Of a stretch of DNA of 40,499 nucleotides, positions 1 through 40,499 are shown one piece after another. Made by a program: the position numbers and the translations under genes. Location of the stretch: assembly GCA_021848025.1 (NCBI GenBank), contig JAJZND010000015.1, positions 73,310 through 113,808 of the forward strand, in the 5' to 3' direction. The stretch comes from Microcaldota archaeon. GTDB taxonomy: Archaea > Micrarchaeota > Micrarchaeia > Micrarchaeales > CABMGC01. Numbering within the stretch: position 1 is the stretch's first letter; each line of letters starts with the position of its first letter. The notes beneath the pieces were generated by a model. That model searched no databases. It had not been told where the DNA came from and was given only the letters and a program-made list of their open reading frames with translations.

Positions 1-38
1 AAGGCTGACCCTGCACAAAAGTGAAGAAAGAAGCGCAT

Positions 39-110
39 CGCCCGAAGCAGGGATCGAACCTGCGACCTCATGGTTAACAGCCACGCGCTCTACCGCTGAG
101 CTATTCGGGC
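39..110 (-). tRNA. tRNA-Asn (anticodon GTT)
   Basis: On the minus strand the sequence folds as a full cloverleaf: 7-bp acceptor stem GCCCGAA/TTCGGGC, D stem GCTC/GAGC, anticodon stem CGTGG/CCATG with loop CTGTTAA (anticodon GTT), 5-nt variable loop, and T stem GCAGG/CCTGC around loop TTCGATC. The base after the acceptor stem is G, usual for archaeal tRNA-Asn. CCA is not encoded and no intron is seen. A TATA-like AT-rich block at about 139-151 lies some 30-40 nt upstream on the minus strand. Confidence 0.96.
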
Positions 111-161
111 AAGGGTTATGCTTATCCTTGCTCCGCTTAAATATTTAGTATTTGCTCTCCT

Positions 162-863
162 TCATTCCTGCATACTGAAAAAGGGGAAAGGCTCTGCAAG
201 GTATATTATCTTCACATAAAGATAAGAATGTTCTCCTGCGTAATCAGTAAAGTCGACCTTGTTATCGATATAATTATATCTTGCTAGTTTGCCGGTCTTT
301 GCCCCGCTTTCAAGCACCGTATAATAAAAGGCTTTTGTGTCCTCCCCCTCCAGTTCTTCAATAAGCTCAAAGCTGCACAGCACAGTCTTGCTTCCTGACT
401 TAAATGCATAAAGGAAATGTAGTGAGTCAGAGCTTCCGCGCCTTTTTATAACTGCCTTTATGATGTCATTGAGAGTGAAAAGCCTGACAAGCCTCATGCT
501 GCTCCACTTGTGTTTTTGTTTAGATATAAAGCCATCCAAGTCTATGCCAATTACATTTATCGATGTTGCGTCATGCCTTTCTCCGCCTGTCAAAAGCTCC
601 GTATTCTCCGATTCATCGGTGCTTGGAGGGACATACCTGACCCCGTCCGGATTTATAATACTCTCTACAAAATAAGCCAGCCTCCATTCACCTACCCTCT
701 CTCCAAAGGCGAAGAGCCTATAGCCACCTGATGATTTGAAACTGTATATATTCTCAGAAGTAAAGTCAAAATTGTATACATACCTGGCCAAATCCGCTAT
801 GCTGGATAGCTTTACAAAAAATACATTCGCTGTGGCTCTTGGCTCTTTTTCTTTCTTAGGCAT
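162..863 (-). CDS. Hypothetical soluble protein, 233 aa
   Basis: I do not recognise this family. The protein has a short basic start (MPKKEKEPR), no signal peptide and no membrane segment, so it is probably cytoplasmic. It is a mix of hydrophobic strands and charged turns; residues about 103-112 read INVIGIDLDG, which recalls an acidic strand end such as those in nucleotide-binding or RNase H-like folds, but no full motif set supports either. The ATG lies 10 nt after the stop of the upstream secreted protein (874-1710) on the same strand, so the two are probably one transcript. Base composition is like that of the neighbours. Confidence 0.8.
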   Translation of the reverse strand: MPKKEKEPRATANVFFVKLSSIADLARYVYNFDFTSENIYSFKSSGGYRLFAFGERVGEWRLAYFVESIINPDGVRYVPPSTDESENTELLTGGERHDATSINVIGIDLDGFISKQKHKWSSMRLVRLFTLNDIIKAVIKRRGSSDSLHFLYAFKSGSKTVLCSFELIEELEGEDTKAFYYTVLESGAKTGKLARYNYIDNKVDFTDYAGEHSYLYVKIIYLAEPFPFFSMQE

Positions 864-873
864 TCAGATCAAC

Positions 874-1710
874 TTAACCTACGACTGATTTATACAGCCA
901 GTCTAATAAAGACATGAAGGCATAGGCAGGCTCGAATATGAGAGGGGAAAGCACCACCCCATTGCCAATTGCCTGATAATCATTAAGCAGGCTTTCCTTG
1001 ACAGTGAAGTCTACCGGATAAGTTTTGGATACCAAAGTGCTTGTGGTAGAGCCGACTGTCAGGTTGAAATGATACACTCCCGGTTCGTTAAGGAATACAG
1101 GATAAATAAATGTATTTTTTGTGCCATGCCTTGATATCACCTGATCAGTAACATTCCATGCAGGCAAACCAATAGCCATTATGTAAAATGGGTCGTCTGA
1201 TATTCCTGTATTGTTTATAGTTACATAGATGTTTGAAGGCTGCCCCAACCCGGCGTCAATCTTCGTGGGAGTCACATTAAGACTGAAGACCTGCGGAGTC
1301 ACGTTTACGAATGCATAGACTGTGAGGTTTCCCAGCCTTGAATAATTGCCTACATTCACAGCACGGAAGACTATCTCATACGTGCCATTTTTAGCGTCTG
1401 AAGAAACCGCTATCCTCGCCTTCATTGGATTCTCATAGAGCTTAGAAGACTGGAAAGACCACCCGGTAGGCAACTTCACCTGGCTAAGGGCACTCCAGCC
1501 GAGGTTTACAAACGTGCCTGTCTTATTTGTGGTGTTTGCACTGGCAAGTATGTAAAAGCTCTGGCCAGGAGCCACTTTGCCAAGGTATACTGTACCATTA
1601 TTTATCAGTGTAGCATTAATCGGGCCGACAATCTGCAGGTAAGATGCCGATGCAGAGGCAAACGCAAAACAAATGAAGCCTGCCACTATCAGAGCTGGTC
1701 GAAAAGGCAT
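874..1710 (-). CDS. Secreted protein with beta-sandwich-like repeats, 278 aa
   Basis: Residues 1-22 form a signal peptide (basic start, hydrophobic core, then ASASA before a likely cleavage site). The mature part is rich in Asn, Thr, Val and short alternating strands and contains many N-X-S/T sequons, as expected for a glycosylated archaeal surface protein. Two stretches (about residues 25-130 and 135-240) resemble the CARDB/NEW3 type of Ig-like extracellular domain, for example PSNIYVTINNTG followed by FNLTV and DFTV strands. The C-terminus (about 250-278) is moderately hydrophobic and could touch the membrane, but is not a clear anchor. It heads a two-gene minus-strand unit with the soluble protein at 162-863. 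A TATA-like stretch lies at about 1726-1738. Confidence 0.85.
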   Translation of the reverse strand: MPFRPALIVAGFICFAFASASASYLQIVGPINATLINNGTVYLGKVAPGQSFYILASANTTNKTGTFVNLGWSALSQVKLPTGWSFQSSKLYENPMKARIAVSSDAKNGTYEIVFRAVNVGNYSRLGNLTVYAFVNVTPQVFSLNVTPTKIDAGLGQPSNIYVTINNTGISDDPFYIMAIGLPAWNVTDQVISRHGTKNTFIYPVFLNEPGVYHFNLTVGSTTSTLVSKTYPVDFTVKESLLNDYQAIGNGVVLSPLIFEPAYAFMSLLDWLYKSVVG

Positions 1711-1808
1711 GATAAGTATATTCAGGGCAAAATTATTAAACCATAAAGTAAAAACAGGCGTGCATAATATCGAACTGTTTTTAGTTTTTTAGTTTTTATT
1801 CAAACTAG

Positions 1809-2726
1809 ATGCATATAATGGCAGATAGTTACGTATGGTTTGACGGAAAGATGATGCCAAGGGAAAAATGCAAGGTCGATATACTTACCCATTCGCTTCA
1901 GTATGGCAGCGGCATCTTCGAAGGGATAAGGGAATACAATACTGATAGCGGCCCAAGAATCTTCAGGCTCAGGGACCATGTGAAGCGCTTCTTTAACACC
2001 GCAAGGATATGCTCAATGGAGCTGGATATATCCGAGCGGGAAGCGGAAGATGCGATAATAGAAACTGTAAAAAAGAACAAGCTGAAGGAGTGCTACATAC
2101 GTCCATTCGCATTCTACAATGATACCAACATAGGCCTCTCAACTGCAGGCAAGAAGGTCAGCATAGCCATAGCTGCAGTTCCGTTCGGCAACTATTTTGA
2201 GGACAAGGAGAAGGGCATAAGCTGCATAGTCTCTTCATGGAGAAGAATAAACTCACAGATACTGCCGCCACAGGCCAAGTCAAGCGGCCATTACCGTAAT
2301 TCGATAACTGCTTCGGCTGAAGCCAAAAGCTTAGGCGCCAATGAAGCGGTGCTGCTTGATACAAACGGCTATGTTGCTGAAGGACCTGGCGAGAACATAT
2401 TTTTGGTAAAAAATAGCGCACTGGTTACGCCTTCAGAATCCTCGGACATACTGGTAGGCATAACACGCGATTCAATAATCAAGCTTGCGGAAGCGTTCGG
2501 AATCCAGGTAGAAGAACGCCAGGTGCACAGGGAAGAGCTCTACACGTGTGAAGAGCTGTTCTTTACCGGAACCGCTGCTGAAATTACAACAATAAGCAGG
2601 ATTGATGGCAGGGTTGTCGGGAAGGGCGTCACCGGTCCAGTTACGAAACTACTTTCGGCGAAATTCTATGATGCTGCAATGGGACGGCTCGGAGCCTTCA
2701 CCGACTGGCTTACTCCTGTACGATAA
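1809..2726 (+). CDS. ilvE: Branched-chain amino acid aminotransferase (PLP fold type IV)
   Basis: This aminotransferase is expected to interconvert Val, Leu and Ile with their 2-oxo acids, using glutamate/2-oxoglutarate and pyridoxal phosphate. Family features seen are the start YVWFDGKMMP, the segment SLQYGSGIFEGIR, the likely PLP lysine in PPQAKSSGHYRNS (about residue 158), EAVLLDTNGYVAEGPGENIF, and the end motif FFTGTAAEITTISRIDG. The length (305 aa, or 302 from the second ATG at 1818) is normal. Either ATG is possible because no strong ribosome-binding site decides. No other Val/Leu/Ile genes are in the window, so it may serve salvage or degradation, and a D-amino-acid or 4-amino-4-deoxychorismate relative cannot be fully excluded. 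Confidence 0.93.
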   Translation: MHIMADSYVWFDGKMMPREKCKVDILTHSLQYGSGIFEGIREYNTDSGPRIFRLRDHVKRFFNTARICSMELDISEREAEDAIIETVKKNKLKECYIRPFAFYNDTNIGLSTAGKKVSIAIAAVPFGNYFEDKEKGISCIVSSWRRINSQILPPQAKSSGHYRNSITASAEAKSLGANEAVLLDTNGYVAEGPGENIFLVKNSALVTPSESSDILVGITRDSIIKLAEAFGIQVEERQVHREELYTCEELFFTGTAAEITTISRIDGRVVGKGVTGPVTKLLSAKFYDAAMGRLGAFTDWLTPVR

Positions 2727-2804
2727 AATACGATCTATCAAAAGCCTTGTTAGGTTAGCCGGAAAGGCATCGGCGATTTAAGCCTCCAAATCCTAAGAAG
2801 CACA

Positions 2805-3710
2805 TCACTTTGTAACTATCTCGCAAGAGTCCTTGGTGACTATGAGCTCCTTCTCAGTCTGCGCTACCATGCCGCCTTTCTTCTCGATCAGCACAGGGTA
2901 AAGCTCCAACCCGCCCAGCATGGCCAGCTCATTAAGTGCACGCCTTAGCTTGAACTCGCCAAGCGATGAAAATTCCTTCTGCAGCCAGCTGAATGCGAAT
3001 GGATATGTAAAATAATTTTTCTGTATGTAAGAGAAGACCTCCCTCGCCTCCTGGGATCTCGGAGCTACATCATCCTTCTTCTCAAAAATCTGGACTTCGC
3101 TGCCTTCCTCTACTGCACCATAGCCGTCTGTCATGAAAGGTTCTATAGCGACTACCTCTCCCTCTTCCAGCTTTTCATTGTCCCCATTGTCGTAGTTCGG
3201 GATAAAGATACGCGAATGCAGCTCATCCCTGCTTATTCCATGCCCGCCAAGGTTCTTTATGGGCTTTACGCCCTTATTTTTTGCAACAGCCTCTATCTCC
3301 CTGCCTATCTCCCTTACCTCCCTGCCTGCCCTGACCTTGCTTATCGCAGCCTCAAGCGCCTCCTCGCTTGCCTCCACGAGCTTTCCAACTGAGCCTGAAA
3401 GATCTATGGTTATCGCGCAGTCGCTAAGGTAAACATCCTTCCTCGCACCGAGGTCTATCTTTACTATGTCCTTTGCAGAAAATTCGTAAGTGTCTTCCAG
3501 TCCCGGTGAAAAATGCGCCGCGGTCTCGTTTACTGAAATGTTGACCGGGAAAGCCATATCATAGCCGTTGGCTCTGAAGAAGCCCTCAAGCTCCTGTGCA
3601 ACCTTAAGCCTTCCTGACCCTTCTTTTACCAGTTCCCTTGCCTTCTCAAGTGCTTTGTAAGATATGTTGCCTACGCCTCTCAATTTGCCATAATCATAAT
3701 CTTTGTCCAT
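2805..3710 (-). CDS. map: Methionine aminopeptidase, type 2
   Basis: The enzyme removes the initiator methionine from new proteins using a two-metal centre. All five expected metal ligands are visible: two Asp in the segment KIDLGARKDVYLSDCAITID, the His in NLGGHGISRDELH, Glu in AIEPFMTDG, and Glu in EEGSEVQIF. The type 2 subdomain insertion is present between the His and the first Glu and near the C-terminus, and 301 aa is usual for archaeal MetAP2. The ATG directly follows the TGA of the DNA polymerase gene (3711-3713), so the two are co-transcribed and probably translationally coupled. Confidence 0.96.
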   Translation of the reverse strand: MDKDYDYGKLRGVGNISYKALEKARELVKEGSGRLKVAQELEGFFRANGYDMAFPVNISVNETAAHFSPGLEDTYEFSAKDIVKIDLGARKDVYLSDCAITIDLSGSVGKLVEASEEALEAAISKVRAGREVREIGREIEAVAKNKGVKPIKNLGGHGISRDELHSRIFIPNYDNGDNEKLEEGEVVAIEPFMTDGYGAVEEGSEVQIFEKKDDVAPRSQEAREVFSYIQKNYFTYPFAFSWLQKEFSSLGEFKLRRALNELAMLGGLELYPVLIEKKGGMVAQTEKELIVTKDSCEIVTK

Positions 3711-6134
3711 TCAACCGCCAAGTTTTTTCTGTGACCCGAGCCCTTTAAGCTCATTTTCACTAACACCTAGCTCCTTCAGTATCTTAAGCGTAGAAGGTAT
3801 TATCTGGTGATTTATGTAATAGTCAGCATCGTAATCCCTGGCGCTCTCCTCAAGCTCTGCCTTCTCTGAGATGCTTGTTCCCTTCTTTGTTATTATGTAT
3901 CCAAGCATCGCCCCCTCAATCTCCTCCCTTTTCTTTACTCCCTGGCTTATCGCTTTCTTTGCGGCAGCCAGCTCAGGCGATGTATTGTCATAGCTGGAGA
4001 TGCTCTTCCTAAGCTGCGTGTGTATCACTAAGTCTGGCAGGTCAACCTTCCCTTCCCTGAGCTTCTTTATGACCTCCTTCACTATGCTTATGGCCTTCTC
4101 CTTTCCACCATCCTTGAGTATCGCTTCAAGCACGCTTCTCTGCGTCTCCCTGGCTATATTGGACCAGTCTCTCCTCACAAGCTCGAATCCCTTAATCTTT
4201 ATGCGCCCGCTCTCCGAGAGCAGAGCATACTTCTTCTTTGCACCTCCTTCAGTTGCACCTCTCTTGCCCACGAAGACGCCGCTGGAATAAAAATCCTCAA
4301 GCTCCAGCTCCATCGATTCAGGGAGCGACTGGTTTATAACCTTCATAAGCTCTAGCGAGTCCTCCTTGGACTTTCCCTTCCTGAGCAGGAAGCAGCTGTC
4401 GGTATCGCCGTATAGTACACCAAAGCCGTTCTTCTCTGCAGTCGCCATAGTTTTAGTTATATAATCTCTTCCGAAGGCAGTTACGCTTGATGCGCACTCC
4501 CTTGAGTACCATCTCGATCTGGCGTATCCCAGGTAGCCGTAGAAAGAATTTGCCAGTATTTTGAGAGCAGAGGACCTAGCCCCAAGGAAGATGTCATCAG
4601 GATTCTTCTTGTACGCCTTCTTCACTGCCTCCCTCTGTGTAATCAATAATTTAAGCACTATCGGTATTATGCCCTTAGGTTCCTTTACAAACTTAATCCC
4701 GTTCGGCGATTCATGGTAATCACTGCAGTCTTTGCAGATCCGCGACGGGTCGATATTATATGAAATTATTATAGAGGGGTACAGGCCGCGGAAGTCGAAG
4801 ACAGCAATGTCCCTGTAAACTCCCGCAGTCGGCGCCTTCACATAAGCGCCTTCTATGGGATTGGCAAGTCTTGCGGAAATTTCGCGCTCAGAAGGCTTGT
4901 TGGGTATCACTTCCCTGTTGCTGTATGCATATTTCATAAGAGTGTATTCGACCAACTGGCCGGTTGTTGAGACGCATGCCTCTGCCAGAGTAGTGCCTAC
5001 GGTCCTCGCAATTTCTATCTCAAGCGGCATGAAGAAATCATATAGCTTATTGAGCGAGACAGAGTCGCCGAGCGAGTATTCTGCCAGTTCTTCCACATCT
5101 TCCTTGCTTCCATCCCATATCTGCCATATATTTCTCCTGTCAACCATAAGCTTCGAGGTTCCTGTAACTGCGGCATAGACTTCCTTGAGCGTAAATCTTG
5201 TGGCTTTTATGAGCTTTTCAGAGGCGCCTACTATTGAGATGAACTTTACCACATTATAGATGTCTATGTTGCCCCTTCCAGGTATTTTTATCGATTCAAT
5301 AAGCCCGTGATGCTCCTGCTTTACCCCTTCCCCATATCTGTCCAGGTTAAACCTAATCCCGTTCTTCTCAGCTCTCTTCATCAGGTACGGTATATCGAAA
5401 TTTGAGGAATTGTAACCCACTATAAGGTCAACGTCAAGTTCATTTACTAGGTCTATGAACCCTTTTATCATCTCCCTCTCATCTTCGAAGACCTTTACAA
5501 AGTCCTTGTCTATCTGCTTGGTTGTCATTACTCCGCTCCTTTTACCATCAGAGTAGCTTATCATTATAACCGGATCCTTCTCCGGCCTTGGCTCGCCAAG
5601 CGGATTATAAGTCTCTATGTCAAAGGAGAGCTGCCTGAGTTCTACGGGCCTGGCATCTGCCTTCTCTATCTTTGTTATCAGAAGCCTTCCATTTTCTTCT
5701 AAGGCGTCTATCTTTACTCCTGAGAGAGGCGAAATCTGCCGGTCTATGAGATACCTTTTCCAGAAGAGTATATCATATTCGTAGCGCTCTCCAAATTCGG
5801 ACATCGCCTCGCTCAGCTTCGAGACATGGCGCGTATTCAAAACCTCGACTTTGAACGCTTTCCTCATTACGCCATTAAAGCTAAGTTCCAGTTCAGTTAT
5901 CCTATGTGGTTTTGACGTCTCCTTTCCTTCCCCTGCAACAACCTTGTTTAGTCCACCTGCATCAAGATTCTCGTTGTATGGTAAAATCAGGAAATAAGGA
6001 TAGAAAGAGGTGTCGTAGAGGGTACGTATGCCGCCTTCCTGCTTTAGCGTTACCCTTATAACGCTCCTATCGTCTATGTTTACATAGTCTATCTCAAGTA
6101 TTACTCCTTCCAGCTCAACTGGTCTTTCCGGCAT
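3711..6134 (-). CDS. polB: Family B DNA polymerase with 3'-5' exonuclease
   Basis: Replicative or repair DNA polymerase with proofreading. Numbered from the longest reading (start at 6149, 812 aa), Exo I is DIE at 177-179, Exo II NSSNFD at 247-252, Exo III YSLGD at 358-362, Pol A DFRGLYPSI at 452-460, Pol B NSFYGYLGY at 534-542 and Pol C YGDTDS at 580-585. The exonuclease acidic residues and both polymerase Asp are present, so it should be active. The chosen start (ATG at 6134) has a GGAG 7 nt upstream; the upstream ATG at 6149 has no good site. No intein or split is seen. It lies between a small protein and map on one strand, apparently one operon. Confidence 0.97.
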   Translation of the reverse strand: MPERPVELEGVILEIDYVNIDDRSVIRVTLKQEGGIRTLYDTSFYPYFLILPYNENLDAGGLNKVVAGEGKETSKPHRITELELSFNGVMRKAFKVEVLNTRHVSKLSEAMSEFGERYEYDILFWKRYLIDRQISPLSGVKIDALEENGRLLITKIEKADARPVELRQLSFDIETYNPLGEPRPEKDPVIMISYSDGKRSGVMTTKQIDKDFVKVFEDEREMIKGFIDLVNELDVDLIVGYNSSNFDIPYLMKRAEKNGIRFNLDRYGEGVKQEHHGLIESIKIPGRGNIDIYNVVKFISIVGASEKLIKATRFTLKEVYAAVTGTSKLMVDRRNIWQIWDGSKEDVEELAEYSLGDSVSLNKLYDFFMPLEIEIARTVGTTLAEACVSTTGQLVEYTLMKYAYSNREVIPNKPSEREISARLANPIEGAYVKAPTAGVYRDIAVFDFRGLYPSIIISYNIDPSRICKDCSDYHESPNGIKFVKEPKGIIPIVLKLLITQREAVKKAYKKNPDDIFLGARSSALKILANSFYGYLGYARSRWYSRECASSVTAFGRDYITKTMATAEKNGFGVLYGDTDSCFLLRKGKSKEDSLELMKVINQSLPESMELELEDFYSSGVFVGKRGATEGGAKKKYALLSESGRIKIKGFELVRRDWSNIARETQRSVLEAILKDGGKEKAISIVKEVIKKLREGKVDLPDLVIHTQLRKSISSYDNTSPELAAAKKAISQGVKKREEIEGAMLGYIITKKGTSISEKAELEESARDYDADYYINHQIIPSTLKILKELGVSENELKGLGSQKKLGG

Positions 6135-6167
6135 GTTCCTACTCCTCATAAGTCAAGCAGGCAGCCA

Positions 6168-6608
6168 TCATACTGCTCCTGCTGGCTTTTGAGTAGCGCT
6201 TGCTTCAAGCTTTGCCCTTGAGATAGGTATTGGAGCTGCAAATCCAATTGAATAAGCGACAAGTGTGCCTACTGCACTGCATTGCATATTTATAACATTG
6301 ACTATATCTTCAGCAAACTTGAGAGGAAGCGTCTTTTTTGTAGCCCACTCCTGCCTTATGTCTTCCAAATCAGTCTTGCTTTCCTTGCTTATTATTGTGC
6401 CGTGCACTTTCAGTTCACCTACAAGGCTGCTATCCTGCTTCTTCGCAGAAGGCTCCGGTTCATAGTTGGTCGTGAAGACAAACTTAACATGCACATTCTC
6501 ATTCTTTACCTCCACATTATCGAATCCAATGCCAAACTTCATGTTATAGATCGGATCTTTAAGAAACCTATTTGCCTCTACCTTGCTTATTTCTATTCCT
6601 GTAATCAT
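6168..6608 (-). CDS. Small protein, weakly SecB-like, 146 aa
   Basis: This is a soluble protein without signal peptide. The first two thirds are beta-rich (MKFGIGFDNVEVKN, HVKFVFTTNYEP, GELKVHGTII); then comes a helix ending in a stretch with PLKFAEDIVNVINMQCS and a hydrophobic end AAPIPIS. This order of strands followed by a long helix and a Pro-rich hydrophobic end recalls SecB-like export chaperones, including the archaeal SecB-like family typified by MJ0357. The likeness is by layout only. It is the first gene of the unit with polB and map, with a TATA box (6644-6651) about 36 nt upstream of the ATG. Confidence 0.8.
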   Translation of the reverse strand: MITGIEISKVEANRFLKDPIYNMKFGIGFDNVEVKNENVHVKFVFTTNYEPEPSAKKQDSSLVGELKVHGTIISKESKTDLEDIRQEWATKKTLPLKFAEDIVNVINMQCSAVGTLVAYSIGFAAPIPISRAKLEASATQKPAGAV

Positions 6609-6643
6609 GTTATCACGATTAGCAAAGATACTGCTCAGGGAAA

Positions 6644-6651
6644 TTATAAAA
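6644..6651 (-). promoter_or_regulatory. TATA box for the 6608-2805 minus-strand unit
   Basis: Read on the minus strand this is TTTTATAA preceded by CC, about 36-43 nt upstream of the ATG at 6608. That spacing implies a short leader. It sits back to back with the plus-strand TATA-like site at 6713-6719. Confidence 0.55.
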
Positions 6652-6712
6652 GGCTTTTTATCATAAAAACGCAGAAAACAGTAAGTATAATAAACAATTC
6701 CAAAGGCAAAGA

Positions 6713-6719
6713 TTTAAAA
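6713..6719 (+). promoter_or_regulatory. TATA box for the 138-aa gene
   Basis: TTTAAAA with an A-rich flank, 36-42 nt upstream of the ATG at 6755. The spacing fits a transcript with a leader of about 10-15 nt. Confidence 0.5.
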
Positions 6720-6754
6720 GTAGATGCGAAGTATATATCGGAATTGATGGGACC

Positions 6755-7171
6755 ATGCCGGGTAGGGCTATACTGAATAACTGTGTGAACTTTGTTATAA
6801 ATATAAGAAAACTTTCTACGAAAAGAAGCATTGCGGAATCTGAGGCCGATCTGATTACAAGAGCTGCAATCATTGCTGCACTCTCGTCAAATCACTCGTG
6901 GAAGACCTATAAGTACCTGAATAATCTCTGCGAGATTGACAAGGAAGGCATATGCGCGGAGACAGAGTATGCATTCAGGGAAGGATGGAAGAGCATCAAC
7001 GAGTCAGATGTCGAGGAAGTTATAAATTCCAACCTTAACAGCCAGCAGCTCTCGCTCTGGATGTACTACGCTGTGAGCAGGGAGAAGCGGCAGAAGCTGA
7101 TCGAAGTTTTCGAGAAGATGAGGAAAGAGATGGCATACAACCTTGAGCCGCTGCAAAAGGTAAAGGAGTAA
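6755..7171 (+). CDS. Hypothetical helical protein, 138 aa
   Basis: I do not recognise it. The protein is predicted helical throughout, with no signal peptide or membrane segment, several Trp and paired charged residues, and a basic C-terminal helix (REKRQKLIEVFEKMRKEM). It stands alone on the plus strand between the polB unit and tRNA-Arg, with its own TATA-like box. A nucleic-acid or protein-binding role is possible, but nothing in the sequence shows it. Confidence 0.7.
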   Translation: MPGRAILNNCVNFVINIRKLSTKRSIAESEADLITRAAIIAALSSNHSWKTYKYLNNLCEIDKEGICAETEYAFREGWKSINESDVEEVINSNLNSQQLSLWMYYAVSREKRQKLIEVFEKMRKEMAYNLEPLQKVKE

Positions 7172-7272
7172 TCTATTCCTGCATCTTAGGAAGGCACTTT
7201 AGAATCAGCATAGGCGGAGCCCGTATATACTATAAATACTAACTATCCTAGTTAAGCAGCTGGAAAACCAGA

Positions 7273-7347
7273 GGGCATGTAGCGTAACTTGGATAGCGCA
7301 TCTGGCTTCGGACCAGAAGGTTGCGGGTTCAAATCCCGTCATGCCCG
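7273..7347 (+). tRNA. tRNA-Arg (anticodon TCG)
   Basis: Full cloverleaf: acceptor GGGCATG/CATGCCC, D stem GCGT/GCGC, anticodon stem TCTGG/CCAGA with loop CTTCGGA (anticodon TCG, reading CGA), variable AGGTT, and T stem GCGGG/CCCGT with loop TTCAAAT. The discriminator is G, and CCA is not encoded. It is a close relative of the second tRNA-Arg at 12518-12592; the last 31 nt are almost identical. A decayed copy of its 3' end lies about 105 nt downstream (7452-7479). Confidence 0.96.
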
Positions 7348-7451
7348 TCATTGCTGTGACAAAGCCGAGAATCCAAATCTTTCCAGTCCCTGCTGAAAGC
7401 ACTGCAGATTAAAAGAATACTTGTTGAACTTTGCCTGCTCCTCCTTCCATA

Positions 7452-7479
7452 GCTGTAGATTCAAATCCTTTCATGCTTG
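7452..7479 (+). repeat. Decayed copy of the tRNA-Arg 3' end
   Basis: Aligned by eye without gaps to the last 28 nt of the tRNA-Arg genes, 20 of 28 positions match, including the T-loop stretch ATTCAAATCC and the following TCATGC. No 5' half is present, so this is not a tRNA gene. Copies of a tRNA 3' end downstream of the intact gene are the usual footprint of tRNA-targeted integration, here much eroded. Only about 105 nt separate it from the tRNA, so any cargo is gone. Confidence 0.45.
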
Positions 7480-7494
7480 CTGTATCCAAAAGCA

Positions 7495-7501
7495 TTTATA
7501 A
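7495..7501 (+). promoter_or_regulatory. TATA box of the purine block
   Basis: TTTATAA about 37-43 nt upstream of the first PurP start at 7538. A GGTG at 7532-7535 is only 2 nt from the ATG. Confidence 0.55.
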
Positions 7502-7537
7502 GCCCAATAACGAATAGTAAATGCTTCTTGTGGTGTT

Positions 7538-8707
7538 ATGGCAATAAGACCTGGTGAGATCCGAAAAACAGTATCATCATATGACCAAAAGAAGCTTACT
7601 ATAGGTGTGATCGGATCACAGTCTGCCGAGGAGGTGGGCATCGCTGCAAAAGCCTTTGGATTGCCCGTTGCGGTAATATGCCAGAAAGGTCGTGAAAAAC
7701 TCTACACTAAATATAATAAGCATCTTTTCGACCATCAGATAATAGTAGACAAGTTTTCCGACATGGCCAACAGGGAAGTGCAGGAGAGATTGATTGAACT
7801 TAACACTATCTTCATGCCTAACAGGTCATTCTCCGTTTATCTTGGCTACGATACGATAGAAAATGATTTCAGGATTCCCATCTATGGCAGCAGGCATATA
7901 CTCCGGTCAGAAGAGCGTACATCTTCGAAGAATCAGTATGCGCTTCTGGAGAAAGCAGGAATAAAAATACCAAAGCTTTTCGGAAGGCCGGAGGAAATAG
8001 ACCGTATGGCTATTGTAAAAGTACAGCAGAAAGCAAGACCACTGGAGAGAGCGTTCTTCTATGCAAAATCTGCGGAAGAATATTATGAAAAAAGTGCGAG
8101 GCTAATAAAAGAAGGCATAATAGACGGTGAGGAACTTGGCAAGGCCCGCATAGAGGAATTTGTTCTAGGGCAGAGGTTCAACGCTAACTTTCAGGGCTGG
8201 GCGCTTGATGACACATTTGACAATTTCGATTTCATTGGATTCGATGACAGGAAGCAGACAAATCTAAATGGAGTGCTTTCACTTCCTGCCAAGGAACAGA
8301 TCTCCATCGACATGATTACAACAAACGAGGAGGTAGGCCATTACGGGCTTACTATGCGCGAGTCGCTCAAACCACTTGTCTACGATGCAGCAGAAAAGTT
8401 TGTGACCATGTGCAAAAATGATTATAAACCGGGCATTTTTGGTCTCTTCGCGCTGCAGGGAGCTCTCGCCATCAATCCTGATGACAGTAAAAATGGCCTC
8501 GCATTTTATGTTTTTGATCTAAGCCCGAGAATACCTGGTGCGCCTGCAGTAGGTCCTACTTCTCCTGAAATGAGGCGCCTGAGCCTGAAGTATATTGGCA
8601 TGCTGAAGAAACATAAGGCTGATAAGTTGGAGGCAATGCTGGACCTGCCAATGCTCGACATACTGGAAGCAGTATCGCAGGATCGTCTGCATGAGGTAGT
8701 TACGTGA
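7538..8707 (+). CDS. purP: PurP-family ATP-grasp ligase, divergent paralogue
   Basis: PurP makes FAICAR from AICAR, formate and ATP in the archaeal folate-independent route to IMP. The N-terminal domain (about 1-125) has the family segments VIGSQSAEEVG, VDKFSDM and YGSRHILR; the C-terminal ATP-grasp part includes YEKSARLIKEG, IEEFVLGQRFNANF, MRESLKPLV and FDLSPRIPGAP. Where the neighbouring paralogue has a glycine-rich [12 protein letters not shown], this protein has KVQQKARPLERAFF, so it belongs to a different PurP subgroup and may bind another substrate. It overlaps the next gene by 4 nt (GTGA), which implies coupled translation and perhaps a paired complex. Confidence 0.88.
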   Translation: MAIRPGEIRKTVSSYDQKKLTIGVIGSQSAEEVGIAAKAFGLPVAVICQKGREKLYTKYNKHLFDHQIIVDKFSDMANREVQERLIELNTIFMPNRSFSVYLGYDTIENDFRIPIYGSRHILRSEERTSSKNQYALLEKAGIKIPKLFGRPEEIDRMAIVKVQQKARPLERAFFYAKSAEEYYEKSARLIKEGIIDGEELGKARIEEFVLGQRFNANFQGWALDDTFDNFDFIGFDDRKQTNLNGVLSLPAKEQISIDMITTNEEVGHYGLTMRESLKPLVYDAAEKFVTMCKNDYKPGIFGLFALQGALAINPDDSKNGLAFYVFDLSPRIPGAPAVGPTSPEMRRLSLKYIGMLKKHKADKLEAMLDLPMLDILEAVSQDRLHEVVT

Positions 8708-9807
8708 TATCTAAGGAAGAGATTAGTGCGGTACTTGAGAGGTATGACAAGGAAAAGATAGCGATAGGTACATTATGCTCGCATTCCTCACTCCAAATTA
8801 TCCACGGAGCCAGGCAGGAAGGATTCAGGACGGTAGGGATATGTACTAAGGACAGGATGCATCTGTATGATTCGTTTCCAGAAGCCAAGCCAGATGAATT
8901 TATATTGGTGGATAAGTTTAGCGATATGCTCAGTGAGAAAAACCAGGAGCTTATGCGTAGAAAGAATGTGGTTCTGATACCGCATGGATCTCTTGTCCAA
9001 TATGTGGGCCCTTCCAACATACGCAACAATCTTCTAGTGCCTATGTTCGGAAACCGGGCGACGCTTGAATGGGAAGGCAACCGGTCCCTGCAGCGCAAAT
9101 GGCTTGTAAATGCCGGGCTTAAAATGCCACGCGAATACAAGGAAATTCACGGCATAGATAAGCGCGTCTTTGTGAAATTCTCTGGCGCAAGGGGCGGCTC
9201 TGGTTTCTTTACTGCGTCTTCTGAATACGAGTTCAAAGAAAAAATTAACACACGGATAAAATCAGGCTTAGTCAGCAGTGCGGATGTGCAAGATGTAACA
9301 ATACAGGAGTTTGTTTCAGGAGTCAGGTACTATTTCCAATATTTCTACTCCATATTTGAAGATCCAGCCGGCCAGCTTGAAACGGGAAGAATAGAACTTT
9401 TGGGAATTGACAAGAGAATAGAGACGATAGATGAAGCATACCGCGGACTTCCGGATGTGCCTGAAGAATTCTTCGACTATACTATCACTGGAAACCAGCC
9501 AGTTGTAATAAGGGAGAGTTTATTACCAGAGGTAATGAAAATGGGTGCAGAAACCGTAAAGAGCTCTACGAAACTTTTCCCTCCCGGAATGCAAGGCGCT
9601 TTCTGCTTGGAAACGGTATACCATCCTGGAAGTGGTTTTACCACATTCGAAATATCTGCAAGGATAGTGGCAGGTTCAAACCTGTATCCGCAGGGCTCAC
9701 CGTATTCAGCATACATTTTCAAGGAGCCGATGTCCACTGGCAGGAGAATTTCCAGGGAGATACGCATAGGCCTAGAAAGAAAGAGGATTAGCGAGATAAT
9801 CTATTAG
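8704..9807 (+). CDS. purP: PurP: FAICAR synthetase (formate- and ATP-dependent)
   Basis: This copy carries the standard PurP signatures: [18 protein letters not shown], the glycine-rich [59 protein letters not shown] and [14 protein letters not shown]. It is therefore the better candidate for the FAICAR-forming enzyme. The start is GTG at 8704 inside the stop of the upstream paralogue, with GAGGT at 8693-8697 placed 6 nt before it. The length (367 aa) is normal. Next downstream is PurA, so the products pass through IMP to AMP; GuaB faces it from the other strand. Confidence 0.94.
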
Positions 9808-9877
9808 CGCCAGGGTACCTTTTTATGTTTTGCATTGCAATATCGCAGTGACGTTATCCAATCTCAATAGTGATGGC

Positions 9878-10888
9878 ATGCTGGACCTAATGATAGGCGG
9901 ATTCTATGGTGACGAAGGCAAAGGCAAAGTGGCTTCATACATGGCTTTCAGGGACATGCCATATATGGCGGTAAGAACCGGAAGTATAAATGCCGGGCAT
10001 ACTGTGATATACAATGGCAGGAAATATGGATTTAGGCTGCTTCCATCTGCCTGTCTGAATGGGAAAAGCATACTGGCTATGGCTCCAGGCTCCCTGATAA
10101 AGAGGGACGTACTTTTCAGGGAGCTTGAGGAAACCAGATCTGCAGAAAGACTCATGATAGACCCGCATACCGGGGTAATCACGGATCAGGAAGTCGAAGA
10201 TGAGAGGAATAACGAGCACCTGAAAGGCAAGGTCGGAAGCACTCTGCAGGGAGTCGGAAGCGCAGAATCAAAGAGGATACTCCGCACGCTGAAGCTGGCT
10301 AAGGATTATGAAGAGCTCTCAAAATACATTGCAAACGTTCCAGACAAGGTAATAGGTGCACTAGAGCAAGGCAAAAATGTCCACGTAGAAGCCACACAAG
10401 GCCACTTCCTGAGCATATATCACGGAGAGTATCCGTTTGTCACGAGCAGGAATACTACCGCTTCCGGGGTCCTCAGCGAAGTCGGAGTAGGCCCAAAGTA
10501 TGCGGGCAACATAATTGTTATCTTTAAGGCCTTTATAACGCGTGTCGGAGGCGGTCCGCTCGCAGGCGAGCTGCCTCATGAAGAGGCAAAGAGGCTAGGC
10601 GCGGATGAATACGGCACTGTTACCGGAAGAGCCAGAAGGGTGGCTCACTTCGATTCGAAGGTAGCCAAGGAGGTAGCCAGGATAAACTCCGCAAACCAGA
10701 TGGCGATAACAAAACTTGATGTAAAGTTCAAAGGCGCCTATAAAGTAAGGGACTACGAGAAGCTGCCAAGCGAAGCCAAGAAATGGGTAGAAGAAATTGA
10801 GGATGAGGTCGGAATTCCGGCTACGCTGCTAGGCACCGGAGAAGAGGCAATGGATATGATAGACAGGCGCGCCGAGCTTGTCAGCTAG
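9878..10888 (+). CDS. purA: Adenylosuccinate synthetase
   Basis: Catalyses GTP-dependent addition of aspartate to IMP, the first step to AMP. Visible are the P-loop-like [11 protein letters not shown] with the catalytic Asp, NAGHTV with the catalytic His, [13 protein letters not shown], and the IMP/GTP segment [13 protein letters not shown] followed by [12 protein letters not shown]. About 336 aa matches the short archaeal form. The reading frame is open back to a TTG at 9830, but a TATA-like stretch at about 9820-9827 and an AGTGAT just upstream favour the ATG at 9878; the ATG at 9890 is the alternative. Its TAG abuts the stop of guaB on the other strand. Confidence 0.95.
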
Positions 10889-12325
10889 TCAGGAGAGCTT
10901 CTCATAACTCTCAGAAAGCCCGCTGTTTGTAAGTCTCACGAATTTTGCATTTTTTCTGAGTTCTTCAAGATTAGCTGCACCGCAATAGCTCATTCCTGAT
11001 CTCAAACCACCTATAAGCTGGTTTACTACCTCCTTCATAGAACCTTTATACACAACAGACGATTCTACGCCTTCTGGAACTATATCAAATATCTCCTGAG
11101 GATCCACTTCTCTTTTGTCTATCCTCTTCCTGCTTACATTTGCACCAAACGATGCCATGCCCCTGTAGCTCTTATGTTTTACACCGTCCCTTATGGTAAA
11201 GTATCCTGGACTCTCATCGGTGCCTGCAAAAATGCTGCCGATCATCACCGAACACGCACCTGCAGCGAGAGCTTTTGTTATATCCCCTGAAGCTTTTATG
11301 CCTCCGTCTGCTATTATCTCTATGCCATGCGCCTTGGAAGCTTCATGGCATTCAATTACTGCGGTAAGCTGCGGCATTCCTGCACCTGTCACTGTACGTG
11401 TTATGCATGCAGCTCCAGGGCCAATGCCTACCTTCACGCCATCTGCTCCTGCAGCTATCAGATCCTCAGTTCCTTCCTTTGTTGCAACATTGCCTGCAAT
11501 TATAGGCACATCCGATATAACCTTCTTTATATTCTTCAGCGCATTAATGACGCTTGCAGAATGGCCATGCGCAATGTCAAGAACAAGAAGGTCGGTTTCA
11601 GCTTCTGCAAGCTTAGCCGCCCTCTCCATATAGTCGCCTTTTACCCCTATAGCTGCACCTACGAGCAGTCTGCCTCTCCTGTCCTTAGCAGAATTCTCTG
11701 AGTGAATCATCTTGTAGATATCCTTCGAGGTTATCAGGCCTCTAACCACATTATTCCTGTCAACAAGCGGGAGCTTTTCCAAACGGTGCTTGTCGAGTAT
11801 CTTTAGTGCTTCTTCATCGTTCATTCCCGGAGTGCCTACAATAAGCCTGGCTCTTGGTGTCATTGCCTTGGATACTTTTGTCTTATCATCCTTCACGAAC
11901 CGTATATCTCTGTCAGTCAAGATTCCAAGAAGCTTAAATGATTTATCCACTACAAGGAGGCTCATGACTCCTCTTTTTGCCATTTCATACCTCGCTTCTT
12001 CGACTGTCTCGTCAGGCCTTATACAGTAAGGTTTGTCTATTATGTACGACTGCGCACGTTTTACCTTTCTGACCTCATTAGCCTCACTCTCTATATCCAT
12101 AAACCGGTGTATTATGCCAATTCCGCCTAGCGTGGCCATAGCTATGGCCATATTCGCCTCTGTAACTGTATCCATATTTGCGCTTACAAGAGGAAGATTC
12201 AGCTTTATGCCTTTTGTCAGGCGCGTCGAAACGTCCACTTTCTTTCTAGAGTCTATAGAAGATTTCATGGGAACCAGAAGCACATCCCCGTAACTCAGCG
12301 CATACCTTATATCTTCTACTTTCAA
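10889..12325 (-). CDS. guaB: IMP dehydrogenase with CBS pair
   Basis: Oxidises IMP to XMP with NAD, the committed step to GMP. The order is a barrel start (YGDVLLVPMKSSIDSRKKVD, residues 13-32), a CBS pair at about 93-215, then the barrel with GIGPGAACITR carrying the catalytic Cys (about residue 303), DGGIKASGDITKALAAGA, YRGMASFGAN and the flap and end EGVESSVVYKGSMKE...GGLRSGMSYCGA. The usual residue before Cys is Ile or Ser (GPGSIC); here it is Ala-Ala. The length of 478 aa is standard. It converges on purA with no intervening base, so the two IMP-using branches share this locus. Confidence 0.96.
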   Translation of the reverse strand: MKVEDIRYALSYGDVLLVPMKSSIDSRKKVDVSTRLTKGIKLNLPLVSANMDTVTEANMAIAMATLGGIGIIHRFMDIESEANEVRKVKRAQSYIIDKPYCIRPDETVEEARYEMAKRGVMSLLVVDKSFKLLGILTDRDIRFVKDDKTKVSKAMTPRARLIVGTPGMNDEEALKILDKHRLEKLPLVDRNNVVRGLITSKDIYKMIHSENSAKDRRGRLLVGAAIGVKGDYMERAAKLAEAETDLLVLDIAHGHSASVINALKNIKKVISDVPIIAGNVATKEGTEDLIAAGADGVKVGIGPGAACITRTVTGAGMPQLTAVIECHEASKAHGIEIIADGGIKASGDITKALAAGACSVMIGSIFAGTDESPGYFTIRDGVKHKSYRGMASFGANVSRKRIDKREVDPQEIFDIVPEGVESSVVYKGSMKEVVNQLIGGLRSGMSYCGAANLEELRKNAKFVRLTNSGLSESYEKLS

Positions 12326-12465
12326 TCAAACACCTATTCGCAGCAGACCCAACACAATACTTTAGCCAATCAGTACAACGAAAATGGCAAAGATAAATCA
12401 TACATTAAAACTTAAGAATTGACTATACTGCTGTAAGAAAGCCGGTATATGCGCTAAAGCAAAAA

Positions 12466-12480
12466 TTGCAATATATGCAA
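12466..12480 (+). promoter_or_regulatory. Dyad TTGCA-ATATA-TGCAA upstream of tRNA-Arg(CCG)
   Basis: A perfect 5-bp inverted repeat around ATATA, about 38-52 nt before the tRNA-Arg gene at 12518. It may be an upstream promoter element or operator; the more likely TATA box for the tRNA is the AT-rich stretch at about 12484-12492. Confidence 0.25.
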
Positions 12481-12517
12481 AGCATAAATTACTGCTCAGC
12501 ATTATTCGTATGCCAAA

Positions 12518-12592
12518 GGGCATGTGGTGTAACTTGGACAGCACGCCGGCTTCCGGAGCCGCAGGTTGCGGGTTCAAATCCCGTCATGCCCG
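12518..12592 (+). tRNA. tRNA-Arg (anticodon CCG)
   Basis: Cloverleaf: acceptor GGGCATG/CATGCCC, D stem GTGT/GCAC, anticodon loop TTCCGGA (anticodon CCG, reading CGG) on a stem CCGGC/GCCGC whose outermost pair is C-C, variable AGGTT, and T stem GCGGG/CCCGT. The discriminator is G and CCA is not encoded. It shares its ends with tRNA-Arg(TCG) at 7273. A 25-nt stretch of its 3' part (12566-12590) recurs at 14403-14427 with 23 of 25 identical, and a foreign tRNA 3' half starts only 4 nt after it. Confidence 0.93.
12566..12590 (+). repeat. Direct repeat, left copy (inside tRNA-Arg 3' end)
   Basis: The T arm and acceptor end of tRNA-Arg(CCG). It matches 14403-14427 in the same direction at 23 of 25 positions. 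Together they bracket about 1.8 kb, as attachment-site repeats would. Confidence 0.6.
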
Positions 12593-12596
12593 TCAT

Positions 12597-12637
12597 TTGA
12601 CACGCAGAAGACTGGAGTTCGATTCTCCGCGGGCCCA
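12597..12637 (+). other. tRNA-Val-like 3' half (attachment remnant or split-tRNA half)
   Basis: From the anticodon loop onward this reads as an intact tRNA 3' half: loop TTGACAC (anticodon GAC, Val), stem strand GCAGA, variable AGAC, T stem TGGAG/CTCCG with loop TTCGATT, acceptor strand CGGGCCC and discriminator A. A matching 5' half (starting GGGCCCG) is absent upstream; the preceding sequence is a complete tRNA-Arg. Pieces running from the anticodon loop to the 3' end are typical of integrase attachment sites. A trans-spliced split tRNA is the alternative, but the 4-nt gap leaves no room for the GC-rich pairing leader known from Nanoarchaeum. Confidence 0.6.
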
Positions 12638-12867
12638 CTTGAAAGTTCCGCATACGGACCCTAAAATCGGAAGGATATCGTATCCGGAGTGAAGAAATAA
12701 GCCCGGCGATAGAAAGTAGTGCTATTACTATCTTTATCTTGTCTTTCTATGCACCGGCATGATTTATCTCTCCGTTCTTGGTATCTTAAGGCTAACCTTG
12801 TTTCAGAGATTTAGCGTAAGAGTAATGGCAAAGCCACTTTACTCTACAGCATCTAGCATATTTCCAA

Positions 12868-14295
12868 TTAACCTTTTATACATGTAACTTCTTTTGGTAA
12901 GAATATTGAGAAATTGGTGCCGTTATAAACTAATTTTGATTGATTAATATTCCAAAAATATGAAGGATTTACTCCGAGATTCGGCAATTTGAATATTATT
13001 ATTGGATATTCTGTAGCAACAGTATTATTCAAAAACAAAGGCGAATATGCACTTTGGTTAAGGAAAATCAGATATGGCCATGAATTTGACTCTACACGGC
13101 ATCCTTGGTAACCGAGGCTATCTAATTCAAAAATAGAACTTCTTATAACCGAGCTATTAGAGTTAACGTTAACTTTGCTTAGGTAAGGCACGGCTTCCAG
13201 ATAAAATACAATGAATGAGATAACTAAAAGCAAAAAGGCGGCAATCACAATGTCTTTTAAAATTTTAGGGTTCTTTTTGATTTCTTTTTGCAATATTATT
13301 AATGCAAAGAGAGTTGCAGAAGTATATATTAAATAAGAATACCGTATCTGCCCGAAATAATCCGTATGTAAGGCTATAATGAAATATCCGAGGATTGCTA
13401 GGCATGAAAATAATATGGCGATTTTTGTGAATTCACTCTCCATCAATCTTGTTTTCACTTCGTTTTGAAATAATTTGAGGTTTCCCTTGAATTTATCACG
13501 TAATCCGATGAGTAGGTACACAAGCGGGACAAATAAGCCTATTAAAAATGGAAATACGGGAATTGAAATCGGGCCGCTTGTTGTGACGTTTAAGCTAACA
13601 GAACCTAAATAAGCGTATAGTGGATTTCCATAATATATATAATTAAATGCAAACCAAGGAATTGTGATTAGTATAAAAAGGGAATATGCTGCAACTATCT
13701 TCTTTCTGTTGCCAGCAAACAGCAGTAATGGCAAAAAGATTAGGTTAGGATATTTACTTAAGGCGGCAAGTCCTAGAAATAGGCCAGAAATAGGGCTTTT
13801 TTTGTATAAAAACCCGAGGGTTATTAGAAGAAATGAGACTGAAAGCACTTCCGCGCTATTTGCCAATAACGAAAAATATATGAAAAATGGGCTTAATATA
13901 AGACAATATGATAAAAGTTTGTCGAATTTTAGGGCTTTGCTGAAAAACCAAATTGATATAACAAAAATAAAGTATAAAATAATTGTATAGGGCAAGATTG
14001 GATTATGAAAAATTAATATTAATGGTACAAATATTGCGCTTGGCATTGCATCTCTTATCGGCTCTATATAAAATGTATTCTGTTGTATTTCCCAACCATT
14101 AATGTCTATATTAAAAAAATCCTTTTGAGAAAACCTATTATTAAGGTAACTTTTCGCGTTTAAATAATGAACTATAACGTCCCAAGCAGGTCCTGAAAAG
14201 TGATAAGACAATACTAATATGAACAGAAAGAGAACAGCTAGGCCTATAATAAGCTTCGTGCCTGATTCATCATTTGCGAGTTTATTTTTACCCAT
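12868..14295 (-). CDS. Membrane glycosyltransferase-like protein (GT-C/PMT type), AT-rich
   Basis: This 475-aa protein has about ten hydrophobic helices. A first helix at 14-33 is followed by an outside loop with PAWDVIVHYLNAKSYL, where the Asp matches the usual catalytic-site Asp of GT-C enzymes (PMT/ArnT type). Further helices run to about residue 350, and a C-terminal outside domain has several N-X-S/T sequons. Such proteins transfer sugars from lipid carriers to proteins or lipids; the substrate cannot be told. The gene is far more AT-rich than its neighbours and lies alone between copies of a tRNA-Arg 3' end, which points to horizontal transfer. The start is ATG, with no SD-like site noted. 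Confidence 0.8.
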   Translation of the reverse strand: MGKNKLANDESGTKLIIGLAVLFLFILVLSYHFSGPAWDVIVHYLNAKSYLNNRFSQKDFFNIDINGWEIQQNTFYIEPIRDAMPSAIFVPLILIFHNPILPYTIILYFIFVISIWFFSKALKFDKLLSYCLILSPFFIYFSLLANSAEVLSVSFLLITLGFLYKKSPISGLFLGLAALSKYPNLIFLPLLLFAGNRKKIVAAYSLFILITIPWFAFNYIYYGNPLYAYLGSVSLNVTTSGPISIPVFPFLIGLFVPLVYLLIGLRDKFKGNLKLFQNEVKTRLMESEFTKIAILFSCLAILGYFIIALHTDYFGQIRYSYLIYTSATLFALIILQKEIKKNPKILKDIVIAAFLLLVISFIVFYLEAVPYLSKVNVNSNSSVIRSSIFELDSLGYQGCRVESNSWPYLIFLNQSAYSPLFLNNTVATEYPIIIFKLPNLGVNPSYFWNINQSKLVYNGTNFSIFLPKEVTCIKG

Positions 14296-14402
14296 GTTCA
14301 GTTTATGTGTACAGACTTATTATATTTTGTGATGACGAGGTACTCCTGAACGAGCCGGGCGAATTTCTGTTCCACAGGAATCCAAACTACGGCTATGTTG
14401 GA

Positions 14403-14427
14403 TTGCGGTTTAAAATCCCGTCATGCC
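14403..14427 (+). repeat. Direct repeat, right copy of the tRNA-Arg 3' end
   Basis: 23 of 25 positions equal 12566-12590, including 15 identical bases in a row (AAATCCCGTCATGCC). The copy lacks the 5' part of a tRNA and is followed by GCCCG rather than CG, so it is a decayed duplicate. Confidence 0.6.
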
Positions 14428-14653
14428 GCCCGCCATTATCTGTAGTATCTGATAAGGATCCATACGGTGTGCATACACGGAATTGCCAATAACTGAAAGA
14501 TAAAAGTTTTCTGCCATCCTTTTGCAACGTGCGTCTGAAGCGATTTCCAAAACAGGCAACTCTCTAGTAAAATATTGGTATACAAGAGCAGGCATACTGC
14601 CTTTTATAGTTTCAGAAGTCCACTTTTCTTATCTATATTTGTTAGCTGGTCTG
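14403..14653 (+). promoter_or_regulatory. Promoter region of the MFS gene
   Basis: CTTTTATAGT at about 14600-14609 is the best TATA-like box before the ATG at 14654. A start of transcription near 14635 would leave a leader of about 20 nt. Confidence 0.35.
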
Positions 14654-16411
14654 ATGGTAAAGTATAAGTGGGTGGCATTGTCCAATACCACCCTTGGAGT
14701 GCTGATGGCTACAATAAACAGCAATATACTCCTGATTTCACTGCCTGCAATATTCAACGGCATACATCTCAATCCTCTTGGCGCTGACACCTTCCAGTAT
14801 CTTCTCTGGCTTCTTTTCGGCTATAACATAATAACCGCCACGCTTCTCGTCACATTTGGGAAACTCTCTGATATTTTTGGCAGGGTAAGGCTCTATAATA
14901 TGGGTTTTCTTATATTCACCGCTGGCTCTGTACTGCTCTCACTTACTCCAAGCACCGGTTCAGAGGGTGCACTTGAACTCATTGCATTCAGAATTATACA
15001 GGCGATAGGCGGCGCGTTCTTATTTGCAAATAGCGCTGCGATTATTACTGATGCATTTCCGCACAATGAAAGGGGGAAGGCGCTGGGCATAAACCAGGTG
15101 GCCGCGCTTGTAGGGTCCCTGCTCGGTCTTCTTCTTGGCGGTGTGCTTGCAGTCATAAACTGGAGGCTTGTCTTCCTTGTTAGCGTGCCTGTTGGAGTAA
15201 TCGGGACAATCTGGTCCTATTTCAAGCTCAGGGAATTAGGAGTGTCACAGAAAGACAAGCAGATTGACGTATACGGCAACGTGGCATTTGCAGTAGGGCT
15301 TACCTTGCTCCTGGTAGGCGTAACATACGGGCTGCTCCCTTACGGGGGCAGTACAATGGGCTGGACCAGCCCATTTGTAATATTGGCGCTTCTGCTCGGC
15401 ACGCTGCTGCTAATTGCATTCATCTTCATTGAGAGGATTGTAAAGAATCCGATGTTCAGGCTCGAGCTCTTCAAGATAAGGATGTTCTCTGCTGCAAATC
15501 TTGCCGGCATGCTTGGCTCAATGGCGCGCGGAGGCGTCTTCCTGCTCCTTATAATACTGCTGCAGGGTGTATGGCTTCCTCTGCACGGTTATAGTTTTTC
15601 AGAGACCCCCTTCTGGTCGGGCATATACATGATTCCTATGCTTTTTGGTTTCGTAATAATGGGGCCCCTGAGCGGCTGGCTTTCGGATAAGCATGGAGCA
15701 AGGTTCCTTGCGACTGCAGGGATGATCATTTCCGCAATTGCATTTATCCTGCTTGCTCTGCTTCCATTCAACTTTACCTATCTTGAATTTGCTATAATAC
15801 TGCTAATAATGGGCTTTGGAAGTGGTATGTTTGCCTCGCCAAATACAGCATCAATAATGAACTCCGTGCCTCCTGAAAATAGGGGAGCAGCATCAGGTAT
15901 GCGCGCAACGCTGCAGAACACCGGCTCTACGGCCAGCCTTGCAATCTTCTTCACAATCGTAATTCTAGGCCTCTCTTCATCGTTGCCTGCCGCTCTTTCC
16001 GGAGCGATATCCAAAGCAGGCGCGCCCCAGGTTGTTGCAAATGACGCTGCACGCATACCTCCTACTACTGCGCTTTTTGCAGCATTTCTGGGCTATAATC
16101 CTGTCAGTGCGCTGCTTGCCCAACTTCCTGCAAATGACACCTCGCAGCTCAGCAAGCCGACTCTTGCAGCAATAACCTCACGTACTTGGTTTCCTAACGC
16201 AATCGCGCCTTCCTTCATACACTCTCTGGATCTCTCATTTTACATAGGCGCCGTACTCTCTTTTATTGCGGCCCTGGCATCGCTAATGAGGGGTAAAAAG
16301 TACGTTCATGGCGAGGCAAACGGTAAGCTTGAAGCTGTGATAAGCAAGGAGGAAGCCACTGATGAAGCCAGGATACATAAGATTGAGGAGGAACTGGAGA
16401 AACACAAATAG
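14654..16411 (+). CDS. MFS transporter, DHA2/EmrB-type, 14 TM
   Basis: This is a proton-coupled exporter-type permease. About 14 membrane helices are seen; motif A is [14 protein letters not shown] after helix 2, the antiporter-type region includes [19 protein letters not shown], and a second motif A-like [14 protein letters not shown] lies in the second half. A large outside loop (about 470-550) precedes the last helix, and the tail is charged and coiled ([20 protein letters not shown]). I chose ATG 14654 because the sequence [21 protein letters not shown] is the normal family start and a TATA-like box lies about 45-55 nt upstream. The substrate is unknown (drug, acid or sugar). It precedes the trehalose gene on the same strand, but separated by about 190 nt. 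Confidence 0.92.
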
Positions 16412-16602
16412 GCTGGGGTCACATACTTCTTCAATAAATAGTGCCGGATTTTTCTCCCGCATTGTTAAACACTTTAGCCAATCTAAATCCTAGATCCAAT
16501 TCCTCTTACAATGCTTCCGTTATGTTGAATACATTGCCCAATGCCTCGAACCCATGTTTTTATTTGTTAATGGGAAATAATTAATTACATGAAGTGACAA
16601 CC

Positions 16603-18783
16603 ATGAAGTACATAATAGTGTCTAACAGGCTCCCGCTCTCTTTTACGAAAGATGAAGACGGAAAGATCAAAGCAACAGAGAATGCGGGAGGCCTTGCCTC
16701 TGGGATGAAGTCGTACCTCAACGCGGTAGGAAATAACAATTACATATGGATAGGATGGCCAGGAAGCATATTCGAAGACAAAAGGGAGATGGATTCGGTC
16801 AGCAAGAAGGCAAATGAGATGAAAGTAGTGCCAGTGTTCCTTGACAAGGAAACCTATGAAAGATTCTATAATGGTTTTTGCAATACAACGATATACCCAC
16901 TATTCCATTACTTTACCAATTACGTGAAGTATGATGATCTTGACTGGGATACATATAAGAAAGCAAACGGGCTCTTCAAGGATGCAATTTTGAAAGTGGC
17001 GAAGCCTGGCGATACCGTATGGATACATGACTATCAGCTCATGCTAGTCCCTGCAATGCTAAGAGCAAGCGGACTTGATGTAAACATAGGCTTCTTTCTG
17101 CATATCCCGTTCCCATCGTATGAAATATTCCGCCTTCTTCCAAGTACGTGGGGGAAGGAGCTCCTGAGCGGAACGCTTGGTGCAGATCTAATAGGATTCC
17201 ACACATATGACTACATGCAGGACTTTCTTACTTGCGTATCAAGATTGCTGGGATATGAAAGCAGGATGGGCTATCTTGAGGGGCAAGACGCCAGGATTAA
17301 GCGCGTCGATACATTTCCGATGGGTATAGATTTCAAAAGGTTCCAGAAGAGTGTCCGTTCGCCAGAAGTTATGGCAGAAAGGGATAAATTGCTAAGCACC
17401 TTCTCCGGACAGACAGTGATATTCTCCATTGACAGGCTCGACTATACAAAGGGCATTATCAACAGGCTGGAAGGCTATGAGCTCTTCTTAGAAAAGAATC
17501 AGCATCAGCGTGGAAAAGTGATTCTTGTGCTTGTTGTTGTTCCCTCGCGCAGCGACATTAAGGAATATCAAAAGATGAAAGTGGCTATAGATGAGAAAGT
17601 AGGCCTGATAAACGGCAAGTTCGGATCAATAAGCTGGACCCCGATACTATATCAATACCGATTTATCAACACTGAGATGCTTCTTGCACTATACGATATC
17701 TCGCAGATAGCGCTCATAACTCCATTGCGTGACGGCATGAATCTTGTTGCTAAGGAGTACGTGGCAAGTAAGGTAGATTCTCCAGGAATATTAATACTAA
17801 GCGGCATGGCAGGCGCCGCCAAAGAGCTTGGAGATGCAGTTATAGTAAATCCATACCACCCCAAAGACATCTGCGCGGCCATTGAAAAAGCGTTCGAGAT
17901 GCCCAAAGAAGAGCAGTTACAGCGCATAGCTTCGATGCAGGAGAGGCTCAAGTCCTATGACATAGTCAAGTGGGGCAATGATTTCATAAAAGAGCTTGAC
18001 GGGCTTAAGGAAATGCAGGAGATCTTCGATGCCAAGCTACTCGGCAAAAATGAGGAAACACTATTGACTGATTACAGGAAAGCCAAGAAAACGCTCATAC
18101 TCTTGGACTATGACGGAGTGCTGGTGCCCTTGATTGACGATCCGCGCAAAGCAGCCCCATCTAAACAGGTATTGGCGCTGCTTAAATCACTGAGCAAGAA
18201 CAACGAGGTAGTAGTAATAAGCGGCAGGGATAAGACCATACTGGACAAGTGGTTCAACGGACTTGACATCTCTCTTGTAGCAGAGCACGGCGTCCTGGTG
18301 AAGAACAAAGGATCTGACTGGAATTTCCTGCGCCCCCTCACAACAACATGGAAATCAAGGATTATGCCAATACTGAAGGACTATATGGACAGACTTCCAG
18401 GCTCATATATAGAGGAAAAGGAATTTTCACTGGTATGGCATTACAGGAAAGCAGAGTCAGAATTTGCTTCGCTCAGAGCCGAAGAACTCTTCGACAGCCT
18501 TAGCAAATTTACCTCAAATGCAGACGTGCAGGTATACAAAGGCAATAAAATGATAGAGATTAAGAATTCAGGCGCAGACAAAGGAATCGCAGCAACATAT
18601 TTCGTAAACAAGATTAACCCTGATTTCATATTAGCACTTGGGGATGATTATACTGACGAGGACATGTTCAGGCTTCTTCCCAAAGACGCATATACTATAA
18701 GGGTGGGGATGTTTCAGTCGTATGCCCGGTATAATCTACGCGATAATGCAGAAGCCCTGCACCTTTTAAGCAAGCTTTGTTAA
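16603..18783 (+). CDS. otsA-otsB: Bifunctional trehalose-6-phosphate synthase/phosphatase
   Basis: Makes trehalose: the GT20 half joins UDP-glucose (or another NDP-glucose) to glucose 6-phosphate, and the HAD half removes the phosphate. The synthase part (about 1-475) shows VSNRLPLS, GWPG, HDYQLMLVPAMLR, HIPFPSYEIFRLLPS, DRLDYTKGI and LRDGMNLVAKEY. The phosphatase part (about 500-725) shows the nucleophile motif LDYDGVLVPL, VISGRD and GDDYTDEDMF. All catalytic residues I can check are present. The frame opens at GTG 16594, but ATG 16603 gives the standard start MKYIIVSNRLPL. A TATA-like TTTTTATT lies at about 16557-16564. Trehalose likely protects against osmotic, heat or acid stress. Confidence 0.95.
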   Translation: MKYIIVSNRLPLSFTKDEDGKIKATENAGGLASGMKSYLNAVGNNNYIWIGWPGSIFEDKREMDSVSKKANEMKVVPVFLDKETYERFYNGFCNTTIYPLFHYFTNYVKYDDLDWDTYKKANGLFKDAILKVAKPGDTVWIHDYQLMLVPAMLRASGLDVNIGFFLHIPFPSYEIFRLLPSTWGKELLSGTLGADLIGFHTYDYMQDFLTCVSRLLGYESRMGYLEGQDARIKRVDTFPMGIDFKRFQKSVRSPEVMAERDKLLSTFSGQTVIFSIDRLDYTKGIINRLEGYELFLEKNQHQRGKVILVLVVVPSRSDIKEYQKMKVAIDEKVGLINGKFGSISWTPILYQYRFINTEMLLALYDISQIALITPLRDGMNLVAKEYVASKVDSPGILILSGMAGAAKELGDAVIVNPYHPKDICAAIEKAFEMPKEEQLQRIASMQERLKSYDIVKWGNDFIKELDGLKEMQEIFDAKLLGKNEETLLTDYRKAKKTLILLDYDGVLVPLIDDPRKAAPSKQVLALLKSLSKNNEVVVISGRDKTILDKWFNGLDISLVAEHGVLVKNKGSDWNFLRPLTTTWKSRIMPILKDYMDRLPGSYIEEKEFSLVWHYRKAESEFASLRAEELFDSLSKFTSNADVQVYKGNKMIEIKNSGADKGIAATYFVNKINPDFILALGDDYTDEDMFRLLPKDAYTIRVGMFQSYARYNLRDNAEALHLLSKLC

Positions 18784-18837
18784 TGGGATATATTGACAAG
18801 GCAAAGAAGTTACTCCATCTGTTATCCTGGTTATCCG

Positions 18838-18856
18838 CCTCTTGTTGAGGTAATTT
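18838..18856 (+). terminator. Weak hairpin with T-rich tail after the trehalose gene
   Basis: CCTC/GAGG with a 5-nt loop, followed by TAATTTTC. The stem is only 4 bp, so this is a tentative terminator. Confidence 0.2.
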
Positions 18857-18936
18857 TCAAAACAGATTTCCTAAGCACTAACTGCAGATGCCAACTTCCT
18901 GATTAACTTATGCTTGCTTTTAGCTTTTGCAGTTGC

Positions 18937-18943
18937 ATATATA
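18937..18943 (+). promoter_or_regulatory. TATA box for gnd
   Basis: ATATATA about 40-46 nt upstream of the ATG at 18983, followed by the ribosome-binding site GGGAG at 18973-18977. Confidence 0.45.
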
Positions 18944-18982
18944 GAGAAATACTGATATGTAATATAGTACTTGGGAGATCTG

Positions 18983-19891
18983 ATGTCTTCAAAAGAAGTG
19001 GGCATAGTCGGTTTGGGAAAGATGGGCAAGAACATTGCCCTTCAAATGCTTTCCAAAGGATATCTAGTCGTAGCATACAACAGGTCCGTAGGACCGGTTA
19101 ACGAGGTGGCGGCTAGAGGCGCAAGAGCAACAGGGTCAGTAAAAGAGCTTGTAGAGGCGCTTATGAAGCCAAGGACGGTATGGTTCATGCTTACGTCAGG
19201 AGAAGTTACCTCAGAAGCAATAAGAGAAGCCTCCAAGTACATGGAGAATGGGGACACTATTATAGACGGCGGCAACACGAATTACAAGGAGTCCATATCC
19301 TTGGGTCATGAGCTGAATAAGAAGGGCATAAACTACCTTGATGCCGGCTGCAGCGGCGGGCCTTCCGGAGCCCTCAATGGCATGTGCATAATGATTGGTG
19401 GCAGGAAGGAAGCATTCGAAACCCACAAAGATTTATTCAGGGACCTTAGTGTGCCAAATGGCTACATATACACTGGGGAGAGCGGCTCAGGCCATTTTAC
19501 TAAAATGGTACATAATGCCATAGAGTACGGCATGATGGAGTCGATAGGCGAGGGCCTTGAGCTTGTTAAGGAGGGTCCATATAAGGATGTTGACATAGCC
19601 GGCCTATGCAGGCTCTGGAACAACGGCTCGGTAATACGGGGGTACTTGATAGAGCTCGTCGCAAGGGCCCTTGAGAAAGATCCGAAGCTTTCAGATATCG
19701 CCCCATATGTTGATGACAATGGCGAAGGCAGATGGGCTGTTCAGGCCGCGGTAGAATATGGCATACCATTCAATGCCATAAGCAATTCGCTGTACGAACG
19801 CTTCAGCTCGCGATCAGAAAAGAAATATGGCAAGCGCGTCCTTGCTGCATTAAGGCATGAGTTCGGAGGCCACGACGTAAAGAAGGAATGA
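18983..19891 (+). CDS. gnd: 6-phosphogluconate dehydrogenase (decarboxylating), short form
   Basis: Oxidatively decarboxylates 6-phosphogluconate to ribulose 5-phosphate with reduction of NAD(P). Seen are the Rossmann motif GIVGLGKMGKNIA, DGGNTNYKES, DAGCSGGPSGA, and KMVHNAIEYGMMESIGEG with the catalytic Lys. About 302 aa is the length of the short GndA/YqeC-type enzymes. The frame opens at TTG 18971, but ATG 18983 has GGGAG 5 nt upstream. The Gfo/Idh oxidoreductase starts 4 nt after its stop, so the two are co-transcribed. An oxidative pentose phosphate enzyme is uncommon in archaea. Confidence 0.94.
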   Translation: MSSKEVGIVGLGKMGKNIALQMLSKGYLVVAYNRSVGPVNEVAARGARATGSVKELVEALMKPRTVWFMLTSGEVTSEAIREASKYMENGDTIIDGGNTNYKESISLGHELNKKGINYLDAGCSGGPSGALNGMCIMIGGRKEAFETHKDLFRDLSVPNGYIYTGESGSGHFTKMVHNAIEYGMMESIGEGLELVKEGPYKDVDIAGLCRLWNNGSVIRGYLIELVARALEKDPKLSDIAPYVDDNGEGRWAVQAAVEYGIPFNAISNSLYERFSSRSEKKYGKRVLAALRHEFGGHDVKKE

Positions 19892-19895
19892 CAAA

Positions 19896-21023
19896 ATGCC
19901 TTACAACCTTGGTATAATAGGGATAGGCCACTGGTTTGAGAGGCTTTATGAGGGGATACTTAAATCAGAAGCCATAACCTTAAAGCACGCGGCAAGCGCC
20001 AGCGGATATGAACTTAAAAAAGAGCAGCTAAAGAGAATAGGGATAAGCGAGGATGACTATTATCGTATAGACGGCTCAAATCCAATACCCTCTGCATTCT
20101 TCAATGGTATAGATGTTGTGCACATCTCCGATCCAAATGAATTCCATGCAGAACAGACCCTTCAATCTCTGTCAAATGGAAAGGTTACGATAACCGAAAA
20201 AACATTTGGCATAAACAGGGCAGAATTCGAGAAAGTCGCATCGTACATAAGCAAGAACAAACTCGAGAACAAAGCATATCTCCACTTGCATTATGCCCAT
20301 AAATTGTTGACCATATATCTGCCTGACATGCTAGAAAAATTCGTGAACAGATACGGAAAAATAGTCTCTTCATCAGCCACCTTTTTCGAGGCGCCGCCCC
20401 AGGAAGTACATAAACGAAGATTGTGGCTGTTTTCACCTAACAACGGGGGATTATTTATGGACTGGATCCATCCCTTCGAGGTATACTACAAAGGCGCCTC
20501 AGCTACAGATATGAATATCACCGAAGCGACTAATTATTCAGTAGATTATTCATACGGCACGGTGCATCCTACCGGGGTACACGCAGTTATATCCCTGAAG
20601 GGAAACCATTTTGCACACGGCGCAGCCGCGCATATACGTATAGCAAAAGGAATAAGGCCGGAGTATCAGAAGGAGATGATGCGGTTTATTTTCGAAGGAG
20701 ATCAATGCCTAGACCTATCATTCATGCATTCGGAGGTGGAGTTCATAACAAACCAGAGAGGCATGTGGGAGCTGCGCGATGTTGTCGATGGAAAGGTGAT
20801 AGATTCAGCGTGTCCAAGAGGACCAACCTCCTCCGATATCCTTGTAAATGACATGGTTGCCCTATGCAGCGGAGTGAACCAGGGATTTAGCCTGGTCGAT
20901 CTGAAAGCCATCTTCGACCCCCAATGGCGATACCAAGACAAGTTTGCTTCAGAAGCTGTTGTAAACGACATGGCGAGGGTAAACAAATTCGTGAAGGACG
21001 GGCTTGAAAACAGCACAGGATGA
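19896..21023 (+). CDS. Gfo/Idh/MocA-family oxidoreductase
   Basis: NAD(P)-dependent sugar dehydrogenase family. The N-terminal Rossmann start is LGIIGIGHWFERLYEG; VVHISDPNEFHAEQTLQSLSNGK and TEKTFGI match the usual strand plus EKP-type motif (here EKT). The C-terminal part has the expected beta-sheet domain with HLHYAHKLLT and WIHPFEVYY, where the His residues may be catalytic. It is translated right after gnd (4-nt gap). The context makes oxidation of glucose 6-phosphate or glucose, supplying gluconate or its phosphate, an attractive role, but the family is broad and the substrate is not shown by the sequence. Confidence 0.88.
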   Translation: MPYNLGIIGIGHWFERLYEGILKSEAITLKHAASASGYELKKEQLKRIGISEDDYYRIDGSNPIPSAFFNGIDVVHISDPNEFHAEQTLQSLSNGKVTITEKTFGINRAEFEKVASYISKNKLENKAYLHLHYAHKLLTIYLPDMLEKFVNRYGKIVSSSATFFEAPPQEVHKRRLWLFSPNNGGLFMDWIHPFEVYYKGASATDMNITEATNYSVDYSYGTVHPTGVHAVISLKGNHFAHGAAAHIRIAKGIRPEYQKEMMRFIFEGDQCLDLSFMHSEVEFITNQRGMWELRDVVDGKVIDSACPRGPTSSDILVNDMVALCSGVNQGFSLVDLKAIFDPQWRYQDKFASEAVVNDMARVNKFVKDGLENSTG

Positions 21024-21148
21024 CCATACTACACCCAAAACTTCCAGATATCCATAATCAAGCAGCCTCTAGGAAATCCGCCCGGATAAGCGAGCTTTTA
21101 AATAATTAAATAAGTTACGCTATATAGTGTATAAACTAGGGGAAATTT

Positions 21149-21835
21149 TTGCAGAACCAATATGCAGGAACAAGTGGGAGCAATAAGCGGGCAATATACC
21201 TGATAGTGTTAATTCTTGCCATAGTTGCAATATCGTGGCTATATTTCTCAAGCATTTCCACCTCTCCTCAGGCGACATCAATAGCCTCTACTACAATTCA
21301 ACAGAACTTTACAATAACGCAGTATACTACAATTCCATACACTGCTTTCACCACGGTTCCGGTGACCGTAAACAGCACAGTCCAGAATGCTACGTATATA
21401 TCACCTGTACAAGCCAGTGGAATACTCGGGGTAAATGGGTCTTACAGTGCGTCATTCGTCAGCCCAAGCGCGTTCATCAATGAAACAGATTCAGGTGGAG
21501 AGATAAACGTGAGCGGCGATGGCATTGCCTCGGTGTGGGAGTTTTACTATAACTACACAAATTCAACAGGGGTGCAGAGCCAGTTATATATGATTATGGT
21601 AAATGCACAGAATGCCAAAAAGCTGTACACCCAATCACTTTTTGGCACCTACGGCACTCTCGATTTCTATAACGCAACGTACGACGGGGCGTTATATTCG
21701 GAAGAAGCGAGCTCCTTTGTGATATGGAAAGGCAGCTACTTCGCAATTGTGAGCATCAATAATCCTATAGAAAATGCAAGCCTGAGTTACAACTCAATGC
21801 TTCAGGATGTAATCGGAGCCATGAACACTTCGTAG
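21149..21835 (+). CDS. Anchored surface protein with Ser/Thr-rich stalk, 228 aa
   Basis: Start is TTG at 21149 with AGGGGA about 8 nt upstream and a TATA-like TTTTAAATAATT at about 21096-21107. A short charged N-terminus (residues 1-14) is followed by one hydrophobic helix (about 15-33), a Ser/Thr-rich stalk (35-85), and an outside domain (about 88-228) with many N-X-S/T sites, aromatic-rich strands and the phrase GGEINVSGDGIASVW. The topology is N-in, C-out. I do not recognise the outside domain. Its build matches the protein at 34744-35502, although the domains are not obviously the same. Confidence 0.75.
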   Translation: MQNQYAGTSGSNKRAIYLIVLILAIVAISWLYFSSISTSPQATSIASTTIQQNFTITQYTTIPYTAFTTVPVTVNSTVQNATYISPVQASGILGVNGSYSASFVSPSAFINETDSGGEINVSGDGIASVWEFYYNYTNSTGVQSQLYMIMVNAQNAKKLYTQSLFGTYGTLDFYNATYDGALYSEEASSFVIWKGSYFAIVSINNPIENASLSYNSMLQDVIGAMNTS

Positions 21836-21843
21836 CTGAAAGA

Positions 21844-22377
21844 TCAGTAAGCGGAGGAATAAAGTTCCTTATTTATAAACGGTATCAGCGCGTTTATTAT
21901 CGGCTGCTCATTCAGCTGCATCCTTGTGATCCTTCCCTTGGTAAGATAACCTATTGCGCCGCCTTTCCTTTTTGTGTCTTTCATACCGGCCACTTGATCC
22001 GTCGCCTCGCCCAGAGCTATTCCAGTTCTGATCCGCTTCTCTATCTCAAGCGGCAGTTCAAAGAACGAAGATATCCCTACCCCCATTTTTCCATTCTTGT
22101 CTAATATGCATACAACTGAGAATGAGAAGAGGCGCGAGAAACGCCTTTCGATGCCCCCTTCTATCCCGACGAAAAGATCTGCACTCCCGGCATGTGAACT
22201 AAGCAGGCTCTTCGCCCTGTTCCTGGCGCCAAGGAAAGTTTCTTCTCCGAAGGGCTGTTCCGGCACTCCGGATGCTGCCTTCACGCCCTTAACGCTCACA
22301 TTCCTGAAGTATTTCGAAAACGCATTGTTTACTGCCTTTATCTTTGTAGGATTCGTTGAGGCTACGAGCACCTTCAT
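21844..22377 (-). CDS. yjjX: Inosine/xanthosine triphosphatase (YjjX family)
   Basis: Removes non-standard purine nucleotides (ITP, XTP) from the pool. Family segments: VLVASTNPTKIKAVNNAF at the start, GVPEQPFGEETFLGARNRA, ADLFVGIEGGIE, GEATDQVAG and KGGAIGYLTKG. The open frame runs back to 22431, inside secY, but the ATG at 22377 gives the usual start MKVLVASTNP and lies 10 nt after the secY stop. About 177 aa is the normal length. It is the last gene of the V4R-secY unit. It is a housekeeping link to the purine block upstream but not next to it. Confidence 0.93.
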   Translation of the reverse strand: MKVLVASTNPTKIKAVNNAFSKYFRNVSVKGVKAASGVPEQPFGEETFLGARNRAKSLLSSHAGSADLFVGIEGGIERRFSRLFSFSVVCILDKNGKMGVGISSFFELPLEIEKRIRTGIALGEATDQVAGMKDTKRKGGAIGYLTKGRITRMQLNEQPIINALIPFINKELYSSAY

Positions 22378-22387
22378 GAAACATCCA

Positions 22388-23872
22388 CTATTTAGGCCCG
22401 AGGAATCTGTTAAGCGCAGGATAGCCTTCAATCATGTTTTCATTCTCCATCTGCTGGTAAACCGCATACATGATTCCAGCTGTAAGCAGTATCCCCATGC
22501 CATTACCTATCGCTCCTGTAATGCTTGCTGCGGCAGCAAGGAGTGCGACAAAGATGCTGCCAAGCACAGTTATAGTCGGAAGGTACTTATTAAGCACGCT
22601 CTCAGTTATTCTCGGATCCCTCCTGAAACCAGGAATCTGGAAACCTACGTCCTGCAGCTGGCTGGCAACATTCTTTGGGCTCTGGCCTGTCATCTCTACC
22701 CAGAATCGCCCGAAGATAATGCACAGCACTATCAGTATTATCGTGTAAATAATGAAATGCTCCCACTCAGGTATAAGCAGAGGCTTTCCGCCCCAAGGCA
22801 TAAAGAGCTCGCTTGTCCGCGTTGAAAGGACCTGGAAGTAATTACTGTAATAATTGCTCTGACCACCCACCCCGCCATATAACGAAGCATAGGGGTAAAA
22901 CCCCAGAGGCTGCATCAGATATACAAGCCCACCTGAAAGAGTAGGCGTGCCAGTACTACCAGTGGTGTAATAAGCAAAGAAATGAACTAGCGGCGCAGCT
23001 GGGCCTGTAACGTTTGCAGCCACCCGTAACCATATGCCAAGGCTGACCGTCAGGGCGGTAGCCAGCACAACAGGCAGTACGCTGACATATAAGAACGCAA
23101 TAGGCAGCCTTCCGCCCCCGACACCCCTGAACTGACTAAACGAGAGCGGCAACTCCACCTTCATATCAAGCACATAAAGGCTGATGACAAGTATCAATAT
23201 TGTAAAAACAAGAGGCCCGAAGGCTTCGATAGCTCCGGCAAGGGCCCCGGAGCCATGCCCTGCTATTGCGCTTATTGCTTCGGGCACAAGTATGTTTGCA
23301 GTGCCTCCTACTATTGCAAATGCCACTCCGCCGGCTATGAAAAGGTTGATCCCTGAAGTTATGCCCCATTTTACCATGGCTTCGTCAAGGTAGACCACAA
23401 TAATGGCTCCAAGAGCAAGCTGGATAGCGATTATAATCAAGGGAAAGCCTGTGAGCGCAGTGACCGAGCCTGTATACGTGTATATGAAAGCTTCAACTAT
23501 TGCTATCACTATGGCTGCAAGTTTCTGTATGCCCTGGAACCTTCCCTTCTGCGCCGGATCATTAAGGTCCATTGTTATTATTCCGGCGCCATTGAGCAGC
23601 TGGAGTATTATGCTGGAAAGCACTATTGGCCCAATGCCTACTGTCATAAGCGTGCCAATCCTCGCTGCGAAGATTATGTTTATTATGGAAAATGATGGGT
23701 TATTAAGGAAGCTGCCCACATTAACGCCAAGTGCCGGCGTACTGAAGAGAGTGAAATATATGCCAAGTATTATGGCTGTCCACTTAAGCTTCTCCCGGAA
23801 AGAAAGTGCCTTTGCCGGCTTCTTTATACCGGGAACAAGGCTTAAGATAGGATCTAGCTTCTCAAGTCCCAT
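22388..23872 (-). CDS. secY: Protein translocase subunit SecY
   Basis: Forms the membrane channel for protein export and membrane insertion. About ten helices are seen; the protein opens with LDPILSLVPGIKKPAKALSF, the plug-region helix TLFSTPALGV comes next, then GSFLNNPSFS..IINIIFAARIGTLMTVGIGPIV with the conserved GIGPIV, and the C-terminal helix pair and tail. GGTG lies 5 nt before the ATG, an ideal ribosome-binding site here. Unusually for archaea it is not beside ribosomal proteins; its upstream partner is a V4R-domain gene 56 nt away. 494 aa is slightly long, mainly in the outside loops near 290-350. Confidence 0.95.
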   Translation of the reverse strand: MGLEKLDPILSLVPGIKKPAKALSFREKLKWTAIILGIYFTLFSTPALGVNVGSFLNNPSFSIINIIFAARIGTLMTVGIGPIVLSSIILQLLNGAGIITMDLNDPAQKGRFQGIQKLAAIVIAIVEAFIYTYTGSVTALTGFPLIIIAIQLALGAIIVVYLDEAMVKWGITSGINLFIAGGVAFAIVGGTANILVPEAISAIAGHGSGALAGAIEAFGPLVFTILILVISLYVLDMKVELPLSFSQFRGVGGGRLPIAFLYVSVLPVVLATALTVSLGIWLRVAANVTGPAAPLVHFFAYYTTGSTGTPTLSGGLVYLMQPLGFYPYASLYGGVGGQSNYYSNYFQVLSTRTSELFMPWGGKPLLIPEWEHFIIYTIILIVLCIIFGRFWVEMTGQSPKNVASQLQDVGFQIPGFRRDPRITESVLNKYLPTITVLGSIFVALLAAAASITGAIGNGMGILLTAGIMYAVYQQMENENMIEGYPALNRFLGPK

Positions 23873-23928
23873 AAGTGCACCATCTCTGCTGAATAGCAGC
23901 TCTTACCTCCTAACATCAAATTACTGTA

Positions 23929-25032
23929 TTATTGCAGTACCTTCATAGACCTAAAGTTTACCACATAAGTTTTGTCTCTCTCCAGTCTCTTTTCGATAGT
24001 TACTCCGGAATGGATCTTCTTCTCCACAAAACCCTCTAGCATCTTTGAAGACAGATCTACAAAACCATTGTTGGAATTGTAGTAATCATACTTTATAGAC
24101 AATACCTTTCTCCCCTTAATATTAATATTACTTTGCATTTTCACTCCGATACTGCATGCGAGCGCAAATATCTCATCTTCAAGTGCGACATGGCTGGATT
24201 TTTCCGCTGCAACCGAACCGAATGCAAAGAGAAGATCAGATACATTCTGTGCTATGGCATTTTTTGTTATAGGCATAATCGAGAGCGCCTCATACGGATT
24301 TCCGGCAGGCCCGTGTTCGGGGCATTTCAATGAATTAAAAGCCCGTGCAATCTGCATAAGTTCTTTGCTATAGAACTCATTTGATTCGGGATAGTTCACT
24401 GCAGGGGTTCCCGGCCTGGCCACGAATTCGCATCTCTCCGCACCGTTGAAGATACACTTCCTCTCTTCCACAAATGTGCCTAAGCCGGTCTTTTCGGAAA
24501 GGTACCCTGCTATTATTCCAGCCTCAAGCACATGGGCATTCATCTTTATATCCAGCCTGCTTCCGCTATTCTCTATAGCCCTTATAACAATCTCGTTGCC
24601 CATCGGATAGTAAAGCAGTTTGCCTATTCCGGCAAACTCCATCAGCTTGTCCATCCTGTCCGCACTTCCGCCTATCTTTTCAAATGCCATCTTTCCCAAG
24701 CTGTATCCATATTTATATCCGAATGATTTCATAGACGGAGCAGAATTGTAAATTATGAGGTGTATAGGAACGCAAGTATGCGTCTTCGCATCCCAATTTA
24801 TTGCCCTCTCCAGCAAAAAGTCCTCTACATCCGTGTAGCTGCCTGTTTCAGCCGCATGCTGACCGGAAAAAACATCCATGCCGCCTTTCTCCATAGGCGC
24901 ATTCTTTCTATCATGCCTCTTTGCCTTCTTTCCAGCTTCAGCTGCCTTCTCCTTCTCCGAAGCGCGCCTTTTCTGTTTCTGAGCCATTATGCGTGTTGCA
25001 TGTTTCTGGGTCTTTACCCTACTAGTCGCCAT
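23929..25032 (-). CDS. V4R-domain protein with a Lys/Arg-rich N-terminal tail
   Basis: Residues 1-50 are strongly basic and low in complexity (for example QKQKRRASEKEKAAEAGKKA), like a nucleic-acid or ribosome-binding tail. Residues about 90-215 match the V4R (4-vinyl reductase) small-molecule-binding fold: SFGYKYGYSLGKMAFEKIGG and AGIIAGYLSEKTG, then EERKCIFNGAERCEFVA with the typical C-x7-C end. The remaining part (about 215-367) is alpha/beta without a known motif. Known V4R domains occur in ligand-sensing regulators and BchJ-type proteins; no reductase partner is nearby. It precedes secY on the same strand by 56 nt. Function unknown. Confidence 0.82.
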   Translation of the reverse strand: MATSRVKTQKHATRIMAQKQKRRASEKEKAAEAGKKAKRHDRKNAPMEKGGMDVFSGQHAAETGSYTDVEDFLLERAINWDAKTHTCVPIHLIIYNSAPSMKSFGYKYGYSLGKMAFEKIGGSADRMDKLMEFAGIGKLLYYPMGNEIVIRAIENSGSRLDIKMNAHVLEAGIIAGYLSEKTGLGTFVEERKCIFNGAERCEFVARPGTPAVNYPESNEFYSKELMQIARAFNSLKCPEHGPAGNPYEALSIMPITKNAIAQNVSDLLFAFGSVAAEKSSHVALEDEIFALACSIGVKMQSNINIKGRKVLSIKYDYYNSNNGFVDLSSKMLEGFVEKKIHSGVTIEKRLERDKTYVVNFRSMKVLQ

Positions 25033-25173
25033 GATGCCACCGATCGCCGGAGATAATTTAGATGATAAGTTTTAAAATTGTTCTTAACGTTTCTAATGCC
25101 GCAAAGTCAATGTTGTAGTAAGGCGGGCTTCCTGATCCGACAGTCCGCCGGGATGCGAAGAAATGCGGAAAGC

Positions 25174-25181
25174 TTTATATA
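25174..25181 (+). promoter_or_regulatory. TATA box for the ABC transporter genes
   Basis: TTTATATA ends 24 nt before the ATG at 25206, a spacing that suggests a leaderless transcript. Confidence 0.6.
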
Positions 25182-25205
25182 CTGCTGAAAATCATTTCTG
25201 TTATA

Positions 25206-26855
25206 ATGGATTTTTATGCTGCCCTAAGCCTACTCCGTATGTTGGTGCTCGATACAGGCGCGTCCTGGGTAAGGATGTTTATAGCTTTGGGCATCTCGAT
25301 TATCCTGAGCCTTATCCTGGGCATCTATGCGGCCATATCTGAACGTTTCGGCAGGATAATAATACCGATTGTAGACATATTCCAGACATTGCCTATACTG
25401 GCATTTTTTCCCATCGTAATAGTTGTGTTTGTTGGAATACTGCCCGGATACATAGGCATAAATGCAGCTGTAATCTTCTTGATAATAACCAGCATGATCT
25501 GGAACATAATATTCGGAGTTTACGAATCGGTCATAGTGCTGCCTTCAGAAGTAATGGAAATGGCCGAGCTTTATGGCCTATCAACATGGCAGAGATTCAA
25601 AAAGATCTTCATACCTGCCAGCATGCCCCGTGTGGTTCAGCAGTCTATACTTTCATGGTCAATAGGCCTATTCTATTTAGTGACAAGCGAGATCTTCTCT
25701 ACAGGAGTTTCGCAGTACAAAGTTACCTATGGGATAGGCGTTTTTTTTGGCACGATAGGTTCGAGCAACCTCGCGGAATACCTGCTGGGAATAGCTGTCT
25801 TCATCGTCTTTGTCATAGCAACAAGGCTCCTATTCTTCAAGCCGCTTGAGAACTATTTTTCCAGATACTCACGTCAGCAATCAACAAGCGCGGGCTACCT
25901 GCGGATACACAACATAGTGCACGCGCCTATCAGGTTCATAAGAAAGAGGGTAACTGGGCCTACAAGGATACAGGATATGGGAATAAGGATAGGAAGAGTG
26001 ATACTGAAGCCAAGGCTGAAAAAGAATGAGCCAAAGCCGATTTATGTAAAAAGAAAAAGCAGGACTGGCAGCAGAACCAAGTACGCAACTGCGGCTATTC
26101 TGCTCGCAGTTTTGATAATCCTGCTATACCTTTATCCGCAAATACTTCCATATGAGTATATAATTATCGTGAATCTGGCCTTCTCATTCGCAAGGGTATG
26201 GTTTGCATTTCTTGTAGCATTGGCGATATCCATACCTGTCTGCGTCTACCTGATTTTCATGACGAGGCAGACCTCAAAGTATGTTCTCCTTTTCCAGATT
26301 ATAGCGTCCATACCTGCAACCATACTGCTCCCATTGATAGTAGCTCCTCTAAGCGCCTATCAATACGGTGCCGAGTACACTGCCTTTATAGTCTTTTTCC
26401 TCAGCAGCATCTGGTATATAATCTTCAGCGCATTGGGAGCCTCAAAAGCGATACCAAACAGCATAGACGAGGTAAAGAATATCTTTGGCGTGAGAGGCAG
26501 AGAAGCCTGGCAGAAAATATACCTAAAGGCAATAATGCCTGGCCTGATAACAGGAGCGGTTACGGCGATAGCTGCAGAATGGAATGCAAGCATAGTTGCC
26601 GAGTTTTTCAATGGCTCAGGAAACATATCATCGGCAATATGCCCTAGCATAACGAGCCTGAGCGCGATATCGCACTTCACAGGGAGCGGCAACGCAGTAA
26701 GCCTTGGCATCGGCAAGCTCCTGGATATCTCCCTCTCGTGCAATAATATTACACTTATGCTAATAGCAATAGTAAATCTCTCTGTAATGATAATTCTTAT
26801 AAATATCTTCGTGTGGAAGAGATTATACAATAAAACTTCTGCCATCTACAGGTAA
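25206..26855 (+). CDS. ABC permease, two fused domains (SsuC/TauC-like)
   Basis: Residues about 1-220 and 290-549 are two copies of the binding-protein-dependent permease domain joined by a basic cytoplasmic linker. Each has an EAA-type loop: VMEMAELYGLSTWQRFKKIFIP in the first, where the Gly follows, and EVKNIFGVRGREAWQKIY with AIMPGLITG in the second. The type is that of nitrate/sulfonate/taurine-family importers, in which such fusions occur. The ATPase gene follows after 5 nt. No solute-binding protein gene is near, so the substrate is unknown; the stand-alone AAA-associated-domain protein across the stop is a likely partner. Confidence 0.9.
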   Translation: MDFYAALSLLRMLVLDTGASWVRMFIALGISIILSLILGIYAAISERFGRIIIPIVDIFQTLPILAFFPIVIVVFVGILPGYIGINAAVIFLIITSMIWNIIFGVYESVIVLPSEVMEMAELYGLSTWQRFKKIFIPASMPRVVQQSILSWSIGLFYLVTSEIFSTGVSQYKVTYGIGVFFGTIGSSNLAEYLLGIAVFIVFVIATRLLFFKPLENYFSRYSRQQSTSAGYLRIHNIVHAPIRFIRKRVTGPTRIQDMGIRIGRVILKPRLKKNEPKPIYVKRKSRTGSRTKYATAAILLAVLIILLYLYPQILPYEYIIIVNLAFSFARVWFAFLVALAISIPVCVYLIFMTRQTSKYVLLFQIIASIPATILLPLIVAPLSAYQYGAEYTAFIVFFLSSIWYIIFSALGASKAIPNSIDEVKNIFGVRGREAWQKIYLKAIMPGLITGAVTAIAAEWNASIVAEFFNGSGNISSAICPSITSLSAISHFTGSGNAVSLGIGKLLDISLSCNNITLMLIAIVNLSVMIILINIFVWKRLYNKTSAIYR

Positions 26856-26860
26856 AGCCA

Positions 26861-27610
26861 ATGGAAATGATAAATGTCGAAAATATTAGCTTCTCGTTTG
26901 AAGATGGGATAACCCGAATAATGGATGGAATATCATTCAACGTGGAAGAAGATGAATTCGTCTCGATAATAGGTCCAAGCGGATGCGGCAAAAGCACGAT
27001 GCTTAGGATAATTGCTGGCTTAATAAAGCCAGACGGAGGCAAGGTGTTCTACATGGGGAAGGAGGTATCCGGCCCGGTCAGGGGCATCTCCTTCGTCTTT
27101 CAGGACTTCGCACTGCTGCCCTGGCTTACCATAATAGAGAATGTAAAACTTGGCTTTTCTCTCATAAACATTACCGAAGAGGAGAAGAATAGGCGCAGTA
27201 CGCTTTTGCTGGATTCTTTCGGCTTGAGCGGATTCGAAAATTCTTATCCAAATGCGCTCAGCGGAGGCATGAAGCAGAGAGTAGGAATAGCCAGGGCTCT
27301 CGCTTCGGATCCGAATGTACTGTTAATGGACGAGCCGTTCAGCGCCCTGGACCAGCTTACTGCAGACACGCTGCGTTCAGATATAATATACCAGTTGAAG
27401 AACAAGGATCTTCCAGTTAAATCCGTAATAATGGTTACCCACAATGTGGAAGAGGCGATAGAGCTTTCAGACAAGATGGTAATACTCTCAGCAAAGCCTT
27501 CCCACGTGAAAGAGGTAATAAACGTAAACATGCCAAGGCCAAGAAGCAAGAGGAGCAGGAAAGTTGCTGCCCTTATGGACCACATCTACGCTGAGCTCGC
27601 AAAAGACTGA
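26861..27610 (+). CDS. ABC transporter ATPase (SsuB/TauB-like)
   Basis: Drives the permease encoded just upstream. Seen are Walker A GPSGCGKST (about residues 40-48), Q-loop VFQDFALLPW, signature LSGGMKQRVGIARAL, Walker B VLLMDEPFSALD and switch His in MVTHNVEEA. 249 aa equals the ATPase domain alone; archaeal relatives often carry an extra C-terminal AAA-associated domain, which is missing here. A protein resembling that domain is encoded on the opposite strand, the two stop codons abutting at 27610/27611. Confidence 0.95.
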   Translation: MEMINVENISFSFEDGITRIMDGISFNVEEDEFVSIIGPSGCGKSTMLRIIAGLIKPDGGKVFYMGKEVSGPVRGISFVFQDFALLPWLTIIENVKLGFSLINITEEEKNRRSTLLLDSFGLSGFENSYPNALSGGMKQRVGIARALASDPNVLLMDEPFSALDQLTADTLRSDIIYQLKNKDLPVKSVIMVTHNVEEAIELSDKMVILSAKPSHVKEVINVNMPRPRSKRSRKVAALMDHIYAELAKD

Positions 27611-28090
27611 TCAGAAGATCCTGACACTCCACGAGTCATCCGGTTCATCATACGCGAGCATTTTGGATCTGACACCCCAGTTCCTGAGCATCTTCCTGAG
27701 CAGAGCTATGTTAACTTCCTCCACCTCGTCAATCACTATCCCTTTTGCCTTAAGGTAACCTGCAATCTCTGCTGTAGTATGGTTATTATGCGAGATAGCC
27801 GCAACAGAAGTCTTGAAAGGCTCAATCTTCTTTATGCTTTCCCTTATTACCCTGTAAGGTCCTGAATTCGCAAGCTTCTTACCCCTTTCAGTAAGTGTTA
27901 TCTCAGAGTTTTTGACGGTAGCTAGACCCATCAGCTCACATGCCTCTATAAGAGGCAATAGGTCATCGACATCTTCTTCAGCCTCTTCAGCAAGTTCAGA
28001 AATTGAAATGCTGCCTTCATTCTCATTTAGTATACCCACCACACCCCTGACCTGGCTTATTCCAACGCTCGGAGGAAACAGATTATGCAT
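27611..28090 (-). CDS. Stand-alone AAA-associated domain protein
   Basis: The sequence resembles the C-terminal domain found on ATPases of nitrate/sulfonate-type ABC transporters (Pfam AAA-associated domain, C-terminal): FPPSVGISQVRGVVGILNE, ISISELAEEAEEDVDDLLPLIEACELMGLATV and EITLTERGKKLA are a winged-helix-like block (about 1-80). A second helical block with GYLKAKGIVIDEVEEVNIALLRKMLRNWG ends it. Here it is a separate gene facing the ATPase, so the domain appears to have been detached and inverted or to act in trans. It could also be a DNA-binding regulator of the transporter, as the fold is wHTH-like. Confidence 0.82.
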   Translation of the reverse strand: MHNLFPPSVGISQVRGVVGILNENEGSISISELAEEAEEDVDDLLPLIEACELMGLATVKNSEITLTERGKKLANSGPYRVIRESIKKIEPFKTSVAAISHNNHTTAEIAGYLKAKGIVIDEVEEVNIALLRKMLRNWGVRSKMLAYDEPDDSWSVRIF

Positions 28091-28184
28091 GCTGTAAATA
28101 ACACTTCAAAACTTTTATTTGTTTTGCTTGCATGTGTATTTATAAATCTATCTAAATTCATCAAAAGGTGCCATGCGCGAAACC

Positions 28185-28192
28185 CTTAAATT
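28185..28192 (+). promoter_or_regulatory. TATA-like box for trpS
   Basis: An AT-rich TTAAATTA lies about 36-43 nt before the ATG at 28228. A stronger TTTATAAA at 28139-28146 is the alternative, which would give a leader of about 55 nt. Confidence 0.35.
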
Positions 28193-28227
28193 ATGCGTCG
28201 CATATTAGAATTATTCATAGTGGTCCG

Positions 28228-29352
28228 ATGCCCGAAGAGTTCAAAGTCACACCTTATGACGTGGAAGGAAAAGTAGACTATCAGAGGCTTGTAGATAAGT
28301 TTGGCATTTCCCCGATAGACGTGAAATTGAAGGAAAGAATAAGGAGGCTTGCAGGAGAGGACAACTACATGATCTCAAGGCAGATCTTTTTCGCGCAGCG
28401 CGACCTGAACTGGCTTCTTGATGAATACGAGAAGGGAAACAAATTTTATATCTACACGGGGATAGCGCCATCCGGGAATATGACATTGGCGCACCTGGTT
28501 CCGTTTCTAATGGCCAAGTGGCTCCAGGACAAGTTCGGCGCCGAAGCATACATAGAGATACCTGACGAGGAGAAATACCTGAACAAGAGGGACCCTAAAC
28601 TTACCCTGGAAAGGACGCATGAGCTTGCATACGACGATGCCCTAAACATAGCAGCTCTGGGCCTTGATCCCAAGAAGACAAAAATATTTCTTGATACGGA
28701 ATACGCCGGAGTGCTCTACAAACAGGCGGTGCGCGTCTCTAAACACATTACCTTCTCAATAATAAAAGATGCCTTCGGCTACAGCAACGAGACAAACATA
28801 GGTGCGATATTTTACACCAGCCTGCAGGCAGTTCCGGCATTCCTGAAGTCTGTAGAAGAAGGAAGGAATGTGCCATGCCTAATACCTCTCGGGGTCGACC
28901 AGGACGTGCATTTCAGGGTTGCAAGGAATGCCATAGAGAAGTTAGGGTATTACAAGCCTGCAATAATGCACAGCAAGTTTCTACCCTCGCTTAAGGGCGG
29001 CCCTAAAATGTCTACAAGCGATCCTGACAATGCAATTTACCTGAGCGACGATGAGGAAACAGTGGTAAAGAAGGTGAACAAGGCAATAACGGGCCAGCAG
29101 TCTACCGCTGAGCTGCAGAAAAAATACGGCGGAGATCCTGAGAAATGTTCAGTCTGCCAATATTACAGGTACATTTTTGAACCAGATGACAGCAAGCTTG
29201 AGAAGATCTTTGAAGCTGAGAGGAGCGGTACAATGCTGGCAGGAGAGCACAAGAAGGACTTGGCTCAAAGAATAAACCGGTTCCTGGCAGAGCACAGAGC
29301 GAGGAGGGAGAAACTAAAGGACAGGCTTGATGAATACATGGTAAAGGGATAA
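28228..29352 (+). CDS. trpS: Tryptophanyl-tRNA synthetase
   Basis: Class I synthetase charging tRNA-Trp. The HIGH-type motif is APSGNMTLAHLVPF and the KMSKS-type motif is KMSTSDPDNAIYL; IPLGVDQDVHFRVARN is the conserved substrate region. The archaeal/eukaryotic type is shown by the N-terminal extension (about 374 aa from the chosen start). The frame is open from 28168, but the residues before 28228 are not family-like, and ATG 28228 begins MPEEFKVTPYDVEG, the usual start. Cys residues in KCSVCQYYRYIF near the C-terminus may bind metal. Confidence 0.95.
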   Translation: MPEEFKVTPYDVEGKVDYQRLVDKFGISPIDVKLKERIRRLAGEDNYMISRQIFFAQRDLNWLLDEYEKGNKFYIYTGIAPSGNMTLAHLVPFLMAKWLQDKFGAEAYIEIPDEEKYLNKRDPKLTLERTHELAYDDALNIAALGLDPKKTKIFLDTEYAGVLYKQAVRVSKHITFSIIKDAFGYSNETNIGAIFYTSLQAVPAFLKSVEEGRNVPCLIPLGVDQDVHFRVARNAIEKLGYYKPAIMHSKFLPSLKGGPKMSTSDPDNAIYLSDDEETVVKKVNKAITGQQSTAELQKKYGGDPEKCSVCQYYRYIFEPDDSKLEKIFEAERSGTMLAGEHKKDLAQRINRFLAEHRARREKLKDRLDEYMVKG

Positions 29353-29714
29353 GAAACCAATCATGCTTTACGCTGACGGATTATGGGGGTGGGCGCATGT
29401 TGTTGACATACGCCCGGGAAAGAAATGGGTGTGGGTTCTGTTAAAATAAGTAATACCCACAGCCATAGTAATGGTAATACATATTTATAAAGTTTTCGTA
29501 TCCGACCAGCTTCATGAAATCTGGTCCGCACCCGCAGAGCCAGTCAAGTTCCAGCAGCAACGTTTCTGCAGCGCAAACAGTTCATTTATTAAACGCAAAA
29601 TACTGCTTAAGCTGAGGCTGCACGATGCTGCCAGCGAGCTGCCAGATTCAGGCACGCATTACAGGCAGTTTTAATAATCTTCCTTACCATAGCAATCTAA
29701 GAAATTGTGGATAT
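29353..29714. other. Gene-poor 362-bp stretch with inverted repeats; possible small RNA
   Basis: No convincing coding frame is seen. Three inverted repeats lie in a row: GGGCGCATG/CATACGCCC (29391-29399/29407-29415, one mismatch), TGTGGGT/ACCCACA (29430-29436/29455-29461, perfect) and GACCAG/CTGGTC (29504-29509/29521-29526, perfect). A TATA-like ATATTTATAA at about 29481-29490 precedes the third. A second TATA-like TTTTAATAAT at about 29669-29678 fits the aquaporin start. The first hairpin may end the trpS transcript. Confidence 0.35.
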
Positions 29715-30413
29715 ATGCCTGAAGCAAGCGTTTCCCAAAAGGCATTTGTCGAGCTACTAGGCACGTTCATACTTACATTCATAGGAACAGGTGCCATAAT
29801 ATCAAGCGCTGCTGCTTCATCGACAGGGTCGTCGTCTCTCCTTATCGTAGCAATAGCACACGGCATTGCACTTGCAATAGCTGTTACTATAGCATTGAAT
29901 ATCTCCGGAGGCCACATAAATCCTGCAGTTACCATGGGCATGCTGGTAACAAAGCGCATCTCTGCAAAGCTGGCTTCCATATACATATTTTCACAGGTTG
30001 TTGGTGCCACCATAGCTGAACTGGCAGTACTTGCGGTTTATCCGATAGCACTATTGCATTCGACTAATTCTGGCCTACTTTCTCTTGCTCCAGGAATCTC
30101 TGCCCTCAACGGGATAGCAATAGAAGCGATAATAACCTTCTTCCTAGTCATTGCGGTCTTCGGCACAGTAGTTGACAAGAGGGCTCCTCCGATAGCCGGT
30201 TTAGGTATAGGTTTGATGCTGGTAATAATAATACTGGCAGCCGGTCCGTTTACAGGCGCAGCAGCGAATCCTGCCCGTGCATTCGGCCCTGAGCTTGCAA
30301 CGCTCAATTTTACTAACTGGTACGTATATTGGATAGGTCCGATAATAGGCGGAGTAGTTGCTGCGCTTTTATACGACACTTTTGTGATCAGCAAGCAAGG
30401 CAAGAGAAAGTGA
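29715..30413 (+). CDS. Aquaporin/glycerol facilitator (MIP family)
   Basis: Six-helix water or small-solute channel. Both signature loops are intact: GGHINPAVTMG (NPA at residues 69-71 from the chosen start) and GAAANPARAFGPE (NPA at 185-187), with the Arg after the second NPA that forms the selectivity filter. 232 aa is a normal length. The frame runs back to 29625, but ATG 29715 starts at MPEASVSQKAFVELLGTFIL, the usual beginning of the first helix. The Arg and neighbouring residues suggest a water channel over glycerol, which is not certain. It stands alone, with its own TATA-like box. Confidence 0.95.
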   Translation: MPEASVSQKAFVELLGTFILTFIGTGAIISSAAASSTGSSSLLIVAIAHGIALAIAVTIALNISGGHINPAVTMGMLVTKRISAKLASIYIFSQVVGATIAELAVLAVYPIALLHSTNSGLLSLAPGISALNGIAIEAIITFFLVIAVFGTVVDKRAPPIAGLGIGLMLVIIILAAGPFTGAAANPARAFGPELATLNFTNWYVYWIGPIIGGVVAALLYDTFVISKQGKRK

Positions 30414-30449
30414 ACTTTTTCCCACAGATACCTTAACCTGCAGCAAGCA

Positions 30450-30457
30450 ATATATAT
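30450..30457 (+). promoter_or_regulatory. TATA box of the 188-aa gene
   Basis: ATATATAT, about 40-47 nt before ATG 30497. Transcription would start near 30480, in the centre of the inverted repeat 30467-30491. Confidence 0.5.
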
Positions 30458-30466
30458 GAGAAAAAT

Positions 30467-30491
30467 CCATTGTTTTTGTAAAAAACAGTGG
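30467..30491. repeat. 11-bp inverted repeat at the predicted transcription start
   Basis: CCATTGTTTTT and AAAAACAGTGG around GTA; ten Watson-Crick pairs plus one G-T. It overlaps the possible GTG start (30488) and ends 5 nt before ATG 30497. As DNA it is operator-like; as RNA it would hide the start. Confidence 0.5.
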
Positions 30492-30496
30492 TAACA

Positions 30497-31054
30497 ATGC
30501 AAGTTAGGCGTGCGCCTGTGAGACAAACTGCCTTCCTGCAGGAACAGAGAGCGCGGTCAGTTGAAGAAGAGGCAAGGGCAGCTCTCTCGACCCCTGAAAG
30601 GTTCAAGGCATTTCTGGAAAGACATCTGGAAGGCAAATCTCAAACAGGCAAGAGTAGTAAGATACAAATAATAGGAATAATTTCTGCAATATCTGCAGAC
30701 AAAGAAGGCACACTTAGCACAGAATTAATAGATGTCCTTGCTGCAATGCATAATCTTCCAAATGATGTGCGCAAGAATATTGCGAAGCATCCTAAAGCAT
30801 CGCCTTGGGCGATAGATCAGGTAATCGCGGCCTCCCAGCTCGAAGAGGACTTCAATCACTATAAAAAGCAGGCAAAGCCAACGCACGGGGCATATCTGGA
30901 CATGCTAGGCAATGCAGCAGGTAATCCTAACACAAGTCCGCGGACGTTAATGCTTCTTCGTGGCAGTGAAATATTCTGGATAGCTTCCATAGCTGAAAGG
31001 ACCCTTAAGGCAAAAGAGCCGCTCAAAGAAGTTAACAGGACTGTAAAAGAATAA
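30497..31054 (+). CDS. Helical repeat protein, LRV-like, about 185 aa
   Basis: Soluble protein with a basic start (MQVRRAPVRQ). Several repeats of the type (A)xNPxTSPxxLxxL are seen, as in AKHPKASPWAIDQVIAAS and AGNPNTSPRTLMLLRG, which resemble leucine-rich-repeat-variant (LRV) or HEAT-like repeats; the earlier LSTPERFKAFLERHLEG may be another. Such repeats bind proteins or nucleic acids. The frame also offers GTG 30488. It is followed 33 nt later by kae1 on the same strand, so it may belong to that unit. Function unknown. Confidence 0.75.
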   Translation: MQVRRAPVRQTAFLQEQRARSVEEEARAALSTPERFKAFLERHLEGKSQTGKSSKIQIIGIISAISADKEGTLSTELIDVLAAMHNLPNDVRKNIAKHPKASPWAIDQVIAASQLEEDFNHYKKQAKPTHGAYLDMLGNAAGNPNTSPRTLMLLRGSEIFWIASIAERTLKAKEPLKEVNRTVKE

Positions 31055-31087
31055 AAGCGTATACAGGCTAATCCTATCGGTAATGCC

Positions 31088-32059
31088 TTGCTGGTAATCG
31101 GAATAGAGAGCAGTGCGCACACCTTCGGAGCAGGCATATGCAAAGGAGGCAAAATACTTGCAAATGAGAAGGAGATGTATCCTATAAGCACTAGCGGAAT
31201 GATACCTGGCAAGGTGGCCGAGACGCATATCCAGAATGCAGCGCTTGTCATAGAGCGTGCCATGGCCAAAGCAGATGTTAAATTCTCGGAGCTTGATGGC
31301 GTCGGCTACACCATGGGACCTGGCATGGGCCCTTGCCTTCAGGTAGGCGCGTTATCTGCGAGGACCATAGCTCACAGGCTTGGCATAAAGATAGCAGCAG
31401 TAAACCATTGCGTGGCGCATGCCGAGATAACCAGGAACCTTGCACATATGTCTGATCCTATAGTAGTTTACGTAAGCGGAGGCAATTCCCAATTGCTAAG
31501 ATTGCAGGGAAACCCGAGAAGATATCATGTTATCGGCGAAACGCTTGACATAGGGATAGGAAACATGCTTGATACGTTCGCCAGAGGCATACAGCTTAAT
31601 CCGGCCTGGGGCTCCACAGTCGAGAAAAAGGCGATGGCCGGGAGCTACATCGAGCTGCCGTACACTGTAAAAGGAATGGATTTTTCATTTACCGGGCTTC
31701 TCACAAAGGCCCTTGAGCTTGCCAACGCCGAAAGCAGCGAAGACCTCTGCTACTCGATTCAGGAAACCTCATTTTCTATGCTCTGCGAGGCTGCTGAAAG
31801 AGCCATGCTTCTCTCCGGCAAAGATGAGATCTGCGTAGCTGGAGGCGTAGCACAGAACACAAGGCTGAGGGAGATGCTCGGAAAGATGGCTGAAGGTCAT
31901 GGCAGCAGATTCGCTGCTGCGCCAAACGAATTCAACGCAGACAATGGGGGCATGATAGCATTCGTTGCTGAGAGAATGCTCGAAAAAGGTTATTATACGC
32001 CAATAGAGGACTGTACTGTAAAACAGCGCTATAGGGTAAATACGGCAGTGGTTCCATGA
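31088..32059 (+). CDS. kae1: tRNA t6A synthesis protein Kae1/TsaD
   Basis: Catalytic KEOPS subunit that adds threonylcarbamoyl to A37 of ANN-decoding tRNAs. The metal-binding His pair lies in NHCVAHAEI (about 106-114); other family segments are VIGIESSAHTFGAG, GPGMGPCLQVGA, VYVSGGNSQLL, GETLDIGIGNMLD, AGGVAQNTRLREML and NEFNADNGGMIA. The start is TTG at 31088; no ATG or GTG is available in frame and the protein begins normally there. Length 323 aa is usual. The last 4 nt overlap the start of bud32, so the two KEOPS subunits are coupled rather than fused. Confidence 0.96.
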   Translation: MLVIGIESSAHTFGAGICKGGKILANEKEMYPISTSGMIPGKVAETHIQNAALVIERAMAKADVKFSELDGVGYTMGPGMGPCLQVGALSARTIAHRLGIKIAAVNHCVAHAEITRNLAHMSDPIVVYVSGGNSQLLRLQGNPRRYHVIGETLDIGIGNMLDTFARGIQLNPAWGSTVEKKAMAGSYIELPYTVKGMDFSFTGLLTKALELANAESSEDLCYSIQETSFSMLCEAAERAMLLSGKDEICVAGGVAQNTRLREMLGKMAEGHGSRFAAAPNEFNADNGGMIAFVAERMLEKGYYTPIEDCTVKQRYRVNTAVVP

Positions 32060-32655
32060 AGAACAATGAGAGCCTGCTCTCTGAAGGCGCTGAGGCAAAA
32101 GTTTTCTTTGTAAAAGCATTTGGCATTGAGATTCTAGTAAAGTCAAGGCTGCCAAAAGGCTATAGGATAAAGGAAATTGACGATTCAATAAGAAAGAGGA
32201 GAACAAAGATAGAATCGCGGGTAATGTACCGGCTGAATAAGGCAGGCGTGCGCTCGCCCAGGCTCTTCGCAGTCGGCGTGTTTTCCATATATTACGAGAA
32301 ACTTGACGGAAAGCTTATGAAGGATTCAAGCTTAGGAAGCAAGATGCTGAAGAAATGCGGCATACTGCTTGCTGAAATTCATAACGCAGGTATTTCGCAT
32401 GGCGACTTCACTCCTGCCAACATAATAATAAGCCACGGCACTCCGTACGTGATAGACTTCGGGCTTTCAGAAGTAAGGGATAGCAGCGAGGAAATGGGCA
32501 TAGACCTGCTTCTCATGAAAAGATCGGTGAGCAGTTCAATGTTCAAGGACTTCCTGGAAGGATATGTTGGAGCTGCCAGGAATCCAAAGCCGGTAATAGA
32601 CAGGATGGAAGAAATAGAAAAACGCGGAAGGTACCAGATAAGGACACTTGGATAG
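32056..32655 (+). CDS. bud32: KEOPS kinase/ATPase Bud32
   Basis: Small atypical kinase that partners Kae1. Seen are the start LLSEGAEAKVFFV (phosphate loop), RKRRTKIESRVM, EIHNAGISHGDFTPANIII with the catalytic Asp and metal Asn, and YVIDFGLSEV (DFG). 199 aa is the usual stand-alone size; in many archaea it is fused to Kae1, but here it starts inside the kae1 stop (ATGA). Other KEOPS subunits (Pcc1, Cgi121) are not in the window. Confidence 0.95.
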   Translation: MKNNESLLSEGAEAKVFFVKAFGIEILVKSRLPKGYRIKEIDDSIRKRRTKIESRVMYRLNKAGVRSPRLFAVGVFSIYYEKLDGKLMKDSSLGSKMLKKCGILLAEIHNAGISHGDFTPANIIISHGTPYVIDFGLSEVRDSSEEMGIDLLLMKRSVSSSMFKDFLEGYVGAARNPKPVIDRMEEIEKRGRYQIRTLG

Positions 32656-32747
32656 CCAGCAAGCTCCAATGAGATATTACCTGCACCCATATAAATAACA
32701 AATTGGGCTTAGGAAGCTATTAATATGTTAAAAAACAGTGTCCTATC

Positions 32748-33239
32748 ATGGGCATAACAAATGAGAGAGTGATAGGCGCATTCCTATATGCGGCATCTCC
32801 CAATAACGATTACAAAGTATTCAAGCTTATCTTTACTTCGACTCGGGTGCTTGCGCTCAACAGAGGGCTGCTAGGCAATGTGCCTTATTCGGGCAGCGAA
32901 GCGCCGGATAAAGGCGGCATCCCAACCCGAAGCTGGTCTTATGTAAAATCGCAGATCGTAGAAAGATCACCTGTAAGCTTTAATGAAAGCCTGCCGGAGC
33001 AGGCTTTAGAGATGGGACTGATCAATAATAATCCAAGCGAGATAAACGAGATACCGTATACATTCCTGAATAGGATAACAATAAGAGAGCATAAGGAGAC
33101 GGATGACTTGGAAATAAAGTTCCACTTGGGTTTCCTGAATTCACGCACTTTCCTAATGGACAGGTCTTCGCTTCCGCATTTTACTGAACTCGTAAGCAAG
33201 ACGCCGGTTTCAGGAAAATTGGTTGTAGCAGGAAAATAA
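32748..33239 (+). CDS. Hypothetical beta-rich protein, 163 aa
   Basis: I do not recognise this gene. The N-terminal stretch VIGAFLYAASPNNDYKVFKLIFTSTRVLALNRG has the strand-turn-strand look of PH-like or GRAM-like domains, in which a phrase of the type LIFTSTRVL is common, and the C-terminal part has paired strands (IKFHLGFLNSRTFLMD). There is no signal peptide or membrane segment. A sequence TAAAAAACAGTG lies 7 nt before the ATG, the same 12-mer as before the 188-aa gene. It follows the Kae1-Bud32 genes after 92 nt and probably has its own promoter (AT-rich 32718-32727). Confidence 0.75.
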   Translation: MGITNERVIGAFLYAASPNNDYKVFKLIFTSTRVLALNRGLLGNVPYSGSEAPDKGGIPTRSWSYVKSQIVERSPVSFNESLPEQALEMGLINNNPSEINEIPYTFLNRITIREHKETDDLEIKFHLGFLNSRTFLMDRSSLPHFTELVSKTPVSGKLVVAGK

Positions 33240-33247
33240 GCTGATGG

Positions 33248-34489
33248 TCATGTACCATCTTCCCACTGATTCATATATCTCTTCTGCTCAGTGGTCATTG
33301 CTCCTATTCCGATGCCCATTGCCTTGAGCTTAAGCCTTGCAACATATTCGTCAGTTTCATTAGGAACAGGATAAACCCTGTTTTCCAAGTCAATGTGCTT
33401 TTCCTTCAGGTAAACTGCAGAGAGCGCCTGGTTAGCAAAGCTCAAGTCCATCACTTCGCTCGGATGCCCTTCTGCTGCGGCAAGGTTAACAAGCCTGCCT
33501 TCGGCAAGCAGATACAGTTTCTTACCACCGGCAAGAGCATACTCGACAAGGTTGCTTCTTATCTCCCTCTTTGCCCTGGCTATTTTTTCCAGCGATGCGA
33601 CATCTATCTCAACGTTGAAATGCCCTGAATTGGCGAGTATGGCGCCATCCTTAAGTTTAGAAAAGACTTTAGAAGGTAGTACATTCTTGTTGCCCGTTGC
33701 AGTTACAAAAAGATCCCCAAACTTGGCCGCTTCATCTATACCCATCACTTCGTATCCGTCCATAACCGCCTCAAGTGCCCTGAATGGATCCACTTCTACA
33801 ACTATGACCCTTGCTCCGAAGCCATCCAGTCTCATGGCTATGCCGCGGCCTACCCATCCATAGCCTACAACTACTGCGCATTTTCCAGCTACCAGTATAT
33901 TGGTGGCTCTTATTATTCCATCTATAGTGCTCTGTCCGGTGCCATACCTGTTGTCGAATAGGTATTTGGTCTTGGCGTCATTAACGGCAATCACCGGATA
34001 TTTCAGTGAACCCTCCGCTTCAAGGGCTTTGAGCCTTGTAACACCAGTAGTGGTCTCTTCGGTGCCGCCAAAAGGAATCAGCCCCATCTTATGCGCTGCT
34101 GCGTGCAGGTCTGCCCCATCATCCATTATTATCTGCGGCTTCTTCTGCAGCACGATCCTCATGTTCTCATAATAATCTGCATCGCTTTGCCCCCTCCATG
34201 CAAATACATGAATTCCGTCCGATGCCAATGCGGCAGCTATGTCATCTTGGGTCGAGAGTGGATTGGAAGCAGTGAGGTATACCTCTGCCCCTGCGGCTTT
34301 GATCGTCCTCATCAGCACACCTGTCTCCTTTGTGACATGCAGCATAGCCGATATGGTAAGCCCATTGAGCGGTTTCCTTCCGCTAAGCTCGCCCTTTATG
34401 TAAAGGAGTGCAGGCATATGTGCCTCAGCCCAGGCGAGCTGCTTCCTTCCTTTATCTGAGAGCTTTATGTCCTTTATTTTATATTCCAT
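33248..34489 (-). CDS. ahcY: Adenosylhomocysteinase (SAH hydrolase)
   Basis: Splits S-adenosylhomocysteine into adenosine and homocysteine, keeping methylation going. The substrate domain has [18 protein letters not shown], the segment [18 protein letters not shown] and MDDGADL; the NAD domain has [20 protein letters not shown] with GxGxxG, then [10 protein letters not shown], and the end [27 protein letters not shown]. About 413 aa is normal. The open frame runs to 34531, but ATG 34489 gives the standard start [10 protein letters not shown]. It is preceded on the same strand by the eL41 gene (47 nt gap) and may share its promoter. Confidence 0.96.
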
Positions 34490-34536
34490 AAGATCAGGAA
34501 CTTCAAGAAACTGAGGGACTAAACAGCACATGCTGT

Positions 34537-34650
34537 TTAGAGCTCTCCTACTCTTCTCTTCTGGGCTCTTTTAATCCTCTTCCTCCTCTTCTTGACCCAC
34601 TTCCATCTCATGCGTCCTTTCTTCTTCCACTTTCTAGGTATACTTCCCAG
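34537..34650 (-). CDS. rpl41e: Ribosomal protein eL41, 37 codons, apparent CTG start
   Basis: The translated minus strand is very basic and reads [20 protein letters not shown] and so on to the end KRRVGEL, which is the archaeal eL41 pattern. In this frame no ATG, GTG or TTG lies near the expected start. A CTG at 34648-34650 gives 37 residues and has GGTG exactly 5 nt upstream (34656-34659), the same spacing as in secY and the DRG GTPase gene. An internal ATG at 34611 would give the 24-residue eukaryote-like form. A TATA box at 34691-34700 fits. ahcY follows. Confidence 0.85.
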
Positions 34651-34690
34651 TAAAACACCGATTAGGATACGCTAATAATAAGCACATACA

Positions 34691-34700
34691 TATTTAAAGG
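34691..34700. promoter_or_regulatory. Divergent TATA region between eL41 and the 252-aa gene
   Basis: TATTTAAAGG on plus, CCTTTAAATA on minus. On minus it is 41-50 nt before the eL41 CTG start; on plus about 44-53 nt before ATG 34744. It may serve both directions. Confidence 0.45.
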
Positions 34701-34743
34701 ATTTATCATAAATTAGCTTAAGGCAATATCCGGCTGGTTAACC

Positions 34744-35502
34744 ATGGATACTAACATCATAGGTTTTGCAATAGTACTTATCATAATGATAGTAGTGCTT
34801 TACTTCGTATTAAAACAAAACCTGTTGTCAAAGCCAAGCGCTACTACAACCACCATTAAGAGCACTACAACTTCGAGCACTACAATACCGCCAACTACAA
34901 ATACGATAAACTATACGAATCAAACAACCACTATAGGGATAAGCACAGGCTGCCTATCTCCACAATCATCAATGCCCATATCTAACGGAAATTTCAGCAC
35001 AGGAACGTACGCCTTCTGGAATGTAACGGGTCTGGGTTTTGGAAATGCCCCAATGAATCTGACCCTCGCAAATCAGCAGCAGAACTACTTCGGCAGCCCA
35101 TGGGCAGACTATAACGGCACATTTGCAGCCTCAACTTATCAGGGAGGCCTTCACGTGCTCCCGGGAAACCTGACATCAGCTCCATTTATGGTTACAGAGC
35201 CGTATCTAAATTTCAAGATAATAGCGCCGCCATATGCATCTTCATATGTTGAGATATTAAGAAGGGGCAAACCGGTAATAACCGTACAGTATGACACAAT
35301 GGCGATGACAGGCAACGTAAATGCACTAACTTACTTCGCCAATGCGAGCATACCCCTTGTGAGCTTAATCTGCGATAACGTAAGCATAAAGGTAGTGTCC
35401 GGTTATCTTGGGGATAATTATGGATATGTGTCGGTAGGCGACTTCGAGCTAAGCAGGTCTTATTCGCAGACTCCTGGTATAATCACGAGCCAGTCCGGCT
35501 AG
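34744..35502 (+). CDS. Anchored surface protein with Thr-rich stalk, 252 aa
   Basis: Residues 4-22 are a single membrane helix near the N-terminus, with no cleavage site; then comes a Thr/Ser-rich stalk (about 30-70), probably O-glycosylated, and an outside domain (75-252) with sequons, a single Cys pair (GCLSPQSS and SLICDNVS) and strands such as YLNFKIIAPPYASSYVEIL. The domain is beta-sandwich-like, reminiscent of carbohydrate-binding or jelly-roll folds, but I cannot assign a family. It lies between eL41 (divergent) and cysS. Confidence 0.78.
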   Translation: MDTNIIGFAIVLIIMIVVLYFVLKQNLLSKPSATTTTIKSTTTSSTTIPPTTNTINYTNQTTTIGISTGCLSPQSSMPISNGNFSTGTYAFWNVTGLGFGNAPMNLTLANQQQNYFGSPWADYNGTFAASTYQGGLHVLPGNLTSAPFMVTEPYLNFKIIAPPYASSYVEILRRGKPVITVQYDTMAMTGNVNALTYFANASIPLVSLICDNVSIKVVSGYLGDNYGYVSVGDFELSRSYSQTPGIITSQSG

Positions 35503-35528
35503 CGTAACTGGCATATAGATGAGGCATA

Positions 35529-36968
35529 ATGGAAAGAAAGCATCCTCTTATCGTTTATAATACTCTCTCAAGATCAATGGAGGAGTTCAGGCCGATAGAG
35601 AAAGGGAGGGTAGGCATGTTTGTCTGCGGTCAGACAGTATATGATGATGCGCATCTCGGACATGCAAAAAATTACATAAATTTTGACATAATTGCGCGAT
35701 GGATACGCCATCTTGGGTATGATCTGACATATGCGCAGAGCATAACTGATGTTGATGACAAGATAATAGCGCGCGCCGCAGAAAAAGGAATGGAGCCAAT
35801 AGAGCTGGCGCGGGAATATGAAAAACGCTTCTTTGATGATATGCAAAAGCTTGGCGTTAAGGAAAACGTCAGCCGATATCTGCGCTCCCATGACTATATA
35901 GAGAACATTAAAAAGCAGATACAATTGCTTCTCGATAAAGGATATGCGTATCCCATCGAACAAGACATATACTACGACGTTTCGAAATTCAGAGACTACA
36001 CGAAGCTGTCCGGAATGAAGCTTGACGAGCTTGAAAAACACAGAATAGAGCCAAAGGAAGGCAAAAGAAACCCTTACGATTTCGCACTCTGGAAAGGCGC
36101 AAAGAAAGGAGAGCCAAGCTGGGAGATAGAACTGGAAATAGAAGGCAAAAAATCAAACTTTGCAGGAAGGCCCGGATGGCACATAGAAGATACGGCAATG
36201 ACCTGGGCAGTATTCGGGGAGCAGTATGACGTACACGGCGGGGCAAAGGAGCTAATCTTTCCACACCATACAAACGAGATTGCCCAGGCGGAGGCAGCTT
36301 TCGGCAAGAAGCCATTCGTAAGGTATTGGATTCATTCCGGTGTACTCACAATAAAAGGGCAGAAAATGAGTAAGAGCTTGAAGAATTTCATTACCATACG
36401 TGATGTGCTCAGCAAGTTTGATCCAGAGGCTCTCAGAGTCTTTGTAGCCTCTACGCAGTACAGCAACGAAATTTCGTACGATGAAAATCTAATGAAAGAA
36501 GCAGAAAAGAAGATGCACTATCTATATTCTTCCATAAGCGCATTTTATAACCTGAAAACTACCGCGGGGAAGTCCAAGAGCGGCATGGATGCGATAATTG
36601 CGAAGTTCGGGAAAGATTTTGAAAATGCCATGAACGACAATTTCAATACGCCTCTTGCCCTCTCAAAGCTCATCGAAGTGGCAGGTTACCTGCGCGCAGC
36701 AGCTGAAATGTCAGCGAGCATTACAAAGGAAGAGAAAGACAACGCGATGGAAGTGGTAAAAGAATGTTCTGGCATACTTGGGGTGCTTGGCAAAGAAACA
36801 TACAAATCCGCACTTCCTGAAGAGGCTGAAAAGTTAATCAAAGAGAGGGACAGGCTTAGAAAAGAAAAGAAGTTCAAGGAAGCCGACGCTATAAGGGAGA
36901 GGCTAAAAAATGAGTTCCGCATAGGAATAGATGACAGCGACTTCGGAACTATCTGGCATTATATATAA
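35529..36968 (+). CDS. cysS: Cysteinyl-tRNA synthetase
   Basis: Charges tRNA-Cys. The HIGH-type motif is in FVCGQTVYDDAHLGHAKNY, and KMSKSLKNFITI is the second signature. The zinc-binding residues include the Cys at about 33, one further site in the RPGWHIEDTAM region (where Cys is usual but Thr-Ala is seen) and His/Glu in FPHHTNEIAQAEA. The C-terminal helical part with DSDFGTIW ends it. Length 479 aa is typical. GAGG lies 6 nt before the ATG at 35529. It stands 26 nt after the anchored protein. Confidence 0.95.
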   Translation: MERKHPLIVYNTLSRSMEEFRPIEKGRVGMFVCGQTVYDDAHLGHAKNYINFDIIARWIRHLGYDLTYAQSITDVDDKIIARAAEKGMEPIELAREYEKRFFDDMQKLGVKENVSRYLRSHDYIENIKKQIQLLLDKGYAYPIEQDIYYDVSKFRDYTKLSGMKLDELEKHRIEPKEGKRNPYDFALWKGAKKGEPSWEIELEIEGKKSNFAGRPGWHIEDTAMTWAVFGEQYDVHGGAKELIFPHHTNEIAQAEAAFGKKPFVRYWIHSGVLTIKGQKMSKSLKNFITIRDVLSKFDPEALRVFVASTQYSNEISYDENLMKEAEKKMHYLYSSISAFYNLKTTAGKSKSGMDAIIAKFGKDFENAMNDNFNTPLALSKLIEVAGYLRAAAEMSASITKEEKDNAMEVVKECSGILGVLGKETYKSALPEEAEKLIKERDRLRKEKKFKEADAIRERLKNEFRIGIDDSDFGTIWHYI

Positions 36969-37028
36969 ATAAAATATAAAAAGGAAAGGTAAAGAAAAGC
37001 GGAGGCAGGAAGAGTCTGCCTCTCCTGC

Positions 37029-37268
37029 TCAATTTACCTCAAAGGTTACTATCCTCTTGAAAATAAGATTGTAGAGAAGCGCAAAGATTAGCCCTCCAAT
37101 AAATCCGAATAATAAGCCACCAATAATTCCCATTACTAGGATTATGGCTCCTGCAATCGGACTTAAGATAAGAACTATTATACCGTATACCAAACCCATA
37201 AGTGCGGATACTATCGCATAGAACTTCGCAAAAGATATGTAATCTAATTTTTCTACCTTTATTCCCAA
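37029..37268 (-). CDS. Small membrane protein, 79 aa
   Basis: Two long hydrophobic helices (about 18-40 and 42-68), rich in Gly and Ile, follow a polar start (MGIKVEKLDYISFAKFYAI). The helix-helix turn is short (SPIAGA). I do not recognise a family beyond a generic two-TM archaeal protein. A strong TATA box lies 27-38 nt upstream (37295-37306), giving a leaderless or nearly leaderless transcript. It converges on cysS. Confidence 0.72.
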   Translation of the reverse strand: MGIKVEKLDYISFAKFYAIVSALMGLVYGIIVLILSPIAGAIILVMGIIGGLLFGFIGGLIFALLYNLIFKRIVTFEVN

Positions 37269-37294
37269 CTTAACACCTGGTTTGTGTGTGATCT

Positions 37295-37306
37295 TTATAA
37301 ATATAA
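37295..37306 (-). promoter_or_regulatory. TATA box for the small membrane protein
   Basis: On minus TTTATATTTATA, with a purine-rich upstream side. It is 27-38 nt before the ATG at 37268. Confidence 0.6.
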
Positions 37307-37373
37307 AGCTTTCTACCTACTTGCTTTGCTGATTTAGTCTGACTTCATTAAACCCTTGCAATAAGCACGTTGC

Positions 37374-37829
37374 TTACGCCTGCGTCAATTCGCCATCCTG
37401 GCTGCCATTACTTTCTGCCACGTTCCTTGCCCTGCCCCCGCGTTTCTCCTGCCTCCCCTTTGCGCTTGGGAAGAGAAGCGCGAGATCCTCTTCTTTTGCC
37501 GAGTCTTCAATCCAGGCTTTTATATAGACAGGTATATTCCTCAACGGCTTTGAATACCTGTCAGTGAAGCTGTACTTCTCTTCCTCATGCTTAAGCAGCC
37601 CCACAGTGACCCCGAAATCTAGGTATCTCTTCCATGTCGCTATCGGCAGCTCATTGCCGCAGTCTTTCAGCCTTATCGCGCCTGCCTTCTTTACCTTGTA
37701 TAAGGCCATTGCGAACCTATACGCCTTTGTCTCATTGTCAAAATAAATCCTGGCAAGATCCTTTACATTCGGGTTCTTAAGCTTCTCCTTAAGCGGTGCG
37801 TCCTCATATTCCCAGTACTTTATTGACAT
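37374..37829 (-). CDS. Hypothetical protein, possible winged helix, 151 aa
   Basis: I do not know this family. The middle part has a helix-strand pattern of the winged-helix kind (FAMALYKVKKAGAIRLKDCG; TVGLLKHEEEKYSFTDRYS). The C-terminus (about 118-151) is a basic, low-complexity tail with KGRQEKRGGRARN, as in nucleic-acid-binding proteins. Soluble, with no signal peptide. The ATG lies 49 nt downstream of the DRG GTPase stop on the same strand, so the two may be one unit. Confidence 0.72.
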   Translation of the reverse strand: MSIKYWEYEDAPLKEKLKNPNVKDLARIYFDNETKAYRFAMALYKVKKAGAIRLKDCGNELPIATWKRYLDFGVTVGLLKHEEEKYSFTDRYSKPLRNIPVYIKAWIEDSAKEEDLALLFPSAKGRQEKRGGRARNVAESNGSQDGELTQA

Positions 37830-37878
37830 AAAAACAATGATTATGCATCATTAAACGCTATAATCTTTTCGCACGCTC

Positions 37879-38988
37879 TCATGCGCTTTTCTCATAAACT
37901 ATCGTAAGTACATCTCCATCCTCAAGCATATGGTCTATGCCGACACGCTGGTTGCTGAATTTTACGCTAATCCCGCTCACAAGCGCATGCCTCACGTCCT
38001 TTGCCGTCTTGGAATGCAGTTTCTTTGCCACGTCCAGTACTGTGCTTCCGTGCCTGACTATCAGAGGTGACTGCAGGTCAGGCATGCCATCCTTGGGCTT
38101 CAGATATATCCTTATGAGCTTGAGCTCCCTGAAAACCTCTTCTTTAACAGCCTCTATGTTCTTTGCCTCAGATGCACTCACGCATATAATCTTCATAGGG
38201 GTTATCCTCCCTATTTCTTTCATCACCTTCTCCACGTATTCGCGGGCTACCGTGTCTATCTTATTAAGCACTACAATCCCATTTATGTACGTATATTCGT
38301 TTGCCATCATCTCATACACATCAGTTATGTCTGCATCCTGATAGAAAACCAGCACACCGTTGTATATTTTCAATTCGTTCATTATGCCGATTATGTCCTT
38401 TCTAAGTGGTATCCTGTGCCTATTTGGCTCAATCTCTATGCCTCCGGAATCCTTCTGGTCAAATCTTATTCTTGGCTTCTCCCGCCCTACTATGACTCCA
38501 AGCCCCTCAAGCTCATCAAGTATCTTATAAACCTGTACTGGCTGGTTTATGTCTATCACAAGCATTATAAGGTCGGAGACGCGTATCACGCTGCCTATTT
38601 TTGCACCGCCTCCTCTCCCCTCATGAGCTCCCTCGATCAATCCGGGCACATCCAGAATCTGTACCCTCGCCCCATTATAGTCCAGAATCCCCGGTATCAC
38701 TTCGAGCGTTGTGAACGCGTAATTGGCCACTTTCGATTCCACTTTCGTCATCGCACCAAGCAGAGACGATTTTCCGGCATTTGGAAAGCCTACCAGAACC
38801 ACGGTTGCGTCACCGCTTTTCTTTACTGCAAACCCAACACCTCCCCTGCCCTTCTTTTCCGTCATCTCCTTTTTAACTCTGGCCATCTTTGCCCTGAGCA
38901 TTCCGAGATACTTGTTAGTAGCTTTGTTGTATTTGGTTTTCGAATATGCCTCCTTCAACTCCTCCAGTTTTTGCTCAAGGGTGTCCAT
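37879..38988 (-). CDS. drg: DRG-family GTPase (OBG-HflX-like, TGS domain)
   Basis: Translation-linked GTPase found in archaea and eukaryotes. Order: helical N-terminus (1-60); G1 VGFPNAGKSSLL (about 67-78); G3 DVPGLIEGAHEGRGGG; the insert typical of DRG; G4 VVLNKIDTV; G5 CVSASE; and a C-terminal TGS domain (about 295-369) with SPLIVRHGSTVLDVAKKLHS and EDGDVLTIVYEK. GGTG lies 5 nt before the ATG and a TATA-like box lies at 39012-39021. 369 aa is standard. It acts on stalled ribosomes in other species; the partner DFRP is not seen here. Confidence 0.95.
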   Translation of the reverse strand: MDTLEQKLEELKEAYSKTKYNKATNKYLGMLRAKMARVKKEMTEKKGRGGVGFAVKKSGDATVVLVGFPNAGKSSLLGAMTKVESKVANYAFTTLEVIPGILDYNGARVQILDVPGLIEGAHEGRGGGAKIGSVIRVSDLIMLVIDINQPVQVYKILDELEGLGVIVGREKPRIRFDQKDSGGIEIEPNRHRIPLRKDIIGIMNELKIYNGVLVFYQDADITDVYEMMANEYTYINGIVVLNKIDTVAREYVEKVMKEIGRITPMKIICVSASEAKNIEAVKEEVFRELKLIRIYLKPKDGMPDLQSPLIVRHGSTVLDVAKKLHSKTAKDVRHALVSGISVKFSNQRVGIDHMLEDGDVLTIVYEKSA

Positions 38989-39011
38989 CAGTGCACCGTT
39001 TACTTAAATGC

Positions 39012-39021
39012 TATTTAATAT
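39012..39021 (-). promoter_or_regulatory. TATA box for the DRG GTPase
   Basis: TATTAAATAG read on minus, 24-33 nt before the ATG at 38988; GGTG at 38994-38997 lies between. Confidence 0.5.
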
Positions 39022-39067
39022 ACTGTAATAAGAATATCAGTACATCACTATTGGATTAATTTATCTG

Positions 39068-39078
39068 TTTTTAAATAT
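39068..39078 (+). promoter_or_regulatory. TATA box of the 18-aa basic mini-gene
   Basis: TTTTTAAATAT, 36-46 nt before ATG 39114. It makes independent transcription of the mini-gene plausible. Confidence 0.45.
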
Positions 39079-39113
39079 TAGAATATAGCATCTAAATCTT
39101 ATAAGTGTATATA

Positions 39114-39170
39114 ATGGCAGCAAAATCAAAGGGCAAAGCCAAGAAAAAAGCCAAGGCAAAGAAGCGTTAA
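39114..39170 (+). CDS. Very short Lys/Ala-rich basic protein, 18 aa
   Basis: The frame reads MAAKSKGKAKKKAKAKKR and stops with TAA. Ten of 18 residues are Lys or Arg and the rest are mainly Ala, Gly and Ser, like a histone H1 tail or a small ribosomal or nucleoid peptide. It has its own TATA-like box (39068-39078) and lies alone between the divergent DRG gene and the convergent SRP54 gene; a T-rich stretch just after it (39190-39211) could end transcription. It could also be chance, since short A-rich frames are common. Confidence 0.5.
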   Translation: MAAKSKGKAKKKAKAKKR

Positions 39171-39208
39171 TGCCCGAAATTATGGCGGATTGGTGGGTTA
39201 TTTTTATT

Positions 39209-40499
39209 TTATTTCATAAACTTTGAGAGATTTTTCCTTACGTTTCTATCATTCTTAAATGTGTCGTAAAACTTCTTCATCTTGTTGAAATCGCTGAGCA
39301 ACGTACGCACATCTTTTTCCGATGTGCCGCTTCCTTTCGCGATCCTTGCTATCCTGCCTGGTTCTTTTATCAATTTTCCATTCTGCCTTTCATCTTTTGT
39401 CATCGACCCTATTATGACCTTATATTTCCTTAATTTGTCTTCGCTCTGTTCCACCGCATCTTTAGGCACGTCAACTGCGCCCATCATGCCAAGCACATTC
39501 TTCAATGGCCCCATCTTGCCCATGGCCTTTAGCTGCGTGTAGAATGTATCAAAAGTCAACTCCTGCTTCTCGAGGTCTTCTTCCTTGATGTTTGCCTCTT
39601 TCACGGCCTCATTTACCTTCGTAACAAGCGATTCGAGGTCAGGTATCCCGAGCAGCCTGGATACAAATTTTTTGGAGTCATATAATTCAAGAGCGTTCAG
39701 TTTTTCTCCGGTGCCAATGAAAGTGACGTTCACGTTAGAGGCGCTTACTGCGCTCAGTGCGCCGCCTCCTTTGCCTGAACCGTCAAGCTTTGTGACTATT
39801 ACCCCAGTTATCTTGACCGCATTGTCGAATTCCCTCGCCTGCTTACCTGCCACCTGCCCTGTATCCGCATTTATCACAAGCAGCTTTTCGTCAGGCTTGA
39901 AGGCATCATTAATGACCTTTAGCTCATTGACTAGATCCGAATCCAGCGCACTCCTCCCGCTCGAATCGCAGATTATGACTTTCCTGTCCTTAAGATCCTC
40001 CATTCCCTTCTTAACAACCTTTCCTGCATCCCTCTCTCCCCTGATTCCGAAGAATTTGGCATTCGCCTGTCCTGCAAGGGTTTCAAGCTGCTCATAAGCC
40101 GCAGGCCTTGTTACGTCGCAGCATATGAGGCCAACGCTAAGACCCCTGTCCTGGTAGAATTTCGCCAGCTTGCCTGCAGTGGTAGTCTTTCCAGAACCGT
40201 ACATTCCAAGAAGAAGTATTTTCTTCGGACGTATCTGCGGCTCATATTCCTTTCCCATGAGTTTTACGAGCTCCTCGTAAACGATATTCGTTATATACTC
40301 CCGCGGACTGACGCCATCAGGCATCTTCTCCTTCAGCGCAACTTCCTCTATTTTTTTCGTGAAGGCATAGACTAAGCTTATCTCCACGTCAGCGGAGATC
40401 AGCGCCTTCTGGAGCTCCTTGTTGAACTCCCTGATGGTTTTAGCATCTATTATAGTGGCTCCGGTAAGCCTAGCTATGGCTTTCCTCAAGCCTTCTCCT
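39209..40499 (-). CDS. srp54: Signal recognition particle protein SRP54 (5' end beyond window)
   Basis: GTPase that guides signal-bearing ribosomes to the membrane. The N domain begins outside the window (the frame continues as GEG to the edge). G1 is GMYGSGKTTTAGKLA, followed by DVTRPAAYEQL, DSSGRSALD (usually DTAGR), TKLDGSGKGGGALSA, and the M domain from about residue 300 with FDTFYTQLKAMGKMGPLKNVLGMM and a helical end NVRKNLSKFMK. The 428 residues seen match a nearly complete protein. The Ser in place of the usual Thr/Ala of DTAGR is a conservative family variation in archaea. SecY in the same window is the downstream partner. Confidence 0.95.
   Translation of the reverse strand, partial: GEGLRKAIARLTGATIIDAKTIREFNKELQKALISADVEISLVYAFTKKIEEVALKEKMPDGVSPREYITNIVYEELVKLMGKEYEPQIRPKKILLLGMYGSGKTTTAGKLAKFYQDRGLSVGLICCDVTRPAAYEQLETLAGQANAKFFGIRGERDAGKVVKKGMEDLKDRKVIICDSSGRSALDSDLVNELKVINDAFKPDEKLLVINADTGQVAGKQAREFDNAVKITGVIVTKLDGSGKGGGALSAVSASNVNVTFIGTGEKLNALELYDSKKFVSRLLGIPDLESLVTKVNEAVKEANIKEEDLEKQELTFDTFYTQLKAMGKMGPLKNVLGMMGAVDVPKDAVEQSEDKLRKYKVIIGSMTKDERQNGKLIKEPGRIARIAKGSGTSEKDVRTLLSDFNKMKKFYDTFKNDRNVRKNLSKFMK

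What the first reader, a model, noticed from the sequence alone, without database searches (positions are those of the whole stretch)
12518..14427. Eroded integrated segment at tRNA-Arg(CCG) carrying an AT-rich glycosyltransferase
The last part of tRNA-Arg(CCG) (12566-12590) recurs in the same direction at 14403-14427 with 23 of 25 bases equal. Between them is a single membrane glycosyltransferase-like gene of about 26% GC in the stretch I counted, against about 52% just outside. tRNA 3' ends are the usual attachment sites of archaeal integrases, so this looks like cargo left behind after loss of the integrase.
Basis: partly seen in the sequence, partly recalled or inferred. Interest (0 to 1): 0.7.

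Follow-up and report, generated by a model that had tools for sequence, protein, structure and literature searches.

The report
Wreck of a tRNA-inserted mobile element
In a tiny uncultured archaeon (Micrarchaeota), a membrane sugar-transferase gene sits in the wreck of a mobile element that inserted behind an arginine tRNA gene; close relatives carry the working versions, some with two tRNA landing sites in a row that let the same element settle in two different tRNA genes.

Summary
A complete tRNA-Arg(CCG) (12518-12592) is followed 1.8 kb on by an eroded same-strand copy of its 3' tail (23/25), and the one intact gene between them is AT-rich (32.5% GC, GC3 0.30; not 26%). The lost integrase is identifiable: directly behind the tRNA, 12593-12664 reads in frame as the 5' end of an SSV-type ("suicidal") tyrosine integrase gene, then a stop. 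That family is found in 42 of 60 related genomes, nearly always starting inside a tRNA tail. In the sister species (about 90% identity) the same tRNA-Arg(CCG) is followed instead by another integrase left end, identical over 27/27 bases to one in a different genus, and a different gene precedes the MFS gene. In a third genus it carries the same fragment with different cargo. The window's fragment contains a second, complete tRNA-Val tail (24/24) 21 nt behind the tRNA-Arg tail. Intact relatives show what such stacking does: one lineage (95% identical integrase) carries two tandem tRNA tails and sits in tRNA-Arg(CCT) by the inner tail in one genome and in tRNA-Arg(GCG)/(TCG) by the outer tail in others. 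The cargo protein has a GT-C glycosyltransferase fold; its substrate is unknown.

The parts
12518..12592 (+). tRNA-Arg(CCG), intact: the integration target; its 3' tail (12566-12590) is the left attachment repeat
   Evidence: ARAGORN; direct repeat
12566..12664 (+). 5' fragment of an SSV-type integrase gene reading out of the tRNA tail: LRVQIPSCP-SFDTQKT-GVRFSAGP-LESSAYGP-stop (TAA 12662-12664)
   Evidence: Frame reading; 60% identity over 35 aa to the integrase 5' end behind tRNA-Arg(TCG) of G036, E 4e-10, DNA 73-75% over 84-92 bp
12614..12637 (+). second, complete tRNA tail inside the integrase fragment (tRNA-Val type, GGAGTTCGATTCTCCGCGGGCCCA)
   Evidence: 24/24 to tRNA-Val tails of relatives; 26/28 (12610-12637) to tRNA-Val(CAC) of the same genome; controls reach at most 17/24 apart from two 24/24 hits upstream of a tRNA
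12868..14295 (-). 475-aa membrane protein, GT-C-fold glycosyltransferase: the cargo
   Evidence: AF2 pLDDT 84.8, pTM 0.87; Foldseek best hits ALG12 3.2e-4 and ArnT 1.1e-3; Pfam GT87 in 6 of 13 homologues, best 2.5e-7
14403..14427 (+). right attachment repeat: eroded copy of the tRNA-Arg tail; frame open as GLRFKIPSC (compare LRVQIPSC in the tRNA)
14428..14569 (.). stretch with no similarity to the sister species, outside the right repeat; origin unknown
   Evidence: blastn against G001: homology resumes at 14570

Best explanation
An integrative element with an SSV-type (suicidal) tyrosine integrase inserted into the 3' end of tRNA-Arg(CCG). The attachment site of such elements lies inside the first codons of the integrase gene, so integration rebuilds the tRNA with the element's own tail, leaves most of the integrase gene directly behind the tRNA, and puts a second tail copy at the far end. 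Here the integrase gene later broke down to its first ~31 codons and the far tail decayed, leaving the GT-C glycosyltransferase as stranded, still open cargo. The element carried two tails in tandem (outer tRNA-Arg, inner tRNA-Val), so its ancestors could probably use either tRNA as target. Shown: tails, integrase fragment, AT-rich cargo, another element behind the same tRNA in the sister species, dual-tail use in relatives. Inferred: that the glycosyltransferase came in with this element, and that it modifies surface glycans.
For: Repeat and tRNA. Orphan tails lie almost only downstream and in direct orientation. Integrase family (PF00589) in 42 of 60 relatives; 59 of 73 integrase pieces lie directly behind a tRNA on the same strand, most with the frame open through the tRNA tail. 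Window integrase 5' fragment. Same fragment behind tRNA-Arg(CCG) of another genus (G013) with other cargo and its own right tail. Sister species G001: tRNA-Arg(CCG) followed by an integrase left end 27/27 identical to that of G004, where an integrase piece follows; no match to the glycosyltransferase, and before the MFS gene a NiCoT/UreH-like gene (family from reading the sequence) that has only a 46% paralogue in this genome. Dual tail: G003's right end carries Arg(NCG)- and Arg(CCT)-type tails in tandem; joined with its left end it matches G014's uninterrupted sequence at 263/296, control flank 18/60.
Against: No intact integrase and no clean empty site at this locus; the divergent stretch extends 142 bp beyond the right repeat. 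The sister genome is broken exactly here (contig ends 27 nt past the tRNA) and is 80% complete. The glycosyltransferase family occurs in 28 of 60 relatives, mostly away from tRNAs, and is not otherwise typical cargo of these elements, which is mostly toxin-antitoxin, ATPase and apparent methyltransferase genes. It could have entered separately.
Confidence: 0.88

Rival explanations
1. The glycosyltransferase is an old resident gene; an unrelated element once inserted and mostly vanished next to it, and the AT-rich composition is ordinary variation among membrane-protein genes.
For: The family is widespread in the order, with single copies at 26-40% identity. Right repeat and homology boundary do not coincide. 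Membrane proteins can be AT-biased.
Against: GC3 0.30 and the poorest codon fit of ten window genes; the MFS membrane gene next door has GC3 0.49. No match in the sister species, and another gene in front of its MFS gene. The gene lies between the two tails.
Confidence: 0.15
2. The tRNA-Val tail arose because a second, tRNA-Val-specific element used a tRNA-like motif behind tRNA-Arg as a secondary landing site (tandem insertion), not because one element carried two tails.
For: Integrase genes usually show a T-arm-like motif 17-24 nt behind the tRNA that could serve as a target. Tandem arrays exist (G040).
Against: The right ends of the window element and of G013's carry the outer (Arg) tail. 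In G003 both tails lie together at the right end while the element sits in tRNA-Arg(CCT), as a dual-tail element predicts.
Confidence: 0.3
3. The tRNA-Val piece is a 3' half of a split, permuted or pseudo-tRNA rather than part of an integrase gene.
For: It matches a tRNA-Val 3' end exactly over 24 nt, and split tRNAs are known in some archaea (own knowledge).
Against: The copy in G013 lost its acceptor end. No matching 5' half was seen nearby by eye. The sequence continues as integrase-like LESSAYG. Same arrangement with other tRNA tails in G014, G007, G036 and G006.
Confidence: 0.03

Closest known systems
SSV-type / pT26-2-type suicidal tyrosine integrases and their integrated elements (review PMC8371274)
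   Same: Target the 3' part of tRNA genes, keep the tRNA whole, have the att site inside the integrase gene so that integration splits it; related enzymes use many different tRNAs.
   Different: Here in Micrarchaeota (the review text never mentions DPANN or Micrarchaeota). Most elements delimited are 0.6-7.4 kb. The split is at the very first codons. Some carry two complete tRNA tails in tandem. The review's model for target switching is recombination between elements, not tail stacking.
Small genomic islands of 'Ca. Mancarchaeum acidiphilum' Mia14 (PMC5498576)
   Same: Same phylum (Micrarchaeota); [quoted passage not shown]
   Different: The passages read report the largest island in a protein-coding gene; no tRNA tail repeats or suicidal integrase are described there.
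GT-C glycosyltransferases (ALG12, ArnT, PimE, GT87)
   Same: Predicted fold; invariant WD and YxE motifs near the N-terminus; weak GT87 matches in homologues.
   Different: No significant sequence match of the window protein itself to Pfam, NCBIfam or PDB sequences; substrate unknown.

Membership tests
SSV-type (suicidal) integrase element | Insertion at a tRNA 3' end that leaves the tRNA complete | tested here: met
   ARAGORN tRNA-Arg(CCG) intact; sister-species homology ends 6 bp behind it
SSV-type (suicidal) integrase element | Direct repeat of the tRNA tail at the far end | tested here: met
   14403-14427, 23/25; directional excess over controls
SSV-type (suicidal) integrase element | Tyrosine integrase gene in the element | tested here: not met
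   Only a 5' fragment remains in the window; relatives have complete genes with PF00589. The window locus is therefore a remnant.
SSV-type (suicidal) integrase element | att site inside the integrase reading frame, gene split by integration | tested here: met
   Frame open through the tRNA tail in most relatives; G003 right end MTGIRVQISATP plus left end LKSSVYGSGF reconstitute the start found uninterrupted in G014
SSV-type (suicidal) integrase element | Recombination activity on the tRNA site | not testable with these tools
   needs in vitro or in vivo recombination assay
SSV or pT26-2 integrase clade (by descent) | Phylogenetic placement with those integrases | not tested
   no tree with reference integrases was built
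GT-C glycosyltransferase | GT-C fold with multi-helix membrane core | tested here: met
   AF2 model and Foldseek hits ALG12, ArnT, PimE, PglB; weak E-values, prob about 1.0 for the first four
GT-C glycosyltransferase | Glycosyl transfer activity | not testable with these tools
   needs biochemistry
Integron cassette array | Integrase at a fixed locus with attC-type cassettes | tested here: not met
   Integrases lie inside elements behind many different tRNAs; repeats are tRNA tails

The most novel reading that the evidence does not exclude
Suicidal integrases of Micrarchaeota change target by stacking: a new tRNA tail is captured in front of the old one within the integrase start, giving elements with two (or more) usable landing sites and leaving a fossil record of past tRNA targets in the first codons of the gene. 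The window locus (tRNA-Arg over tRNA-Val) would be one such record.
Probability: 0.45. Interest if true: 0.72.

Novelty: new variant of a known kind. Interest (0 to 1): 0.55.

Why it matters
How an integrase whose own gene contains its target sequence can change target is an open puzzle for archaeal mobile DNA: changing the site means changing the protein start. Elements carrying two tRNA tails in tandem, seen in one tRNA in one genome and in another tRNA elsewhere, give a simple, testable answer. The family also shows that very small, host-dependent archaea acquire toxin-antitoxin and other genes through very small tRNA-targeted elements, even down to a single gene between two tRNA tails.

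Tried and rejected
An empty tRNA-Arg(CCG) site was sought in 60 relatives; the only syntenic genome (G001) is interrupted there. Pfam, NCBIfam, PADLOC and PDB sequence searches gave nothing significant for the window glycosyltransferase, so the fold was predicted. Glycosyltransferase relatives were checked for nearby tRNAs: one of 14 loci has one, on the far side of the gene, so it is not a regular passenger. A split or permuted tRNA reading was considered and dropped. No paper on Micrarchaeota with integrase and tRNA gene was found in the held library. Further integrase pieces between 12664 and 12867 were sought with 69 integrases; the part of the output shown gave only chance-level hits there.

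Full report
What was checked. ARAGORN finds a complete tRNA-Arg(CCG) at 12518-12592. A 25-bp direct repeat of its 3' end lies at 14403-14427 with 23 of 25 bases equal; in the whole genome the tail occurs otherwise only in the two tRNA-Arg genes of the window. The 475-codon gene 12868-14295 (minus strand) has 32.5% GC and GC3 0.30, against 0.43-0.55 for nine other genes of the window, and the poorest codon fit.

Is the repeat chance? The last 26 bases of 106 tRNA genes of this and related genomes were scanned against up to 10 kb on each side. Orphan copies of at least 20/26 numbered 15 downstream in direct orientation (13 distinct), 0 downstream inverted, 1 upstream direct and 0 upstream inverted. 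So tail copies behind tRNA genes are a real and common feature in this group. Named homologous contigs show the group to be Micrarchaeota.

What lies between the tails elsewhere. In this same genome, tRNA-Asn has a 1.9-kb interval with an AbiEi/AbiEii toxin-antitoxin pair, and tRNA-Leu(TAG) a 5.8-kb interval with another AbiE pair and a copper-ATPase-like gene. In relatives there are PIN-domain pairs (0.6-0.75 kb), AAA_14/DUF4143 ATPases, a nucleotidyltransferase pair and integrase plus genes that read as methyltransferases. In G040 three small units, 1.2-1.8 kb each, stand in tandem behind tRNA-Leu, each ended by an exact 24-bp tail; the first holds an integrase, the second an ATPase, the third an AbiE-like pair.

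The integrase. G003 and G014 hold complete tyrosine integrase genes (PF00589) directly behind tRNA-Arg genes. Relatives of this integrase occur in 42 of 60 genomes; 59 of 73 pieces lie directly behind a tRNA on the same strand, with Arg, Ser, Val, Lys, Leu, Glu, Ala, Pro, Gln, Ile and other tRNAs as targets, and most frames run open into the tRNA tail. In G003 the far end of the 7.4-kb element supplies the start codon and first codons (MTGIRVQISATP) and the tRNA side supplies the rest (LKSSVYGSGFKT...). That is the SSV-type arrangement in which integration splits the integrase gene.

The remnant in the window. Read in that same frame, the sequence behind tRNA-Arg(CCG) gives RVQIPSCP-SFDTQKT-GVRFSAGP-LESSAYGP and then a stop at 12662-12664. 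The integrase start behind tRNA-Arg(TCG) in G036 reads RVQIPSCP-FLWDMTQ-GVQISAAP-LKSSIYG: same length, 60% identical over 35 residues including the tRNA-encoded part, E 4e-10. The same fragment stands behind tRNA-Arg(CCG) of G013, another genus, with different cargo (an AT-rich nucleotidyltransferase pair) and its own right tail at about the same distance.

The sister species. G001 is about 90% identical in DNA up to 12598 and again from 14570. Directly behind its tRNA-Arg(CCG) its contig shows 27 more bases, identical in 27 of 27 to the sequence behind tRNA-Arg(CCG) of G004, where it is the start of an integrase reading frame. So the same tRNA holds a different element there. Before its MFS gene G001 has a NiCoT/UreH-like gene (family named from reading its sequence) of which this genome has only a 46% paralogue, and no match to the glycosyltransferase was found in G001. 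Both statements are limited by the break in the G001 assembly.

Stacked tails. The window fragment contains a complete tRNA-Val tail (24/24) 21 nt behind the tRNA-Arg tail. Complete or nearly complete second tails at an offset of 17-22 nt behind tRNA-Arg genes occur in G014 (two loci), G013, G036, G007 and G006; shorter tRNA-like motifs at a similar offset occur in many intact integrase genes. The meaning is clearest in one lineage. In G003 the element sits in tRNA-Arg(CCT), and its far end carries an Arg(NCG)-type tail, 8 nt, ATGACGGGTATC and the Arg(CCT) tail. In G014, whose integrase is 95% identical, the element sits in tRNA-Arg(GCG), and the Arg(CCT)-type tail lies inside, 18 nt behind that tRNA. 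Joining G003's two ends in a script reproduces G014's uninterrupted sequence at 263 of 296 bases, while the G003 tRNA flank matches at only 18 of 60. The simplest reading is one element type with two tandem tRNA tails, used alternately. The window locus would be the eroded Arg-over-Val version. How the second tail is gained is inference. A secondary insertion into a tRNA-like motif is the main rival, disfavoured because the outer tail is also found at the far ends of the window element and of G013's.

The cargo. Thirteen homologues align over their length with invariant G35, W38, D39, Y76, E78 and R81 (window numbering). The predicted structure (pLDDT 84.8) is closest to ALG12 and ArnT, that is, the GT-C fold; GT87 is hit weakly in 6 of 13 homologues. 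A role in transferring a lipid-linked sugar to surface polymers is inferred from the fold alone. Homologues occur in 28 of 60 genomes, without tRNA tails in nearly all of the loci looked at, so the family is not bound to these elements, and its arrival with this one is likely but not proven.

Known or new. Suicidal integrases and their choice among many tRNA genes are known in Crenarchaea and Euryarchaea (PMC8371274). Island genes including a XerD-family integrase are reported for a cultured micrarchaeon (PMC5498576). In the library searched I found no description of a tRNA-targeting suicidal integrase family in Micrarchaeota, nor of tandem tRNA tails as alternative sites. The window locus itself is a remnant; its interest comes from the family it points to.

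Noticed in passing
window 7273-7347 and 7454-7479: tRNA-Arg(TCG) also has an eroded copy of its own tail about 105 nt downstream; the sister species has the same remnant only 17 nt behind the tRNA, so 112 bp here correspond to 20 bp there.
   Followed up: partly
window 38-111 and leftwards (L022, G000:C7:71451-73419): tRNA-Asn(GTT) carries a 1.9-kb unit with an AbiEi/AbiEii pair ended by a 26/26 tail copy, just outside the window.
   Followed up: partly
L057 (G000:C23:6398-12300): tRNA-Leu(TAG) carries a 5.8-kb unit with an AbiE pair and a copper-ATPase-like gene; a remote C-terminal integrase trace follows, and an MFS paralogue (78%) of the window MFS gene lies at C23:15022.
   Followed up: partly
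L023:3032-3717 (G000:C9:64032-64717): The genome's own integrase relative is a broken gene behind tRNA-Ile(GAT), with internal stops and a missing middle part.
   Followed up: partly
L195 (G040:C1, tRNA-Leu(TAG)): Tandem array of three small units (integrase / ATPase / AbiE-like pair), each closed by an exact 24-bp tRNA tail.
   Followed up: partly
integrase genes in L103, L104, L106, L107, L115, L121, L122, L124 and others: A T-arm-like motif GGGTTCRAATCC recurs about 22-24 nt behind the tRNA end inside the integrase start, sometimes again further on; possibly an extra integrase binding site or worn-out former tails.
   Followed up: partly
G001:C39, G001:C25, G014:C13, G027:C30, G022:C11: Assemblies often end inside or near the integrase behind a tRNA, as expected if excised, integrated or multiple forms coexist in the samples.
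   Followed up: no
L190 (G021:C27, tRNA-Tyr): Two tail copies 93 bp apart at the far end of a 5.4-kb integrase element.
   Followed up: no
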